Part shown: in pieces, positions 1 through 64,000 of the stretch | Numbering within the stretch: the stretch's first letter is position 1 | Layout of the letters: the number at the start of each line of letters is the position of its first letter | DNA from: Thraustochytrium sp. TN22 | Taxonomy: Eukaryota; Sar; Bigyra; Thraustochytrida; Thraustochytriidae | DNA length: 64,000 nt | Assembly: GCA_013306675.1 (NCBI GenBank) | Contig: JABLUY010000087.1 | Span: 1-64,000 of the forward strand | Reading direction: 5' to 3' | Made by a program: the position numbers and the translations under genes | The notes under the pieces: generated by a model | Seen by the model: the letters and a program-made list of their open reading frames with translations, nothing else | What the model was told of the DNA's origin: nothing | Databases searched by the model: none

Positions 1-171
1 CGCGTCGGTCCAAACTGGGTGCGGCGCACCCGCTGACGAAGGCGTCGGCTTCGCAGGTGGCATCCCTCTCTCGCGATACATAAATCATGGCTGTTTCTCT
101 GCTTCCACTGCGGCCTTGCTCGCTCGTCTGCTTCCTCGCTCGCTCGCTCGGGCCTCTGGTGAGGTATTGCC
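1..171. other. Left window edge, no gene seen
   Basis: I see no supported coding sequence here. The stretch holds a short T/C-rich run of CTCG-type repeats just before the ATG at 172, which may be the 5' leader of the next gene. Confidence 0.3.
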
Positions 172-2313
172 ATGGCGAGCAAGATCTTCAGCAGTGTCGG
201 CGGCGAGAACAAGCTGGTGTTTTCGCTGAACGTGGGGCTGTACCGCGAGCTCTGCTACTACTTTAACTCGTCGGCGGCGGTGGGGCACTGCGTGGGCCTG
301 CTGGACCGGTTTCTATTCCAGGCGGTGGAGGTGCAGCGCGCGAAGAGGCTGCTCAACCAGTACCTCGACGAGTACTTTTTGCCGTTCTTCCGGCGCATGC
401 TTCGCTCGCTGTTTGTGCTGGGGTGGTGCCCGTGGCGCGTGAAGAAGGTCAAGGACAGGATGAGCGGCATGCCCATCATCGTGCCAAAGGTGGTTCCGGT
501 GGAGTTCATCAACGCGTACATGGTGGTGGACACGAAGAAGCTCTCGTACGACTTCCAGTACTACACGGACGACTTGTCGGCGGAGCGCAAGGACATCCAC
601 ACCTTCCTTCTCACGGACGCATCTCTGCTTGCCAACGAGAACCTCGTGCACAGCGTCATGAGCAACACCATCAACGAGCACCGCTACCTGCAGATGATCA
701 AGAAGTTCACCGTGCAGAGCGAGTTCAGCCGCGCCAACCCGCCCGTCTTCCTGCAGAACGACTCGAGCGGGAGCGCCAACGCGTAGGCAGCCCACGCGAG
801 CGGCAGCATGCAGGGCACCAGGCCAGTCCGGGCCCAGGTGGACCCGATCGGCGACGACCCAACGTCGGCCATGGAGAGGAACGAGCAGACGCAAGCGCAG
901 TCGCTCAAGAACGCGGCAGTCAACTTCGCGGAGAACATGCGGTTTCACTACCAGGAGCTCTCGGCGCTGCAGAGCTCGAGCTACCACCTGGGGCTCAACT
1001 TCTCTCCGCAGTGGCACAACAACCTCTTCGTCTGCCCGCCCGGCATGAGGCTGGCTGCCAACCCGCACATGCCAGAGAGCCGGGTCGACCAGCTAGCCAT
1101 CGAGCGCAACCTCGCGAGTACCGTCTATCTGTCGTTTGGCATCCCAGAGCCCATGCTCGGCTCCGGCGTCAATTCCACCAACAACAGCATCAAGAATGCC
1201 TCTGGCCGGTCCAGCGCCATTCGCAAGGAGGTCAACATCATGGACGTCAACGTCTTCGAGTCGACGCTCTTCTTCTACCAGAGTTTCTTCCAGGACTGCT
1301 TCGCCGTGCTGTACGAGACCATCTTTCGCAAGCCCATTGACAAGCGCTTGGTGGACTTTCGGCCGCCCAAGCTGTACGAGCAGTTTGTGGAGACCCTTCT
1401 CGCGGAGCAGATTTTCAAGTCGAAGGAGAACAGCGCGGCGGCGGCTGGCGGTGGTGGCGATGCCGCTGCCAAGATGAACACGGAGCGAGACCGTTTCCAC
1501 GAGACCGATGAGAGCTTAATGAAGGACAAGGGCAGCAGCGGCTGCGGCAGCAGCAGCGAGGCCAGTAGCGCGGCCAAAAAGGGCGCCGACAAGGAGAAAG
1601 AGAGCGGCAGCTTCAAGAACGGGAATGGGCATGGGAATGCGAGTGAGAAGAAGGCGAGTGCCGCGAGCAAGCCACAGGGATCAGAAGACGAGGCCAAGGC
1701 CGAGGGCAAGGCCGAGGCCAAGGCCGAGGGCAAGGCCGAGGCCAAGGCCGAGGGCAAGGCCGAGGCCAAGGCCGAGGGCAAGGCCGAGGCCAAGGCCGAG
1801 GGCAAGGCCGAGGGCAAGATCTAGGCCGAGGGCAATAGTAAGAGCAAGGACAAGGGCAAGGGCGCGGACGAGGGCGAGGACGAGGGTGGGAAGAAGGGCG
1901 AGGCCAAGGGCGAGGACAAGGGCGAGCGCAAAGGTGAGGACAAGGGCAAGGACAAGGGCAAGGACAAGGACGAGCGCAAGGACGAGCGCAAGGACGAGCG
2001 CAAGGACGAGCGCGAAGACAAGGCCTAGGCCAAGGTCAAGGGCGAGGGCGAGAGCAAGGCCAAGGCCAATGCCGCGAGCAAGGACAAGGATGAGGGCAAA
2101 CCCGGGGACAAGGACAAGGGCAAGGGCAAGGACGAGAAGGATGCGCCGAAGCGGTCACCTGATGCCAAGTCGAAGCTGCAGGCGCGCCGCGACAGCGACG
2201 GCGACAGCGACAGCGGCGGCCCTTCAAAACGAAAGAAGAAGGGACAGCAGAAGAAGACGACGACGGCGGCAGGGAGGGGGAGGAACAAGAGGGTAAAGCA
2301 AAAGCATGACTGA
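172..2313 (+). pseudogene. Interrupted gene with a viral portal-like pattern
   Basis: I do not recognise this gene securely. The first two-thirds encodes a protein with a pattern that recalls tailed-phage and herpes-type portal proteins. That pattern is an aromatic N-terminal part, an internal F-G-I-P-x-P-M-L-G turn followed by an Asn/Ala-rich stretch, and then a long helix with Phe-rich positions. The last third is a low-complexity tail of Lys, Ala, Glu, Gly and Asp repeats. The open frame looks broken about three times, so I treat it as a possible virus-derived fossil. Portal genes are known in Mirusviricota and herpes-like viruses, some of which insert into protist genomes, but no capsid, terminase or terminal repeat is visible inside this window. 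The left neighbours lie outside it. Alternatives are a fast-evolving host gene or an unrelated membrane-associated protein. The assignment is weak inference from pattern alone. Confidence 0.35.
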
Positions 2314-2383
2314 TTGCGCCTGGTATTTAATCCGCTGCGCGTGATTTCGTTCGCGTGCGCGTGCGCCGCCAAGCGAGGGTATC

Positions 2384-3102
2384 ATGGCCGAGAGCCTGAC
2401 GGACGACAACCCAGACGGCAGGCTCCGGCGTCGGCGCAGGGAGCGCAGCCCCGCGCCGCCGGTCCGCAAGGCCCCGGTCGCCCCGCTGACAGTGTTGGAC
2501 ACCGTGCGTCTCCAGGCGGTGCAGGATGCGCTTGCGGAGCGGTTCCCGACCGTCGCTTTCGGAGAGATGACGTACTGGGACGAGGCCGAGAAGGCCCACG
2601 TCCTTGAGATCAGCGAGATGTGCACCGCCAGCACGCCTGCCTGCCTCATCGAGCCGGCGGACGGTGGGCGCATGAACCTGATTTACTGGCCAGACGTCGG
2701 CGAGGACCTGTACCACGAGCACGTGGAGGCCGTGGCCGAGGAGAAGGCAGCCGCGGCGAGGGAGGCTGCTTCCGCCAAGGACCGGCCGGGTGGCCCTCCA
2801 CGAAGGCGCCAAGTCCTTCATCTGCTCGAGGGGCGCCCTCAAGGCAGCGCTGCTGTGCGGCGCCTACCTTTTTTGCGCCCGCTACGTGATGAGCAACTCG
2901 GAGTCCTACCGCTCGATGCTCGACCCAGTGTGTGCATGATGCTTGTTTTCTTTCGGAGCAGGAGTGGCATGCTTTTGACTGACGCCAGCCAGGGTTTGCG
3001 TCCTCGGTGCTCTCCCCCGGCGTCAGCCTGGCTCAGCTCGGCCCAAGCTCCGGTGCGCTCGACCTGCGCTCTGATCAGGCTTCGCTGCGCTTTGCGCTTT
3101 GA
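2384..3102 (+). CDS. Small unknown protein, probable spliced gene
   Basis: I do not recognise this protein. The N-terminus has an Arg-rich patch (about residues 14-25) and then a folded-looking section with Trp, Phe and Tyr. Coding character moves to another frame near 2785 and reads on through a hydrophobic segment (around ALLCGAYLFCARYVM, a possible membrane helix) to about 2927. The frame change means either a very small intron that I cannot place or a frameshift. A likely GT-AG intron of 61 bases (2928-2988) then leads to a last exon ending in TGA at 3100-3102. The next gene starts only about 120 bases downstream on the same strand. Start is the ATG at 2384. The exon structure is inferred, not proven. 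Confidence 0.35.
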
Positions 3103-3225
3103 CTGCTCCCGCGTGCCGCACTGCATTTTTGCCTCGAGGTCCGAGTCGTGGTCGGCGAGCTCGACGGCGCCGACGACGACGACATAACGTCTTTGCGGCG
3201 CGGCGACGCGCTGCACTGCAGGACG

Positions 3226-4595
3226 ATGATGGCCGCGCTGCGCGGCGGCGGCGCGGCGGCGGGCGCGGGGGGCGGCGCGGCGGCGCGCAAGGCGCTGGCG
3301 CGCGAGGGCGGCGGCATCCCCGCGCGCGAGGACGGCGGCGAGCGCAAGTGGGAGCAGCGCGACGAGGGCGCCGCAGGCGACGCGGGCGCTCGCGACCTGG
3401 CGCAGGGCGAAGGCGGCAGCCTGCTGCGCGGCGTGGCCAGCGCGGGCGACGCCGCAGCAGCCGACAGCAGCCGCAGCGGCAGGCTTCGGCAACCTTGCGT
3501 GCGCGAGGAGGACCTGGCCAAGTCGGCGCTGGGCGCGGACCTGCAGCACCTGCACAGGGCTGTCGCGGCCAAGGGCGGCGGCATCTGGGCGCTCTCGGAG
3601 GCAGGCGGTGCGACGGAAGAGAGCGTGCGGGCGTGGGAGCGCGCGCAAGGCACGGCGGTGGACGCGGACCTGCTCGCGCTGCTGCGCGCCACGGATGGCG
3701 TACTCGTGCGCTGGGCCGTGCCGCTGCTGGGACGCGTCAACGACATTGGCTGTCTGCACGTGAACTCCCTGCGGCACATCGTGCCGGTGGACGCGGCGCG
3801 GCTCAAGGGTGGGCCGCTGGCCGGGCGCCGCGCGTTCGCGCTGAGCCATCAAAAGCGCGTCGGCACCACGGCGCTGGTACACGCGCGCAACGGCGTCCGC
3901 AGGGATCGCGCGGAAATCTGGTTCTGCGACCTGTCAGGTGTCTGGCACTTTGTGGCTTCGCGCTTCGCCGACTACTTCCGCCTTGCGCTTGTGCACCTAG
4001 GTGTGCGCGGCTGGGAGTACGCCTACACGCCCGCGGGCCTCGACCCTGTACGTTTCTTGAGCGTTGGTTCCTCTTCGTGTACTTGTTTCCATTGTTGATC
4101 TTCTCGACTGACTCGCTCTACCACTTGGTACAGGACACCAAGCAATGGCTTCGCCTCTTGGCACCGGCGCGCCTCGCCATTGATGAGGCGCGGCGCGAGT
4201 TCCCGCCTGCACGCGCTTGGGCCGGCGCGGCAACGGACGAAGGCGCAGTGGCGGCGCGCAAAAAGCATAGTTTCGAGTACCTGGATCAAGACGGGGCGGA
4301 GGGTGTAGACTCGCCAGGAATGGCGACGGCGCTGGTAAGACCACCATCTTCGTCATCGACGTCGACGTCGACGACCGCAGGAGCGCCGGCGGCGCTTGGC
4401 GCGCCGCGCGGCGGTAGGCCACGGCCCGCGTCGGCCGCCGTGGGCAAGAAGAAAAAGAAGCGGGTGTCGGTCGCGACACACTCGCTGTCGTCGTCAGGAA
4501 GCAAAAGGCAGCTTGACGGCAAGCGAAGCAGCAAATCTAGAGTCACGAGTGGACCTCGCCAACGACCAGAGTCCGCGCCCATGGTGCGTCGCTAG
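3226..4595 (+). CDS. TPGS2: Tubulin polyglutamylase complex subunit 2
   Basis: Subunit of the TTLL1 polyglutamylase complex, which adds glutamate side chains to tubulin tails in cilia, basal bodies and neurons of other eukaryotes. Two exons are clear: 3226-4047 and 4134-4595, with an 86-base GT-AG intron in phase 0. The predicted protein is about 427 residues. The SMI1/KNR4-like region carries the family signature: EIWFCDLSG, then WHFVASRFADYFRL, then WEYAYTPAGLDP joined across the intron to DTKQWLRLLAP, which matches the human TPGS2 pattern. The C-terminal third is a basic, Ser-rich tail. The N-terminal 100 residues are Gly/Ala-rich and poorly conserved. The longest frame begins with GTG at 3148, so I chose the ATG at 3226 (3229 is also possible). 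The last codons fall inside a tandem repeat array. Its presence implies a flagellated stage. Confidence 0.85.
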
Positions 4596-4842
4596 TTCGT
4601 GTGGTGCGAGACCTTTCGTCAGAGAGAACCTTTTTCGTGAATCTTTTTCGCTCGCCAACGGCCAGAGTCTGCGCCCATTCTGCGTCGCTAGCTCGTGTGG
4701 TGCGTGACCGTTCGTCAGGGAGAACCCTTTTTGTGAAACTTTTTCGCTCGCCAACGGCCAGAGTCTGCGCCAATTAAGCGTCGCTAGCTCGTGTGGTGCG
4801 TGACCGTTCGCCATTGTGAATTTTCTTCGTAAATCGCTTCCG
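4555..4842 (+). repeat. 96-base tandem repeat, about 2.7 copies
   Basis: Units start at 4555, 4651 and 4747, all with CTCGCCAACG, giving a strict 96-base period. Each unit then carries CAGAGTC, GCGTCGCTAG and TCGTGTGGTGCG. The third unit decays after about 4812 into AAATCG-type short repeats. The first unit encodes the last residues and the stop codon of TPGS2, so the array grew from the 3' end of that gene or captured it. The stretch between TPGS2 and the glutamate dehydrogenase gene contains nothing else I can name. Confidence 0.9.
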
Positions 4843-4949
4843 CAAATCGTTCACGCAAATCGTTCTGTGTGGTTGTAGGTAGCTACATACGGTACTATCA
4901 TTGGTCGTCGCTGTTGTTCTGCGAGAGGTTGGAAAGGGGAGAAAGCAAC

Positions 4950-6377
4950 TTAGACGGCGCCCTGCTGGTACATGGCCTCGGCGACCTGGCGGAAGGCACC
5001 GAGGTTGGCGCCCTTGACGTAGTCGACGTAGCCGTCCTTGTCCTGCTTGCCGTACTCGACGCAGAGCGAGTGGATGTCGCGCATGATGCCATGGAGCTTC
5101 TCGTCGACCTCCTCGGAGGACCAGGAGAGGCGCATGGAGTTCTGGGACATCTCAAGCGCGGAGACGCCGACGCCGCCGGCGTTGGCAGCCTTGGCCGGGC
5201 CGAAGAGGATCTTCTCGGCCTGGAACTTGTCGATGGCGCCGGGCGTGCAGGGCATGTTGGCGCCCTCGCAGACGCAGCCGACGCCGTTGGAGAGCAGAGT
5301 CTCGGCGTCCTTCTCGTCGAGCTCGTTCTGCGTGGCGCAGGGCAGGGCGATGTCGCACTTGACGGACCAGGGGCGCTCGCCCTCCATGTACTCGGCGCCG
5401 GAGAACTTGTCGGCGTACTCGGACATGCGGCCGCGCTTGACCAGCTTGAGCTCCTTGACGAACTCGAGCTTCTCCTCGTCGATGCCGTCCTTGTCGTAGA
5501 TGGTGCCGGAGGAGTCGCTGAGCGTGACGGGCTTGGCGCCGAGCTGTAGGAGCTTCTGCACGAGGTAGATGGCCACGTTGCCGGAGCCCGAGACGGCCAC
5601 GGTCTTGCCCTTGAGCGGGGACTCCTCGGAGTCGTGGTCGCCGGTGGCCTCGCGCAGCACGGCGTCCGTGAAGTAGACAACGCCGTAGCCGGTGGCCTCA
5701 GGGCGCAGGTTGCTGCCGCCCAGCAGGGGCGGCTTGCCGGTGAGGATGCCCTCGAAGCGGTTGTGCAGCTTCTTGTACATGCCGAAGAGGTAGCCGACCT
5801 CGCGGCCGCCCACGCCAATATCGCCGGCCGGGACGTCCGTGTTCGGGCCGATGTGGCGGAAGAGCTCCGACATGAAGGCCTGGCAGAAGCGCATGACCTC
5901 GTTGTCGCTCTTGCCCTTGGGGTCGAAGTCCGAGCCGCCCTTGCCGCCGCCAATGGGCAGGCCGGTGAGGCGGTTCTTGAGGATCTGCTCGGCGCCCAGG
6001 AACTTGAGGATGTCCAGGGTCACGCTCGGGTGGAAGCGCAGGCCGCCCTTGTACGGGCCGCACGCCGAGTTGAACTGCACGCGGTAGCCGCGGTTCACGC
6101 GCGTCATGCCGTTGTCGTCCTGCCACGTCACGCGGAACATGACCACGCGCTCCGGCTCCACGAACCGCGACAGGATGTTGGCCTCCAGGTACTTCTCGCC
6201 CTCCTCCGTGTGCAGCCAGTCCCACACCGACTTGACGATCTCGCTCATGGCCTGCACGAAGTCATCCTGCCCGGGGTTGCGCGCCAGCAGCGCCTCCAGG
6301 AAGTCGTCCGCGCTCTTGTACTCCGCGTCGCACACCAGCTCCTCTGCGCCCTTGCTCTGCTTCTCGCCGCGCCCCAT
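4950..6377 (-). CDS. gdhA: NADP-type glutamate dehydrogenase
   Basis: Interconverts 2-oxoglutarate plus ammonium and L-glutamate, probably in the assimilating direction with NADPH in the cytosol. The protein of 475 residues has the usual length of the hexameric small-subunit family. Seen motifs are NRGYRVQFNSACGPYKGGLR, the active-site LPIGGGKGGSDFDPKGKSD with the catalytic-region Lys near residue 146, and the Rossmann loop SGSGNVAIY near residue 262. The long N-terminal insertion found in animal NAD(P) enzymes is absent, and the sequence resembles fungal, bacterial and algal NADP enzymes. The longest frame starts with GTG; the ATG at 6375-6377 eight codons downstream is the better start. Its 5' side holds a CTCGC pentamer array at about 6597-6640. 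The NADP preference is inferred from family resemblance. Confidence 0.95.
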   Translation of the reverse strand: MGRGEKQSKGAEELVCDAEYKSADDFLEALLARNPGQDDFVQAMSEIVKSVWDWLHTEEGEKYLEANILSRFVEPERVVMFRVTWQDDNGMTRVNRGYRVQFNSACGPYKGGLRFHPSVTLDILKFLGAEQILKNRLTGLPIGGGKGGSDFDPKGKSDNEVMRFCQAFMSELFRHIGPNTDVPAGDIGVGGREVGYLFGMYKKLHNRFEGILTGKPPLLGGSNLRPEATGYGVVYFTDAVLREATGDHDSEESPLKGKTVAVSGSGNVAIYLVQKLLQLGAKPVTLSDSSGTIYDKDGIDEEKLEFVKELKLVKRGRMSEYADKFSGAEYMEGERPWSVKCDIALPCATQNELDEKDAETLLSNGVGCVCEGANMPCTPGAIDKFQAEKILFGPAKAANAGGVGVSALEMSQNSMRLSWSSEEVDEKLHGIMRDIHSLCVEYGKQDKDGYVDYVKGANLGAFRQVAEAMYQQGAV

Positions 6378-8157
6378 TTTGCCTCTGCGCTGCTCCTTCA
6401 CCTCTAACTCTGCCTCTGCCTCTGCGGTGTCTGCCTCCGCTGCTGGCCTTTCGTTTCGATCGCGTTCGAGCTCTGCCGCCGCCGCGCCGCGCCGCGCCGC
6501 GCCGCGCCGCTGCGCGCCGCCGCCTCACCGCGGGGCCTCCGGCTCACCGCCGCGCTTCCGTGGAACCTGCGGCCGCCCAGAGCCTCGCGGCTGCTCGCGC
6601 CTCGCCTCGCCTCGCCTCGCCTCGCCTCGCCTCGCCTCGCGCGCCGCGCCCTGGCGCCTCGCCGTCTCGCCGCGCCGCGCCCGCCTGTGGCCGCCGCGCT
6701 CGCCGCTCGCCCGCGCGCCGGACGGTACTGCCGCGCGCCGCGCGCCGCGACCACCGAAGCGCGGCCGTCAGCGAAGGACCCGGTAAGATCGAATCCGAGT
6801 TGCGGGCGTCGATGATTTCTGCGAATCATTCGTCACGATCGCTGGAGCCTTAGCCTGGGCATCCGAGCACGCACCCGACTCCGACGCATCATCGCATCGC
6901 ACGCGTCGCGCGATCGCTCGAACCTTCACGCATCGAGCGTCGCAAGGCGCTGCGTGGATGACACGGCACGGCGGCGGTGCAGGCGGTCAACGTCAGCGGC
7001 CACAGGACGCGCGGCGACTTGCGACGGACGCCCGAGGCCTCCTCCCCAAAGAATACGAAGAAAAGAGGGGGAAAGATCGACAGAGCGCAAAACTCAAGAT
7101 CGACGTGGGAGCTCAAGGCGCTCGAGTCGCTCGAGCTGGCCCTGGCGCTGGACCTGACGGAGTGGTGGATCATCCGAGTCCCGGAGGCCAGACGATCGCA
7201 GCGGCTGCAGTGCAACTGGTCGAGGTCGGGGCCGGACGAAAAAGGGCGCGGGGGCGAGCCATGCGTGAGTCACTGCGAGAAGGAGCTGCAGAGATGGGCA
7301 CCGGCACGCTGGCACTGCAGGCGATCCCGCCGCCGTCGTGCGAAGTCGACCGTGCGCGCGATGGAGTGGTCAGAGTCTGTGGTGGAGGCGGCGCCGCTGC
7401 AGTGCCAGTGCAGTGTACTGCAGGTGAGGCGCAAGGTGGCTGGCGAAGAGGTCCTGCTCGGAATGCGCGTGGGACATTGCCGAGGCACCCGCTGGCCGTT
7501 CACTTCAAGTCAGCACAGAGAATGCGCGTGTGCGTCATGGGCATGGGAACCAGGCACGAAGGCAGGCAGGGGCCAGGCAGGTAGGCAGGCAGGCAGGCAG
7601 GCAGACGGTCGTGGTCAGACAGAATGTGAGGCACTGCGATGCAGGGGCCAGGGGGACGAAGGATGGCCGAAGTGAAAGCGCTCCGACATGAGCGTATGCA
7701 CTGTCGTGCGCGCTCGGGTCGCGTCACGAGAGCAGAGCATCGAAGTCAGCCCAGCTGAGACTTCTCTGCGTCACTTCGTCAGCGCAGCGCACAAGGCGTG
7801 GGTCGACTCCCAAGTATGAAGCTAAAGCTCGCCTCGCTGAAAGGATTACCCAGGCACTCTCTTTGCCACCTTTCTGTTCTCCTCCTTCTAGTCCCCTTCC
7901 TCGTCCTCCTCTCCGTCCACGCCATCCTTTTTACCCTCGGTCCCGGCCATTCTTGCTCGAACGTCTCGTACGTGAGCGTCTTGCTTGTAAAAGCGTCTCG
8001 CGAGAGCATCTTGCTTGCCTGGCCTTCATCTTGACCGCTTCAAGCTTTTCTGTATTGGCCTTCCGTCGTGATCTCCATCCTCCTTTCCATCTCCATCTCC
8101 GTCTCGTTATCACGCTCGCCCATCTTCTCCATCTCGCCTGCCTGGCTCGTCCATCTC
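6378..8157. other. Long stretch with no convincing gene
   Basis: All three forward frames and some reverse ones are open for long runs between 6950 and 7680, which is a base-composition effect, and none shows a recognisable family. The stretch contains a (CTCGC)n array (6597-6640), a GGCAGGCA tetramer array (about 7561-7605) and a T/C-rich region from 7830 to 8150. A short ATG frame at 7816 would give a 72-residue peptide with one hydrophobic helix, but I cannot support it. Confidence 0.5.
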
Positions 8158-8548
8158 GTCGTCGATCTCGTCAAACTCCTGCTCGACCACCTCGCCTTGT
8201 TCAGGCCTTTGCCTCCTCGCGCCTTGCTCTGTTGCGCCTTGCTCTGTTGCGCCTCGCTCCAGGATGGCCCCGTCGCGGTCGTTGGAGCTGGCCGGCTGCC
8301 AGTGCTTGGCCTCCTCGCGCTCGCCGACGGCGTGCAGAGCGCAGAGCGGAGTCGTCGTCGATCTCGTCAAACTCCTGCTCGACCGCCTCGCCTTGTTCAG
8401 GCCTTTGCCTCCTCGCGCCTTGCTCTGTTGCGCCTTGCTCTCTTGACCTCGCTCCTGGATGGCCCCGTCGCGGTCGTTGGAGCTGGCCGGCTGCCAGTGC
8501 TTGGCCTCCTCGCGCTCGCCGACGGCGCGTGGAGCGCAGAGCGGAGTC
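8158..8548 (+). repeat. Direct tandem duplication, two 196-base copies
   Basis: Copy one covers 8158-8353 and copy two 8354-8548, with no spacer and only a few differences (mainly around 8246-8270 and 8440-8455). Both copies include CTCGTCAAACTCCTGCTCGA and GTCGTTGGAGCTGGCCGGC. The second copy ends 35 bases before the ATG of EFTUD2, so it duplicates the probable promoter or 5' leader of that gene. Both copies can be translated in the EFTUD2 frame, but the conserved N-terminus begins at 8584. Confidence 0.92.
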
Positions 8549-8583
8549 GGGCGGCGGCGGCGCGCGCGCGGGCGGCGGCGGCG

Positions 8584-11500
8584 ATGTCGGGCGAGGCGCT
8601 GTACGACGAGTTCGGGAACTACGTGGGGCCGGAGCTGGACAGCGCGTCGGAGTCGGAGTCGGAGTCGGGGTCGTCGGGCGGCGAGGAGGACGATGAGCAT
8701 GGCGGCACGCAGGGCCTGGACGGCGGCGCGACGGAGCGGGTGACGCAGACGGCGAGCGGCACGGCGCGCGCGGGGGAGGAGAGCGAGGGCGATGGGGAGG
8801 ACGAGGACGAAGACGGCGACGCGCGCATGGCGACGTCGTCGGCGATCGTGCTGCAGGAGGACAAAAAGTACTACCCGGACGCCGAGGAGGTGTACCCGGG
8901 CGTGGAGGTGCTGGTGCAGGACGAGGACGCGCAGGGCATCGAGGTGCCGCTCATCAAGCCGGTGGAGGTGAAGGTGTTCTCGAAGCTGAGCGAGGAGGCG
9001 CCAGACCTGCGGTACAGCGTGGACTTTATGAGCGCGCTCATGGCGCAGCCGTCGCTGCTGCGCAACGTGGCGGTGGCGGGCCACCTGCACCACGGCAAGA
9101 CGACGCTCATGGACGTGCTGGTGGACCGCACGCTGGAGCCGCCGGGGCGCGCGGCGCTGGCGCGCAAGTACGCAGGCGCCGCGCCGCGGTACTGCGACAC
9201 GCGGCTGGATGAGCAGGAGCGTCGGTTGTCCATCAAGTCGTGCCCGGTGACGCTGGCCCTGGAGGACGGGCGCGGCAAGACCTACGTGGTGAACGCGGTG
9301 GACTGTCCGGGCCACGCAAACTTCTTCGACGAGACCGTGGCGGCCATGCAGGCGGCGGACGCCGTCCTGCTGGTCGTGGACGCCGTGGAGGGCCCGATGC
9401 TGGGCACGGAGCGCGCGGCGGCGCAGGCGGTCCGGCACGGGCTGCCGGTGCTGCTGTGCGTGGCCAAGGTGGACCGACTCATCCACGAGCTCAAGCTGCC
9501 GCCGGCGGACGCCTACCACAAGCTCAAGCACGTGGTGGACAGCGTGAACGGCGTGCTGCAAGCTGCCGCGGCGCACGCGCCGGGCGGCGCGGCAGCGCAG
9601 CCGGCACTCTCGCCGGCGCGCGGCAACGTGTGCTTCGCATCCGGCGCGGACGGCTACTGCTTCACGCTGGAGTCCTGGGCGCGCCTGCACCTGCGGCAGC
9701 GCGGCCAGCTGGGCGCCGTGGACCCGGCGCAATTCGCCCGCCGCCTCTGGGGCGACATGTACTTTAATCCGGCCACGCGCGGGTTCTCGCGCGAGCGGCC
9801 GGCGGCCGGGGCCGCCGCCACGCGCACCTTTGTGCACTTTGTTCTGGAGCCCCTGTACAAGCTGTACGCGCAGGTGCTCGGTGAGGAGCCCGAGGTGCTG
9901 GACGGCGTCCTGCGCGGGCTCGGGATCCGGCTGGCGCACCGCGAGCTGCGCCTGGACGCGCGCCCGCTGCTGCGCATCGTGCTGGACCGCTTCTTCGGGG
10001 ACGAGGCGACGGCCGGCCTGGTGGACTTGCTCGTGCGGCACGCGCCGGCGCCGGGGGCGCCGGGCAACCGCGACAAGCTCACCTACCTGCTAGACAACCA
10101 GGCGCGGGCGCAGACGGAGGGCGCGGCGCAGGTCGCGGCGTGGCAGGCCGTGGAGCGCGCAGATGCAAAAGGCCCGCTGCGCGCATATGTGTGCAAGCTG
10201 TACGCGACGGCAGACGGGACCTCGTTCCGCGCGCTGACGCGCGTGTTGAGCGGGACCCTGCACGCGGGCCAGCGCGTGCGCGTGCTGGGTGAGTCCTTCT
10301 CGGCGACGGACCAGGAGGACACGAGCGTGGCCACGGTGGACGCGGTCGCGTTGTGCCAGGCGCGGCACCGCGTGCTGGTGGACCGCGTCACGGCCGGCAA
10401 CTGGGCCCTGGTGGAGGGGCTGGCGGACCACGTGCTCAAGGCCGCCACGCTGGTCGCTGTCGACGAGCCGCTGGAGCGCCTGCACGTGTGCCGGCCGCTG
10501 TCCTTCCCGGACGCGCCTATCATGAAGCTGGCGCTCGAGCCCGTCAAGCCGCCCGACCTGCCCAAGATGCTGCACGGCCTGCGCTGCGTCAGCAAGTCGT
10601 ATCCGCTGCTGCGTACCAAGGTCGAAGAGTCCGGCGAACACGTCGTGCAGGGTCCGGGCGAGCTGTATCTGGACTGCGCCATGCAGGACCTCCGCGAGAT
10701 GTTCGCTGGCGTTGAGGTCAAGGTTTCCGACCCGATGGTCTCCTTTTGCGAGACCGTCTCGGACACTTCGACAGTCAAGACGCGCGCGCAGACGCCCAAC
10801 CACCGCAACTCCTTCGCCGCCATCGCCTCGCCGCTCGAGCCGGGCCTGGGCGCTGCCGTGGAGCGCGGCGAGCTCAAGTGGGAGGACGGCCTGGCCGCGC
10901 TCTCGCCGCGCCTCACGGCCGACTTCGGCTGGGACAAGCTCTCCACACGCTCGCTCTGGGCCTTTGGGCCGACGCCGCGCGGGCCCAACGCGCTGCTCAA
11001 TGACACGCTGCCCGGCACAGTGGACCCGTCCTTGCTGGACGCCGTGCGCGGCTCGATCGTCCGCGGCTTTTCTTGGGCGACGCGCGAGGGCCCGCTCTGC
11101 GACGAGCCCATGCGCGACGTGAAGATGCGCATGCTCGGCGCCGACGTGGCCGCAGAGCCCGTGCACCGGGGCGCCGGCCTCGTCATTCCCACCGTGCGCC
11201 GCGTCGCCTACTCTGCCTTCCTCACAGCCGCGCCGCGCCTCATGGAGCCCGTGCTGCACGTCGAGATCCAGGCGCCACGCGACCTCGCCGCGGCCGTGCG
11301 CCGCACGCTCCAGTTGCGCCGAGGCCGCATCTTCGCCGACGCCCCCGTGGCCGGCACGCCCTTTAGCCTCTTCCACGGTCACATCCCGGCCATGGACTCT
11401 TTTGGCTTTGAGACCGACCTGCGCGCCCACACCCAGGGCGCCGCCTTTTGCCAGCAGATCTTCGACCACTGGGCCCTCGTCCCCGGCGACCCCTTGGACG

Positions 11501-11745
11501 AGTCCGTCGTCCTGCGGCCCCTCGAGCCCAGCCGCGGTGCCGACCTCGCGCGCGAGTTCATGGTCAAGACGCGCCGCCGCAAGGGCCTCCCCGAGGACGT
11601 CGCTGTCGCCAAGTACTTTGACGACCCTGCGCTCCTCGAAGACTTCAACCGCGCCACGCGCCTCCAAGGCGCCCGCCATGACGACGACGACGACGACGAC
11701 AGTAGTAGCAGCAGCAGCAGCAGCAGTGCCTCCGGCCGAGCGTGA
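8584..11745 (+). CDS. EFTUD2: U5 snRNP GTPase, 116 kDa component (Snu114)
   Basis: Spliceosomal EF-2-like GTPase that controls Brr2 and U4/U6 unwinding in the U5 snRNP. The protein of 1053 residues is slightly longer than human EFTUD2. The N-terminus LYDEFGNYVGPELDS and the acidic region match the family and fix the ATG at 8584. Domains run as in EF-2: G1 GHLHHGKTT (166-174), switch region EQERRLSIKS, G3 DCPGHAN (240-246), then G4, EF-2 domains II-V and the C-terminal LAREFMVKTRRRKGLPEDV. The G4 motif reads AKVD (294-297) where human has NKID, so the guanine-contacting Asn is missing. The end has poly-Asp and poly-Ser runs from GAC and AGC microsatellites. No intron is needed. Confidence 0.96.
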   Translation: MSGEALYDEFGNYVGPELDSASESESESGSSGGEEDDEHGGTQGLDGGATERVTQTASGTARAGEESEGDGEDEDEDGDARMATSSAIVLQEDKKYYPDAEEVYPGVEVLVQDEDAQGIEVPLIKPVEVKVFSKLSEEAPDLRYSVDFMSALMAQPSLLRNVAVAGHLHHGKTTLMDVLVDRTLEPPGRAALARKYAGAAPRYCDTRLDEQERRLSIKSCPVTLALEDGRGKTYVVNAVDCPGHANFFDETVAAMQAADAVLLVVDAVEGPMLGTERAAAQAVRHGLPVLLCVAKVDRLIHELKLPPADAYHKLKHVVDSVNGVLQAAAAHAPGGAAAQPALSPARGNVCFASGADGYCFTLESWARLHLRQRGQLGAVDPAQFARRLWGDMYFNPATRGFSRERPAAGAAATRTFVHFVLEPLYKLYAQVLGEEPEVLDGVLRGLGIRLAHRELRLDARPLLRIVLDRFFGDEATAGLVDLLVRHAPAPGAPGNRDKLTYLLDNQARAQTEGAAQVAAWQAVERADAKGPLRAYVCKLYATADGTSFRALTRVLSGTLHAGQRVRVLGESFSATDQEDTSVATVDAVALCQARHRVLVDRVTAGNWALVEGLADHVLKAATLVAVDEPLERLHVCRPLSFPDAPIMKLALEPVKPPDLPKMLHGLRCVSKSYPLLRTKVEESGEHVVQGPGELYLDCAMQDLREMFAGVEVKVSDPMVSFCETVSDTSTVKTRAQTPNHRNSFAAIASPLEPGLGAAVERGELKWEDGLAALSPRLTADFGWDKLSTRSLWAFGPTPRGPNALLNDTLPGTVDPSLLDAVRGSIVRGFSWATREGPLCDEPMRDVKMRMLGADVAAEPVHRGAGLVIPTVRRVAYSAFLTAAPRLMEPVLHVEIQAPRDLAAAVRRTLQLRRGRIFADAPVAGTPFSLFHGHIPAMDSFGFETDLRAHTQGAAFCQQIFDHWALVPGDPLDESVVLRPLEPSRGADLAREFMVKTRRRKGLPEDVAVAKYFDDPALLEDFNRATRLQGARHDDDDDDDSSSSSSSSSASGRA

Positions 11746-12327
11746 CGATCATCGCGCGAGGGTCCGCCAAACCTGTGAGCGCAGCAGATCTCAATTCGCT
11801 TCGACGCCATCATCTACAGCTCGCAGCTGCCCACCTGACCAGCAAACCCTGACCAGCAGCCAGCCCTGACAGAGATTTCATAACAACCCACCCACCTCCT
11901 TTCCCCGCCGGCCTCCTTCCTCCCCCTTTCCTCCCCCCCTGCGAGGGCTTGGCCAGCACTGCAGCGCCTTCCCGCACGCGCTGCCGCTGCTGCACCGCCC
12001 CGCCCCGCCCCGCCCCGGGGGCGTCCCCGCGCACACGTCGGCGCCCCGTCCGCGCGCACACCCTCCCCTTGGCTTCTTCCCGAGCGTGGCCCCTCCGGCG
12101 CCGCTGCGCGCCGAAGCCGGGCGCGCCCTAACCCGCGCTCGGCGATACGCGGCTGAGGCGCCGCAAGGGCTTTTTCCCACTTGCGGCGGCGTTTGGCGCA
12201 GTGGCGGCAAGGGCGGGCCGGCGCGCGCAAAGGGCACGGCGCGGCGGCGAAAAGGAGCGGCGGCGCCGAGGAGAAGGAGGAGAGGAGAGAGGGTAAAGCC
12301 GCATCGTGGCCACCACCGCTCGGCACC
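11746..12327 (+). promoter_or_regulatory. Intergenic leader of RPL10
   Basis: There is no gene. After the EFTUD2 stop there are two CCTGACCAGCA-type repeats (about 11833-11870) and then a pyrimidine tract of roughly 60 bases (11883-11942), as often seen near transcription starts of ribosomal protein genes. A CCGCC pentamer run follows at 11997-12020. The promoter role is inferred. Confidence 0.4.
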
Positions 12328-13233
12328 ATGGCGCGCCGCCCCGCCCGCTGCTGTACGTGACGTGCGCCCGCCCGCCGCCGCCCGCGCGGGCCGCGAGCGC
12401 GCGCGCGCGCTCGCGCCGCCCCCCGCGCCGCGCACGCACGCCGACGCCGCCAGGCTCGTCCATGGAGGGAGGGATGGAGGGCCGGCGGCCGGTGGGCGGA
12501 GAGTGCGCGAGCGAGGCGCGCGGCAACGCGACGCGACGCGACGCGACGCCGCCCAGGCGGCTGCGAGGGAGGAGGGACTGGATGACTGACTGACTGACTG
12601 ACGGACGGACGCCTCGACGCCACAGACCGCTACTGCAAGAACAAGCCGTACATCAAGTCGCGCTACCTGCGCGGCGTGCCCGAGCCCAAGCTCAAGATCT
12701 ACGATGTCGGCGCCAAGAAGGCCGGCGTGGACGTCTTCCCCGCCGTGTGCCACATGTTCTCGGACGAGCGCGAGCAGATCTCCTCGGAGGCTCTCGAGGC
12801 CGCCCGCATCGCCTGCAACAAGTACCTGGTGAAGAACGCCGGCAAGGACGCCTTCCACATGCGCATCCGCGCGCACCCGTTCCACGTGCTGCGTATCAAC
12901 AAGATGCTTTCGTGCGCTGGCGCTGATCGCCTGCAGACCGGTATGCGCCACGCTTACGGCAAGCCCGCCGGTGTCGTCGCCCGCGTCAAGATCGGCCAGA
13001 TCCTCATCAGCGTGCGCACCCGCAAGGGCACGCTCCCCGTGGCTCTTGAGGCGCTCCGCCGCTCCAAGATGAAGTTCCCGGGTCGCCAGAAGATCGTTAC
13101 CTCCAAGAAGTGGGGCTTCACCAAGTATGATACCGCCGAGTACGTGCGCATGCGCAAGGAGGGCCTCCTCATCCCGGACGGCAACCAGGCCAAGTACGTC
13201 CCCAAGCACGGTCCCCTGAAGGTCCCGGAGTAA
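12328..13233 (+). CDS. RPL10: Large-subunit ribosomal protein uL16 (L10)
   Basis: Component of the 60S subunit near the peptidyl-transferase centre. Exon 1 is only 25 bases (12328-12352), starting in a CACCATGG context. A 273-base intron (12353-12625, donor GTACGTG, acceptor CACAG) follows, and exon 2 is 12626-13233. Joined, the first residues are [20 protein letters not shown], as in other eukaryotes, and the protein is 210 residues. The conserved [18 protein letters not shown] and SKKWGFTK blocks are present. A start at the later ATG (12676) would lose the universally conserved N-terminus, so the splice form is strongly preferred. The intron carries a GCGAC pentamer run and a CTGA repeat near its 3' end. 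Confidence 0.96.
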
Positions 13234-13309
13234 ACTGCCAGGAAACTTATTCTCGACCTGTGCTACCACTCGCTTCGTCTTTGACGGGGTAATCTTGCTG
13301 TTCCGTCAC

Positions 13310-13720
13310 ATGTGCCAGAGCCCTGCGACAAATGGCGTCTTGTTCTTGTTCACGCGCGACTTGTGCTGCACGACTTTTGCTGCACAACTTGTGCTGCACG
13401 ACTTGTGCTGCACGACTTGTGCTGCACGACTTGTACCACAAAAGCCCTGAGACGAACGGCGCCCTGTTGTTGTTCACGCGCGACTTGTGCTGCACGACTG
13501 GTGCCACAAGAGCCTGGAGACGAAAGTCATCTTGAACTTGTTCACGCGCGACTTGTGCTGCACGACTTACTTGTGCCACAAGAGCCCTGAGACGAACGGC
13601 GTAATGTACTTGTTCACCCTCTACTTGTGCTACATGACTTGTGCCACAAGAGCCCTGAGACGAACGGCGTCTTGTTGTTGTCCACGCGCGACTTGTGCGA
13701 CACGACTTGTGCCATCATGG
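13310..13720 (+). repeat. Tandem array of about 70 bases, five copies
   Basis: Units begin with CACGCGCGACTTGTGC near 13350, 13474, 13541, 13612 (diverged) and 13681, each followed by GCCACAAGAGCCCTGAGACG or a variant. In the first unit an internal TTGTGCTGCACGAC block has itself been amplified to four or five copies. The array fills the space between the RPL10 stop and the PrmC stop. Open frames across it are repeat artefacts. Confidence 0.88.
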
Positions 13721-13801
13721 ACGCCGCGCCAGCTCGCCTTGGTCTCGCCTTGGCCTCTTGCAAATGGGGTTGGTACCCGAATACCACTCTTACATACATA
13801 A

Positions 13802-14740
13802 TCAAAAGCCGGCCACCTTGACGCAGCGTTCAATGCCCGCAAGGTCCTTGTGCACCGAGACGCAGGTCTCGGCATGCAGCTGCTCACGCATAAGCGCGGC
13901 AACCTCGCCAGCCTGCGTGGCGCCCACCTCCAAAACAGCGGCGCTGTGCGCGTCGAGCAAGCCTTCGCCGCGCAGCGCAGATAGTTGCAGCGCGAGCGTA
14001 CGATAGCAGTCCAGGCCGTCGGCGCCGCCCTCAAGCGCCAGGTGCGGCTCGAAGTTGCGCACGGACGCGTCAAGACCGCGCATCTCGGCCGAGGTAATGT
14101 ACGGCGGGTTGCTGAGCACCAGCGCAAGCGGGCCGCTGCCTTCCCCCAGGGCGCCTCGGAGCCGCGACGCGAGGTCGCCAGCGCCAAAGTCCAGGTGCAG
14201 AAAGGAGGCGCGGTCCGCGAGCCCGCAGGAACGCGCGTTGGTCTCCGCGACGGCCAGCGCCTGCGGCGAGAGGTCGACGCCCACGCCACGGGCCCGGCCT
14301 CGTTCGCTGAGCGTCGCAAGCAGGAGACAGCCGCTCCCGGTGCCCAGGTCGACGACGGTCTCCGCAGCGCCGCTGCCGGCCGCCCGGGGCCGCTGCTGGA
14401 GGTGCTGGAGCGCGACGTCGACGATGGTCTCCGAGCACGGACGCGGGATGAGCACGGAGCGGTTCACCTGCAGCTCCAGCGTCCAAAAGTACGCCTTGCC
14501 CGTCAGGTACGCGACGGGCTCGTCCAGGTCCACCCTCCTGCGCAGCACCTCGTCCACCTCGTGCGCTGGCGCCTCGGCCAGGTGGTCCGCGAGCAGGCGG
14601 GCCTCCTCCCAGGCGCGGCCGGGGCTCACGCGCGGGCCGAGCCCGCGCCGCAGCCGCGCCAGCAGCGCGCGGGCCAGCTCGTCGCGCGCCATGGACGCGA
14701 GCGTAGCAGTCTGCCCGCCGCTGGCCGCGCGCGCGATCAT
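13802..14740 (-). CDS. PrmC/HemK-type release factor methyltransferase
   Basis: S-adenosylmethionine-dependent enzyme that methylates the Gln of the GGQ motif in class I release factors; in eukaryotes the close homologue HEMK1 works in mitochondria. The protein shows the N-terminal helical domain with RVDLDEPVAYLTGKAYFW (family R-x-x-x-x-P-x-x-Y-L-x-G), SAM motif VDLGTGSGCLLLA near residue 130 and the catalytic NPPY near residue 210. About 312 residues from the ATG at 14738-14740; a second ATG at 14690-14692 gives 296. The upstream choice adds an Ala/Arg-containing stretch that could be a mitochondrial presequence. The frame stays open further upstream through a GGC-repeat region that I do not count as coding. 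The gene is convergent with RPL10 across a repeat array. Confidence 0.9.
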   Translation of the reverse strand: MIARAASGGQTATLASMARDELARALLARLRRGLGPRVSPGRAWEEARLLADHLAEAPAHEVDEVLRRRVDLDEPVAYLTGKAYFWTLELQVNRSVLIPRPCSETIVDVALQHLQQRPRAAGSGAAETVVDLGTGSGCLLLATLSERGRARGVGVDLSPQALAVAETNARSCGLADRASFLHLDFGAGDLASRLRGALGEGSGPLALVLSNPPYITSAEMRGLDASVRNFEPHLALEGGADGLDCYRTLALQLSALRGEGLLDAHSAAVLEVGATQAGEVAALMREQLHAETCVSVHKDLAGIERCVKVAGF

Positions 14741-14782
14741 GCAGAGCCCCAACTCCCTCTTGCTGAGCCTGCAAGCGGCCGC

Positions 14783-14823
<41 letters not shown>

Positions 14824-14985
14824 AGCTGCAGCGGCGGCGGCGCGCCACGGCACTGCTTGACCATGTCCTCCACGAGTGACGCGGCACGTACGTAGCAGCG
14901 GCCTTCGGAAGGCCCAAGACGGCGCGCTTGGCGGCGTGCTTCGTCGTGACCGCCTCCAGCTTGCCCTTTCCTCTCCTCCTCGCTC

Positions 14986-15881
14986 GTGCTGCTGACAGAC
15001 GCTGGCCCATGCCGACGACGCGACACAGGTGACGACCGGCCCGGCAACAAGCGGCGCAGGCCAACGGTGGAGCAGACGCTCGACTTCGTGCGGCGGCTCG
15101 CGATTGACCCCTTGCTCAAGGTTCCAGAGCAGTGCGCCGAGAAGGCCGAGGTGCTGGCACTGCGCGATGTAGGTAGGGCACACGTCAATCCAGGCCACCG
15201 CCGCCCTGGCTTGCACAGACATACTGTTGATTGGACTCACTGACTGACTGACTCACTCACGTACGCTCCGTCGTCGACCACGACGACAACGACGATCCGC
15301 AGGCGCTCTCGCTTGACGCGGGCGGCTCGCAGGGCAATGGCAATGGAAACGCAGCCAAGAAGCGCAATGTGCAGAGCCCGCGGCGGCGCTTCTCGCGACC
15401 GTGCTCGCCGACACTCTTCTCGATCGACGCCAAGCCGGCGACGCAAGACGAGGCGAGCACCGACCCGCAGGCCAACCTGGGCGAGCTTCTCGAGGTGGTG
15501 CACAAGCAAAAGTTCCCTCCCAAGCCCACGGACATCAACGGGCCCTCCCTCAAGCTCAAGACGTCCAAACTGCTTGCGACCTCGCAGCAGCGCAAGAGCA
15601 AGGGCCGTGGAAAGCACCCCGAGGTGCGCCTTGCCGGCATCCAGCACCACAACTCGCTGGGCCTCCTGGTCAGCCCCCTGTACAGACCGACCGTGGAGGA
15701 GCAGTGGTCGCCGCACGAGGTGGCCGTCTTCGAGTCCGGCCTCTGCGCCTACGGCAAGAACTTCCACGCCATTGCCAAGATGCTGCACACCAAGTCCACC
15801 GCGCAGGTGATCGACTTTTACTACGTCTGGAAGAAGACCGCTGCGTACAAGATCTGGAAGCGCTCCTACTACGTCGAGTGA
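14986..15881 (+). CDS. SANT/Myb-domain protein, MIER/CoREST-like
   Basis: The last exon (15303-15881) encodes a SANT domain near its C-terminus: EQWSPHEVAVFESGLCAYGK, then NFHAIAKML, then VIDFYYVWKKT, ending a few residues later in TGA. This spacing fits the SANT domains of MIER, MTA and CoREST co-repressors, which bind histone tails or deacetylases, so a nuclear chromatin role is likely. An upstream exon is supported by the coding-like stretch ending RRLAIDPLLKVPEQCAEKAE at about 15168. A 134-base GT-AG intron (15169-15302) joins it in phase 0 and contains a CTGA repeat. The first exon and the start codon are not found: the frame is open back to about 14986 without an ATG. An ELM2 domain is not visible, so it may lie in unseen exons or be absent. 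Confidence 0.6.
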
Positions 15882-16246
15882 CGGAAAAGAGGTGCACGAA
15901 CTGTCCAAAAGGGGAAAACGAATTTCAGTCTTCCAAGCAAGTCTTTCGAGCGGCCCGACCACGGCGACTCGCTTGTTGTAAAGGGTGCCGAGGGGCTGCG
16001 TCCACGAGCCGACCGGTACTTGCACCGCTCTCACCAGGCCGCCACTGCCGATGGATGGGTACCTTTACTGCCCGTGCAGCGTCTGGCACTTGATCTCGGA
16101 CGATACGGAGATGATTCTCGTGGCGTGAACCTCTTCACGACAACACGCCGGAACAAGATGCTCAGGCAGCGCTTGCAGAGCGCTCAAACAACGTCCAACA
16201 TTGACCACGGCGGCAGCCGAACCTCGTTCTGTTTTAGAAATAATCC
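15882..16246. other. Intergenic, nothing seen
   Basis: I see no family, RNA gene or repeat in this stretch after the SANT gene. Confidence 0.4.
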
Positions 16247-17113
16247 ATGTGTTGTCCATTTTTCGTCACCACAATGTGCGTGATGAGAGCGACGCTCAAG
16301 AACTTCAGCACGGCCCACACGGACGTCGGGCTTGGCTTCGCCAAGAATCACCCTTCTCTGCATGCAGCCAGAGAGTTCGGCAAGAAGGTCGCCATCACTG
16401 ATGCACGCAAGTGCACAGGCGGCGGCGGGTGGCAGGAGCGCGAGGCAAACGCACCACCAGCAGTGGAGAGACGCGGTGGCGGCAAACGCACAACCAGCGG
16501 CGGCTGCAGCACCATGGGGGAGCAACAGCAGCGACAGAAGCACCAGCACCAGCAGCACCTGCACCAGCAGTAGCACCAGCAGCACCAGCAGCACCAGCAG
16601 CAGCACCAGCACCATCAGCGCGCGGAGGAGGAAGAGGACCGCAGCCTGGACGACTATGCCGAGGAGCGCAAGCGCGCATCGGTGATGGTTCGTATGCACC
16701 TCATGTCGGAGCTTAGCGACACAGCCAAGAATGCGGAAATGTTCAGCGCCATGTGTGAGCATGGCCTCATGGGCTCGGCACTGCTGCTGCAGAAGGTTGG
16801 CGGGCAGGGCTCGGTCCGAGCCCCACTACACGGACGATGTCGTCAGCGACAAGAGCTCCATCCTCAACCGCGCGCGTGCGCGGCGTCTTGCTGCGATTTG
16901 CACCTGCGGCCATGGCGAGCTGCACGCTTCAACGTCGCTAGGATGATGTTGATCAAGGGAACGCTCAAGCTCTTTTCATGGCCAGAGAGAAAGGTCAGCG
17001 GTCTCGGCGCTTCCCCGCCTGCGCTCCAAGTCGCGAGGCATCGCGCGCCTCTCGGAGCCTGGCAGGCAGCAAGTGCGGGAGCTTTCGGGGCCTCTCCCGG
17101 CTCCAAGTCCTAG
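16247..17113 (+). CDS. Doubtful His/Gln-rich gene with an in-frame TAG
   Basis: I do not recognise a family. The frame from the ATG at 16247 has a protein-like start (around TLKNFSTAHTDVGLGFAKNH), a Gly-rich region and then a His/Gln tract made of CAC and CAG codons. One codon of the tract is TAG (16571-16573). Past it the same frame continues as His/Gln and then as an acidic, helical-looking segment (EEEEDRSLDDYAEERKRAS to about residue Lys at 16795), which looks more like protein than the rest. After that the frame becomes basic and doubtful, while another frame (16818-16946) looks better. It could be a pseudogene, a gene with an unseen intron, or a case of TAG read as an amino acid. The call is weak. 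Confidence 0.25.
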
Positions 17114-17411
17114 CCCGCCGCACCCCGCCTGCCGCCGACCTCACAGTCAAGCCCCAGCCCGAACCCCGACCCGACCGTAACGAGCACCGCCGCCGGGGCC
17201 CGCTCGCCGGCACGCACCTCCCCGCACACCCCGCGATCGGTCGCGACGGACCAGCTCCTGGCTTCAACCGTGACGGGCACGCACCGGGGGCGCGCGCGGG
17301 TGGCGGCCGCGGTTAGGGTAGGCCGGGCGCGGCGCCGGCGCGCGCCGCGGCGGCGGTGGTGGCGGCGAAGGCGGAGCAGACCGAGACGCAGGACTCCACT
17401 CCGCTGCCACC

Positions 17412-18082
17412 ATGGTACGTGCGCGCGGAGCGCCGCTGCGCGCGGCTGCGCGCGACGGCGCTGCTGCTGCTGCTCTCCGCCGCGCTGCGATCCCGGCCCC
17501 GCTCGTTGCGTGCGCCGGGCGCAGCGGGCTGTCTGCAGGCGGGAGGAGGGGATGAGGGAAGGGGGCCCGACCAAGGCGGGCGCGGCGGGCGCGGCGCGGC
17601 GCGGCGCGACGACTGGCTGGCCAGCCAGCCGGCGACGAGGGAGGCAGTGAGGTGGCGCTTTCTTTGCTGTCGTCGGCAAGAGCTCGCCGCGTCTTGCCCA
17701 GCCGCGGCTGGTGCGCGTCAACGACGCGCTGCTGCTCGCGATGACGCCCCTAACCCGCTCCGCCTGTGCCTGCCTGCGTGCCTCGACTGAGAGCTCTTTG
17801 ACGCCTCGAAAACAACGCGCGGAACGACGAGACTGACATGTGATGCTTTGCTTGACGCGACTACAGCCGAAGGAGATCAAGGACATCCGGGACTTCCTCC
17901 AGAAGGCCCGGCGGGCTGATGCCAAGAAGGTGACCATCAAGAAGGACAAGAAGAGCCGGACCAAGTTCAAGATCCGCTGCTCCCGGTACCTTTACACCCT
18001 GGTGGTCCCGGACGTGCAGAAGGCCGACAAGCTGACGCAGTCCCTGCCGCCTGGCCTGAAGCGTGAGGAGATCAAGAAGTAA
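17412..18082 (+). CDS. RPL38: Large-subunit ribosomal protein eL38
   Basis: Small 60S ribosomal protein of 72 residues. Exon 1 codes for the initiator Met only (17412-17414, in CCACCATGG). A 452-base intron (17415-17866, donor GTACGTG, acceptor CTACAG) precedes exon 2 (17867-18082). The joined start [20 protein letters not shown] aligns with [20 protein letters not shown] of human RPL38, and the rest ([20 protein letters not shown]) is highly conserved. The longer frame upstream of exon 2 runs into the intron and is not coding. Intron sequence is rich in CGG and CTG and shows a pyrimidine-poor 3' end. The same donor as RPL10 suggests a common class of 5' introns in ribosomal protein genes here. 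Confidence 0.95.
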
Positions 18083-18461
18083 CTGCGTGTGGTCGCTGTC
18101 TCTTCTTGTATTAGGGCTATCAAACTCTTATTCTTCGCGCTGGCTAGCTGGTCGTAGCTGTTGCTTTCTTGCCTGCTTGCTGTGCGCTCGCTTGCTTGGC
18201 GGCACTGCATCGCTCTCTTCATTTCATTTGCGTTCGCATTTGCATTTACATTTGCAGCTGCGTTTGCTTTCGCATCAGCATTCGCGCATCGGCATCGCAT
18301 GTCTAGTCATCATCACTCTCATCCATCACTCACTGACACTCAAGCTACATAAAATGACGGTGCGGCGCCGCTCATGCCGTTGACGAAGCTGACGCGAACG
18401 TACCGACACAGGCGATACGCTGCGCTGCAGTGCGCTGCGTCCCGTCCGTGCTGCACGGCCC
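18083..18461. other. Convergent 3' region of RPL38 and RPF2
   Basis: No gene. It contains a T-rich run of six-base repeats of the TTCGCA / TTTGCA type (about 18222-18290), probably within the 3' untranslated regions of the two converging genes. Confidence 0.5.
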
Positions 18462-19415
18462 CTACTCCTTGGCCTTGGTGGAGCGCGAGAGCGCCTTCTT
18501 GAAGCGGCTGCGCGTGACGAGCTTGTTGGTGTCCTGGCGCTTCATGTGCACGCGGCCCACCTTGCCCTCGAGCGCGTCGTGCGTGACGTTCTTGACCTTC
18601 TTGGGGCCGCGCACGCTCTTGGGGCGGCGCAGCGCAAGCTTCTCGAGCTGCGCGCTCGGCAGGCGCGCGCGGCGCACCTCAAAGTTGAAGTTGGGGCCCA
18701 TGTCGATGAGCTGCACATTCGGCACCTTCTGGCCGAGCACGTCAACGACGCCCACGCGCTTGGCGGTCGTCGACTGCTGCTGCTTGGACGCATCCGGTGC
18801 AAAGGCCACCACATAGTTGCGCACGTAGACCTTGCCGTCCACGGCGCTGCAGCACACGACGTGATCGATGGTGGTCAGGTCCACCTGCTGCACCTGGCGC
18901 TCCTTGAAGAGGTCCAGCAGAATGCTGCGCAGCGTCATCATGTCGCGGTTCTTGTCAAAGTCGTCGCCGAGAAAGAGGATGGCGGTCTGGCTGCCAATCG
19001 CCTTGGCCAGCTTGGTGCGCTGCAAGACCGAGTCAAAGCCCTCGTAACCCGTGATGCCGATCTCCACCATGTCCAGCGTCTGATTGTCGAAGATGCGCCC
19101 CAGCACGACGTTGTTGGGCCGCTTCTTGGAGTGCGTGGCGAGCGCGAAGACGCCGCAGTCGTTCTTGTTGCACAGGAACTCCATGCGCGTCTCGTCGTCA
19201 AACGGCAGCACGTCGTTCTTGCGCGAGAACAGCACCGCGTTGTCCGAGCCGCGCAGCCGCCGCAGGTCGCGCAGCAGCTCCAGCCCAAAGGGCCCCACCT
19301 TGGCGCCGCGCACCAGCAGGCACCGCTTCTGCGTCTCCTCCACCTTGGGCTCGCGCGCCTTTTGCCGCCGCACCACGTGCCCGCGCTTGCGCTTGCCATC
19401 CTGCGCCTTGGCCAT
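18462..19415 (-). CDS. RPF2: Ribosome production factor 2 (Brix family)
   Basis: Nucleolar Brix-domain protein that with RRS1 brings the 5S RNP (5S rRNA, uL18, uL5) into pre-60S particles. The 317-residue protein has the family blocks RKNDVLPFDDETRMEFLCNK, NDCGVFALATHSKKRPNN, GRIFDNQTLDMVE and the C-terminal GRVHMKRQD. The ATG at 19413-19415 fits the basic N-terminus (MAKAQDGKRKRGH); the longer frame upstream lacks similarity. It ends in TAG at 18462-18464, where family proteins end or become acidic, so TAG appears to work as a real stop in this gene. No intron. The gene lies divergent from the ribokinase gene. Confidence 0.93.
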   Translation of the reverse strand: MAKAQDGKRKRGHVVRRQKAREPKVEETQKRCLLVRGAKVGPFGLELLRDLRRLRGSDNAVLFSRKNDVLPFDDETRMEFLCNKNDCGVFALATHSKKRPNNVVLGRIFDNQTLDMVEIGITGYEGFDSVLQRTKLAKAIGSQTAILFLGDDFDKNRDMMTLRSILLDLFKERQVQQVDLTTIDHVVCCSAVDGKVYVRNYVVAFAPDASKQQQSTTAKRVGVVDVLGQKVPNVQLIDMGPNFNFEVRRARLPSAQLEKLALRRPKSVRGPKKVKNVTHDALEGKVGRVHMKRQDTNKLVTRSRFKKALSRSTKAKE

Positions 19416-20062
19416 CCTGCCCGCCCCTCGCCGCCGCGCCCTGCCCTGCTCTCCCCTCCGTCCCGCGCCGCGCGCGCCGGTTCTGCCCGCCAGCCAGTCG
19501 CGCCGCGCCGCCACCCGCGACAGGGTCTGCGCTACCCTTTTTCCCTCGCCTGCGCAACCCAAGCGCGACCGCAGTCACAGGCCTTTTGCGCAGAACTGAT
19601 GACAGCCCTCACGCGCCTCGTCGGGGCTTGCGCGCGTCTTAGGTGCTGGGACTCTGCTCTGAGCGCGCTGCGATCGGGAGCGGGCGCTTTCTGTCACGTT
19701 GCAGTGCAGGCCTGGACGACGCGAGCCCGCCGAGCTCGAGCACGTGCAGCCCGCGCCTCGCAGTCAGGCTGACGATGACCCGGACGGTGGGCCTCGCGTC
19801 CCGCAAGGCAAGAGGAAGGGCCTCGAGCGTCGTCCGAGCGTCGTTCGGGCGTTGTTCGAGAGTCCTTCGAGCGCTCTTCGCTGCGCCGCTCGCAGCCTCA
19901 GCTGCCGCTCAGCGTCTTTGGCGCAGCTGCTTTGATGCGCTGATCGGCGCAGACAGGTGCCGAGCGTCCCGAGCCTCGGGCGGCAAGTCAAATATCAATC
20001 GACAATCCCACAAACCCGCGACGGCGGCGGCGGCGGCAGCGGCGGCGGCGGCGGCGGCGAGG
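19416..20062. promoter_or_regulatory. Divergent promoter region of RPF2 and ribokinase
   Basis: No gene is supported. A cluster of TCGTTCGAGCG-type short repeats lies at about 19825-19880, and a GGC triplet run begins at 20022 and crosses the ribokinase start. The forward frame is open through this region but shows no conserved residues. Confidence 0.4.
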
Positions 20063-21148
20063 ATGGCGGCAGCGGCGGCGGCGGCGGCGGCGGCCGTGCT
20101 GGTGGTGGGCAGCCTGAACGTGGACAGCTTCCGGTACGTGAAGGAGCTGCCCCGGCCGGGCGAGACGGTGGTCGCGGAGAGCTTCGAGGAGGGCGTGGGC
20201 GGCAAGGGCTGCAACCAGGCCAGCATGGCTGGCCTCTTGGCGCAGCGCGCGAGAGACGCGCAGGACGCGGCGCCTGACGCCGCTCCGCAGGTCGCCATGA
20301 TCGGCTGCGTGGGCGGCGACAGCCAGGGCGAGGGCCTGGCCGCCTCGCTCAGGGACCACGGCGTCGAGACGGCCGGCCTGTGCTCGCTGGGCTCGGACGT
20401 GCGGTCCGGGTCGGCCGCCATCACCGTGGACAGCAAGGGCGAGAACACAATCGTGGTCCACGCCGGCGCCAACGGCGCCTTTTCGCCCGAGCATCTCGAC
20501 CGCGAGGGCGCGGCGGCGCTCTGGGACCGCGCCGCGCTCGTCTTGTGCCAGAATGAGGTCCCGCTCGAGGTCACGGCTGAAGCGCTGCGCCGCGCGCGCG
20601 CTGCCGGCCGCCTCGCGCTCTGGAACTTGGCGCCCGCAACGCAGGATCCAGGCGCGCGCCAGGTGCTCGACAGCTGCTCCGTCCTGCTCGTCAACGAGAC
20701 CGAGGCCGTGTCCACACTGCGCGCGCACTTTGACGCTGACGACCTGCCGAACGTCAAGGACGGCGCGGGCAAACAGGCGCTCGAGCAGGTCGCGCAGCAG
20801 CTCGCCTCTCGCCTTGAAAGCCGGGACGTTGCCGTGGTGCTCACGGCCGGCTCGCTCGGCGCCGTCCTTGTCGCCGCCGGCGAGACCTCCTGGGTTGCCT
20901 CGAGCGCATCGGTCGCCGCCTCGGACGTGGTGGACACCACGGGCGCCGGCGACTGCTTCGCCGGCGCCTTTGCCTTTGAGCTGGCGCGCCAGCACCGCCC
21001 GGGCACCGACCTGGAGCACGCCGCGCTGCGCAAGGCGGCGCAGCTCGCCTGCGACGCGGCTGCTCTCAGCATCCAGCGCCGCGGCTGCGTCGCGTCCTAC
21101 ACCTTCGTGCGCGACAACCTGAGCCTTGCGGGGGGGCGCGACCTGTAA
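20063..21148 (+). CDS. RBKS: Ribokinase (PfkB family)
   Basis: Phosphorylates D-ribose at O5 with ATP, feeding ribose into the pentose phosphate pathway. The protein has about 361 residues. Seen: the PfkB start VLVVGSLNVDSFRYVKELPR, substrate-binding GVGGKGCNQA near residue 44, a LWNLAPA segment in place of the usual LNPAPA, and the ATP and catalytic motif DTTGAGDCFAGAF (residues 291-303) with the base Asp near 297. The order and the Asn-Pro-Ala-Pro-like segment favour ribokinase over fructokinase or adenosine kinase. The ATG at 20063 follows a GGC repeat and gives an N-terminal poly-Ala run of about ten residues; the longer upstream frame has no similarity. Cytosolic location is assumed, as no targeting peptide is obvious. 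Confidence 0.9.
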   Translation: MAAAAAAAAAAVLVVGSLNVDSFRYVKELPRPGETVVAESFEEGVGGKGCNQASMAGLLAQRARDAQDAAPDAAPQVAMIGCVGGDSQGEGLAASLRDHGVETAGLCSLGSDVRSGSAAITVDSKGENTIVVHAGANGAFSPEHLDREGAAALWDRAALVLCQNEVPLEVTAEALRRARAAGRLALWNLAPATQDPGARQVLDSCSVLLVNETEAVSTLRAHFDADDLPNVKDGAGKQALEQVAQQLASRLESRDVAVVLTAGSLGAVLVAAGETSWVASSASVAASDVVDTTGAGDCFAGAFAFELARQHRPGTDLEHAALRKAAQLACDAAALSIQRRGCVASYTFVRDNLSLAGGRDL

Positions 21149-21741
21149 CAAGTAGTAAAGGACTGCACAATCGTTGCCTTCACGGTGCATCGGCCGCGTA
21201 GATCATGACGCTGACGGAGACATGACGACGAGGACGAGGACGAGGATGACGATGACGAGGTGGAGAAGGCCGCCGCGATGGTTGGCCCGCCGCGACGAAA
21301 TCGTCGCACTGTCCTTGTCCTTCTTCAAGAGGCCCAGCCTGAGCTCGTTGGCAGCTCAGCTTGCTCGCACTGACAAGGCACTCTCTGTTCGCCTCTCGCC
21401 CCTGCAAACCGTCACCACAGAGCCCGGCGCGCGAGGGCACAGCGTGCGCGGCGGCAAAGCGCGGGCGCAGGCGCGGGCTCCGGACGAGTGGCCTGTGCGA
21501 GACCGGCCCGCTCCGGGGCAGGCAGGCCGGCCGCGAGCGGCATCGCGGCGCGAGCCCACGGTGCGTGCGCACCATCGGGAGCGCCACAGGCGACCTGCAG
21601 CGCAAGAACCTGCAGCGCAAGAACCTGCAGCGCAAGAAGCAGTGCGTCGCGCAGCGCAGGTCGTCCGCGAGCAAGCAAGCAAGCGAACGAACGAACTAGC
21701 GAGCTCTAGCGAGGGCGAGAGCGAGAGAAAGAGAACGCACC
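21149..21741 (+). promoter_or_regulatory. Intergenic region before the DGQHR gene
   Basis: No gene. Simple repeats are GACGAG and GATGAC triplets (21225-21262), three exact copies of a 15-base CCTGCAGCGCAAGAA unit (about 21594-21640), and GCAAGCAA / GAACGAAC tetramers next to it. The leader just before the ATG is purine-rich. Confidence 0.45.
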
Positions 21742-22803
21742 ATGTGGAGGTCGGTGCGCAAGCTGCTGGCCAGCGGCGAAGTGGCCGAGGAGGGCGCCCG
21801 CGCGCTGGAGGCGGCGGCCAAGGAGGCGCAGGAGGCGGCGGCCAAGGCCACGGCACAGCTGAGCGAGGTGCGAGCCGCGCTCAGCAAGCGCGAGGCAGAG
21901 CACGCGAGCGCCAACGAGGCGCTGCGCGTGATGCGCGAGCGGCACGCCGAGCTCGAACGCAAGGTGACGCAGGACGCCGAGGCGCAGCGGCTTGCGGAGC
22001 GCCAGCGCTTGCGCGATGAGGAGCACCCTATCTACGGGCGCCTGCTACACGATTTTGGGTACAAGCGCGTGTACGCATCTGAGCCCAAGAAGGTGGTCAA
22101 CAAGGCCGTGCTGCCCGTGTGGGAGAAGCAGCGCCTGTTCCGGCCGGAACGCGCGCGCCAGATTGCCAAGCACAAGAAGGAGGATGGCCGCTTCGGCTTC
22201 CCGGGCGTTATCACCATCTTCGACCTCGACGCGCCCGACAAGCGCGGCATCGTAGACGGCCAGCACCGCGTCGGCGGCCTCGAAATCATGCTGCGCGACG
22301 GCACCTGGCAGGACAATGACTTCATCCTCACCGAGGTCTACCCGGTGGGCGACTCGGACCAGCCTGTGAGCGACCTTTTCTTGGAGATCAACCAGAGCCA
22401 GCCTGTCGCCGAGATGGACTTGCCAGGCGTTGCGAACGACGGCGTGCGGGACGCCATCAACCACGTCGGCGAGCGCCTCGCCGAGGATTTCCCCGAGATG
22501 TTCAAGCCCTCGTTGCGCTGCCGCCCACCGCACCTCAACATCGACAACTTCCGCCAGGAGCTCTGGGACAGCGACAAGGCGCGCACAGTCGTCGACGCCG
22601 CCCTCGCCATGGACGCCTCCACCGCGCACGAGGAGCTCCTCGCCTGGGCCCTTGCCCAGAACGACGCCCTTGCCAAGCGCTCAGACGAGGAATGGCTCCA
22701 ATCCTCACTCGTGCGCGTCAAGAACCCCAAGACTTTGCAGACCGCCCTCTCCAAGGCGCGCAAGAACAACTTCTTCCTCGGCGTCGATCTCTCCTGGCAG
22801 TAG
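21742..22803 (+). CDS. DGQHR-motif protein, ParB/DndB-like
   Basis: Protein of 353 residues. Residues 20-105 form an Ala/Glu/Arg-rich coiled coil. The C-terminal two-thirds carries VDGQHRVGGLEIML (Asp172 to Arg176 in the core) followed by FLEINQSQPV. This is the pattern of the DGQHR domain, a ParB-like fold best known from bacterial DndB proteins and related nuclease-like families that sense or act on DNA. In bacteria the motif residues bind nucleotide or DNA. The eukaryotic role is unknown, and I infer only a ParB-like fold. It could have come from bacteria, though codon use looks like that of its neighbours. The gene ends in TAG followed at once by TAA. No intron, and the ATG at 21742 is preceded by ACC. 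Confidence 0.75.
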   Translation: MWRSVRKLLASGEVAEEGARALEAAAKEAQEAAAKATAQLSEVRAALSKREAEHASANEALRVMRERHAELERKVTQDAEAQRLAERQRLRDEEHPIYGRLLHDFGYKRVYASEPKKVVNKAVLPVWEKQRLFRPERARQIAKHKKEDGRFGFPGVITIFDLDAPDKRGIVDGQHRVGGLEIMLRDGTWQDNDFILTEVYPVGDSDQPVSDLFLEINQSQPVAEMDLPGVANDGVRDAINHVGERLAEDFPEMFKPSLRCRPPHLNIDNFRQELWDSDKARTVVDAALAMDASTAHEELLAWALAQNDALAKRSDEEWLQSSLVRVKNPKTLQTALSKARKNNFFLGVDLSWQ

Positions 22804-23378
22804 TAACCTTTTATGTCCTCGCCACCGCGACGTTCCCACTCTTGCGTCAGGCACCCCGACACCTCGCAGACGGTTGCGAATCCGTAGGCTGGTGCGGCGA
22901 TTTCCACCGCTCCACCCAACTTGCCTCGACCTGCACTCCGAGCTTCTCCGAGTCGAGCATGTCGTCCCAGGCGGCATCGACCTGCTGTGAGTGCGAGCCG
23001 CGAACCCTGCATGTTGCGTGCTTTGGCATGCTTTGGCATGCTTTTGGCATATGCTTTTGGCATGCTTTTGGCATGCTTTTAGCATGCATGGGCATGCGTT
23101 GGCATGCTTTGGCTTTGGCTTGCTTTGGTTGCTGTGGCTTGCTTTGGCCTTTGCAGCGGCTACGGACGAGGCGAGTTACGTAGTGCTGCGCACTGTGACT
23201 GTGACTCGGACTCGTGGCCAGCCTGCGCCGCCGCAGCCCCGCGGCGGCAGTCAAGGTTTGCTCGCGCGCGCGCGGCGGAGCGGGCGGCGCGGCGCGGCGC
23301 GGCGCGGCGGGAGCGGGCGGCGCGAGCGTTCCGGCGGCGGCGGCCTCCAGCAGCGGCGGTCCTCCGGGCGGCGGCGCC
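22804..23378. other. Intergenic with GCATGC repeats
   Basis: No gene is supported. The main feature is a run of GCATGC sites described separately. A G+C pentamer tract (GCGCG and GGCGC) at 23275-23320 leads into the next start codon. Confidence 0.45.
23020..23112. repeat. Cluster of GCATGC palindromes
   Basis: Seven GCATGC sites and one GCATATGC lie within about 90 bases, mostly spaced by CTTTTG or CTTTG (unit CTTTTGGCATG). Spacing is about 11-12 bases, near one helical turn. The run continues into TTTGGCTTGC-type sequence to 23155. It may be a simple repeat or a set of binding sites. Confidence 0.85.
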
Positions 23379-23781
23379 ATGCTGCGGCACGCGGCCTCCA
23401 CGGCGTCGCGCGCGGCGGCGCCCACGGTGCAGCAGCTGCAGCTGCAGCTGCTGCAGGCGCACGTGCTCGCGCAGGCGCAGGCGCAGGCGGCGCGCCAAGT
23501 GGCGCGCGCGGCCAACGTGGCGGCTGCCGAGACGCGGCTGCCGATGCTGGCGGCGGAGCAGCGCATCGGCGGCGACCAGATCGTCGAGGCGCTGCAGATG
23601 CTCAACAGGAACGCGCGCAAGCCCAGGAAGGTAGGTCGGCGACGCCGCCGGGAGGCTGCAGCCGTGCGTACGAATGCTAACGATCTCGTGTTGGTGCGCG
23701 TTTTCCTCGCAGGCAAACCAGGGTGCGCGCCCTTGCAGCCATGTCAAGCGGCGGCAGAAGAAGCGGCGCGTCAAGGTCTAA
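23379..23781 (+). CDS. Small basic protein, probably organellar
   Basis: Two exons (23379-23630 and 23713-23781) flank an 82-base GT-AG intron in phase 0 (donor GTAGGT, acceptor CTCGCAG). The product is 106 residues. It has an Arg/Ala N-terminus (MLRHAASTASRAAAPT) like a mitochondrial presequence, a Gln/Ala-rich helix, and a very basic end ANQGARPCSHVKRR followed by QKKRRVKV. The Cys/Arg-rich end resembles tails of organellar ribosomal proteins, but I cannot name a family. The forward frame continues open into the intron and far beyond, which hides the true end. The exon join is inferred from good splice sites and the sudden basic character of exon 2. Confidence 0.55.
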
Positions 23782-24050
23782 AGGTAGAAGGGTTGCAGTG
23801 CACGGTGTGGCGCAGTGCCGCCCATGGCTCGGGTCGGGTCGGCTCGGCCGGCGAGCTCCAGAGCTCTCTTCAGAAATGGACGAGGGCGACACGGCAGGGC
23901 ACGGCACGGCCAAGAAGAAGCTCCATAGCTCTCTCCTCTTTCTTTTACCGAGAGAAGAACGCTAGCTTATTAGAATCATGCGGAGTCGCACTGTCGCTCA
24001 CGGGTCGCACTGTCGCTCTCCTCCCCACCATCGTACACACTTGGCGCATA

Positions 24051-25265
24051 TCAAGCCGTCTTGTCCGCAACGAGCAATTGAAAGTAGCGCAAGACGAGAG
24101 CGGCAGACCATGGCTGCAGAGCCGCCGTAGGCCAGTCCATGCTGTGGCCGCCGGCGGCGGTGCGCACCGAGATGAGGTTCTCGTTCGTCTCGAAGTTGTC
24201 CATGTGGATGCTCGATCCCGGGCAAATGGGGTCGTTGCGAGCCGAGACGAAGAGCGTGGGCCGTGCGATGCGGTGCAGCACCAGGCCGCTACTAGCGTTG
24301 CGGTAATAGTCCGAAGCGGTCTTGAAACCAAAGGATGGCGCGATCATGCTGCCGTCAAAGTGGTGCATCGTACGCGCGTCCTTCATGCGCGCAAAGTCGT
24401 AGAGGTGCGGCGCCTCCTCCAGCACCTCGCGGTGCTCGTGTGCGACCTTGCGCACGAAACCCACCAGGACAGGGTTCATAATGCGGCCGCCCCAGGTCGT
24501 CTCGAGCGCGTGCGAGATGCTCAGGCAGTCCACGGGGCACGCCAGGCAGGCCGCGCCGTCCAACAGGCAGTCCTCGCCCTCCTCGCCGACGAACTTGGCC
24601 AAATAGTTGCTCCCCAGGGAGTAGCCCGCCGCGAACACGTGCGAGGCCTTGGGGTGATCCTCGCGCACGCGCTGCACCACGCGCCGCAGGTCCTCCGTGT
24701 AGCCCGCGCTGTAGAGAAAGGGCGACTCCAGCTCGTTGCCGCCGCGCCCGCGCGGATTGAAGCACGCGACGCGGAAGCCGGCCTCGTGCAGCCGCCGTGC
24801 CACGCGCCGCACGAAGCTCGTCTGGCTGCTGCCCGTGAGCCCGGGCACGATGAGCACCACCGGCGCGTCGGGGCGGTCCACGTCGAGCCAGTCCAGCGAA
24901 ACCACGCCCGCCGGCACCACGTCCGGGCAGCACGTCGACGTCGGCCGGCGCTTCATTTCGGGCAAGCTCACGCTCTCGCGCCGGTACCGCTCGCCGACGG
25001 CTTCCTCATGCGGCATGAACTCCGGCACGATCGTCTGCAGCACGCCGGTCGGGGCCCACCACGGCGCTCTATAGCGCTGCGCGAGCTCGCCGAGGCCCTG
25101 CACGAGCCGCCTGGACCTCGCGCTCGTCCGGCAGAAGACCACTTCATTCTTCTCCCTCAGCCTCACGTACGCCAGCCTCGCCAGCAGCACCGCGGCCGCC
25201 ACGGCCGTCGCCGCCGCCCAGCGCGCTCGCCGCAGCTCTTCCACGACGCCGGCCGCCGCCGTCAT
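24051..25265 (-). CDS. ABHD1/2/3-type alpha/beta hydrolase
   Basis: Membrane-anchored serine hydrolase of the AB-hydrolase YheT/ABHD3 family, whose members act on phospholipids or other esters. 404 residues from the ATG at 25263-25265. Residues 15-35 form a hydrophobic anchor. The oxyanion turn VLIVPGLTGSS is followed by FNPRGRGG, the nucleophile elbow GYSLGSN (Ser216), the acid ARNDPI (Asp345) and the His of GGHSMDW (His374), so the triad is complete. The length matches the family. The longest frame begins with GTG seven codons earlier. Divergent from the short-chain dehydrogenase gene. The substrate cannot be told. Confidence 0.9.
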   Translation of the reverse strand: MTAAAGVVEELRRARWAAATAVAAAVLLARLAYVRLREKNEVVFCRTSARSRRLVQGLGELAQRYRAPWWAPTGVLQTIVPEFMPHEEAVGERYRRESVSLPEMKRRPTSTCCPDVVPAGVVSLDWLDVDRPDAPVVLIVPGLTGSSQTSFVRRVARRLHEAGFRVACFNPRGRGGNELESPFLYSAGYTEDLRRVVQRVREDHPKASHVFAAGYSLGSNYLAKFVGEEGEDCLLDGAACLACPVDCLSISHALETTWGGRIMNPVLVGFVRKVAHEHREVLEEAPHLYDFARMKDARTMHHFDGSMIAPSFGFKTASDYYRNASSGLVLHRIARPTLFVSARNDPICPGSSIHMDNFETNENLISVRTAAGGHSMDWPTAALQPWSAALVLRYFQLLVADKTA

Positions 25266-25711
25266 GCTCGCCTTCGCCTTGCGCACGGCAGCGGCGAGTG
25301 CCTGACGTCGCCGACGCTGCTCTCGCCGACGCTGCTCTCGCCTCGCTGCCGTGGACCTGATCGGGCTCCGCGATCTGCCCGTGCGTCATCTTCGAGTTGC
25401 GGCGACTTGCCCTTGTACAACTTGTACAATACCACTTCAAGTTCTTGTCCAAGTCCTGAACAAGAGAACAACAAGAGGTAGGACCAGCGGCGAACAAGGA
25501 GCGCGCAGAAGTTGTCCCGGCGCGTATTCACGCGCCGCTCTTGACAGCGAGACCCGGACTCGGAGCGCGCAGTCGCGTACAGACCCCCAACTCCGCTGCA
25601 CAAGCCTTGCCAGTGGCCCAGGCCGACGACCTCCCGTGCGCAGCAAGACGCCGGCCGACGCTCGCCGCGACACGCGCTGAGCTGGAGCCGGACGACGGCC
25701 TGGCCCTCACG
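25266..25711. promoter_or_regulatory. Divergent promoter with paired TTGTACAA sites
   Basis: Two perfect 8-base palindromes TTGTACAA lie at 25413-25420 and 25422-25429, one base apart, followed by looser TTCTTGTCC / CAAGTCC matches. A short direct repeat of GCCGACGCTGCTCTC occurs at about 25311-25341. The region separates the ABHD hydrolase (minus) and the dehydrogenase (plus) starts. The regulatory role is inferred. Confidence 0.35.
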
Positions 25712-26707
25712 ATGACGACCAGCCTGGGCAAGTGGAGCTCGAGCGAGCAGGTGGTCGCGGCCTTGCCCGAGGGCGCCGCGGAGCTGGCCGGGTCCACGGT
25801 GATTGTGACGGGCGCCAATACGGGCATTGGACTCGAGGCGTCCAAGCACCTGGCCGCCACGGGCGCGCACGTGGTGCTGGCGTGCAGGTCCGTGGACAAG
25901 GCCAACAAGGCGGCCGAAGGTGTGCGCGACTTCTGCGCCAAGGCCGGCAAGGAGGGGCGCGTCAGTGTGCTGCAGCTCGACCTGGGCGACCTCAACGCCG
26001 TGCGCGACAGCGTGGCGGCCTTCTTGCAGCGCTCCGAGCAGGAGCAGTGGCCGCCGCTGCGCGCGCTCGTGCTCAACGCCGGCATTGTCGTGACCTCGGC
26101 GCAGCGCACCGCGCAGGGCTACGAGGCCACCTTCGGCGTGAGCCATCTTGCCCACATGCTCTTCACAGAGGGCCTGCTGCCGCAGCTGCGCGCCAACCAG
26201 CCTTCGCGGGTCGTTGTGCTCTCCTCGTCCGCGCACTTCTCCAAGCTGTACGAGCGCAACATCGAGTCGCCCGAGGCGCTTCGCGCCGCCTTTTTGACGC
26301 CGCAGCGCACCGAGGGCGAGAAGATCTCTGTGGTTGGCGAGGGCATGGCTCTCTACGCCAGCGCGAAGATGTGCAATGTGCTCTTCGCCAAGAAGCTGCA
26401 CGAGCGCGAGATTGCCAACGGCGTCGCGGCGTGCTCGCTGCACCCGGGCGACCTCATCCCCACTGAGATCACCCGCGACGTTGGCTACTTCCTCGGCATC
26501 TTCATTCGCAAGGTCGTCGCCCTTTTCACCAAGTCCCTCTCCCAGGGCGCCAGCACCACTGTCTACTGCACGCTGGCCCCGCACGAGTCCCTCCAGGGTC
26601 GCTTCTTTGTCGACTGTGCGCCCGCCAACGAGAGCCGCCGCGCCACACAAGCGGCTGCCGACGCCCTTTGGGAGGTCTCCGAGGAGGTCCTCGCCTCGTA
26701 TCTTTGA
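25712..26707 (+). CDS. Short-chain dehydrogenase/reductase
   Basis: NAD(P)-dependent oxidoreductase of the retinol dehydrogenase / WW-domain oxidoreductase-like group. 331 residues from the ATG at 25712. Motifs in order: cofactor-binding TGANTGIG (about residues 35-42), LACRSVDKANKA, LQLDLGDL, LNAG, active-site Ser in VVLSSSAH and the Tyr/Lys pair in YASAKMCN. The C-terminal part (FTKSLSQGASTTVYC) matches the same subfamily. The Arg of ACRS suggests a preference for NADP. Substrate unknown; a lipid or retinoid-type alcohol is typical of the group. Frame upstream of 25712 is open but unlike the family. Confidence 0.9.
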   Translation: MTTSLGKWSSSEQVVAALPEGAAELAGSTVIVTGANTGIGLEASKHLAATGAHVVLACRSVDKANKAAEGVRDFCAKAGKEGRVSVLQLDLGDLNAVRDSVAAFLQRSEQEQWPPLRALVLNAGIVVTSAQRTAQGYEATFGVSHLAHMLFTEGLLPQLRANQPSRVVVLSSSAHFSKLYERNIESPEALRAAFLTPQRTEGEKISVVGEGMALYASAKMCNVLFAKKLHEREIANGVAACSLHPGDLIPTEITRDVGYFLGIFIRKVVALFTKSLSQGASTTVYCTLAPHESLQGRFFVDCAPANESRRATQAAADALWEVSEEVLASYL

Positions 26708-27185
26708 TTTGATCAAGAGAAAGGAATCTGCGTTCAATCGTTCGTGCATGCGCACACGAGCCACCTGTCGAAACTCGCGCGAGTGCCGCAGACCGAGTCT
26801 TCCAGGTCCATGCGTCGAGCAAGTAGGCCTGACTCGACGGCTGCCCTGCTCCAACGCCCCAAGGATTGGTACCATATCCTTCGCATCGTTGCCCTTGTTT
26901 TGCATCCTCGCTCCACCTCCGCCGGCTCGCGAGCGCATTTTGCACACGAGGCCGAGGCCTGCTTGCAGGCTGCGCTCCAACGAACGTCTGTCTGTATGTC
27001 TGCACCGCAAAATCGGTCTGCAGCTCCCTGCAGCTAATCTTCTTCTTCTTCTTCTTCGTTGTCTTCGTCGTCTTCTCTCGAGCCTGCAAGTCCCTGACGC
27101 GCGCGGCGGCAGCAGCGGCGACGGCGGCAGCGCGGCGGCGACGCGACAGCGCCCGGTCGGGAGCGGGCCGCGGCGGCGCAGCGCG
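26708..27185. other. Intergenic leader of UBE4
   Basis: No gene. A (CTT)n and GTCTTC pyrimidine tract lies at 27037-27080, about 110 bases before the UBE4 start, and may be a promoter or initiator element. Confidence 0.4.
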
Positions 27186-27341
27186 ATGAACTTTCTGCGC
27201 GGGCTCGTCGTGCGGGACGAAGATGGCGGGGATCATGACGGGGCCGCCGCCGCCGAGGAGGCGCCGGCGCAGCCCACGCTGACGCCCGAGGAGATGCGCG
27301 CGGCCAGGCTGGCGCGGCTCCAGCAGCAGCAGGACGACGCG

Positions 27342-27377
<36 letters not shown>

Positions 27378-30300
27378 AAGGAGGAGGCGGAAGAGACGCA
27401 GGAGACCCCGGCGCCGAGCGAAGGAGCGCCCAAGGAGCCCAGCGCCGCAGCAGCGGCGCCCGCAGAGCCGCCAGCAGCGCCCAAGGCCAGCAGCACCGAC
27501 GCTGACGACGATGGGCCGGGCGCTGCGGCAGCGGACGCGCAGGCAATCAAGAAGAAAAGGGTCGAGACGGACCCCGTGGACGAGGTGCTGACGCGCGTGT
27601 TTGCCATCTGCGTGGGGGACCGGCGCGGCGCCGGGCGATCGCTGGTGCGCCTGCGCGAGATGGAGGGCGAGGGCGCGAACAAGCTGAGCGCGGACAACAT
27701 CGAGGAGGCGCTGTACCTGCGGCTGGCCATGCTGCCCATCGACCTGCCCGAGGCGGCGCGGCGCGAGACGCCGCTCGAGTACCTCATCTCCTGCTTTGAC
27801 CGCCTGGATGCGACGCGCCGCAACCGCGGGGGCGACGACGAGGTGCACGCGCTGCTGGACGAGTGCCAAAAGTACATTGTCTCGTACGCCGTGACGGTGC
27901 TGCAGGAGCCGGAGATGTTCCCGAGCACCGAGGCGGGCGCCACGCCGCTCAACTCGCTCGTCGGCGCGCTGGCGAGCGGCGACGGCGAGCTCAGCTCGCG
28001 CGCCCGCGCCGCGCGCCTCATGCTAGAGCACCTGGCGCAGGAGGCCGTGCGCCAGGAGTGCGTACAATCCGTCGTGAATCCCATCCTGGTCAAGATCGAG
28101 AAGGACATGCAGGCTGCGGTGGACTCGGCCGCACCCTTCGCCACCGGCCCAGTGGCCGTGCTGAGCGCGGTGTGTGCGCAGAAGCCCTTTGGCAGCTACT
28201 TGGCTGGCTGGGTCGCCGACGCCGAGGCGCGCGGCACACCGTACGAGGAGACACGCACCGTGAGGCCCGAGAACCCGACCTTGCCGCCTGGCGTCGACCC
28301 GAGCCACCCCATGTACGCCATGATGATGCAGATGCTGCGCTCGCAGGGCGAGCGCATCAAGAATGGGCGCCGCATCGAGCTCGAGTCTTTCTGGGGCCCG
28401 TTCCTGCGGCCCTCGGCTACCGCGCAGGCTGTCGTGCGCGACTTTTTTGCCAATCCGCTCTCGCGGCCGCCATCCGACATCCGCGGCATGCAGCGCACTC
28501 TGCAGCAGCAGGCGGCCGTAGTGACCGCCGACGTCGGCAAGGCCGTGCTCAACGTGTGCCGCGCGGGGACCGGCCCGCGCAACCAAATGATGGCCTACGT
28601 GGCGCGCGCGCTGGAGCTCAACAAGGCGCGCGCGCAGATGCAGCCCAACCGCCACGAGGTGGCTTCGGACGGCTTTGCCGTCAACCTCGCTGCCGTCATG
28701 CTGCAGCTCTGCCGGCCTTTTCTCAAGCCGAGCTCGGACAAAATCAAGCTCATCGACGGCTCCTTCCGCACGCGCGCCTTCCCGAACGACCTCACCATGC
28801 TGGTCGGGGGCGGTAGTGGCAGCAGCAGCAGCGGCGGCGGCGGCAGTGGTGGCGACGGTGACGTGAGCATGGCGGATGCCTCGCAGACCAAGCCGGAGGA
28901 GGACTTCAACTTTGTGACGCGCTGCTTCTTCTACGCTCTGCGTGCCGTGCACCTGGGCCCCATCGCATGCACACGCCGCATCGACAACTACGAGCGGCAC
29001 CTGGGCCACATCCAGCGGCAGCTGGGCGCCGCTGCGCTGGGCCCCATGGCGCCGCCCAGCCCAGAACGCAGCGAGTTCGCATCCATTTTGCAGCAGCTGT
29101 ACGCCACACAGACCTTGACCTTCGAGCCGACCATCATCGCCGACTCGCTCTCGCTGTACGCGCTGTACTGCCGCTGGCTGCTCAGCAAGGCGCAGGGCAG
29201 CGGCGAGCCTCTCGAGTCGCTAGACAACCTGGAGCTGCCCCTGCGCACCGACCCGGAGCCCGCGCCCGAGGTGCGCGCCACCCCTGAGCACATCCTCGAC
29301 GACGCCACGCACCTGCTCAAGTCGCTGGCCTACGAGGCGCCCGACCGCCTGGATGCGGCCGACCCGGCCGCGCTGCGTACGCTGGTGGCCGCCTTCGTGG
29401 CTCTCATGGCCAGCCCGAAGCTCGTACACAGCCCGCACCTGCGCGCCAGCCTCGGCGAGACGCTCTTCGCGGCCTTCTTGCCCGACGAGGAAAAGGGCAA
29501 GGAACGCCGCTCCGGCGGCGACCGCGGTCCGCAGGCGCTGCGCGGCGCCATGCTGGCCGACTCGCCGCTCGTCTGCAAGCACCTGGCGCCGGGCCTGCTC
29601 GAGCTCTACGGTGACGTGGAGGCTTGCGGCTACTATGAGGCGATCGGTTTCCGCCAGCACATCGCTCTCATGCTCAAGTACATTTGGCAGCTCGAGGGCC
29701 ACAAGGCCGCCTTCCATGACTTTGCGAGCTCCACGCCGCAGCGCTTCGTCAAGTTCGCCAATGGCATCATCAACCAGACCAACGGCGGTGTCGCCGACTC
29801 TTTGCAGCGCCTGCGCGAGATCCGCAAGACGCAGCAGGACCGCCGCGAGCCGGAGTGGCAGCAAATGTCCGAGGAAGACCGGCGCCAGCGGGAGCAGGGC
29901 CTCGAGGAGAACGAGCGCTTCGTCTCCAGCGCGCTCCTGCTGGCCAGCGAGGTCATCACCATGATCCGCTACCTCTCGCTCGACCCGGTCTTTGTGCGCG
30001 CCTTTGTCAGCTCCGGCCTCGGCAGCCGTCTCGCCAGCATGCTCAGCAGCATCCTGGTCAGTCTTTCCGGCCCACGCGGCGTCGACTTCAAGATCGACAA
30101 CCCGGCCCAATACAATTTCCACCCGCAGGAACTGCTCAGCAGCGTGTACCAGACCATGTCGCGCTTCTACAATGGCGGCGCAGACTCCTTTGTCCCGGCT
30201 GTCGCCAGCTGCGCCTATTACGACTTTGACGCCTTCTCCAAGGCCTCCGCCACCGTCAAGAAGTTCAACACGCTGCCGCAGGACGTTCTGGATTCCTTCG

Positions 30301-30590
30301 ACGCGCTCAACAAGGCCGCTCACGACGAGGCCAAGCGCATCCAGGAGGAGGAGGCCGACCTCGGTGAGGCGCCCGAGGAATTCCTCGATCCGCTCATGCA
30401 AGAGGTCATGGAGGACCCGGTGCTCCTGCCCACCTCCAATGCAGTCGTCGACCGCGTCGTCATCGAGCAGCATCTCCTCAACGACCAGACAGACCCCTTC
30501 AACCGCGCGCCGCTCACCGTTGACATGCTCAAGCCGCAGCCCGAGCTCAAGGCCAGGATCCAGGAGTGGCGCGCCGGCCGCAGGTCCTGA
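27186..30590 (+). CDS. UBE4: Ubiquitin conjugation factor E4 (Ufd2/UBE4)
   Basis: U-box ligase that extends ubiquitin chains on substrates handed over by Cdc48/p97. The protein has 1134 residues, within the family range (yeast Ufd2 961, human UBE4B 1302). The C-terminal U-box is clear from about residue 1062: EFLDPLMQEVMEDPVLLPTS, then DRVVIEQHL and DPFNRAPLT. The long Ufd2 core before it shows family-like helices (VFVRAFVSSGLGSRLASML, YNFHPQELLSSVYQ). A Gln run of about a dozen residues from CAG repeats sits near residue 55, in a low-complexity N-terminus. The ATG at 27186 is in a good context (GCGATGA), and the open frame further upstream overlaps the dehydrogenase gene. No intron. Confidence 0.94.
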
Positions 30591-30906
30591 CCGACTGTGA
30601 GTGCGCGCCGTTCAAGTTGCTCCTCCACACAAACAAACACACTCTCACACAAACACACACACACACATCAAATCGAGATCAGAAAAAAACAAAAGCAAAT
30701 AAGACAAGACAAAGGAACTCAAATTCAGGTGCAAAGGGAGCTCACATCAGCCAGTGAGGGGATGCCGATCTTTGCGAAGAAGTCATCTCGCACCACCAGG
30801 TGGACATGCATGATCCCCAGGATGTACACAACCTCTGCAGCAGCATCGACGCCGTGCAAGGCAAGGGCCACTGCATGTGCTTGGCATCATTGCGCGGACG
30901 TGAAAA
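30591..30906. other. Convergent 3' region, A/C-rich
   Basis: Between the UBE4 stop and the EF-hand gene stop. It holds an (AC)n run at 30640-30668 and an A-rich stretch (30680-30720), unusual for this G+C-rich window and typical of 3' untranslated sequence. No gene seen. Confidence 0.5.
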
Positions 30907-32166
30907 TCATCGCTCCATCATCACTGAGCGAGACGGTTCCCGGGATGGGGTCGGCGCCACTTTGGACTTGAGATTGCCGGTGGAGGAACGACGTCGCTGG
31001 ACGCCCATTGACTGCGAGGCATCTAGTCGTTTAGCATCCGTACCTGAAGCGTTTTGGCGCTCGGCGCCGGCGTTTGCGAAGTTTCGCGTCGATGGACCGC
31101 TCTGAAGTGCTCCTGCCCCTTTACCAGCAACGCTGCTGCCGCGCTCCAGAAGCTGGCGCGTCGTTTGGGATCGTCCGGAGGATGGCTTGAGCGACCTTGG
31201 ACGAACCTTACCCGGGTCCGTCGTCCGGCGGTCTCCCAAGGTGTGCCGGCGTTTATGCACGGAGCCGCCGCTCTGCAGCGCCCTGGCAGCGCGGATCTTG
31301 GCGGAGGCGCGATCAAGACGCTGCTGCGCTGTGGAACGTCGCTGCGTGACCGTCCCGGTGGCGCGGTACACGTTGCGAAAGTCCGTGGTGCTGCGCCGCT
31401 GCGCCTGCGAACGACGCGCCTCGCGCTGTTGCTGCTCGGTAAGGAGCAGCTCGCTTCCGGGCTGGTCGTATGCGCAGAGTGTGCGGAACTTGCGCTCATC
31501 CACATGCGAGGCAAGAATGTCCTTGATGCTAATCTGCACGCCGTTGGCCATGGTGAGGCGCTCTTTGGAAAGCCGCGTCCAAAAGGACAGGCCAATAATC
31601 GCGCGCTGCAGCGCCTGCTGAAAGGCAAAGGCCGGATAGAGAAGTCCTGGATGGTGCTCGCAGAAGACGGCGAATCTGTCCAGCGTGATCTCGCCCGTGC
31701 CGCGACTCGGGTCTACCATGCGATGGATGCGCTCAAGGATCTGCACGGCGAGCCGATTTCGTCGATAGTCCTCGCCATAGACGTCTTTGCACATCGTGGT
31801 CATCTCTTCCACCTCAATGCTGCCGCTGCCGTCCAGATCATAGAGGTCAAAGGCGAAGATGATGAGCGAGCTCTTGGTCAGCGTTGCGTAGTTCCACGTG
31901 CTCAGCACGAACTCGCGGAAGTCTACCTGGCCCGAGCCGTCCTCGTCGAAGATGCTGAATACGCGCTGCGTGAAGGGCGTCTTGCTCGCCTTGAGGTGGT
32001 CCAGCAGCTCGAACAAGCTCAGCTCCCCGCTGCCGTCCGCGTCGATCTGCGAAAACACCTTGTGCAGCTTCTGAATGTGTCGCTCGTGCAGGCCGAGCTG
32101 CTCGTACAGCGGCATGTGCTCTTGCACCTCTGGCGGCAACCGCGTGCGCGACACCGCGCCGCCCAT
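30907..32166 (-). CDS. EF-hand protein with N-myristoylation signal
   Basis: Calcium-binding protein of 419 residues. The start MGGAVSRTR has Gly2 and Ser6, as in N-myristoylated calcineurin-B-like and recoverin-like proteins. Three good EF-hand loops follow: D42-E53 (DADGSGELSLFE), D74-E85 (DEDGSGQVDFRE) and D110-E121 (DLDGSGSIEVEE). A degenerate fourth sits near D152 (DPSRGTGEITLD). This order matches calcineurin B and CBL proteins. The last 200 residues are a Ser/Arg-rich basic tail with no known domain, with many potential phosphorylation sites. It may act as a membrane-bound calcium sensor; partners are unknown. The ATG at 32164-32166 is well placed. Convergent with UBE4 and divergent from the coiled-coil gene. 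Confidence 0.88.
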   Translation of the reverse strand: MGGAVSRTRLPPEVQEHMPLYEQLGLHERHIQKLHKVFSQIDADGSGELSLFELLDHLKASKTPFTQRVFSIFDEDGSGQVDFREFVLSTWNYATLTKSSLIIFAFDLYDLDGSGSIEVEEMTTMCKDVYGEDYRRNRLAVQILERIHRMVDPSRGTGEITLDRFAVFCEHHPGLLYPAFAFQQALQRAIIGLSFWTRLSKERLTMANGVQISIKDILASHVDERKFRTLCAYDQPGSELLLTEQQQREARRSQAQRRSTTDFRNVYRATGTVTQRRSTAQQRLDRASAKIRAARALQSGGSVHKRRHTLGDRRTTDPGKVRPRSLKPSSGRSQTTRQLLERGSSVAGKGAGALQSGPSTRNFANAGAERQNASGTDAKRLDASQSMGVQRRRSSTGNLKSKVAPTPSREPSRSVMMER

Positions 32167-32922
32167 GGCGCGGGCCGCGCCGCGCCGCCTCCTCGGCCGT
32201 CAGCACCGCACGCCGCGCGGCCGTCAGCACCGCACGCCGCGCGGTCTCCTCGGCATTCACCACGGCGCTACCTCGCGTCACGCCGCGTCGCGCCTGAACT
32301 GCGCGCCAGAATCAGCTTGGAGGCACTTCCACCGCGTCCGAGGGTGGTACCCACCTCAGCCTTTAGCGCTAGCTAGCCAACTCAAACGAGAGAAGGGTAC
32401 TTCGCTCCCCTAATCAGTACAACCAAGGCTGAGAGAAGCAACTTCACTTCGTGCGCTCCACACAACGCAAACCACTGCTCAGCGCAGACTCCTTCCCTTC
32501 CGGCGGTCTCACCAGAGGTCAAGTCGAGCACTCGCTTCACCACGGCCCGCTCTCCTTCCCGCGCCGCTGTGCACCCTCAAGCGCAGGTGGCCGCGCCACA
32601 GCGCGGCCACAGCCGCGCGGCCGCCGCGCGCGCCCAAGTCCTCGTAAACGTAACGGAATGCAACGCGGGAACGCGGGGCGGGCAAAAACCGGCGCTGCTT
32701 CTTCGCCTAGCAAAGCCATCAATCCCCTTTCGCGCGCGCGGGCTGCGCGCGGGCTGCGCGCGGCGCGGCGGCGCGGCGGCGCGGCGGCTCCCCGCGCCTC
32801 GCCCCACCTCGCCTCGCCTCGCCTGGCCTCGCCTGGCCTGGCCTCGCCAGCCGGGCGCAAGGCGGAGGCGGCGCTGGCGGCGGTTGTGCACGTGCAGCGC
32901 AAGCTCGAGCCTCGGCGAGGTG
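32167..32922. promoter_or_regulatory. Divergent promoter region
   Basis: Two adjacent copies of a 22-base unit (CAGCACCGCACGCCGCGCGG core) lie at about 32200-32245, next to the EF-hand start. A CCTCG / CCTGG pentamer tract lies at 32808-32855, before the coiled-coil gene. No gene is supported between them. Confidence 0.4.
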
Positions 32923-34689
32923 ATGGCGAGCGCGCCGGGCTGGGACGAGGAGCGCGAGGAGGGATGCGCGCGGTGCAGCGGGCTGGAGCGCGCGCTCAAG
33001 CACGCGCAGGCACGCGCCGTGGCGGCCGTGCGCCAGGCGGCCAAGCTCAAGGTGGAGCTGGACGGGCGCTTCGCCGAGGACGCGGCCTTCAAGGCGCGCC
33101 TGGGCGCGCTCGAGTCGAGGGAGGAGGCCAAGCAGGTGGCCTCGGGCGCCGCCAAGGAGGAGCTGCGCGAGGCCGAGTACAAGATCAGCTGCCTGCAGAA
33201 GGAGCTGGAGCGCAAGAATGAAGCGCTGCGCGACGCCAAGTACAGGTCCAACGCGCGGCTCGAGCGGCTCGCCAACTCGCTCGAGGCCACGGAGCAGGCG
33301 GCGCTGGAGCGCGCCGAGCGCATGCAGGAGGCCACGCGCGCCATCCAGCGCACCGTCTTGGACCTGCGTAGGCACCTCGGCGCGGGCGGCTTCCACGCCG
33401 TGAACTCGCACACGGCCAGGAGGCTCATGGCGAAGATTTGCGACGCCTCGCGCAAGCTCGGTCGCGCCGCAGCGCTGCCCGAGCAGGCGGACGAGGTGAG
33501 CGAAGACGGCGCTGCTGCTGCCGAGGCGCACGAGGCCAAGGCGCGCGACCGCGGCGATTCAGAGGACGATGATCTCTTGGACCCGGACGCTGCCATCGAC
33601 GAGGCGCTGCTGCAGGACAGCCTGCTGCTGGCGTCGCCCAATCGGACGATGGCGCGAGCGGCCAGAAATGCGCCTTCGCCCACGCGTGGCCAGGCGCTCA
33701 AGGCCAAGGCGTCGCAGGCCGCGCTGCTGCTGGCAGCCAAGAACGGCACGCTGCTCCAGCGCGAGTCGTCGCTGCTGCGCGCAGCGCCGGAGCAGCGCAA
33801 GTTGGTGCGCGACCTGTGTCGGCTGTGCCAGGACCTGGAGCGGCGCAACGCGCAGCTGGCGGCCAAGGTCGAGAGCGCGCAGCTCGAAGTAGAGGCATCG
33901 CGCGCTCACGCCCACGACTCGGGCCTCGTCCCCAAGTACCGTCTTGCAATTGTGCGCGTCAAGGCGCAGGCGCATGCTCTGCACGAGCGTCTGCAGCGGC
34001 AGAACGAGCACGTGGCCAGCCTAGAGGACCAGGTGGCTTCCCAGGAAGACCGTCTGCGCGGCCTGGAGCGGCAGCGCGACGACGATCGCCTGCGGTGCCA
34101 GCGAGCCGAGGCGCGGGCCGCCAAGCTCCAGCACGAGACGGCGCGCCTCCTGGCCAAGCTGAACGACCTCGAGACCAGCGCCGAGCGTCGGCGCCACCTG
34201 CTGGAAAGCCTGCAAAGGGAACGTGGGCTTGGCAGCGGTGACGCGGGCCTGCAAAGGGAACGCAGGCTCGGCGGCGGTGGCGCGGGCAGCTCCAGCGCCC
34301 GCGAAGCCGACCTCTACGCGGCGCATCTGGAGGAGGGGCGGTCGCTGCCACGCGCCCTCACGCCGCCGTCGACGCGCGTCGCGACGGGTGCCGCCGCCCG
34401 TTGGGCAGACGAGATGCTCGCGGAGACCGGGGCGGAGTTTGACGCTCAAATCTCTGCGGATCTTGACGAGGCGCGTCCTTTCGACTTGGATGACTTTGAC
34501 CTCGGCCTCGGGGGAGGGAGCGTCGGCGCTGATACTTTGCAGTATCGTGGCGGCGACTCGGAGGTTTTGCGTCCACGCAGCAGCGCTAGCTACAGCCGTG
34601 AGGAGGGCCCCGGCGAGGTGGCGAGTCTGCTCCGCGCCAACCTTGACTCGCTGCACAACGAGATTGCAGCCTTGCAGCAGGCGCTCTGA
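32923..34689 (+). CDS. Large coiled-coil protein, unknown
   Basis: 588 residues from the ATG at 32923. Long heptad-like stretches rich in Ala, Arg, Glu and Leu occur at about residues 20-150 and 285-425, split by an acidic linker (around EDDDLLDPDAAIDEALLQD). An acidic region with LDDFDLGLGG comes near the end, and the C-terminus SLHNEIAALQQAL is again helical. It looks like a cytoskeletal or centrosomal structural protein, but I cannot assign a family. A near-duplicate 13-residue segment (GLGSGDAGLQRER, RLGGGGAG) appears around residue 430. Divergent from the EF-hand gene. The frame upstream of the ATG is open but repeat-rich. Confidence 0.75.
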   Translation: MASAPGWDEEREEGCARCSGLERALKHAQARAVAAVRQAAKLKVELDGRFAEDAAFKARLGALESREEAKQVASGAAKEELREAEYKISCLQKELERKNEALRDAKYRSNARLERLANSLEATEQAALERAERMQEATRAIQRTVLDLRRHLGAGGFHAVNSHTARRLMAKICDASRKLGRAAALPEQADEVSEDGAAAAEAHEAKARDRGDSEDDDLLDPDAAIDEALLQDSLLLASPNRTMARAARNAPSPTRGQALKAKASQAALLLAAKNGTLLQRESSLLRAAPEQRKLVRDLCRLCQDLERRNAQLAAKVESAQLEVEASRAHAHDSGLVPKYRLAIVRVKAQAHALHERLQRQNEHVASLEDQVASQEDRLRGLERQRDDDRLRCQRAEARAAKLQHETARLLAKLNDLETSAERRRHLLESLQRERGLGSGDAGLQRERRLGGGGAGSSSAREADLYAAHLEEGRSLPRALTPPSTRVATGAAARWADEMLAETGAEFDAQISADLDEARPFDLDDFDLGLGGGSVGADTLQYRGGDSEVLRPRSSASYSREEGPGEVASLLRANLDSLHNEIAALQQAL

Positions 34690-34853
34690 TCGACTAGCAC
34701 TTACAGTTAGCTGGAGCAAGGAACGAAAGCGATCTTTTCAACGCGTCTTGTAGCCGCCCCAAACCCAGTCTCGAGTGGACACTTTTGCACAACAACAAGC
34801 GAGCAAAACAGGGGAAATAGTGGTACTGGTACGGACGGCAGCAACGACTCGTA

Positions 34854-36038
34854 TCACTTGGGGCGCAGGCGGGCCAGGTACGCCTCGGCAGCCTGCGCCT
34901 GCGCTAGGGCGGCCTCGCGCTTGGCGAGCTCCTTGTGCTTGGCGCTGACGAGGCGCTCTGCGCGGATGCGCTGCTTCTGCATCCACGCAAGCTGCTCGCG
35001 AACCTCCTGCAGCTCGCGCGAGAGGGTGCGCGAGAATCGCAGGTGGCTGGCGAACTCGTGCGCGAGCGTGTTGTAGACGGCAAACTCGCCGCGCAGCTCC
35101 TCCAGAAAGCGGTCCAGGAAGGTGGCGTACTCGGGCCGTCCTCGCTGCTCAAGCTCTTCGGCGTACTCGTCCACCAGGACGCTGGCGAGGTTGTGCACGA
35201 GGTCGAGGCAGGTGATGCGCTCCTTGACGTGCTTGAATTCTGGCCTGCCCTCGCGTCGCTCGCGCTCCTCCTCCGGCTGCACTCTTGCCTGCGCCCGCGC
35301 CTGGGCTTGCGCCTGTGCCTGGTCCTGCTTCTGCTGTTGCAGCTGATGCTTCAACTGTTGCCGTCGCTCCTTGGGCTCCTCGTCGCTGCTCTCATCCTCA
35401 TCCTCTTCGAGTGCGGCGTGGCGGCGTGGCGGCGGCGCCCCGAACAATGGCTTTCTCCTGCGCTCGGTCGTCTCTCTTTCCTTCATCGTCGCCGCGGGCT
35501 GCTCCTCGTCCTCCTCGCTCTCCTCGTCGGCGCTGGGGCTCGCGGCGCGCCGACGCACAGCTCCAGGCGAAGCGAGCAAGGTTGGCGCCTGGCGGCGCTT
35601 GGCGGAGAAAGCAGAGCGCTGCTCCGTCCTGGCCCCGGGCGAGTCCGCTGCCATCTGGTCGCCTAGGTCCATCTCGTCATCGTCGTCGTCATCGTCATCG
35701 TCCGTGGCGGCCACAAGCGGCAGGTCGTCGTCCGAGTCGGCGCGGCCCGAGCCCTCCTCGTCCGCATCCGAGTCGCGGTCGAAAAGCGTGGACTCGGCGC
35801 GCGCCGTCTTGGCGCTGCTGTCCGGGGCGGCCACGTCGTCCTCGTCCAGGTCGGCGCGCAGCGTGCGGCGTCGCGCCCTGCGACGACGCATGGCGGCATC
35901 GTCGCCGTCGCCGCCATCCGCGCGCCGTCGCCGCCGCAGGTTGGACGCGGCATCGCGGCGGCGCGGCGCGGGCTCTTGCACGAAGGCGCCCGCGCCTGCC
36001 GCGCCCGCAGCAGCGCCAGTCCCGCCCGCGTCGGCCAT
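34854..36038 (-). CDS. Acidic nuclear-type protein, unknown
   Basis: 394 residues from the ATG at 36036-36038. The first two-thirds is low complexity: an Arg-rich patch (NLRRRRRADGG), poly-Asp (about nine residues) and many Glu/Ser/Lys clusters, as in chromatin proteins. The last third, from about residue 270, is a well-formed helical domain (ERITCLDLVHNLASVLVDEY, EYATFLDRFLEELRGEFAVY, then a Gln/Ala/Lys coiled coil). That end could be a dimerisation or kinetochore-type helical module, but I cannot name it. The gene overlaps nothing and is convergent with the coiled-coil gene at 32.9-34.7 kb. Confidence 0.7.
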   Translation of the reverse strand: MADAGGTGAAAGAAGAGAFVQEPAPRRRDAASNLRRRRRADGGDGDDAAMRRRRARRRTLRADLDEDDVAAPDSSAKTARAESTLFDRDSDADEEGSGRADSDDDLPLVAATDDDDDDDDDEMDLGDQMAADSPGARTEQRSAFSAKRRQAPTLLASPGAVRRRAASPSADEESEEDEEQPAATMKERETTERRRKPLFGAPPPRRHAALEEDEDESSDEEPKERRQQLKHQLQQQKQDQAQAQAQARAQARVQPEEERERREGRPEFKHVKERITCLDLVHNLASVLVDEYAEELEQRGRPEYATFLDRFLEELRGEFAVYNTLAHEFASHLRFSRTLSRELQEVREQLAWMQKQRIRAERLVSAKHKELAKREAALAQAQAAEAYLARLRPK

Positions 36039-36309
36039 GGCGCGCGCGAGCCTCCAAGCCTTGGCGAGTTCGCGAGTTCGAGCTCTGTGTGACGGTTAGT
36101 TCGTCTTGCACGGTCAAGCAGCAAGACGAGGCAGGAATCTTTGCGGTACAACCAACCACAACGAAATCGCATCTGCAGGGCGGGGATCAAAGGCACTGGG
36201 CGATTCTCGCTCTACCAGCTAGCTAGCTACACAGGAGGACGCAGGGCGCAGGCGCGAGGCGTGCCTGAATCGATATGGTATGGTATGGTGTCGTCACGAT
36301 GCGGTGTCG

Positions 36310-37752
36310 TCAGAACGGGTTGCTGGAGCTGGGCTGCGAGTACTGCGAGTACTGCGGCTGCTGCGGCGGCGCATACGACTGCGACGGCGGCTGCTGCTGG
36401 TAGCTGTCGTAGGACGGCGGCTGCTGCGTGTAGGGCTGCGAGGAGTGTTGAGGCGGCATGACGGGGTTCGACCCGTACGAGTAGGAGGGCTGCTGCGGCG
36501 CGGCGGAGGACAACGGGTACGAGGACTGCTGCGAAGCGTAGGTGGGCTGCTGTGAGGTGTAGGAGCTGTACGGGTCCGAAGGCGCGGGCTGGCCGTAGGG
36601 TGAGGACGAGGACGACGGCGGCGCGTAATGACTTGAGGAGGAGGAAGAAGGAGCAGCGGCGTCTGGGGTGTAAGAGGCGGAGCTGTATCCGGAGGCGGCG
36701 CCGTTGGTGTAACTAGGGGCGGGGGTGTTGTAGAGCGAGGTGATGGAGCTGGGGTCGAACGCCGGGGTGGAGGTGGAGGAGGGCGCGGAAGGCGCGTACG
36801 AGGAGGTGTCGAAGGGGTTCGTGGACGAAGAGGATGAGGAGGGCGGCGCGCCGAGACTCATGCCGCCCATACCCGAAGAGAGACGGCCCAGGTCGTCGGT
36901 GCTATAGGAAGGCTGCGAGGGCGGCGCCGGGGCGTACATGGAGGGCGTGGCTGTTGAGCGCGTGGAGGCGCCGGCAGACCAGTCGAAGGCGCCGCTGCTG
37001 GGCGCGGTGGGCGCAAGCGTGGCGACCGAGGCGGTGGTGGCGATGGAGGGCGAGAAGGACTGCTGCGACGCAAAGGGGTCCTCGCCCCAGCCGGAGTAGC
37101 TGGCACTGGCGGCGGAGGTGGCCACAGGTGCGGCGGCCGAGGCGATGGCGGCGGCCGGCGTGGTGTTGGAGAGCTTGCGCTGCGCCTGGAAGTCCTTCCA
37201 GAGGTCCTCCTCGTCTGCGTCCTCCTCGTCACTGGAGTCGTCGTCGGCAGCAGCGGCTGCGGTGGACGAGGGCTTGGCAGCGGCCGGCTTGGAGCTGAAA
37301 TCCTTGGAGTTGCCGACGAAGTCGTTATAGCTCATGTGCTGCACGTCGCTGGTGTCGGCGGCCTTCTCTGCGTCGCGCTTGCTGCGGCGCATCTCCTCGA
37401 GCTGCTCGGTGGTGATGCGGATGAGGCGGTGGAAGGGCACGCCGTCGACGTTGAGGTCGTAGATATAGCCCTCGAAGTGGTCGCGGATGAAGACCTCCAG
37501 CAGGTGGCCGCCGGCCTGAAACTTGTGGGAGAAGTCCCCGTTGAACATCTTCTTCTTCTGGAACACGAGCTGGTTGTTCAGCCTGATCTCGCGCTTGCCG
37601 CGCACGAGCGAGTGCTTGAGCTCCACCTCATTCGTCTTGAGGTCCGGCAGGCAGGCGAACTTCCACGTCACCTTGACCTTGGACCCCTTGACGCGCTTGC
37701 CCACATACTCCTTCTCCACGTAGAACCCAAACACGTCTCCGCCGCGCTCCAT
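36310..37752 (-). CDS. FAIM-like domain protein with NPF/DPF tail
   Basis: 480 residues. Residues about 20-125 resemble the beta-sandwich FAIM (Fas apoptosis inhibitory molecule) family: KVKVTWKF, VELKHSLVRGKREIRLNNQ, then MFNGDFSHKFQAGGHLLEVF and YDLNVDGVPFHRL. In animals FAIM binds signalling partners and protects against protein aggregation. The remaining 330 residues are Ser/Pro/Tyr/Gln-rich and disordered. They hold short endocytic motifs: GWGEDPFASQQ, a TNPFDTS, and a C-terminal NPF ending the protein. NPF binds EH domains and DPF binds AP-2 appendages, so a trafficking adaptor is a fair inference. The ATG at 37750-37752 fits; longer upstream reading is Arg-rich and unlikely. FAIM similarity is by pattern, not alignment. 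Confidence 0.7.
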   Translation of the reverse strand: MERGGDVFGFYVEKEYVGKRVKGSKVKVTWKFACLPDLKTNEVELKHSLVRGKREIRLNNQLVFQKKKMFNGDFSHKFQAGGHLLEVFIRDHFEGYIYDLNVDGVPFHRLIRITTEQLEEMRRSKRDAEKAADTSDVQHMSYNDFVGNSKDFSSKPAAAKPSSTAAAAADDDSSDEEDADEEDLWKDFQAQRKLSNTTPAAAIASAAAPVATSAASASYSGWGEDPFASQQSFSPSIATTASVATLAPTAPSSGAFDWSAGASTRSTATPSMYAPAPPSQPSYSTDDLGRLSSGMGGMSLGAPPSSSSSSTNPFDTSSYAPSAPSSTSTPAFDPSSITSLYNTPAPSYTNGAASGYSSASYTPDAAAPSSSSSSHYAPPSSSSSPYGQPAPSDPYSSYTSQQPTYASQQSSYPLSSAAPQQPSYSYGSNPVMPPQHSSQPYTQQPPSYDSYQQQPPSQSYAPPQQPQYSQYSQPSSSNPF

Positions 37753-37807
37753 CCTCCCCGCGCCGCGCACCGCGCGCCGCGTGTCCGCGTATCCGCCGGC
37801 CCGCTGC

Positions 37808-37844
<37 letters not shown>

Positions 37845-38586
37845 CGCTCCACCTCCAGCTCCAGCTCGCCCTCCAGCTCGCCGCTCGCGGCCGTCGGCGC
37901 GGGCGGGCGCTGCCGCGGCGGCCGGGGCGCGAGCGCGGGTGCGGCGGGCGCAAGCGCGCGGGCGCAAGCGCGCGGGCGAGCGGGCGCAGGCGGGCGAGCG
38001 GCGCAGCGAGCGCGCGCGCGAGCTCGAGGTTTGCCGTCAGGCGGCTACAGCCTGCGCGGCCAGACCTCGCTTTCGAACTTTGCCGCCCTTTCGGCCGCAA
38101 AGTTTGAAACTTTGCCGCCCTTTCGGCCGCAAAGTTCGAAAGCGCGCGGGCGCCGTCGGCTCTGGTCCAGGCAGGCAGGCAGACCGTCTCGCGCGCCCGG
38201 CCGCCCGCGGTCTGCGCGCGCGCGGCGGCGGCGGCGGCGGCGCGCGGCCGGTCCCCGCCCGCGGCGCCTGCCCGGCCGCCCGCGCGCTTGCGCGCTCGCC
38301 CGGCGGGGCGGGGCTGGGCTGGGCTGCGCGGGGGTGGGGCGGGCCCCGGCCGGCTGGCGGCGGGCGGCGGCGAGGAGGCCACGACGCTGCTGCAGGCAGT
38401 GCTGCGCAACGGCTCGGGCGAGGAGGTCGTGGACGCGGGCGCGGCGCGGCGGCGCGGGCTCGAGGCGAGCGCCCCGGCGAGCGAAGGCGGCGGAGAACGG
38501 GGCTGGCTGGCACATGGGCGGTGCGCCCCGCGCAGGGGCAGTCAGGTCGTCTTGGCTGGCGAGGGTCGCCGCGCGGCGAGGAGGCG
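37753..38586. promoter_or_regulatory. Divergent promoter of FAIM-like and transporter genes
   Basis: Intergenic of about 830 bases with simple repeats (CTGC tetramers at 37810-37845, GCAGGCAG at 38165-38180, GCGG runs) and one structured 71-base element at 38071-38141, described separately. The transporter frame is open through it but has no homology. Function inferred from position. Confidence 0.4.
38071..38141. repeat. 71-base inverted/direct repeat element
   Basis: Outer perfect 13-base inverted repeats are TTTCGAACTTTGC (38071-38083) and GCAAAGTTCGAAA (38129-38141). Inside are two direct copies of about 31 bases (38075-38105 and 38106-38136), each with CCTTTCGGCCGCAAAG and its own hairpin (CTTTGCC with GGCCGCAAAG). 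It is likely a regulatory palindrome or a small mobile remnant. Confidence 0.88.
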
Positions 38587-40320
38587 ATGTTGGCCGGGAG
38601 CGAGGTGCACGTCCAGGACGTGAGCCTGCACGCAGAGCCAGGCGTGGTGCGGCGGCGGCTGAACAGCGGGTCGTCGCGCTCCGGGGCGCCCGGCGGCGAG
38701 TCGGCGGCGAGCCACGGCGGGTTCACGGAGGTGAACCTGCACGACGATGAGGGCGCGTCGCTGGCGAGCGAGGCGCACGGCATCGACGTGATGGAGACCA
38801 AGCAGGGGCTGAACATCTGGCGGCTTGCGGCGCTCACCTTCTTCACGGTGTCGGGCGGGCCGTACGGGCTGGAGCCGCTGGTGAGCACGGCCGGGCCCAA
38901 GTGGTCGCTCATCGGCATCGTCATGGTGCCTTGGGTGTGGGGCTTGCCATGCGCGCTCATGACGGCCGAGCTGGCCTCGTCCATCCCGGAGATGGGCGGC
39001 TACATCAGCTGGGTGCAGCGCACGATGGGCGACTTTTGGGCGTTCCAGAACAGCGTGTGGAACATCTTTGGCAACACGCTGGACAATGCCTTGTATCCGG
39101 TCATGTTTGTGGACTACCTGGAGGAGATTATGGGCCCGACCTTTGAGTTCGCGCAGACGACGCGCTTTCTGATCGGCACCGTCATGGTCATCTTCTTGGG
39201 CTTTGTCAACGTGATCGGGGTCGACGTTGTGGGAGACGGCGCCAGCGTCTTTGGCGTCTTTGTCCTTTTGCCCTTCGTCCTCATGGTCATCATTGGCTTC
39301 TTCTCCGGCGAGGTGGAGCCGAGCGACTGGGCGGAGTCCACGCCGACCATCGACGTGGGTCTCTTCATCTCCATGCTGCTCTGGAACACCTGCGGCTACG
39401 ACTCGGCTGGCACCTGCGCGGCCGAGGTGGAGAACCCGGGCAAGATCTACCCGCGCGCCATGCTGCTCACCATCGTGCTCACCACGCTCTTGTACGCCTT
39501 GCCCATTATGGTGGGCGTCAGCTTCGCCACGGACTATCTGGCCTGGGAGGACGGCCACTTTGTGACGATTGGCGAGCTTATCGGCGGCAAGTTCCTCAAG
39601 TTCTTCGTGCTGGCCGCCGGCTGCGTCTCCTCGCTGGGTCTGCTCAACTCCACCATGTGCACGTCTTCGCGCGCGCTGGCCTCCATCGCGGGCTTCGGCT
39701 ACGTGCCCAAGACGCTTGCGCACATTCATCCCAAGTACGGCACGCCCACCGTGGCCATCTTCGTGAACGCCAGCTCCATCATCCTCATGGTGGCCACAGG
39801 GCTCGACTTTGAAGCCATCGCGCAGCTCTCCATGTGGCTCTACGCGCTCACGCTCGCCTTTGAGTTTTTCGCGCTCATGCTCCTGCGCACGCAGGAGCCC
39901 AATCTGGAGCGCCCCTACCGCATTCCGCTCGGCTACTGGGGCCTCTGGGTCATGAGCTCGCTGCCGCTCGGCTGCTGCGTCTTCCTCATGGCCACCTCCG
40001 AGCCCCGCACCTGGTTCATTTGCGGCGCCATCATCATCATCGGTCTCATCCTCCTCGTGCCCTATTACCGCTACAGCGGCAAGCAGATGTACGTCCCCGG
40101 CCCGCTGCGCCGCATCTGCTACTATTGCTGCCGCTGCTACTCCTTCCGCGCCGTCCGTGTTGACGACGTGCCAGCCGACGACGCCGCCATGGGCGACGAG
40201 GATGATGACATTCATGACACCAAATTCACCGAGAACGTCGCCGCGGTACAGATGACGGAGCTTGACCTCCGTCGCGCCCGCAACGGCGACTTTGCTCCCC
40301 TCTCGCTCGCAGAGTCATAG
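38587..40320 (+). CDS. APC-superfamily amino acid or polyamine transporter
   Basis: 577 residues with about 12 hydrophobic helices. The first helix region FFTVSGGPYGLEPLVSTAGP matches the glycine-rich substrate loop of the amino acid/polyamine transporter family, close to plant polyamine uptake transporters and LAT-type permeases. Later conserved pieces are PEMGGYISWVQRTMGDFW, WNTCGYDSAGTCAAEVENPG and the final RPYRIPLGYWGL. The N-terminal 70 residues and C-terminal 60 are hydrophilic, with a Cys-rich YYCCRCYSF segment near residue 520, possibly palmitoylated. The ATG at 38587 starts a natural cytosolic tail; the longer open frame to 37336 is not coding. The stop is TAG, followed at once by a CG dinucleotide run. 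Confidence 0.9.
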   Translation: MLAGSEVHVQDVSLHAEPGVVRRRLNSGSSRSGAPGGESAASHGGFTEVNLHDDEGASLASEAHGIDVMETKQGLNIWRLAALTFFTVSGGPYGLEPLVSTAGPKWSLIGIVMVPWVWGLPCALMTAELASSIPEMGGYISWVQRTMGDFWAFQNSVWNIFGNTLDNALYPVMFVDYLEEIMGPTFEFAQTTRFLIGTVMVIFLGFVNVIGVDVVGDGASVFGVFVLLPFVLMVIIGFFSGEVEPSDWAESTPTIDVGLFISMLLWNTCGYDSAGTCAAEVENPGKIYPRAMLLTIVLTTLLYALPIMVGVSFATDYLAWEDGHFVTIGELIGGKFLKFFVLAAGCVSSLGLLNSTMCTSSRALASIAGFGYVPKTLAHIHPKYGTPTVAIFVNASSIILMVATGLDFEAIAQLSMWLYALTLAFEFFALMLLRTQEPNLERPYRIPLGYWGLWVMSSLPLGCCVFLMATSEPRTWFICGAIIIIGLILLVPYYRYSGKQMYVPGPLRRICYYCCRCYSFRAVRVDDVPADDAAMGDEDDDIHDTKFTENVAAVQMTELDLRRARNGDFAPLSLAES

Positions 40321-40906
40321 CGCGCGCGCGCGCGCGCGCCACTCACTGTCAGTCAGTAGAGCCTGCTCTAAGCTAGGCCTAGCTTCGTAGCTGTATGATG
40401 ATGAATGAATCACCCACCACATGTGTCAGTCATTGCCCCTGGCGCTCGTGATCAGACTCCCGCTTGGATTGGAGCATCGCGCCCGCGGTGTTGTTATCGG
40501 CACGGATTCACCACGCGGCCTTTCGCACATAGTTAGTACTCGCACGGATTCGGCCCCGGACAAACGACCCGGCCGACACGGCGCGACACGGCGCGACACC
40601 GTGACGGCAGAGTCAGACGAGTCCCCACGGCAGGGCCGCGCTCTGCCAGCCACGCATCATGTGAGTCCAGACGGGCCGGCCCGCGGCACGGTCTGGTGCC
40701 TTGCGAGCGTGGGAAAGAAGAAAGGGAAGGGTACGCACTGCGCAGACCCTTTGTCGAATGAGAGGGTCGGAGGAGGCGGCCCGGGCCGTGGCGCGAACCA
40801 ATGATGTGCTCGCGAGCGCCGCGAGCGTGGGAGAAGGGGTACGCGCCTGACAGAGTCGAGTCGAGTCTAGAGTCGAGTCGAGTCGAGCAGCAGACCAACA
40901 TCGCAA
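40321..40906. other. Intergenic with palindrome and GTCGA repeats
   Basis: No gene. A (CG)9 run follows the transporter stop. A perfect 16-base palindrome AAGCTAGGCCTAGCTT lies at 40370-40385. GACACGGCGC repeats occur near 40575-40600, and a GAGTC / GTCGA pentamer run at 40853-40890, directly before the first sulfatase start. Confidence 0.5.
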
Positions 40907-42580
40907 ATGCAGTGGGAGCCGGAGGCGGCGGGCAAACCGATGTGCATGAGTCGCACCACCACCACCACCACCACCACCACAAGGAAACAAACACGACGTC
41001 GCAGGCAGCGGAGAAGCATCGTTGAAAGGCTGGTGACGGCGGCAGCGGCGACGAGCGCAGCCAGCTTAGTGTTTTTGGCGAGACAGGCAGAGGCTGTGAG
41101 CAGCTTTGTAGGCGAGGTGAGCAGCTCCGTAGGCGAGGCGAGCAGCTTCGTAGGCGAGAGGCCCAACATTGTAGTGTTCTACACAGATGACCAGGGCTAC
41201 AACGATCATGGCGCGGCAAATCCTGGGCTGCTGGAGACGCCGGTGATGGCGCGGCTCGCCGCAGAGGGGCTCAATTTCACGGACGCGCACAGCGCAGCCT
41301 CGGTGTGCACGCCGTCGCGCTTTGGGCTGCTGACGGGCCGCGTGCCGTCCCGCGTGAAAAAGACCTCGCACGTGGCGTATCTGGAGACGACGTCCATCAT
41401 CCCGGCCGACATGCCGACCGTGGCCAGCGTGTTGGCCGCAGACTACGTGACCGGGATGATCGGCAAGTGGCACCTCGGCATGAATCTACCCGGCGAGGTG
41501 GGCGACCGAGACTGGAGCGCTCGCATCGGCGGTGGGCCGGTGGACCGCGGCTTCGACGAATACTTTGGCGTGCTCGCCTCGCTCAACTACGGCTTCCTCA
41601 CGTACATCGAGGGCGACAAGGCGACCACGCCAGCCGACCTGTGGACCAAGAAGAAAGCTGTCAAGGGTTCGGTGATCCGGGCCAGGCCGAACACGGGCAC
41701 CTACAGCTTCTACGAGGCGCGGGGCGAGGAAAAGGGGGACTATGGCACGAGCTCGCTGGAGGTAGCGCCAGGCTTCGACGAGCACTACGTCATGGAGACT
41801 CTTACGAACCGCGCGCTGCAGTTCATTGACGACCACAGCCACGAACCATTCTTTTTGTACTTTGCTGCCACCACCCCGCACCACCCGGTGGCGGCGCATC
41901 CAGACTTCCAGGGCTCCACCAGGTTTGGCGCCTGGACCGACATGCTGCAGGAGCTCGACTTTCGCGCTGGACAGCTGCTGGACCGCCTCGACTACTGGGG
42001 CATTGGCAACAACACGCTCTTCATCTGGACCTCGGACAACGGGCCGGAGGCCATCGTCAAGGACCTCAAACGCGCTGGCTTCGAGAGCAACGGGTTCGGC
42101 TTCCGGGGCCGCAAGCGCTCCATTTATGAGGGCGGCAACCGCGTGCCCATGCTCATGCGCTGGCCGAGGGGCATCGCTGATCCGGGCCGCCTCGTGACGC
42201 GCGCCGTCTCTCAGCTTGACTTCTTCGCCACCTTTGCCGACATCGGTCGAGTGGACGGCGCCTCGGCGCAGGCACGCAAGACTGACGGCTTCTCATTCGC
42301 GAGTGCGCTTTTCAATGCCACCGACATCCCCCGCTCGACGCCGCTCCTCATGGAAGAGAGGGGAAATCGCATGGCCGTTCGTCTTGGTGACCTCAAGCTC
42401 ATGCCATCCAGAAGGGAAGCCTACAACCTCACCAGTGACATCGGCGAGACCAAGAACCTCTGGGGCGCGGCCTGGCTCCCTGGCCGGGTCAGCAGCGCCA
42501 CCAAGCGGAGCGCCGCCAAGCTCGTGTCCCAGATCATTCACAATCGAGACTCCTGGTTTCTCGGCCAGCACTTCGGCTGA
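40907..42580 (+). CDS. Type I sulfatase 1 (arylsulfatase-like)
   Basis: Secreted or membrane-anchored sulfate ester hydrolase, 557 residues. N-terminal 45 residues contain an ACC-repeat-derived Thr run (nine Thr), a basic segment and then a hydrophobic segment (TAAAATSAASLVFLARQAEA) that acts as signal or anchor. The catalytic domain starts RPNIVVFYTDDQGYNDHGA. The formylglycine site is Cys134 in VCTPSRFGLLTGR, the C-x-P-S-R motif of enzymes needing the SUMF1/FGE maturation. GKWHLGMNLPG, FAATTPHHPVAAHP and WTSDNGPEAIV hold other metal- and sulfate-binding residues. It resembles N-acetylgalactosamine-6-sulfatase and arylsulfatase A families. The substrate is unknown, but sulfated algal polysaccharides would fit a marine life. 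First of four tandem copies and the most divergent. Confidence 0.93.
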   Translation: MQWEPEAAGKPMCMSRTTTTTTTTTRKQTRRRRQRRSIVERLVTAAAATSAASLVFLARQAEAVSSFVGEVSSSVGEASSFVGERPNIVVFYTDDQGYNDHGAANPGLLETPVMARLAAEGLNFTDAHSAASVCTPSRFGLLTGRVPSRVKKTSHVAYLETTSIIPADMPTVASVLAADYVTGMIGKWHLGMNLPGEVGDRDWSARIGGGPVDRGFDEYFGVLASLNYGFLTYIEGDKATTPADLWTKKKAVKGSVIRARPNTGTYSFYEARGEEKGDYGTSSLEVAPGFDEHYVMETLTNRALQFIDDHSHEPFFLYFAATTPHHPVAAHPDFQGSTRFGAWTDMLQELDFRAGQLLDRLDYWGIGNNTLFIWTSDNGPEAIVKDLKRAGFESNGFGFRGRKRSIYEGGNRVPMLMRWPRGIADPGRLVTRAVSQLDFFATFADIGRVDGASAQARKTDGFSFASALFNATDIPRSTPLLMEERGNRMAVRLGDLKLMPSRREAYNLTSDIGETKNLWGAAWLPGRVSSATKRSAAKLVSQIIHNRDSWFLGQHFG

Positions 42581-43405
42581 CTTCAAGTGTGCCAGGCTGT
42601 CATCAACGCGGCGGCCCAGTGCCCGTGACGCTTTCCGTGATAGTTGCTCTTGTCGCAACAAAAGTATGTCGAGAGCAAGTCACCACTGGCAAACGATGTG
42701 AGGAGGATTCTGACTGTGGGGACGATTCCGCCGCGGCGGCCGGCGGCCGGGCCAGCTTCTGAACTTCAACCGCGGTCGATGCGACAGACAACCATTGCAT
42801 GGAAAGTTCATTGCACTGCACACTGGCAGTGCACGCGCCGAAGCAACGCAGGACATGGACACTGGCAGTGGCCGCACACTCGCAGCGCGCACGCAGCCGG
42901 CAGGCCATCGCAGCCAGCCCGGCCGTCGGGCAGGCATGCCTGACGACCCTGTGGCAACTGGAACCGGAGCCTATTGGACTGGAGGCGGTGCGGTCCGGCG
43001 GAGGCAGCCGAGGCTGCCAAGCCAGGCAACCCGTGTTGCTCCTTGGTGTCAGTGAGGCTTGATGAGGTGGGCTAGGGTGCACGTGGTCGCAGGCGCAGCC
43101 TCGCAGATCACACCAGGCAGGACACCGCGCCGATCACATGCCATGATCACACATGATCTTCATGTCACGGACTCGGCGGAGGACAGTCACGTCAAGGTGG
43201 ACGCGGCCAGGACGCCTGTGGCCCACCAACGCTGAAGCGACTCGGACGGCGGACGCTGGCTGCCCTGCACTGGCAGTGAAGGCGACTTTTTCGCAGGATG
43301 CAGGCTCGGTTGGCGACTGAGAGCTAACTTAGTGGAGGAGAGACGCGGAGAGCCAGGCGGCGATCGACAGCAAACGACAAACACTCGCGGCGAAGCCCGG
43401 CTGGG
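42581..43405 (+). promoter_or_regulatory. Spacer between sulfatases 1 and 2
   Basis: No gene is supported. A palindromic CAGGCATGCCTG (42931-42942) is followed by GACGACC and by GGCAACTGGAACCGGAG (about 42953). A near copy of this block occurs in the next spacer at about 45031-45076. The last 70 bases before sulfatase 2 (GATCGACAGC, CAAACACTCGCGGCG) also recur before sulfatase 3, suggesting duplicated promoters. Confidence 0.5.
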
Positions 43406-44911
43406 ATGAAGAGCGAGTCGGCCCGCCCGATCCTGCTGTTGACCGTAGGTGTGCTGGCTGCCTTGACAAGTTTGGGTGCAAGCCAGGCGGCCTCGACTCG
43501 GAGTGGCGAGCGGCCCAACATCATCATCTACTACACGGACGACCAGGGCTACAATGATCACGGCGGCGCGAACCCCGGGCTGCTGGAGACGCCGGTGATG
43601 GTCCGACTCGCGGCGGAGGGGCTCAACTTCACGGACGGCCACAGCACGTCATCCATCTGCACGCCGTCGCGCTTCGGGGTGCTGACGGGCCGGCTCCCGA
43701 AGCGTGTGCGCAAGGCGTCCGCAGCCGCCACGTTGTACAGAAATGCTCTCATCCCGGGCGACATGCCGACGATCGCGAGCGTGCTGGGCTCGGACTATGC
43801 GACCGGCATGGTGGGCAAGTGGCACCTCGGCATGGACCTTCCCGGGTCGGTCGGCAAGCGCGATTGGGACAGGCCCCTCGGAGGCGGGCCCGCAGATCGC
43901 GGCTTTGAAGAGTTCTACGGCGTGCTCGCCTCGCTCAACTACGGCTTCCTCACATACATCGAGGACGACAAGGCGAGCAAGCCTGCCGACCTGTGGACGC
44001 GCAAGGACAGCGTCCCCAAGGGCGTCGTCGCGACGTCGCGGCCGAGCATTGGCACCTACACCTTTCGCACGCCTCGCGCCAGGTCGTACGGAGGCCGCTC
44101 GCTCGAGATTGCAGAGGACTTTGATGAGCACTTCGTGATGCAGAAGCTGACGGACCGCGCGCTGCACTTCATTGACGACCACAGGCACGAGCCGTTCTTC
44201 CTCTACTTTGCCGCGACTGGACCGCACCACCCGGTGGCACCGCACCCCGACTTCCAAGGCTCGACAAAGTTTGGCGCTTGGACCGATTTCCTGCAGGAGC
44301 TCGACTTTCGCGCCGGCCAGCTGCTGGACCGCCTCGACTTCTGGGGCATTGGCAACAACACGCTCTTCATCTGGACCTCGGACAACGGGCCCGAGGCGAT
44401 CACGGAGGACCTCCTCAAAGCCGGCTTCCAGTGCAACGGCTTTGGCTTCCGGGGTCGTAAGCGCGACATCTATGAGGGCGGCAACCGCGTGCCAATGCTG
44501 ATGCGGTGGCCGGACGGCATCGTGGAGCCCGGGCGCTTGGTGTCACGGCCCATCTCGCAGTTGGACTTTTTTGCCACGCTGGTGGAGGTGGGTGGCGTCG
44601 ATGCCAAGGCCGACGCGCTCAGGACGGACGGCTTTTCGTTTGCCAGCAGCTTTTCGAGCGCCAACGACATCGCGCGCAAGGAGCCGCTCGTCATGGAGGA
44701 CAAGAAGGGCAAGCACATGGCTGTCCGCTATGGCGACCTCAAGCTCATCCCTGCTCTTCAGGAGGCCTACGACCTCGCAACCGACATCGGCGAGACTAGA
44801 AACATCTGGAGCTGGAAGACCGTCGGCAGGACACGGCGAGAGCAGGCGCAGACTCTTGTTCGGAATGTAATAAGGCGCAAGAAATCCTGGTTCCTCGCAC
44901 AGAACTACTAG
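43406..44911 (+). CDS. Type I sulfatase 2
   Basis: Close paralogue of the next gene, 501 residues. Signal peptide MKSESARPILLLTVGVLAAL with a probable cut after SLGASQA. Catalytic start RPNIIIYYTDDQGYNDHGGA, formylglycine Cys85 in ICTPSRFGVLTGR, GKWHLGMDLPG, ATGPHHPVAPHP and WTSDNGPEAI, so all visible active-site motifs are kept. It lacks the Thr-rich N-terminus of sulfatase 1 and any C-terminal anchor, so it is probably secreted. Ends in TAG followed at once by TAA. Same strand and spacing as the other copies, about 825 bases after sulfatase 1. Confidence 0.93.
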   Translation: MKSESARPILLLTVGVLAALTSLGASQAASTRSGERPNIIIYYTDDQGYNDHGGANPGLLETPVMVRLAAEGLNFTDGHSTSSICTPSRFGVLTGRLPKRVRKASAAATLYRNALIPGDMPTIASVLGSDYATGMVGKWHLGMDLPGSVGKRDWDRPLGGGPADRGFEEFYGVLASLNYGFLTYIEDDKASKPADLWTRKDSVPKGVVATSRPSIGTYTFRTPRARSYGGRSLEIAEDFDEHFVMQKLTDRALHFIDDHRHEPFFLYFAATGPHHPVAPHPDFQGSTKFGAWTDFLQELDFRAGQLLDRLDFWGIGNNTLFIWTSDNGPEAITEDLLKAGFQCNGFGFRGRKRDIYEGGNRVPMLMRWPDGIVEPGRLVSRPISQLDFFATLVEVGGVDAKADALRTDGFSFASSFSSANDIARKEPLVMEDKKGKHMAVRYGDLKLIPALQEAYDLATDIGETRNIWSWKTVGRTRREQAQTLVRNVIRRKKSWFLAQNY

Positions 44912-45483
44912 TAAATAAAGACGCGCAAGGGCACCGACGCTCGCTTTCGCCTGTTCACTCAGGCTTTTCTAAGAAAAATTCCGTTGCACCACACGCGCCC
45001 GGCCGGCCTCGGCCCGGCCAATGCAGCCCGGTCAGGCATGCCTGACGAGAGTTCAGGCAATTGGAACCGGAGACTGCTTCCTCCCCGCAGAAGAGGGGCG
45101 TTGGAGGCGGAGGTCGCCGAGGTGGGCTCGTTATGTGGCAGCGGCGGCAGCGGCGGCGCTGGAGTTTTTCTTACATTGTAAATTGGCCGCGGTGCACGTG
45201 GCCGGAGCGCGCATGGTCCGGCGGCCAGCACGGGCAGTTACGGTGGTGATCTGCCGCGATCACCAGTGGTAGGCTAGGTAGGCTGCGGACACCACCAACC
45301 TACGCGGCGAGCGAAGTTCGAAGCGAAGGTCGAAGCGACGATGCGTTGCAAGTGGTAGCGAGGTTTATAGAAAAGCACGCAGAGCCGGGCCATCCGAGCC
45401 GGTGAGCAAATGGAATGATTTCAAAAGAGAACAACCGACGATCGACAGCAATCGCCAAACACTCGCGGCGAGGGCCGGCCGGG
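44912..45483 (+). promoter_or_regulatory. Spacer between sulfatases 2 and 3
   Basis: No gene. Holds the perfect 16-base palindrome GTCAGGCATGCCTGAC (45031-45046) followed by GGCAATTGGAACCGGAG, matching the block before sulfatase 2. The final part before the ATG repeats GACGATCGACAGC and CAAACACTCGCGGCG of the earlier spacer. Confidence 0.55.
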
Positions 45484-46992
45484 ATGATGAGTGAGTCAGC
45501 CCGCTCGGCCCTGCTGTTGACCGTGGGTGTGCTGGCTGCCTGCACATGTCTGGATGCATGCCAGGCGGCCTCGACTCGGAGCGGCGAGCGGCCCAACATC
45601 ATCATCTACTACACGGACGACCAGGGCTACAATGATCACGGCGGCGCGAACCCCGGGCTGCTGGAGACGCCGGTGATGGCCCGGCTCGCGGCGGAGGGGC
45701 TCAACTTCACGGACGGCCACAGCGCGTCATCCATCTGCACGCCGTCGCGCTTCGGGGTGCTCACGGGACGGCTCCCGAAGCGCGTGCGCAAGGCGTCCTC
45801 GGTGGCCCCGCTGTTTAGAAAGGCGCTCATCCCGGGCGACATGCCGACAATCGCGAGCGTGCTGGGCTCGGACTATGCAACCGGCATGGTGGGCAAGTGG
45901 CACCTCGGCATGAACCTTCCCGGGTCGGTCGGCAAGCGCAATTGGAACAAGCCCCTTAAAGGCGGGCCCACAGATCACGGCTTTGAAGAGTTCTACGGCG
46001 TGCTCACCTCCCTCAACTACGGCTTTCTCACATACATCGAGGACGACAAGGCGAGTAGGCCGGCCGACCAATGGACGCGCAAGGAAAAAGTCCTTGAGGG
46101 CACCGTCGTCAAGTCGCGACCGAGCATTGGCACCTACACCTTTCGCACATCTCGTGCCAAGTCGTACCGTCGCGGTTCGCTCGAAATCGCGGTGGACTTT
46201 GACGAGCACTACGTGATGCAGAACCTCACGGACCGCGCACTGCACTTCATCGACGACCACCGCCACGAGCCATTCTTCCTCTACTTTGCCGCGACTGCAC
46301 CGCACCACCCGGTCGCACCGCATCCCGACTTTCAAGGCTCGACAAAGTTTGGCGCTTGGACCGATTTCCTGCAGGAGCTTGACTTTCGCGCCGGCCAGCT
46401 GCTGGACCGCCTCGACTTCTGGGGCATTGGCGACAACACGCTCTTCATCTGGACCTCGGACAACGGGCCCGAGAGGATTGCGGAGGACCTCCTCGAGGCC
46501 GGCTTCCAGAGCAACGGCTTTGGCTTCCGAGGTTGTAAGCGCGACATCTATGAGGGCGGCAACCGCGTGCCAATGCTGATGCGGTGGCCGGACGGCATCG
46601 TGGAGCCCGGGCGCCTGGTGACACGCGCCGTCTCGCAGCTGGACTTTTTGGCCACGCTCGTGGAGGTGGGCGGCGTCGACGCCGAGGCCGAGGCGCTCAG
46701 GACGGACGGCTTTTCGTTTGCCAGCAGCTTTTCGAGCGCCAACGACACCGCGCGCAAGGAGCCGCTCGTCGTGGAGGACAGAGAAGGCAAGCACATCGCG
46801 GTCCGCTACGGCGACCTCAAGTTCATCCCTGCTCTGAAGGAGGCCTACGACCTCGCAACCGACATCGGCGAGACCAAGAACATCTGGCGCAGCAAGGCGG
46901 CGGTCCGCGGGACATGGCGAGAACAGGCGCAGGCTCTTGTCCGCAACGTGAAAAGGCGCAAGAACACCTGGTTCCTCGCCCGGAATGGGTAG
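45484..46992 (+). CDS. Type I sulfatase 3
   Basis: 502 residues, very similar to sulfatase 2 over its whole length. Start at ATG 45484 gives MMSESARSALLLTVGVLAAC, aligned with the signal peptide of its neighbour; the upstream in-frame ATG at 45415 would put a basic segment before the signal and is less likely. Formylglycine Cys85 (ICTPSRFGVLTGR), GKWHLGMNLPG and WTSDNGPERI are present. Differences from sulfatase 2 cluster in the middle (around KKEKVLEGT vs KDSVPKGV positions and the RAKSYRRGS loop), perhaps the substrate pocket. Ends in TAG, with a TGA two codons later. Likely secreted and active. Confidence 0.93.
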   Translation: MMSESARSALLLTVGVLAACTCLDACQAASTRSGERPNIIIYYTDDQGYNDHGGANPGLLETPVMARLAAEGLNFTDGHSASSICTPSRFGVLTGRLPKRVRKASSVAPLFRKALIPGDMPTIASVLGSDYATGMVGKWHLGMNLPGSVGKRNWNKPLKGGPTDHGFEEFYGVLTSLNYGFLTYIEDDKASRPADQWTRKEKVLEGTVVKSRPSIGTYTFRTSRAKSYRRGSLEIAVDFDEHYVMQNLTDRALHFIDDHRHEPFFLYFAATAPHHPVAPHPDFQGSTKFGAWTDFLQELDFRAGQLLDRLDFWGIGDNTLFIWTSDNGPERIAEDLLEAGFQSNGFGFRGCKRDIYEGGNRVPMLMRWPDGIVEPGRLVTRAVSQLDFLATLVEVGGVDAEAEALRTDGFSFASSFSSANDTARKEPLVVEDREGKHIAVRYGDLKFIPALKEAYDLATDIGETKNIWRSKAAVRGTWREQAQALVRNVKRRKNTWFLARNG

Positions 46993-48838
46993 CTAACTTG
47001 AAGCGGCTGATGACATGCAGCTTGACAATTGGATTGGGGGGAAAAAAGGCTTGTGCAGCATCATGTACAAAACACGTGCCGATCACGCTTTGGCACTGTC
47101 ACCACGCGCTTCACGCTCTTCCATTGTGCGAGCAACCCTGGCTGGCTGCAAGCTGCGCCGCTGAGTTTGTTGGACGGATGGCACAAGCCGGCCGACATCA
47201 GCACGAACAGAGACACCAACGTCGAGATGAAGCCAGCCGGCAGCCTGCTATGAGAACACCACGAGAACACTCTGAGGGCACTCTACGTCCGCTCAGAGTC
47301 GACACAGTATGGAACATTGGCTGAACACATCGGCCGATCCCTTGACTAGCACCGAAGCCTCGCGCCAGCGAGCATGCCCACCAGCAGATCTCCAACCCCG
47401 GCTACACGGGGGAAGGAATTCCACGCGGTGGCAGTACTAGAGCGACGAGCAGCAGCGTTCGCTCACAATATCTCTCTCTCCCCGCGTCCTCGGTTTGCCC
47501 ACGTGGGCGAACTGAGGCGCGGGGCTTTTTTCATTCATCTACTTTGACCGTCTACGAGTTACTTGAGTTGCCGCCCGCGTATTACACGCAAAAGAGTTCC
47601 TTCTTGCGCGAGCGACGAGACAGGGACAAGACGAAGACCACTTCTGTTCTGAAAGTCAAGCGTTCACGCAACACGCAACGATTGTGAGAGCTCGAGACAA
47701 CGGTAACCTGACAGCCAGCTGGTTGTTTTTGTTCATGTTGACATCGAGTCCTTGGTCACACGTGACGAGGACCGATCTGAGTGGGGCGAGTCCCGGGCGA
47801 CTGCTTCTTGCGGAGCTCGAAGTAGGCAGCAGTCTCCGGTTCGCGCGTGCAAAGGCACGGGCGTGCGAGAGGATAGCGCGATGTTGGGCCGCGCTGTGTC
47901 GGGCGGCACGGACGGGAGCGCAGGGGATGCTTCGCGGTCGCGCGGGTCGGCGCCGCCGTTGCTGCGTACGAGCAACTCGTTTGAGGCGAGCTCGCTTGTG
48001 CCGTCCGCGGCGCGCGGTGTGGCGGAGGAGGCCGAGCTGCGCTCGAGCTCTGGCGCGCACCGCATGCGGCTCTTAGCGCCAAGGCCGGCAGCGCGACCGG
48101 CAGCAGCGTGGCCAGCGCCAGCAGCGCCCGGCACAAGCAAGGGGGGGGGCAAGGCGGCGGACGAGCACACTGCGGCCGAGGGCGGGTGCTTGCGCCCGGG
48201 ACGAGCTGAGCTGAATTATCGACGAGGCTTGACCAGGTCCGAGGCGCCGCATTCGCACGTGCCCACATGCCGACACGCCCGTGGCACCCCGTGCAACGTC
48301 AGCGCGCGAGCGCACCGTCGCTGACCTCTCCTCGCTTGTCTCCGGGGCCGGAGCGCCGTTGCTGACCTCTCGTTCTCTTGTCCAACTTTTTCGGTCAATG
48401 TGGCGTCCCGGCGGCCGCTCCCCTCCCAGTGCCTGTCCCGCCGCCACGCCGGCCCGGGCAGGACGTGGGCCCCACAGCGGCCGCTGGTCGGTCCTGACGG
48501 TCTGGTCCGTCTGGTCCGTCTGGACTTTGCAGCCGCCGCCGGCATCTCTTGTCCGAGTCCAGCAGCTGCCCCACAGCGGCCGCTGGGAGGCCGACAGGCT
48601 GGGCGTCTTCCAACTGTGGTGCCCGCCGGCGCGTCCCGCCCGTGGCCGCGGGCGGAGGGCTGGATTGGGCTGTCTTTCCTACCGCTCCACTAGTGTGTGC
48701 AAGCTTACGCGCGCAGTCCGCATGTCCGCGAAGTGGCGGCGTAGGTTGCCCTTTCAGCACAGTACGCGGCAGGCGCTCGTCGCGCGGCAAATCGAAAATC
48801 TGTTTGTGCGGACCTCAGGCGCCCCCCCCCCCCCCACG
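46993..48838. other. Long spacer before sulfatase 4, no clear gene
   Basis: A 1.85 kb stretch. It holds the 12-base palindrome GCCCACGTGGGC (47497-47508, with a CACGTG core) after a CT-run, a GGGGGGGG tract near 48145, two CCCCACAGCGGCCGCTGG copies (about 48470 and 48570) and a run of 16 C just before the sulfatase 4 start (48820-48835). A forward frame from the ATG at 47881 gives a Ser/Ala/Arg-rich peptide of about 148 residues with no family, and I do not call it. Confidence 0.5.
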
Positions 48839-50316
48839 ATGGTCGCACAGCAATTCCTAGCATCGCTCGTTTTAACAGCGCTCGCCACGCAGGCAAAGGC
48901 TGCCGTGGGCAGCGTCGAAAAGCCCAACATCATCATCTACTACACGGATGACCAGGGCTACATGACCACGGCGGCGCAAACCCGGACCTGGTCGCCACGC
49001 CAGTCATGGCACGGCTAGCGGCTGAGGGGCTCAACCTTACGGATGGCCACAGCGCGTCGTCCATCTGCACGCCGTCGCGCTTCGGGCTGCTCACGGGCAG
49101 GCTGCCGAAGCGCGTGGCGAAGGCGTCCGCAGCCGCCACGCTCTACCGGAACCCGATTGTTCCGGCCGACATGCCGACACTGGCAAGCGCACTGGGCTCG
49201 GAGTACGCGACCGGTATGGTGGGCAAATGGCATCTTGGCATGGACATCCCGGGTTCCGTAGGGAATCGGGACTGGAATGCGGAAATCCAGGACGGCCCCG
49301 TCGATCGCGGCTTCGACGAGTCCTACGGCGTGCTCGCCTCGCTGAACTACGGCTTCCTCACATACATCGAGGACAACAAGGTTTCGGAGCCGGCCAGCAT
49401 GTGGACGCGCATGGAAAAAGTCCCCAAGGGCACTGTGGTCAAGTCGCGCTCGAGCATCGGAACCTACACCTTTCGCACGCCGGGCTCCAACTTGTATGGG
49501 CGCAAGTCCATCGAGGCGTGTGAAGGCTTTGATGAACACCACGTCATGGAGAGGCTCACGGACCGCGCGCTGCAGTTCATCGACGAGCACAACCACGAGC
49601 CGTTCTTCCTCTACTTCGCGGCCACCGGCCCGCATCACCCGGTGGCGCCACACCCCGCCTTCCAAGGCTCGACCGAGTTTGGCGCCTGGACCGATTTCCT
49701 GCAAGAGCTCGACTTCCGCGCTGGCCAGCTGCTGGACCGCCTCGACTACTGGGGAATTGGCAACAACACGCTCTTCATCTGGACCTCGGACAACGGGCCC
49801 GAGGTGATCATGGACGAGCTACTCAAGGCCGGCTTCCAGAGCAACGGCTTCGGCTTTAGGGGCCGCAAGCGCGACGTCTATGAGGGCGGCAACCGCGTGC
49901 CAATGCTGATGCGGTGGCCGAACGGCATTGTGGAGCCTGGGCGCTTGGTGACACGCGCCATCTCGCAGCTGGACCTTTTTGCCACCTTGGTTGAGGTGAC
50001 TGGTTTTGGAGCGGACGCGCTCAAGACGGACGGGTTTTCGTTCGCGAGCAGTTTTTCGAGCGCTGAGGACATTGTCCGGCCTCAGCCGCTCGTCATGGAG
50101 GATAAGAGAGGCAAACACATCGCGGTACGCTTCGGCAACCAAAAGATCATCCCGGGCCTCAAGGAGGCGTACGACCTGGAGGCCGACATGGGCGAGACCA
50201 CCAACATCTACCGCTGGAAGGGGGAACTGAGCAAAACGCGAAGAACCGAGGCGCAAACAATTCTCACCAACGTGCAGCGGCGGCCCGAATCGTGGTTTCT
50301 CGCGCAGCATTACTAA
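48839..50316 (+). pseudogene. Type I sulfatase 4, frameshifted
   Basis: Fourth tandem sulfatase. The ATG at 48839 opens a signal peptide (MVAQQFLASLVLTALATQA) and the catalytic start KPNIIIYYTDDQGY, in phase with its paralogues. Near 48962 one base is missing: paralogues read TAC-AAT-GAC, while this copy reads CTACATGACC. That moves the rest to another frame and meets a stop soon after. The remaining frame (49006-50316) is intact and carries ICTPSRFGLLTGR, GKWHLGMDIPG, ATGPHHPVAPHP and WTSDNGPEVI with a normal end (WFLAQHY). Because only one base is lost and all else is conserved, this is either a very young pseudogene or a sequence error. A 16-C run lies directly before the start, the kind of place where such errors arise. 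Confidence 0.85.
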
Positions 50317-50387
50317 TTCTAACGAAGAACATGATTGCTCACTTTGCTTTTGCTTGCAGCGTCCGCTCGTTCGTCCACGTGTCTTCC

Positions 50388-51560
50388 TCACAAAGCATCG
50401 GAGAGCTGCTCGAGGGTCACAGCAATAACCTTGTGAAAGTAGTGGTTCCAGAAGCGGTTTTTGGACACGTAGCGCGGGATGAGCTCGCGAAAGGGCGTGG
50501 CGAGGTTGGGGTCGAGGCCCCAGGCGGCCTGCATGGCGTCGCGGTCGCGCGCCGGGTCGAACTTGAAAGCGTTGGCGGCCTCGAAGAGCGGCGCCAGCGA
50601 GTCCGGCGTGGTGGGCGATGGCCGGTGCTCCTCGAGGTCGGTGAAGGTCTCGACGCGCGTTGAGAGCGCGAGCAAGCGCAGGCGCAGCGTGGGCCAAAAT
50701 GTGTCTGGCAGGCCGGAGGTGCGGCGCGAGGCGATCTCCTCGAGCACGAGGCTGAGCAAGGTGGGCGAGGAGAGGCGCAGCACGCCCATGACAAGCTTCT
50801 GGTCCGCCTCCGCGGACTCGGGTGAGGCGGGCTCTCCCTCGGCCTCGACGGCCCTCCTGAGCGCGGCGGGCTTGGGCGGCAGGTAAGGCTTGGCCGGCTT
50901 GGCGCGGCCCACAAAGCGCGCGAGATCGGCGTAGGATTCAAAGTACAAGCCGGAGAGCTGGTCGGCGGAGGCCTCAAAGTCCGCGCGGCCCACGGCAAAG
51001 TGGCCGCTCGAGACGTCCTGTGTGGCGGTGCGGCGGCGCGCGGCGCGCACGAGCTCGCTGGCGTCGGGGCCGAGGCCCTCGAGCAGCCAGACGCGCAGGC
51101 GCGCCACGTGCGTAAAGTAGTTCTTGAAGAAGGCGCTTTCCGCGAGGTGGCCGGCCCGCACGAGCTGCGGCTTGACGCGCGACACGCGCGGGTCCAGCTC
51201 GCAGGCCGCCAGCGCCGCCTCTCGGTCCAGCGGGTCGCGCAGGTCGAAGGCGAACCCCGTCGCCGCCGTGGCGTGCACCACGCCCGGGTCCGGCTGTTGG
51301 AAGGGCGCGAACCGCATCACCTTGCCCTCCTCGGGCGCCGTCAGCGCCCGCACCTTGTCCGCAAATTCTCTCGCGCGGGCTGCGTCGCGCGCCAGCGCCT
51401 CGCGCACCCACGCCTCCTCCGGCACCTCCTGCAGGTCGCCGTGGAAGCGCAGCAGCCTCGTCAGCGCCTCCTGCGCGCCGCCGCCCGCCCCCGCCGCCGC
51501 CGCCGCCGCCGCCGCCGCGGCGGCGTCGCCCTCGGCCTCGCCGGACTGGGCCGCGCCCAT
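50388..51560 (-). CDS. Tandem BSD-domain protein
   Basis: 390 residues from the ATG at 51558-51560. The N-terminus MGAAQSG with Gly2 could be N-myristoylated and is followed by a poly-Ala run from GCC repeats. Two BSD-like modules are visible: about residues 105-157 ([16 protein letters not shown], then [12 protein letters not shown]) and 331-390 ([20 protein letters not shown], then FWNHYFHKV). Both end in the F-W/F-x-x-Y-F-x-x-V signature of BSD domains found in TFIIH p62, BSDC1 and synapse-associated proteins. The role is not known for this architecture; chromatin or membrane trafficking are both possible. Convergent with sulfatase 4 and divergent from PPIH, with 274 bases between the starts. 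Confidence 0.75.
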
Positions 51561-51834
51561 GCTCGCTCCGCGCCGGGCCCGCGTCCGAGGCGTGGGCGGG
51601 GCGGGTTTGGTCGGCGTCCGCGGCGGCGTCGGCGGAGTCGCCGCGCGTGGTCGCCTCCTGCTCGACGTTGCCGCGCCGCGAGTTTGCCCATTCTGTCCGC
51701 GCGAGCGGGGCCGCGCCGGGGCGAAGCGCGCGCCGCGAGGGCAGAGCCGCGGCGTCCACTGCGCGTGGCGCGGGCGGCGCGGCGCGGGCGGCGCGGCGCG
51801 GCGCGGCGCGGCGCGGGCGGGGAGGCGCGGCGGG

Positions 51835-52383
51835 ATGGACCCGCTGCTGGCGGCGGCGCTGAAGCGCGGCAACCCGGTGGTGTTTTTTGACGTGGCCGTG
51901 GGCGGCCAGCCGCAGGGCAGGCTGCGCTTCGAGCTGCGCAAGGACGTCGTGCCGCGCACGGCGGAGAACTTCAGGCAGCTGTGCACGGGCGAGCTGCGCA
52001 AGGACGGCTTCCCGGTAGGGTACAAGGGGAGCAAGCTGCACCGCATCATTAAGGACTTTATGGTGCAGGGCGGAGACTTTATCAACGGCGACGGCACGGG
52101 CAGCACGTCCATTTACGGCACGCGCTTCGACGACGAGAACTTTCAGCTCAAGCACACCGAGGCCGGCCTGCTGTCCATGGCCAACTCGGGTCCCAACACG
52201 AACGGCTGTCAGTTCTTCATCACCTGCGCCAAGTGCGAGTGGCTCGACGGCAAGCACGTTGTCTTTGGCAAGCTGCTCCCAGATCCGGAGGCTACCGTTC
52301 TGCTCAAGAAGTTGGAGAATGTGCGCACCAAGGCGCAGATGCCGCAGCTTGAGTGTCTCATCACAGAGTGTGGCGAGCTATGA
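51835..52383 (+). CDS. PPIH: Cyclophilin H, U4/U6 snRNP-associated
   Basis: Peptidyl-prolyl isomerase of 182 residues. It aligns with human PPIH nearly end to end: [39 protein letters not shown], the [10 protein letters not shown] loop, [20 protein letters not shown] and [13 protein letters not shown]-like [13 protein letters not shown]. The family-specific insert [11 protein letters not shown] separates it from cyclophilin A. Active-site Arg ([12 protein letters not shown]) and Trp (EWLDGKHV) are kept. In other eukaryotes it binds PRPF4 in the tri-snRNP; with EFTUD2 it is the second splicing gene in the window. ATG at 51835 follows a GGCGC pentamer array. No intron. Confidence 0.95.
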
Positions 52384-52824
52384 GGCGTGCTGGCACAGGC
52401 AATGGTAAAAAAGTATGAAACTGAACTTTTCTGATCATGGATCAGCTGCTTTGGCAGCAGCAGTAGCAGCAGACGGACATTTTCGCTCCGTCCTCCCTCT
52501 GACACAGAGAGTAAGAGAGAGAGAGACAGAGAGAGAGAGAGAAGAAGAAGAAGATGCGGGTCCGGCGCGGCTCAGCAAACGACTCTTCTCCACTCTGGCG
52601 GCCCTGCCCCTTTTGGTACTCCCTGCTTCCGTCGCTTCACGCCTTACCGTCTGACCGTTTGTCCTCTTCGTCTTCGCGTGTCTTCGGTGGTCTCCCCGTT
52701 TTCATCCTCATTCACATCCTCCTTCTCCTTCTCATCATCGCTGTCGTGCGATGTCGTCGTCGTCGTCTCGTTCCCCTTGGAGGTGAGAACGCCCCGATTG
52801 TGAGTTGGACATGTGTGTATGTGC
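52384..52824. other. Convergent 3' region of PPIH and PP2C
   Basis: No gene seen. Contains GAGAGA and GAAGAA purine repeats (52508-52552) and T/C-rich stretches to 52760, typical of untranslated sequence. Confidence 0.45.
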
Positions 52825-54093
52825 TCACACCACGTAGCAGAGTATAGCAGTCATGTTGTCGGCCTGGTTGCCGAAGTGTGCGTGCGCGAGGCGCATGTTG
52901 ACGCTCATGAGGGCCTGGGCGGAGGGCTTGCAATCGCCAGTCTTGACGGCGGGCGAGACCAGGTCGTCGCGCAGTGCCTCGAGGACCACGTCCGGGTACT
53001 TGAAGTTGTCCCAGACGCCGTCGGTGCAGACGAGCAGGCAGGACGGGCCGGAAGCGAGCTTGTGGAGGTCGCCAAGGTTCATGTCGCGGACCTCCGGGAC
53101 GCAGCTGACGCCAAAGCTGTTGAGGTGGTAGTCGGCGAGCGAGCGCGTGAAGGCGAGCGCGTCCTGAAAGCGCGCAAGCGGGCTGGGCGGCGTGGTGACG
53201 AGCGTGGCAAACTCGCTGCGCACGTTTTTAAAGTAGGAGCCGCTGTTGGTGCGCTTGATGCGGTCAAAGTTGTCCTCGTCGACTTCGAAGATGGGCGGAC
53301 AGGTGGCCTTGCTCATGGAAGAGGCGTCGTAGACAAAGCGCAGCTGCGGCATGCGGCCCGTCTCGTCGGGACGGAACTCGCGGATGCGGCGGAACTCAGA
53401 CTCGCTCTCGGGCGAGTGCTCGGCCGAGAGCTCCTCGAAGAGCGCGTGGCCGTCGGCGTCGAGGCCGCCCCAGAGCGCCGTGGAGTCGCCGACGTTGGCC
53501 ACGATCATGCGGTCGCTGCCGCCGAAGACGATGACTACAGTCGCGGTCGTCCCCCCATGTGTACAGGACCACGAGCTCGCGCTTGTCTTCCGTTTGATCA
53601 AATAGCCCTCCTCGGTCTCTTGCACCTGCCAGCCGGCCTTCTCGTACTTCTCGCGGAAGCGCACGCGGATGGCGTCGTGCGCGGCCTGGAAGACCTCCGT
53701 CAGCGTGCGTTCTGGGTCCTCCGACACGCGCTCAATCACCTTGGACTGGCCCAGGTGCTCGCGGAAGGTGTTGCGCGCCACCTCGGCCGCCAGCTCGCCC
53801 AGCTCGCGCCCGTGCCCGTCAAAGACCGCCATGACCAGGTGCTGGTCCACCATGAAGAAGTCGAACTTGTCCTGGTTCACCGCGCCGCCGCCAATGTCCG
53901 TGGCGGCCGCGGCCAGCAGCCGCACGCCCACGTGGCCCTCGCCGGCGCTGCCCGCCGCGCCCTTGCTCGCGCTGCCGGGCTCCTCCTCGCCGCCCAGGGC
54001 CGCCAGGTCGTCCGCGAACTGGTCAAAGTGCGACGTCAGCTGCCGCGTGAGCGGCGCCGGCGCCTTCACCGCGGACGCCTCATCCTCCTCCAT
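52825..54093 (-). CDS. PP2C-type protein phosphatase
   Basis: Mg/Mn-dependent Ser/Thr phosphatase, about 422 residues from the ATG at 54091-54093. Motifs: NQDKFDFF, VFDGHGRELGELAAEVARN (metal-binding Asp in DGH), HGGTTATVVIV in place of the usual SGTTA, MIVANVGDSTA, VCTDGVWDN and the C-terminal ADNMTAILCYV. Metal ligands appear complete. The insert between VGDST and the last motifs is long and charged. The open frame continues upstream through a GTG at 54183 and a G+C repeat region without any ATG, so either translation begins at 54093 or a first exon lies upstream. Targets unknown. Confidence 0.88.
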   Translation of the reverse strand: MEEDEASAVKAPAPLTRQLTSHFDQFADDLAALGGEEEPGSASKGAAGSAGEGHVGVRLLAAAATDIGGGAVNQDKFDFFMVDQHLVMAVFDGHGRELGELAAEVARNTFREHLGQSKVIERVSEDPERTLTEVFQAAHDAIRVRFREKYEKAGWQVQETEEGYLIKRKTSASSWSCTHGGTTATVVIVFGGSDRMIVANVGDSTALWGGLDADGHALFEELSAEHSPESESEFRRIREFRPDETGRMPQLRFVYDASSMSKATCPPIFEVDEDNFDRIKRTNSGSYFKNVRSEFATLVTTPPSPLARFQDALAFTRSLADYHLNSFGVSCVPEVRDMNLGDLHKLASGPSCLLVCTDGVWDNFKYPDVVLEALRDDLVSPAVKTGDCKPSAQALMSVNMRLAHAHFGNQADNMTAILCYVV

Positions 54094-55911
54094 CGCGCTC
54101 GCCTTGGCGTTCGCGCCGCTGCTCTCGTCTCCCTTGCTGCTGCTGCTGCCGCTCTTTCTGCGCGACGCCACGCGCTGCAGCACGCTGCGCAGGCCTCTGC
54201 GCTGCTGCCGCGGCTGCTTTTCGTCCTCGCGCGCGCCCGCCGCGCGCTCCGCCGCGCTCTCGGCTTCGCGCTCGCCCGCGGCGCCCGCGGCGCCCGCCTG
54301 GGAAATGTTGCTCGAGGCGCTCCCGCGCCGCCGCTGACCGCCGCGCCGCGCCGCGCCTCGCCGCGCCGCGCCGCGCCGCGCCGCGCTGCGCCGCGCCGCG
54401 CTGCGCCGCGCTGCGCCGCGCCGCCGCCGCCGCCGCGCGCCCGCCCGCCCGCCCGCCGCGCGCGCGCAATTTGCTTTGCCCGGCCTCGCGCGCTCTGCCT
54501 TGATTTGATTTGATTTGAATTCGCCGCCGCTCGATCACCTGGCGGCTGCTCCGGCAGCCAGGTCAGGATCGCCCTTCGCCCACTTGCGCGGCCCGTACAC
54601 GCCCTTGCCGCGCCGCTTCGCGCCCTTGCGCGCGCGCGCCGCAAGTCGGCTATCCGCGCGCCGCGCCGCCCCGGACCTCCGCCGCCGCCCCGGATTTCCG
54701 CCGCCGCCGCCGCCGCCGCGGCCCGCCCGGCCGCGCCGACTGCTACGCGCGAGGCTAGGAGGCGCGCCCGCCGCCGGCGTCCACGGCTTGACGTGCGCCC
54801 GGCTTCGCCTGCGCGCGCCTGACCGGAGCGCCGCGCAGGGCGGCGCCAAGCTGCCAGCACAGGCCTGGCATGTCAAGGGAAAAAAATATCTGCGAGTGCC
54901 GGGATCGACGCCGCGGCCGTTTGCGCGCATCAAGCCCGTCATGACGGACGAGGACTTGGAGTCTTGGAGCAGAGCAGAGCAGGGCAGAGCAGAGCAGAGC
55001 AGAGCAGGGCGACCGTGACGAGGACGGCAACCGGGACTACAGCTTGAACGATGAAAGTCAGACGCGGTCAGACGCGGTCAGACGTGCGCAGACTCGGAAG
55101 GAGGCTTGCAATGGTCGATGCCGTGCTGAGTGCTCAGCTCAGGCTTGTCATGGCAATGTTTACTACAAGACGGCCATGCGAAGCTCGGCAAGCGCCAGTG
55201 CAGACGGCCCGTAAGAGACTTGCTCGTGCGACCGTGCGAGTTCGTGGACCGCTGCATGTCGTCCTTGACTCGTGCCAGAGTCATGCGTATTTCGATCATC
55301 TCTCACATTGGCAGGCTCCGGGGGGGGCAAGCCCGGCAAGAGACACACGTCCGGCCTTTTTGCTCGAACCCCGCCAGGTCGTCCACCACGCCCGCCCCGT
55401 CCACCACGCCGCCCTGCGCAGCGGCGCACTCCAGCACAGCCTCAGAGCGACCCTGCCTCAGAGCGACCCAGGTATGTTGATAGCAGTCCAACCTGCAGAC
55501 CTCCACGGCACGCCGCCCGCCTCGGCCTGCAGCCTGCAGCCTGCAGCCTGCAGCAAGCAAGCTCCGCCGTGGGCAAGGCTTGCAAGAGCTCCGCTCTCCC
55601 GCGCTCCGGGCGCGCAATGCGCGGCTTCAGGTTGCGCCACGGCCGCGAGTCTGGCACAAGCGGCATTTGTAGACCGGGACACGCGCGGGCCGTCCCTCGA
55701 AGGGAAGACTGATTCGATCCCAGTCTCCGCGGCATTCGCCCAACCCACGCTCCGGTCGGCGCGCTCGGCGGCGGCGGCGGCGACGGCGGCGAGCGGCGGC
55801 GGCGGCGGCGGCGCACGGCGGAGAGCCCGGCTCCCGAGCGGCGGCTCCCGCGGCGGCAGCGGCAGCCGAGCCGAGCAGAGCAGAGCAGAGCCTCGAGAGC
55901 GCGCCAAGAGA
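54094..55911. other. Long stretch with repeats and one orphan exon-like piece
   Basis: A CGCCG / CGCGC pentamer array (54335-54430), GATTT repeats (54503-54520), CAGACGCGGT repeats (55058-55085), GCAGCCT repeats (55525-55555) and an AGAGC run near 55872-55892 fill much of this 1.8 kb. A coding-like piece around 54862-55214 is reported separately. Otherwise I see no gene before the dehydrogenase at 55912. Confidence 0.5.
54862..55214 (+). other. Orphan coding-like piece split by an AGAGC repeat
   Basis: From an AG acceptor-like site at about 54861 the frame reads AWHVKGKKYLRVPGSTPRPF and then IKPVMTDEDLESW, which looks like real protein. It then runs into an (AGAGC)n array (about 54964-55008). 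Just after the array another frame reads DRDEDGNRDYSLNDESQ and stays open to TAA at 55212-55214. An expanded repeat may have shifted the frame, or an intron may be present. No family recognised. It could be an exon of an unseen gene or a decayed remnant. Confidence 0.2.
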
Positions 55912-57168
55912 ATGCTGGGCTCCTCCGTTCGGACCGGCGCGGTGGCGCTGCGGCGCACGGCGGCGGCGCGCGGCGCGACGCGCGCCTTGGGCACGGCGGC
56001 GTTTGACATTTACAACCCGACCGAGGAGCACCGCGCGCTGCGGCAGATGGTGCGCAAGTTCGCCGAGGACGAGGTGGACCCGCAGGCGCTGCAGTACAAC
56101 CGCGAGGAGCGCTTCAACATGGAGCTCTTCCGCAAGCTGGGCGACCTGGGCCTGCTCGGCCTCACGGTGCCGACCGAGTACGGCGGCTCCGGCATGGACT
56201 GCTCGGCGGTGTGCACGGTGCACGAGGAGCTTTCGGCGGCCGACCCGGCGTTTTGCCTCAGCTACCTGGCGCACTCGCTTCTCTTCGTCAACAACCTGAC
56301 GCGCAATGGCAACGAGGAGCAGAAGCAGCGCATCCTGCCAGACGCCTGCTCCGGCGCGCTCATCGGCGGCATGGGCATGTCCGAGCCCAACTTTGGCACC
56401 GACGTCCTCGGCATGCAGACCTCGGCCGTCAAGGACGGCGACGACTGGGTGCTCAAGGGCTCCAAGATGTGGATCACCAACGGCTGCGTCGACGACACCA
56501 CGCTCGGCGACGTCTTTTTGGTCTACGCGCGCACCGGCCCCAAGGCCATCTCGCTCTTCCTCGTCGAAAAGGGCATGCCGGGCTTCAGCCTCGGCCAGCG
56601 CATCAAGGACAAGCTCGGCATGCGCGCCAGCGCCACGGCTGAGCTCGTCTTTGACGACGTGCGCGTGCCGGCCGCCAACCTCGTCGGCGAGGAGGGCGGC
56701 GCCGTGCTCTGCATGATGCGCAACCTCGAGGTTGAGCGTATCGCGCTCGGCGCCATGAGCTGCGGCATCGCGCGCCGCAGCTTTGAGGTCATGAACCAGT
56801 ACGCCAAGGACCGCATCGCCTTCGGCCAGCCGCTCACCCAGTTCGGCCAGATCCAGCGCTACATTGGCGAGAGCTACGCGCACTACATGGCCGGCCGCGC
56901 CTACACCTACGACGTCGCGCAGCGCGTCGACCTCGACGACTCTGGCCACCGCCTCGAGACCGACGGCGTCAAGCTCTTCACTACCGCCATGGGCAAGATG
57001 GTCGCCGACAACGCCATTCAGGTTCTCGGTGGCGCCGGCTACACTGGCGACTACCAGGTCGAGCGCCTCTGGCGCGACGCCAAGCTCCTCGAGATTGGAG
57101 GCGGCACCCTCGAGTCCCACCAGAAGAACATGGTGCGCGAGCTCACCAAGGTCTCCACCATCGAGTGA
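55912..57168 (+). CDS. IVD: Isovaleryl-CoA dehydrogenase, mitochondrial
   Basis: FAD enzyme of leucine breakdown, oxidising isovaleryl-CoA to 3-methylcrotonyl-CoA and passing electrons to ETF. 418 residues. The first 28 (MLGSSVRTGAVALRRTAAAR) are Arg/Ala-rich with no acids, a mitochondrial presequence. Acyl-CoA dehydrogenase blocks follow: GLLGLTVPTEYGGSGMDCSA, MSEPNFGTDVLGM, KMWITNG, and GGAGYTGDYQVERLWRDAK. The usual C-terminal catalytic Glu site reads LLEIGGGTLESH, without the Glu of medium-chain enzymes; isovaleryl-CoA dehydrogenases instead use a Glu in the segment corresponding to NLEVERIAL here. That supports the isovaleryl assignment over short-chain enzymes. ATG 55912 follows an AGAGC run. 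No intron. Confidence 0.88.
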   Translation: MLGSSVRTGAVALRRTAAARGATRALGTAAFDIYNPTEEHRALRQMVRKFAEDEVDPQALQYNREERFNMELFRKLGDLGLLGLTVPTEYGGSGMDCSAVCTVHEELSAADPAFCLSYLAHSLLFVNNLTRNGNEEQKQRILPDACSGALIGGMGMSEPNFGTDVLGMQTSAVKDGDDWVLKGSKMWITNGCVDDTTLGDVFLVYARTGPKAISLFLVEKGMPGFSLGQRIKDKLGMRASATAELVFDDVRVPAANLVGEEGGAVLCMMRNLEVERIALGAMSCGIARRSFEVMNQYAKDRIAFGQPLTQFGQIQRYIGESYAHYMAGRAYTYDVAQRVDLDDSGHRLETDGVKLFTTAMGKMVADNAIQVLGGAGYTGDYQVERLWRDAKLLEIGGGTLESHQKNMVRELTKVSTIE

Positions 57169-57368
57169 GTTCTGATAAAAACTCACTCTGCACGCACTGT
57201 CAATGCGCATCATCGTCAGCATCAGCACCATCATCTTTTTTTTTATGTGAGGTGAGCCACGCAACCGCTTGCGAGCGGAGGAATTGGCGCACCGTCCTGA
57301 CACGCGAGCTCGCCAAGCTCTTCATCAGCTCTTCGTCAGCTCTTACAGACTTGTACATGTGCGCGCCT

Positions 57369-57836
57369 TCATGACAGTCGCGCGCGCTTGCCCACGAGCG
57401 GCTTGGGCCGCGTCTTGAACAGCAGCTTGTGCCGAATGACGCCGCGCACCGCGAAGCGAGCGCTGCGCTCGCCGTCGCGATCGGCCTCCTCGACCGCCGG
57501 GTCCTGGTCCTCCTCGTGCACGCGCTCCATGATGGCCAGCGGCTTGGGCATCTTCACCACCTTGCCCTCCAGCCGGTGCACGCCAATCACCAGCACCGGC
57601 ACGCCGTGCTCGAAGCTCAGCTCGCCCAGCGTCTGGCCCGCCAGGCCGTCCTGCTGCAGCGTGATCATCTGGCCGCCGCTCTCGCCCTTCTCCCCGGCAC
57701 CCTCCTCCGCCGCCGCCAGCTCGTCGCGCTTCGCCACCGCCAGCGCGCCCTGCAGCTCCACCATGGCCCACTCCGCCGGCGCGCCGCCCTCGCGAGGCAG
57801 GCTGCACAGCGCCGTCGCCAGCTCCGCCGCGCTCAT
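57369..57836 (-). CDS. CTF8: Chromosome transmission fidelity protein 8
   Basis: Small subunit that with Dcc1 and Ctf18 forms an alternative RFC loading or unloading PCNA during cohesion and replication. 155 residues from the ATG at 57834-57836. Family blocks: AEWAMVELQG, LGELSFEHGVPVLVIGVHRL, EGKVVKMPKPLAIM and the C-terminal KLLFKTRPKPLV. An acidic insert (EEGAGEKGESGG and EEDQDPAVEEADRDGE) makes it longer than human CHTF8 (121). The longer frame begins at GTG and another overlapping frame is artefact. Divergent from VMA12. Confidence 0.9.
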   Translation of the reverse strand: MSAAELATALCSLPREGGAPAEWAMVELQGALAVAKRDELAAAEEGAGEKGESGGQMITLQQDGLAGQTLGELSFEHGVPVLVIGVHRLEGKVVKMPKPLAIMERVHEEDQDPAVEEADRDGERSARFAVRGVIRHKLLFKTRPKPLVGKRARLS

Positions 57837-58308
57837 CGTGCCGCTGCCCAGCGCAGCGCTCACGACCGCGGCGGCTCGACCGATCGTCTGATCGATCGAT
57901 CGATCGAGCGATCGATCGAGCGATTGATTGATCGACTGATTGTTGTTTGCCAGTCACCATCACTGCTTTCGTGAACGGTCGTTAGGTTGCGCGCGGTGCG
58001 CACCGCTGACACGTAAAAGGACGCAAAGGGCTCGGACCAGAGCGCTATCAGCGCCGGGACGCCGCCCACTGCGCCGCCGCGCGAGGCTCTGCACCTCGCG
58101 CTGGCCTCCTGCCGCCCTGCGCCGGCTCGAACTTGGCTGACGCCAAATTCGAGCTCGACGTTGAACTTCAAGTTGAGCTTGGCGATGCACACGCACACGC
58201 AGGTGCCCGCGAGAGTGGTGCGCGAGGCGACCGCGAAGCGGGGACTACACGGCGGCGGCGGCGAGGAGCAGACAGAACTTGAACACCTGCGCGCGCAAGG
58301 CAGCGCCC
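57837..58308. promoter_or_regulatory. Divergent promoter with GATC repeat
   Basis: Just upstream of the CTF8 start is a run of GATCGATC / GAGCGATC tetramers (about 57873-57940), which is self-complementary. The rest, up to the VMA12 start, shows no gene. Position between two divergent starts suggests a shared promoter. Confidence 0.4.
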
Positions 58309-59127
58309 ATGGCGGCCCCGGCGCAGCGGCAGGCGGCCGAGGGCGCGGCGGCGGGCGCCGCCGAGGGCCCCGGCCCGCAGGCGGCGGCCGCGGCGGCCCC
58401 GGCACCGGCCGAGGGCGGGGAGGAGGGAGACGGGCGCAGGCCTCGCGTGCGGCTGGCGTGCCCCGCGGCGCTTAAGCGCGAGCTGGAGGAGGCGCTGGAG
58501 AGGACAGGGGACGCGGCGTGCGCCAAAGAGGACCGCGAGGTGCTCCAGGAGGTGCTGAGCCGCGGCAACATGGATAGCGACCAGCTGCGCACCGTGCTCC
58601 GCGTGCGCGGCGACGACGCGCGGCCGAGCTTGCTGGCCCTGCTGCGCGGCGGGGACAAGGGCCAGGGCGGCCTCGTCCTGCCGCGGCCGCCCGAGCCCAA
58701 GCCCAATCCGGCCATGGAGAAGCGCCGCGCCTGGCTGATCGCGCGTCAGCAGCGCCGCGAGTACGAAGCCAGCATCGAAAACATCAAGGTCAAGCGGCCC
58801 TCCGAGCAGGTGCGCGAGAGCATGTCGGAGATCCGCCGCACCATGAAGGAGCTCTCCGTCGGCATCATGATGATCCTCGTCTGCGTCGCTGTCTTCTTGG
58901 CGCTCAAGATGGTCGCCGACGCGCGCGGCCTCCCACCGCAGGTGGGCCTTCAGTGGGGCCTCTTTGGCGGATCGGCCATGCTCTTTATCGAGATGATCCT
59001 CTTCGCCATTCGCACCACCCGCGCCGAGTCCTACGAGCGCGCGCAGCGACGCTTCATGGACCGCCAGCCCATGAATCTATCCCAGCTTCCCGTGCAGCCG
59101 CCCAAGCCCAAGCCCAAGACCAGCTGA
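58309..59127 (+). CDS. VMA12: V-ATPase assembly factor VMA12/TMEM199
   Basis: ER membrane protein that helps assemble the V0 sector of the vacuolar proton pump. 272 residues from the ATG at 58309 (the longest frame starts with TTG). The N-terminus is Ala/Pro-rich and disordered. The family pattern follows: helices ending LLALLRGGDKG, then LVLPRPPEPKPNPAMEKR (like LVLPEVPEPP of human TMEM199), RRAWLIARQQRREYEASI, and two membrane helices near residues 183-203 (SVGIMMILVCVAVFLALKMV) and 211-233 (VGLQWGLFGGSAMLFIEMIL). The end is basic with a KPKPKPKTS tail, a possible ER retrieval Lys-rich signal. Convergent with the mini-gene at 59282. Confidence 0.82.
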   Translation: MAAPAQRQAAEGAAAGAAEGPGPQAAAAAAPAPAEGGEEGDGRRPRVRLACPAALKRELEEALERTGDAACAKEDREVLQEVLSRGNMDSDQLRTVLRVRGDDARPSLLALLRGGDKGQGGLVLPRPPEPKPNPAMEKRRAWLIARQQRREYEASIENIKVKRPSEQVRESMSEIRRTMKELSVGIMMILVCVAVFLALKMVADARGLPPQVGLQWGLFGGSAMLFIEMILFAIRTTRAESYERAQRRFMDRQPMNLSQLPVQPPKPKPKTS

Positions 59128-59281
59128 GGGAGTCGTTTTGTGCGAGGCAAAGGCAAGGCGACGCAAGGCAAGACCAGCAACTTTAAACAAGTCGGAACAC
59201 ATGTGCAGATTACAGCCATCTGAGGCAACCCGGCGTTTGCTCTCGCGGCGCGCCCTGGTCGCACAGTCCTGCTCAGCTTCG

Positions 59282-59727
59282 TCATTGTCTCCGCTGAGCA
59301 TCAGCCAACTGTTCCCTGGTGTCTTTGAGAATCTGGTCCTTGCGCTCAATCTCCAGCTTCGCCGTGTCGTACAGGCAGCAGATGTTGCGCTCTAACGTGT
59401 CGCGCTCGCGCGTCAGACGCTCCACCTGCGTCGCAGTCTATTAGTTACTGCTACTCTGTGGCATTTGGAGCCGTCTAAAACCCACCTTGGCGCGCTCCTC
59501 GTCCAGCTCGCGGCGCAGCGTCTCGTGCTCTTTGGCGAGCGCCTCGAACTTCTCCTTGTACTGCGTCGCTCACGCCAGTCAGTGCCGACCAGCGCCTCTC
59601 GCGCCGGGCCTAGCCCCTCGCTTGCCGACCAGCGCCTCTCGTGCTTACTTACCTCAAGGTTCTCCACGTCCGCGTTGCCGGCGCCTAGGTCGCCGTACAG
59701 CGTCTCGTCCAGGCCATCCTGCGCCAT
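59282..59727 (-). CDS. Three-exon small coiled-coil protein, FLASH-like
   Basis: Exons on the minus strand: 59653-59727 (75 bases), 59486-59560 (75) and 59282-59425 (144 with stop). Both introns (92 and 60 bases) are GT-AG and in phase 0, and both end in GCGACGCAG. The 97-residue product begins MAQDGLDETLYGDLGAGNAD, then a continuous coiled coil (KEKFEALAKEHETLRRELDE) and the segment LERNICCLYDTAKLEIERKD. That last pattern resembles [20 protein letters not shown] of animal FLASH (CASP8AP2), whose N-terminal coiled coil acts in histone mRNA 3' processing, and the LYGDLG start recalls the same protein. Without splicing the frame is nonsense. The homology is inferred from a short motif; tubulin or other coiled-coil proteins cannot be excluded. 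Confidence 0.7.
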
Positions 59728-60000
59728 GGCGCCCACGCCGCCCCTCGTGCGCGCAGCGCCAACCGCGCTGGCCGGTGGGCGGCCGCGGGCTGACGAGCGG
59801 CGCGCGGCCAGCCAGCCAGCCGGCCCGCCACGCGCAGTCCAAGCAGACGTGCGCTGCGAGCGGGTCAGAGCGGGACTACAACGCGGTTGGGCATCGGACA
59901 CTCTGGGCTCAACCAGCGCCTTCGCGCTACGAGTTTGCTTCTGGCAACGAGCTCGGCCCGGCAGCTCGATTCTCAAGTTTTAGCTACCACATAATCCTCT

Positions 60001-62187
60001 TCAAGTTGATTCCTGATTTCTTACTTGGTTCTTGTCAAGGTCATTGACGAGCATACCCTCGTCGCCAGCAGTGTCCACGAGCTCAAGGTCGCCGTCAGCG
60101 TCGGCTTCCACAGCCGTCGCTACACGGTCGTATCGAGGCCGCCGACCGCGCCAGAGACGGAAAACCTGCAGGAGGAGAAGAACGACAGCGAGGCCGAGCA
60201 TGAGGCCGCCAGCGCGCTGCGCCCGAGCGACAAGCTCAGGCGTGGAGTGCTGCGCCAAGAGACGAACCTCTTGCGTGCGCGCGCGCAGCCGCTCCGCTTT
60301 GCAGCTGCACTCGCGGACCGGAGGATCGGGCGGCATGGGCATCTCACACGTGCCCGTCGCCGCTGCCGCCACCGCCGTCTCGTTGAAGATGTCGCGGCTG
60401 CGCACGCACACAAAGCCGCCCCGAAAGGTGGCAGGCTTCTTGCGGCACGCGAGATCCACGCTGCACTCCTCCGCGGGCTCCACGGGCCGCCATACCGAGT
60501 CCTGCTCCAGAACGTCGTACGTGTACGGCAGCGAGATATTATCAAGAGTGCCGAGACTGAGCCGCAGCAGGTCGGCGTGCGTAATGCAGGGCGCGCCGCC
60601 GCCATCCGCAGCGTGCTGCGGTGTGGAGCGCGCCCCAGAGCCGCGGACCGAGGCCAGCCCGAGGTCGGCGCCCGAAAAGCAAAACTCCTCCGAGATGCTA
60701 TCCTCAAAGGCCATGCCAGGGCACTGCGCCACACGGGGGAACCCCCCATAGCCGTTCGCGTAGGTGAGCGACGCGCCGCGGTCCGCGGCCCAGCGCAGAT
60801 GCAAAAGGTCCGTGAAGGCGTGGATACTGTAAAAGAAGTTCTCGTTCAGAGAAAAGGCGCCGTCCCAAAAGTCCGCGCCCTCGAAGCCGCACGCGTACGT
60901 GCCCGCACGGCACGCGCACGGCTCCCGCGGCTGGCAGCTGCCCGCGTGCGGACACGCCACGAGGCCCTGGCGCCACTCCGTGCCCTTGAAGTCGATGCTC
61001 TGCCGCCGCGCCGTCTCGCGCAGCCACCGCACGTGGAGGGCCGCACCCGCCACGCCCACCAGAGCAGCGTGCACGCTCGGCGCGATGCCCACGCCCAGCG
61101 CGCCAAGCACGAACAAGATGCCCACCAGCACCGGCGTCGCCCGCTCCAAGCAGGCCGGCCGCCGCGCCTCGGACCCCTCCGCGCAGGACTGCGCCGCCGC
61201 GGCAGCGGCTGCCGCAGCCGGGTCCGGCGCGATGCACTCTGCGCGCGCCTTGGCCACGCCGAAGGCCAGCATGGAGCCGCACACCAGAAGACCCATGCCC
61301 AGAAAGCTCAAGATCGTCGCGAAGACCTGCGCGCCCACCCAGTCGTCCGCAAAGGTGCCCATGCTCACGTGCGGTGCATTGTGAGGCCCAATGTCAGGCC
61401 CAAGGTGCGTGAAACCGCGGCCCTGGATGCACAGCATAAAGGTCGTGTAGTTGGCAGCACCCTGGCACGCGCGGAAACTGAGCCCAATGTCCGTCGGCGC
61501 GCCCAGCACCCAGCCCGGGTTGCGCGCCAGCCCCGGACACCGCGCCTGGTTCCACGGGCTGCGCCAGTACCCGAAGCCATTGCCAAAACCGCGCGCCGCA
61601 AGGTCGTCGCCGTAGATCTCGCGCACCAGCGGCTCCAGCTCCGGCACCGCGCCCCGCTGCACCGACGTGTTGAACACCGGGTCCCACACGCAGTAGTCTG
61701 CGTCCGGGTCGCCGTACGGCGAGCCCCAGTACTTCCACAACGAGCCGCCCCACCACGAGCCCGTCTGCGCAATGTCCGTCGCAAAGTCCCAGTACGGCAG
61801 CGCGTCCAGGCCCGCCTCGGGCGCGTCCACCGCCAGCACGGCCAGCAGCGCCGCCTCCACCTCGAGCAGCAGCGCGCGGTGGAAGGTCATCTGGTTCTCC
61901 ACGCCGTGGCCCTGATCCGCGCACGCGTGCAGCGCCGCCGTCGCGTGCTTGAGCAGCACGTACGCGTGCGACCGGTACGCCGCCCCGTAGCGCGCGCGCC
62001 CCGCCCCCAGCGGCACCGACCGCATCGTGCGCAGCGCCGCCACGTACGCCTGACGCTGCGCCTCCGTCAGCGACCGCACCTCGCGCCGCACACGCCGCGC
62101 CGCCATCCCGCCCGCGCCAGCATCGCCCAGCCGCAGCCCGCCGCGCGTTGCCGCTCTGCTCGTCCAAGTCACGCCAACGCGTTGCAT
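60001..62187 (-). CDS. Tyrosinase-like copper protein with membrane insert
   Basis: Up to 728 residues from the ATG at 62185-62187; the ATG at 62104-62106 gives 701, and a signal-peptide exon may be missing. Tyrosinase pieces in order: RVRREVRSLTEAQRQAYVAA, CuA-like HGVENQMTFHRALLLEVEAA, ALPYWDF, CuB HNAPHVSMG, and the third CuB site FFYSIHAFTDLLHLRW (canonical F-x-x-H-H-x-x-x-D with the second His kept). Between HNAPHVSMG and FFYSIH lies about 165-185 extra residues with at least two hydrophobic helices (VFATILSFLGMGLLVCGSML; LVGILFVLGALGVGI) and a Cys-rich loop. A further helix near the C-terminus (GGLMLGLAVVLLLLQVF) is followed by a cytosolic tail. The membrane segments split the copper domain, which I have not seen described for tyrosinases. 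Possible oxidase of phenols at a membrane surface. Confidence 0.78.
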   Translation of the reverse strand: MQRVGVTWTSRAATRGGLRLGDAGAGGMAARRVRREVRSLTEAQRQAYVAALRTMRSVPLGAGRARYGAAYRSHAYVLLKHATAALHACADQGHGVENQMTFHRALLLEVEAALLAVLAVDAPEAGLDALPYWDFATDIAQTGSWWGGSLWKYWGSPYGDPDADYCVWDPVFNTSVQRGAVPELEPLVREIYGDDLAARGFGNGFGYWRSPWNQARCPGLARNPGWVLGAPTDIGLSFRACQGAANYTTFMLCIQGRGFTHLGPDIGPHNAPHVSMGTFADDWVGAQVFATILSFLGMGLLVCGSMLAFGVAKARAECIAPDPAAAAAAAAAQSCAEGSEARRPACLERATPVLVGILFVLGALGVGIAPSVHAALVGVAGAALHVRWLRETARRQSIDFKGTEWRQGLVACPHAGSCQPREPCACRAGTYACGFEGADFWDGAFSLNENFFYSIHAFTDLLHLRWAADRGASLTYANGYGGFPRVAQCPGMAFEDSISEEFCFSGADLGLASVRGSGARSTPQHAADGGGAPCITHADLLRLSLGTLDNISLPYTYDVLEQDSVWRPVEPAEECSVDLACRKKPATFRGGFVCVRSRDIFNETAVAAAATGTCEMPMPPDPPVRECSCKAERLRARTQEVRLLAQHSTPELVARAQRAGGLMLGLAVVLLLLQVFRLWRGRRPRYDRVATAVEADADGDLELVDTAGDEGMLVNDLDKNQVRNQEST

Positions 62188-62523
62188 ACAACCACAAGCG
62201 CCCGGACCACTGGCAGGACCTGGACGACGAGCTGGACGTGGAGAACCAAGACGAGGACGAAGACGAGACGATGAACAGGGCGGGGAGGAAGACAACGGGA
62301 TCAGCCGAGATGGCGGAGACGCTGGTCTCTGACTGTATGGGAGAAGAGGACGATTGCAGAGCGAGCAGACGGCCGTCTCGTACTGCTCGTCGCTGTCAAA
62401 GATGTTCGTGTGTTGTCGAGAAGAGATGAAGCCAAGCCTTGCACGGAAGTGCGCGCCTCGGGGGGTGGAACCTCCTTGTGTAAAAGAGAGATTAGCTCTG
62501 GCGTTCACGAGCTGTAAGATGGT
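62188..62523. other. Intergenic upstream of the tyrosinase-like gene
   Basis: I see no family or repeat of note. The minus-strand frame stays open to 62508 but begins with GTG, and its peptide is Pro/Ser-rich without similarity. A first exon of the tyrosinase-like gene could lie here. Confidence 0.35.
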
Positions 62524-63966
62524 TTACTTTTTGGTCATTCGTTTACCAGGTTTGCTGAAAGGCCTCGTTCCAGCACCTTCATCGTATGCATGCTGCTTGT
62601 AAAGCTCAGAGAACTTCTCGGAGAGAGCCTTCTGCATGCGTTTGAGCTGGAATAGCGCTGGAGCTCCCGTCCCCATTTTGGGCATTTCTTGGCCCGCGGC
62701 GCTGTAAGCCTCTATCGTTGCGTCGCGGAGATCAGCGTTGGTCTTCGAGGGTCTAAAGCCATGAAGCTGGACCGTGAACGACCCTTTTTCATCGACGTGG
62801 AGGTAGAGAGTTCGATCTTCTGGGTCCGAAGTGGAAGCGCAGTAACCCGACAGAATGACGTAGTTGGGCGGGGTCCCATGCTTCTTCTTGTACGTGACTG
62901 GCGTCTCCTTGTCGCCCCAGTCGTAGACCTTGAGTTGGCCGCTCTCGTGCTCAGGATGGCCATTGGCCCAGGAAGGCGCTGAGAAAGTGTGCGGGGTTGG
63001 CGCAGGCTGTGGAGGCGAGGGCGCCGAGCGCTCTATGCCCCCTTCCTTACGGATCTCTTTTCTTGACTGCTGAGTAGGAGACGAGCTGCTTCTTTCTAAA
63101 AACGCGGAGCTTGTGCTCGAACCTGTTCCAGGAGTGACCGCGCCGGCGCCAGAGGCATGAATGCCTGACGCGTGGCCGCCAACAGGAGGTGCAGGAAGCG
63201 CAGAGCGTGAGCTTGAGCTTGAACTTGAGTCGAGCAAGCACTCGTCCAGGACGTCTTCCGTGCCGTCGTCATGCTGATTCTGGTTTTCAGATGAGCCGGC
63301 CCGATGTGCTGTACGCCGACGCTTTCCCGCAGCTTCTGTGAGGCTCTCGCTCTTGATCTTGCGCTTCGAGGACTCCTTCCTTTTCTCCTCTTTGTCCTTC
63401 CTGTCCTCCTCCTTGACCTTCATGACCTTTCGCAGCGCGTCTTGGACCTCACTGCGACCATAGACGAGCGCCTCCGCGCACTTGTCTTCATCACCGAAAT
63501 GCAGTGCTACCTCAGCCACCACCTTCATCATCCCCTCGGACACGAGAGCACCAAGGACGGCGCGCCCCGCCTTCTGCGCTGACTCGAAGCTCTCTTGCTT
63601 CTCAGCGCCGAATCGTGTGATCTTGATGAGGCGCGGCTCAGACGGTGTGCTTTCGAGTCTGATTGTGAATGAGACGTTGGGCGCGACCTCGAACTCCGCA
63701 GAGAACCCCGTCGGGAAGATGGGTCCTGACGACGGCATCGTAGAAGGCAGCAACCCGATTGACGTCACCTTCCACACCCCGAGCCGAGGGTCGTCTCCGA
63801 AGAGCGCCTCCTCTCGGCACTTCTTTGGGTATTTCTCCTTGAAGTACTTCCGGGTCATGCGGAAGGCGTCCATGTCGCCGGCCCGGGCTCGGTCCACCAG
63901 GGTCAGAATGCAGAAGCTGATGTAGCTCGTCTCGGGTTCGTCCGAAACGGGGAGTGTGTGAAGCAT
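62524..63966 (-). CDS. Unknown Lys/Ser-rich protein at right edge
   Basis: 480 residues from the ATG at 63964-63966, but the frame stays open to the window end, so the true start may lie outside. The N-terminal half contains folded-looking sequence (FGDDPRLGVWKVTSIGLLPS, FSAEFEVAPNVSFTIRLEST). A Lys/Glu-rich stretch (EEDRKDKEEKRKESSKRKIK, with a KRRRT cluster, likely nuclear) comes next, and then a long Ser-rich linker. The last 170 residues have another ordered part (YVILSGYCASTSDPEDRTLY, FTVQLHGFRPSKTNADLRDA) and a basic end. I recognise no family. Base composition is lower in G+C than the neighbours, which may mark a different history. Confidence 0.7.
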   Translation of the reverse strand: MLHTLPVSDEPETSYISFCILTLVDRARAGDMDAFRMTRKYFKEKYPKKCREEALFGDDPRLGVWKVTSIGLLPSTMPSSGPIFPTGFSAEFEVAPNVSFTIRLESTPSEPRLIKITRFGAEKQESFESAQKAGRAVLGALVSEGMMKVVAEVALHFGDEDKCAEALVYGRSEVQDALRKVMKVKEEDRKDKEEKRKESSKRKIKSESLTEAAGKRRRTAHRAGSSENQNQHDDGTEDVLDECLLDSSSSSSSRSALPAPPVGGHASGIHASGAGAVTPGTGSSTSSAFLERSSSSPTQQSRKEIRKEGGIERSAPSPPQPAPTPHTFSAPSWANGHPEHESGQLKVYDWGDKETPVTYKKKHGTPPNYVILSGYCASTSDPEDRTLYLHVDEKGSFTVQLHGFRPSKTNADLRDATIEAYSAAGQEMPKMGTGAPALFQLKRMQKALSEKFSELYKQHAYDEGAGTRPFSKPGKRMTKK

Positions 63967-64000
63967 CGCCGCGAACTCACTCCTGCAGATTGCATCCGAT

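Follow-up and report, generated by a model that had tools for sequence, protein, structure and literature searches.

The minus strand of the window, that is, the whole 64,000-nucleotide stretch that was analysed (JABLUY010000087.1, positions 1-64,000; contig label C439, in a genome of 37.9 Mb and 453 contigs), carries a tyrosinase-like gene whose product is best explained as a single continuous protein, a divergent member of the type-3 copper group, whose CuB loop would hold a membrane hairpin and whose activity is putative. The probability that we attach to this reading is about 0.5. By its profile match and its ligands, the protein is a member of the type-3 copper superfamily; on the best reading it is the architecture that is new, the superfamily being already known. 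The explanation builds on an open frame whose coding signal continues across the insert, on the Pfam match, on the alignment of six histidines and on a set of hydrophobic segments.

The gene and its reading frame

The frame ends with a stop codon at 60001-60003 and is open up to 62508, the first codon of an 835-residue frame from which all residues are numbered here. It contains in-frame ATGs at 62187, the start given in the preliminary description, and at 62106 (M135), and there is no ATG between 62537 and 62188. Because codons upstream of 62106 score negatively, this second ATG is the more likely start.

60001..62106, minus strand: tyrosinase-like reading frame of 701 aa, MAARRV..., if translation begins at the more likely ATG
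60001..62187, minus strand: the same frame from the alternative start at 62187 (728 aa)

The antisense frame is likewise open, over 749 codons, and openness alone is therefore little proof of a gene; the proof lies in the codon periodicity. Inspection by eye reveals no signal peptide at the N-terminus of either ATG. Residues 135-770 contain 23 cysteines, and four N-glycosylation sequons are present, against a mean of 1.1 in shuffled sequences (P 0.018). On the other strand of the window, 58279-59127 (+) matches Vma12, a V-ATPase assembly factor, with 25.9 bits, barely over the cut-off of 25.5. In the genome, a 3044-residue frame matches the model of a PfaA-type PUFA synthase with 2539.7 bits, a match that points to a thraustochytrid as the probable host.

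Domain membership and copper ligands

The Pfam profile PF00264 matches residues 192-386 with 27.1 bits (cut-off 22.6, E 6.3e-6). When the genome was scanned with this profile at E <= 10, the locus ranked third with 27 bits, after two clearer genes, L001 (99.7 bits) and L002 (85.2 bits). With MelC2, the tyrosinase model of NCBIfam, the score is 26.0 bits, far below the cut-off of 450, and the best match in a PDB sequence search is the tyrosinase 6j2u (E 0.0083). As an observation in its own right, the two clearer genes (L001:64-3291, minus strand; L002:532-3516, plus strand) fuse the tyrosinase domain to PG_binding_1 and Matrixin (Peptidase_M10) domains, in L002 also to C2, an odd pairing of a phenol oxidase with a metalloprotease.

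Alignment places six ligand histidines in order, three for CuA (H181, H201, H210) and three for CuB (H376, H380, H563).

61351..61935, minus strand: part matched by PF00264, residues 192-386
61966..61968, minus strand: CuA histidine 1, H181 (His in 16/16 relatives in alignment A7 and in the 6/6 that reach there in A9)
61906..61908, minus strand: CuA histidine 2, H201 (His in the 6/6 that reach there in A9)
61879..61881, minus strand: CuA histidine 3, H210, in FHRALLLEVE (profile match, A7 and A9)
61381..61383, minus strand: CuB histidine 1, H376, in HN (profile match, A7 and A9)
61369..61371, minus strand: CuB histidine 2, H380, in HNAPH (profile match, A7 and A9)
60820..60822, minus strand: proposed CuB histidine 3, H563, in FFYSIHAFTD (alignments and insert-removed test; weak taken alone)
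60514..60525, minus strand: YTYD, residues 662-665, which by eye resembles the LGYxYD of L001 and L002

The comparison set consists of 26 relatives: L001 and L002, 18 distinct IMG/VR frames and six frames from plasmids. Two of these six plasmid loci (L007 and L012, from Photobacterium and Rhizobium) have a DUF2182 gene after the tyrosinase gene. Alignment A7 comprises 16 of the 18 IMG/VR frames (L027 and L044 left out), and in it every ligand except H201 stands in a column with His throughout. Its H201 column was judged by eye to be out of register, and A9 was built from trimmed relatives. A9 holds 15 of the 18 (without L027, L035 and L044), five of them also as a shorter second row, and aligns H210, H376, H380 and H563 with His in 15/15. 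The register of H201 leans on the trimming, since nine of these 15 start after the second CuA histidine and the short second rows start just before it. A further alignment, A8, was set aside for its six misplaced short N-terminal pieces, and a PDB search with the A9 profile, dominated by the relatives, was not counted as evidence. The ordered presence of CuA, the first two CuB histidines and a third CuB site, noted in the preliminary description, is thus borne out by PF00264 together with A7 and A9, H563 being the less sure of the ligands.

Around the first CuB histidine, N377 occupies HB1+1 and D372, by eye, HB1-4, positions whose roles are treated in the accessible part of PMC5562730. Glu was seen by eye at HB1-4 in relatives such as L007, L008, L012 and L016, but this is not general: in L001 and L002 it lies one place nearer, and L014 is without it.

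An insert between the second and third CuB histidines

A compact soluble tyrosinase has a short HB2-HB3 loop without membrane segments. Here HB3 follows HB2 at a distance of 183 residues, compared with 22-47 in 26/26 relatives, and the peak 19-residue hydropathy of the loop reaches 2.29, against at most 1.11 in the same 26. The description of 165-185 residues with at least two hydrophobic segments and a Cys-rich loop therefore holds.

60823..61368, minus strand: HB2-HB3 stretch, residues 381-562, 182 residues (21-46 in relatives)
61264..61326, minus strand: hydrophobic segment 1, residues 395-415, strong
61081..61137, minus strand: hydrophobic segment 2, residues 458-476, strong
61021..61077, minus strand: marginal hydrophobic segment, residues 478-496, with a score similar to that of the helix 212-230 in the CuA half
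60889..60954, minus strand: Cys-rich loop from C519 to C540, five Cys
60154..60210, minus strand: strong hydrophobic segment near the C-terminus, residues 767-785, with a basic stretch after it

Neither the insert nor the part after it has a Pfam match above cut-off. With the insert cut out, PF00264 scores 39.3 bits and extends to profile position 212 of 214, compared with 27.3 bits for the N-half alone and 27.2 for the N-half joined to one shuffled C-half. The C-half alone has no Pfam match and none in a PDB search, and yields 1.0-1.5 bits with a local HMM built from eight tyrosinases. In this local HMM, joining the halves at 542 gives 41.8 bits (40.8-46.5 across five junctions), compared with 37.6 when only the N-half is scored and 33.1 for the full protein, the latter being lower than the N-half; among shuffled versions one in 1000 reaches 41.8 (mean 36.4, maximum 43.8). 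The motif around H563 was also scored separately. A HMMER model of the CuB-3 site made from 24 relatives gives -1.6 bits (rank 98 of 1033), and a weight matrix 7.0 bits (rank 43 of 308,636 frame windows of the own genome, some of them from overlapping loci), a rank at which chance alone should yield, as an estimate, about 0.06 equally good windows in residues 389-835. From the signature DPxFxxHHxxxDR, the F, H and D are kept while DP and R are lost. H563 is therefore likely, not certain, to be the third CuB histidine, its motif being weak taken alone. The sequence that follows the insert acts as the missing end of the same domain would, an assignment that the insert-removed test supports and to which the motif by itself adds moderate weight.

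Coding signal through the insert

A codon score was trained on 3405 codons from four genes of the own genome. Residues 389-549 obtain 0.332 per codon, against 0.345 in the flank before and 0.252 in the flank after, while the other frames of the same stretch give -0.60 and -0.40 on the forward side and at most 0.004 in reverse. The third-position GC of the insert, 0.91, equals that of the flanks, and GC by codon position amounts to 116, 96 and 147 of 161 (chi-square p 4.6e-10). By piece, hydrophobic segment 1 scores 0.566, segment 2 0.400 and the Cys part 0.320. Two regions lie below a reverse frame, namely the Ala-rich loop 422-456 with only 0.043 (reverse 0.174) and the C-terminus 766-835 with 0.121 (reverse 0.356).

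Relatives and a copy nearby

Searching the own genome with the whole protein returned only the gene itself and a truncated copy. In bacterial and archaeal genome contigs the whole protein gave six pattern matches and no relative, and L001 and L002 gave 53 pattern matches and again no relative; viral contigs yielded no match to the whole protein, and plasmids none at E <= 1. These collections, of bacteria, archaea, viruses and plasmids, hold hardly any eukaryotes, so that orthologues in protists are possible. The truncated copy corresponds to the first third of the gene and lies 12 kb away, at C439:74085-74756 (L006:938-1616, minus strand), with upstream sequence similar to that of the gene itself. 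It carries 13 differences over 285 sites, distributed as 6, 2 and 5 by codon position, and, since there is no third-position excess among them, it looks like an unconstrained fragment, uninformative on the insert. Beside this copy, L006:1789-6474 (minus strand) matches GmrSD_N (2.7e-10) and, below cut-off, GmrSD_C, bacterial restriction-type domains in a eukaryote-like genome. Pieces like the 3′ part of this GmrSD gene recur in the window at 62524-63999 (minus strand), beside the tyrosinase-like gene, apparently through a recent local duplication.

Membrane topology and structure prediction

Two helices in the insert are the simplest count. The preliminary description had proposed an even number of helices, which would keep the ligands on one side; the two strong segments agree with this, but the marginal segment 478-496, and the fact that no signal peptide can be seen, make the topology uncertain. 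Charges hardly choose between orientations, because with both halves outside there would be nine basic residues (K+R) beside the segments on the inside and seven on the outside, and the reverse otherwise. The four sequons and 23 cysteines fit an outside location, for which a long N-terminal domain without a signal peptide would be unusual. Two AlphaFold models, computed from 17- and 21-row alignments, have mean pLDDT values of 38.1 and 40.5, which is very low confidence, and Foldseek comparison of both with the PDB returned nothing at E <= 0.001.

Alternative explanations

The hydrophobic stretch could be an unspliced intron within a compact tyrosinase gene. The search for splice sites covered codons 373-405 for GT donors, of which there are three, each in phase 0, and codons 531-566 for AG acceptors, where two GAG sites alone share that phase. 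In-phase GT-AG pairs do exist, such as 61338 to 60880 (459 nt, GC 0.75), whose removal would shorten the HB2-HB3 spacing to 30 and bring it into line with the relatives, and a pyrimidine-rich CAG acceptor, the sole one, is found at 60826, though in phase 2 and with no phase-2 donor in the searched stretch. Against these possible sites, five introns read in the own genome (three in chaperonin genes and two in the next gene, inferred by eye) measure 60-368 nt, have a GC of 0.50-0.70 and end in CAG in 5/5 cases, whereas the insert combines a GC of 0.75 with codon periodicity, has a frame without a stop, and offers in-phase pairs that require GAG. Moreover, among 12 chaperonin places in the genome, seven are covered by one frame, three are gap-split and two are partial. 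The coding statistics and the contrast with these five introns make the unspliced-intron objection raised in the preliminary description unlikely, and as an account of the whole locus it retains a very small probability.

The main rival accepts translation and regards the protein as a dead or decaying relative of tyrosinase, a pseudoenzyme or relic whose domain was broken by the insert. The low family score beside L001 and L002, the weakened CuB-3 motif, the truncated copy without third-position excess and the failure to find an orthologue in the collections searched are all in keeping with such decay, which nevertheless appears less probable than the preferred reading when it is considered that the six histidines, D372 and N377 are all kept, and that 701 codons run without a stop and show a codon signal in both the insert and the C-half, unlike an old relic. 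A protein of another function that keeps part of the tyrosinase domain would also result if the insert crossed the membrane three times, counting 478-496, as the halves would then face opposite sides and no single dicopper site could form. The long hydrophobic run 457-495, split into two helices by both low-confidence AlphaFold models, speaks for three passes; on the hydrophobicity scale used, 478-496 (3.81) is much less hydrophobic than 458-476 (-0.82) and does not exceed 212-230 in the CuA half (3.72), and a basic stretch follows it, all of which makes this arrangement quite unlikely.

Comparison with known systems

Tyrosinases, catechol oxidases and molluscan haemocyanins of PF00264 share with the protein the six histidines in order and the motifs LPYWD, HNxxH and FxxxHxxxD, and differ from it in HB2-HB3 spacing (183 here, 22-47 in the 26 relatives) and in the two or three hydrophobic segments that lie here inside the domain. 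In the accessible part of PMC3658974, a membrane-bound gamma subclass is described, present only in metazoan genomes, with which the protein has in common a C-terminal membrane segment and a Cys-rich region; here, in contrast, the order differs, with the Cys-rich loop and helices inside CuB, and no signal peptide is seen by eye. The cytosolic beta subclass of the same source likewise resembles the protein in that no signal peptide is seen, and differs in lacking the membrane segments. Judged by these descriptions, the protein fits neither the compact form nor the gamma form. The o-aminophenol oxidases likewise have insertions in loops close to the active site; in the part of PMC12982950 available, the near-site insertion comprises 14 residues, with no membrane helix described. 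PvdP, by its title a tyrosinase of non-canonical domain architecture, provides a precedent for an unusual arrangement. In the partially accessible open-licence PMC literature, no tyrosinase split by membrane helices was recognised, which is no proof of absence from print, and the available main text of a thraustochytrid genome paper (PMC12258536) does not contain the word tyrosinase.

A possible mechanism and its significance

Membrane insertion, copper binding, assembly of the site, phenol oxidation and the substrate are the parts of the preferred explanation, the continuous protein with a hairpin in its CuB loop, that we infer. The loop that joins HB2 to HB3 would have received a membrane hairpin and a Cys-rich loop, and another helix would anchor the C-terminus. 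The two membrane passes of the insert would return both halves of the copper domain to one side, where HNAPH and FFYSIH may meet at the two ends of the hairpin, closing the dicopper site against the membrane surface. We take the HB2-HB3 loop to be the carrier of the gate residue in known enzymes, and because this is the loop that bears the hairpin, the entrance of the site would lie near lipid. The role of the gate residue is treated in the accessible part of PMC5562730. Such a site would oxidise phenols with O2, perhaps lipid-soluble ones, and the Asn at HB1+1, together with an Asp that replaces the water-keeper Glu, would permit phenol hydroxylation. Going further, it is tentatively suggested that the protein is a dicopper oxidase with its active site across a hairpin in the gate loop, with phenols or quinols taken up from the lipid as its substrates, and that it would represent a membrane-integrated type-3 copper branch outside animals.

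The usual view of a type-3 copper domain is that of a single compact four-helix bundle. If the proposed architecture is true, this domain can accommodate a membrane hairpin between two ligands of the same copper, which would show how such a split is possible, and a membrane-bound phenol oxidase would exist outside animals.
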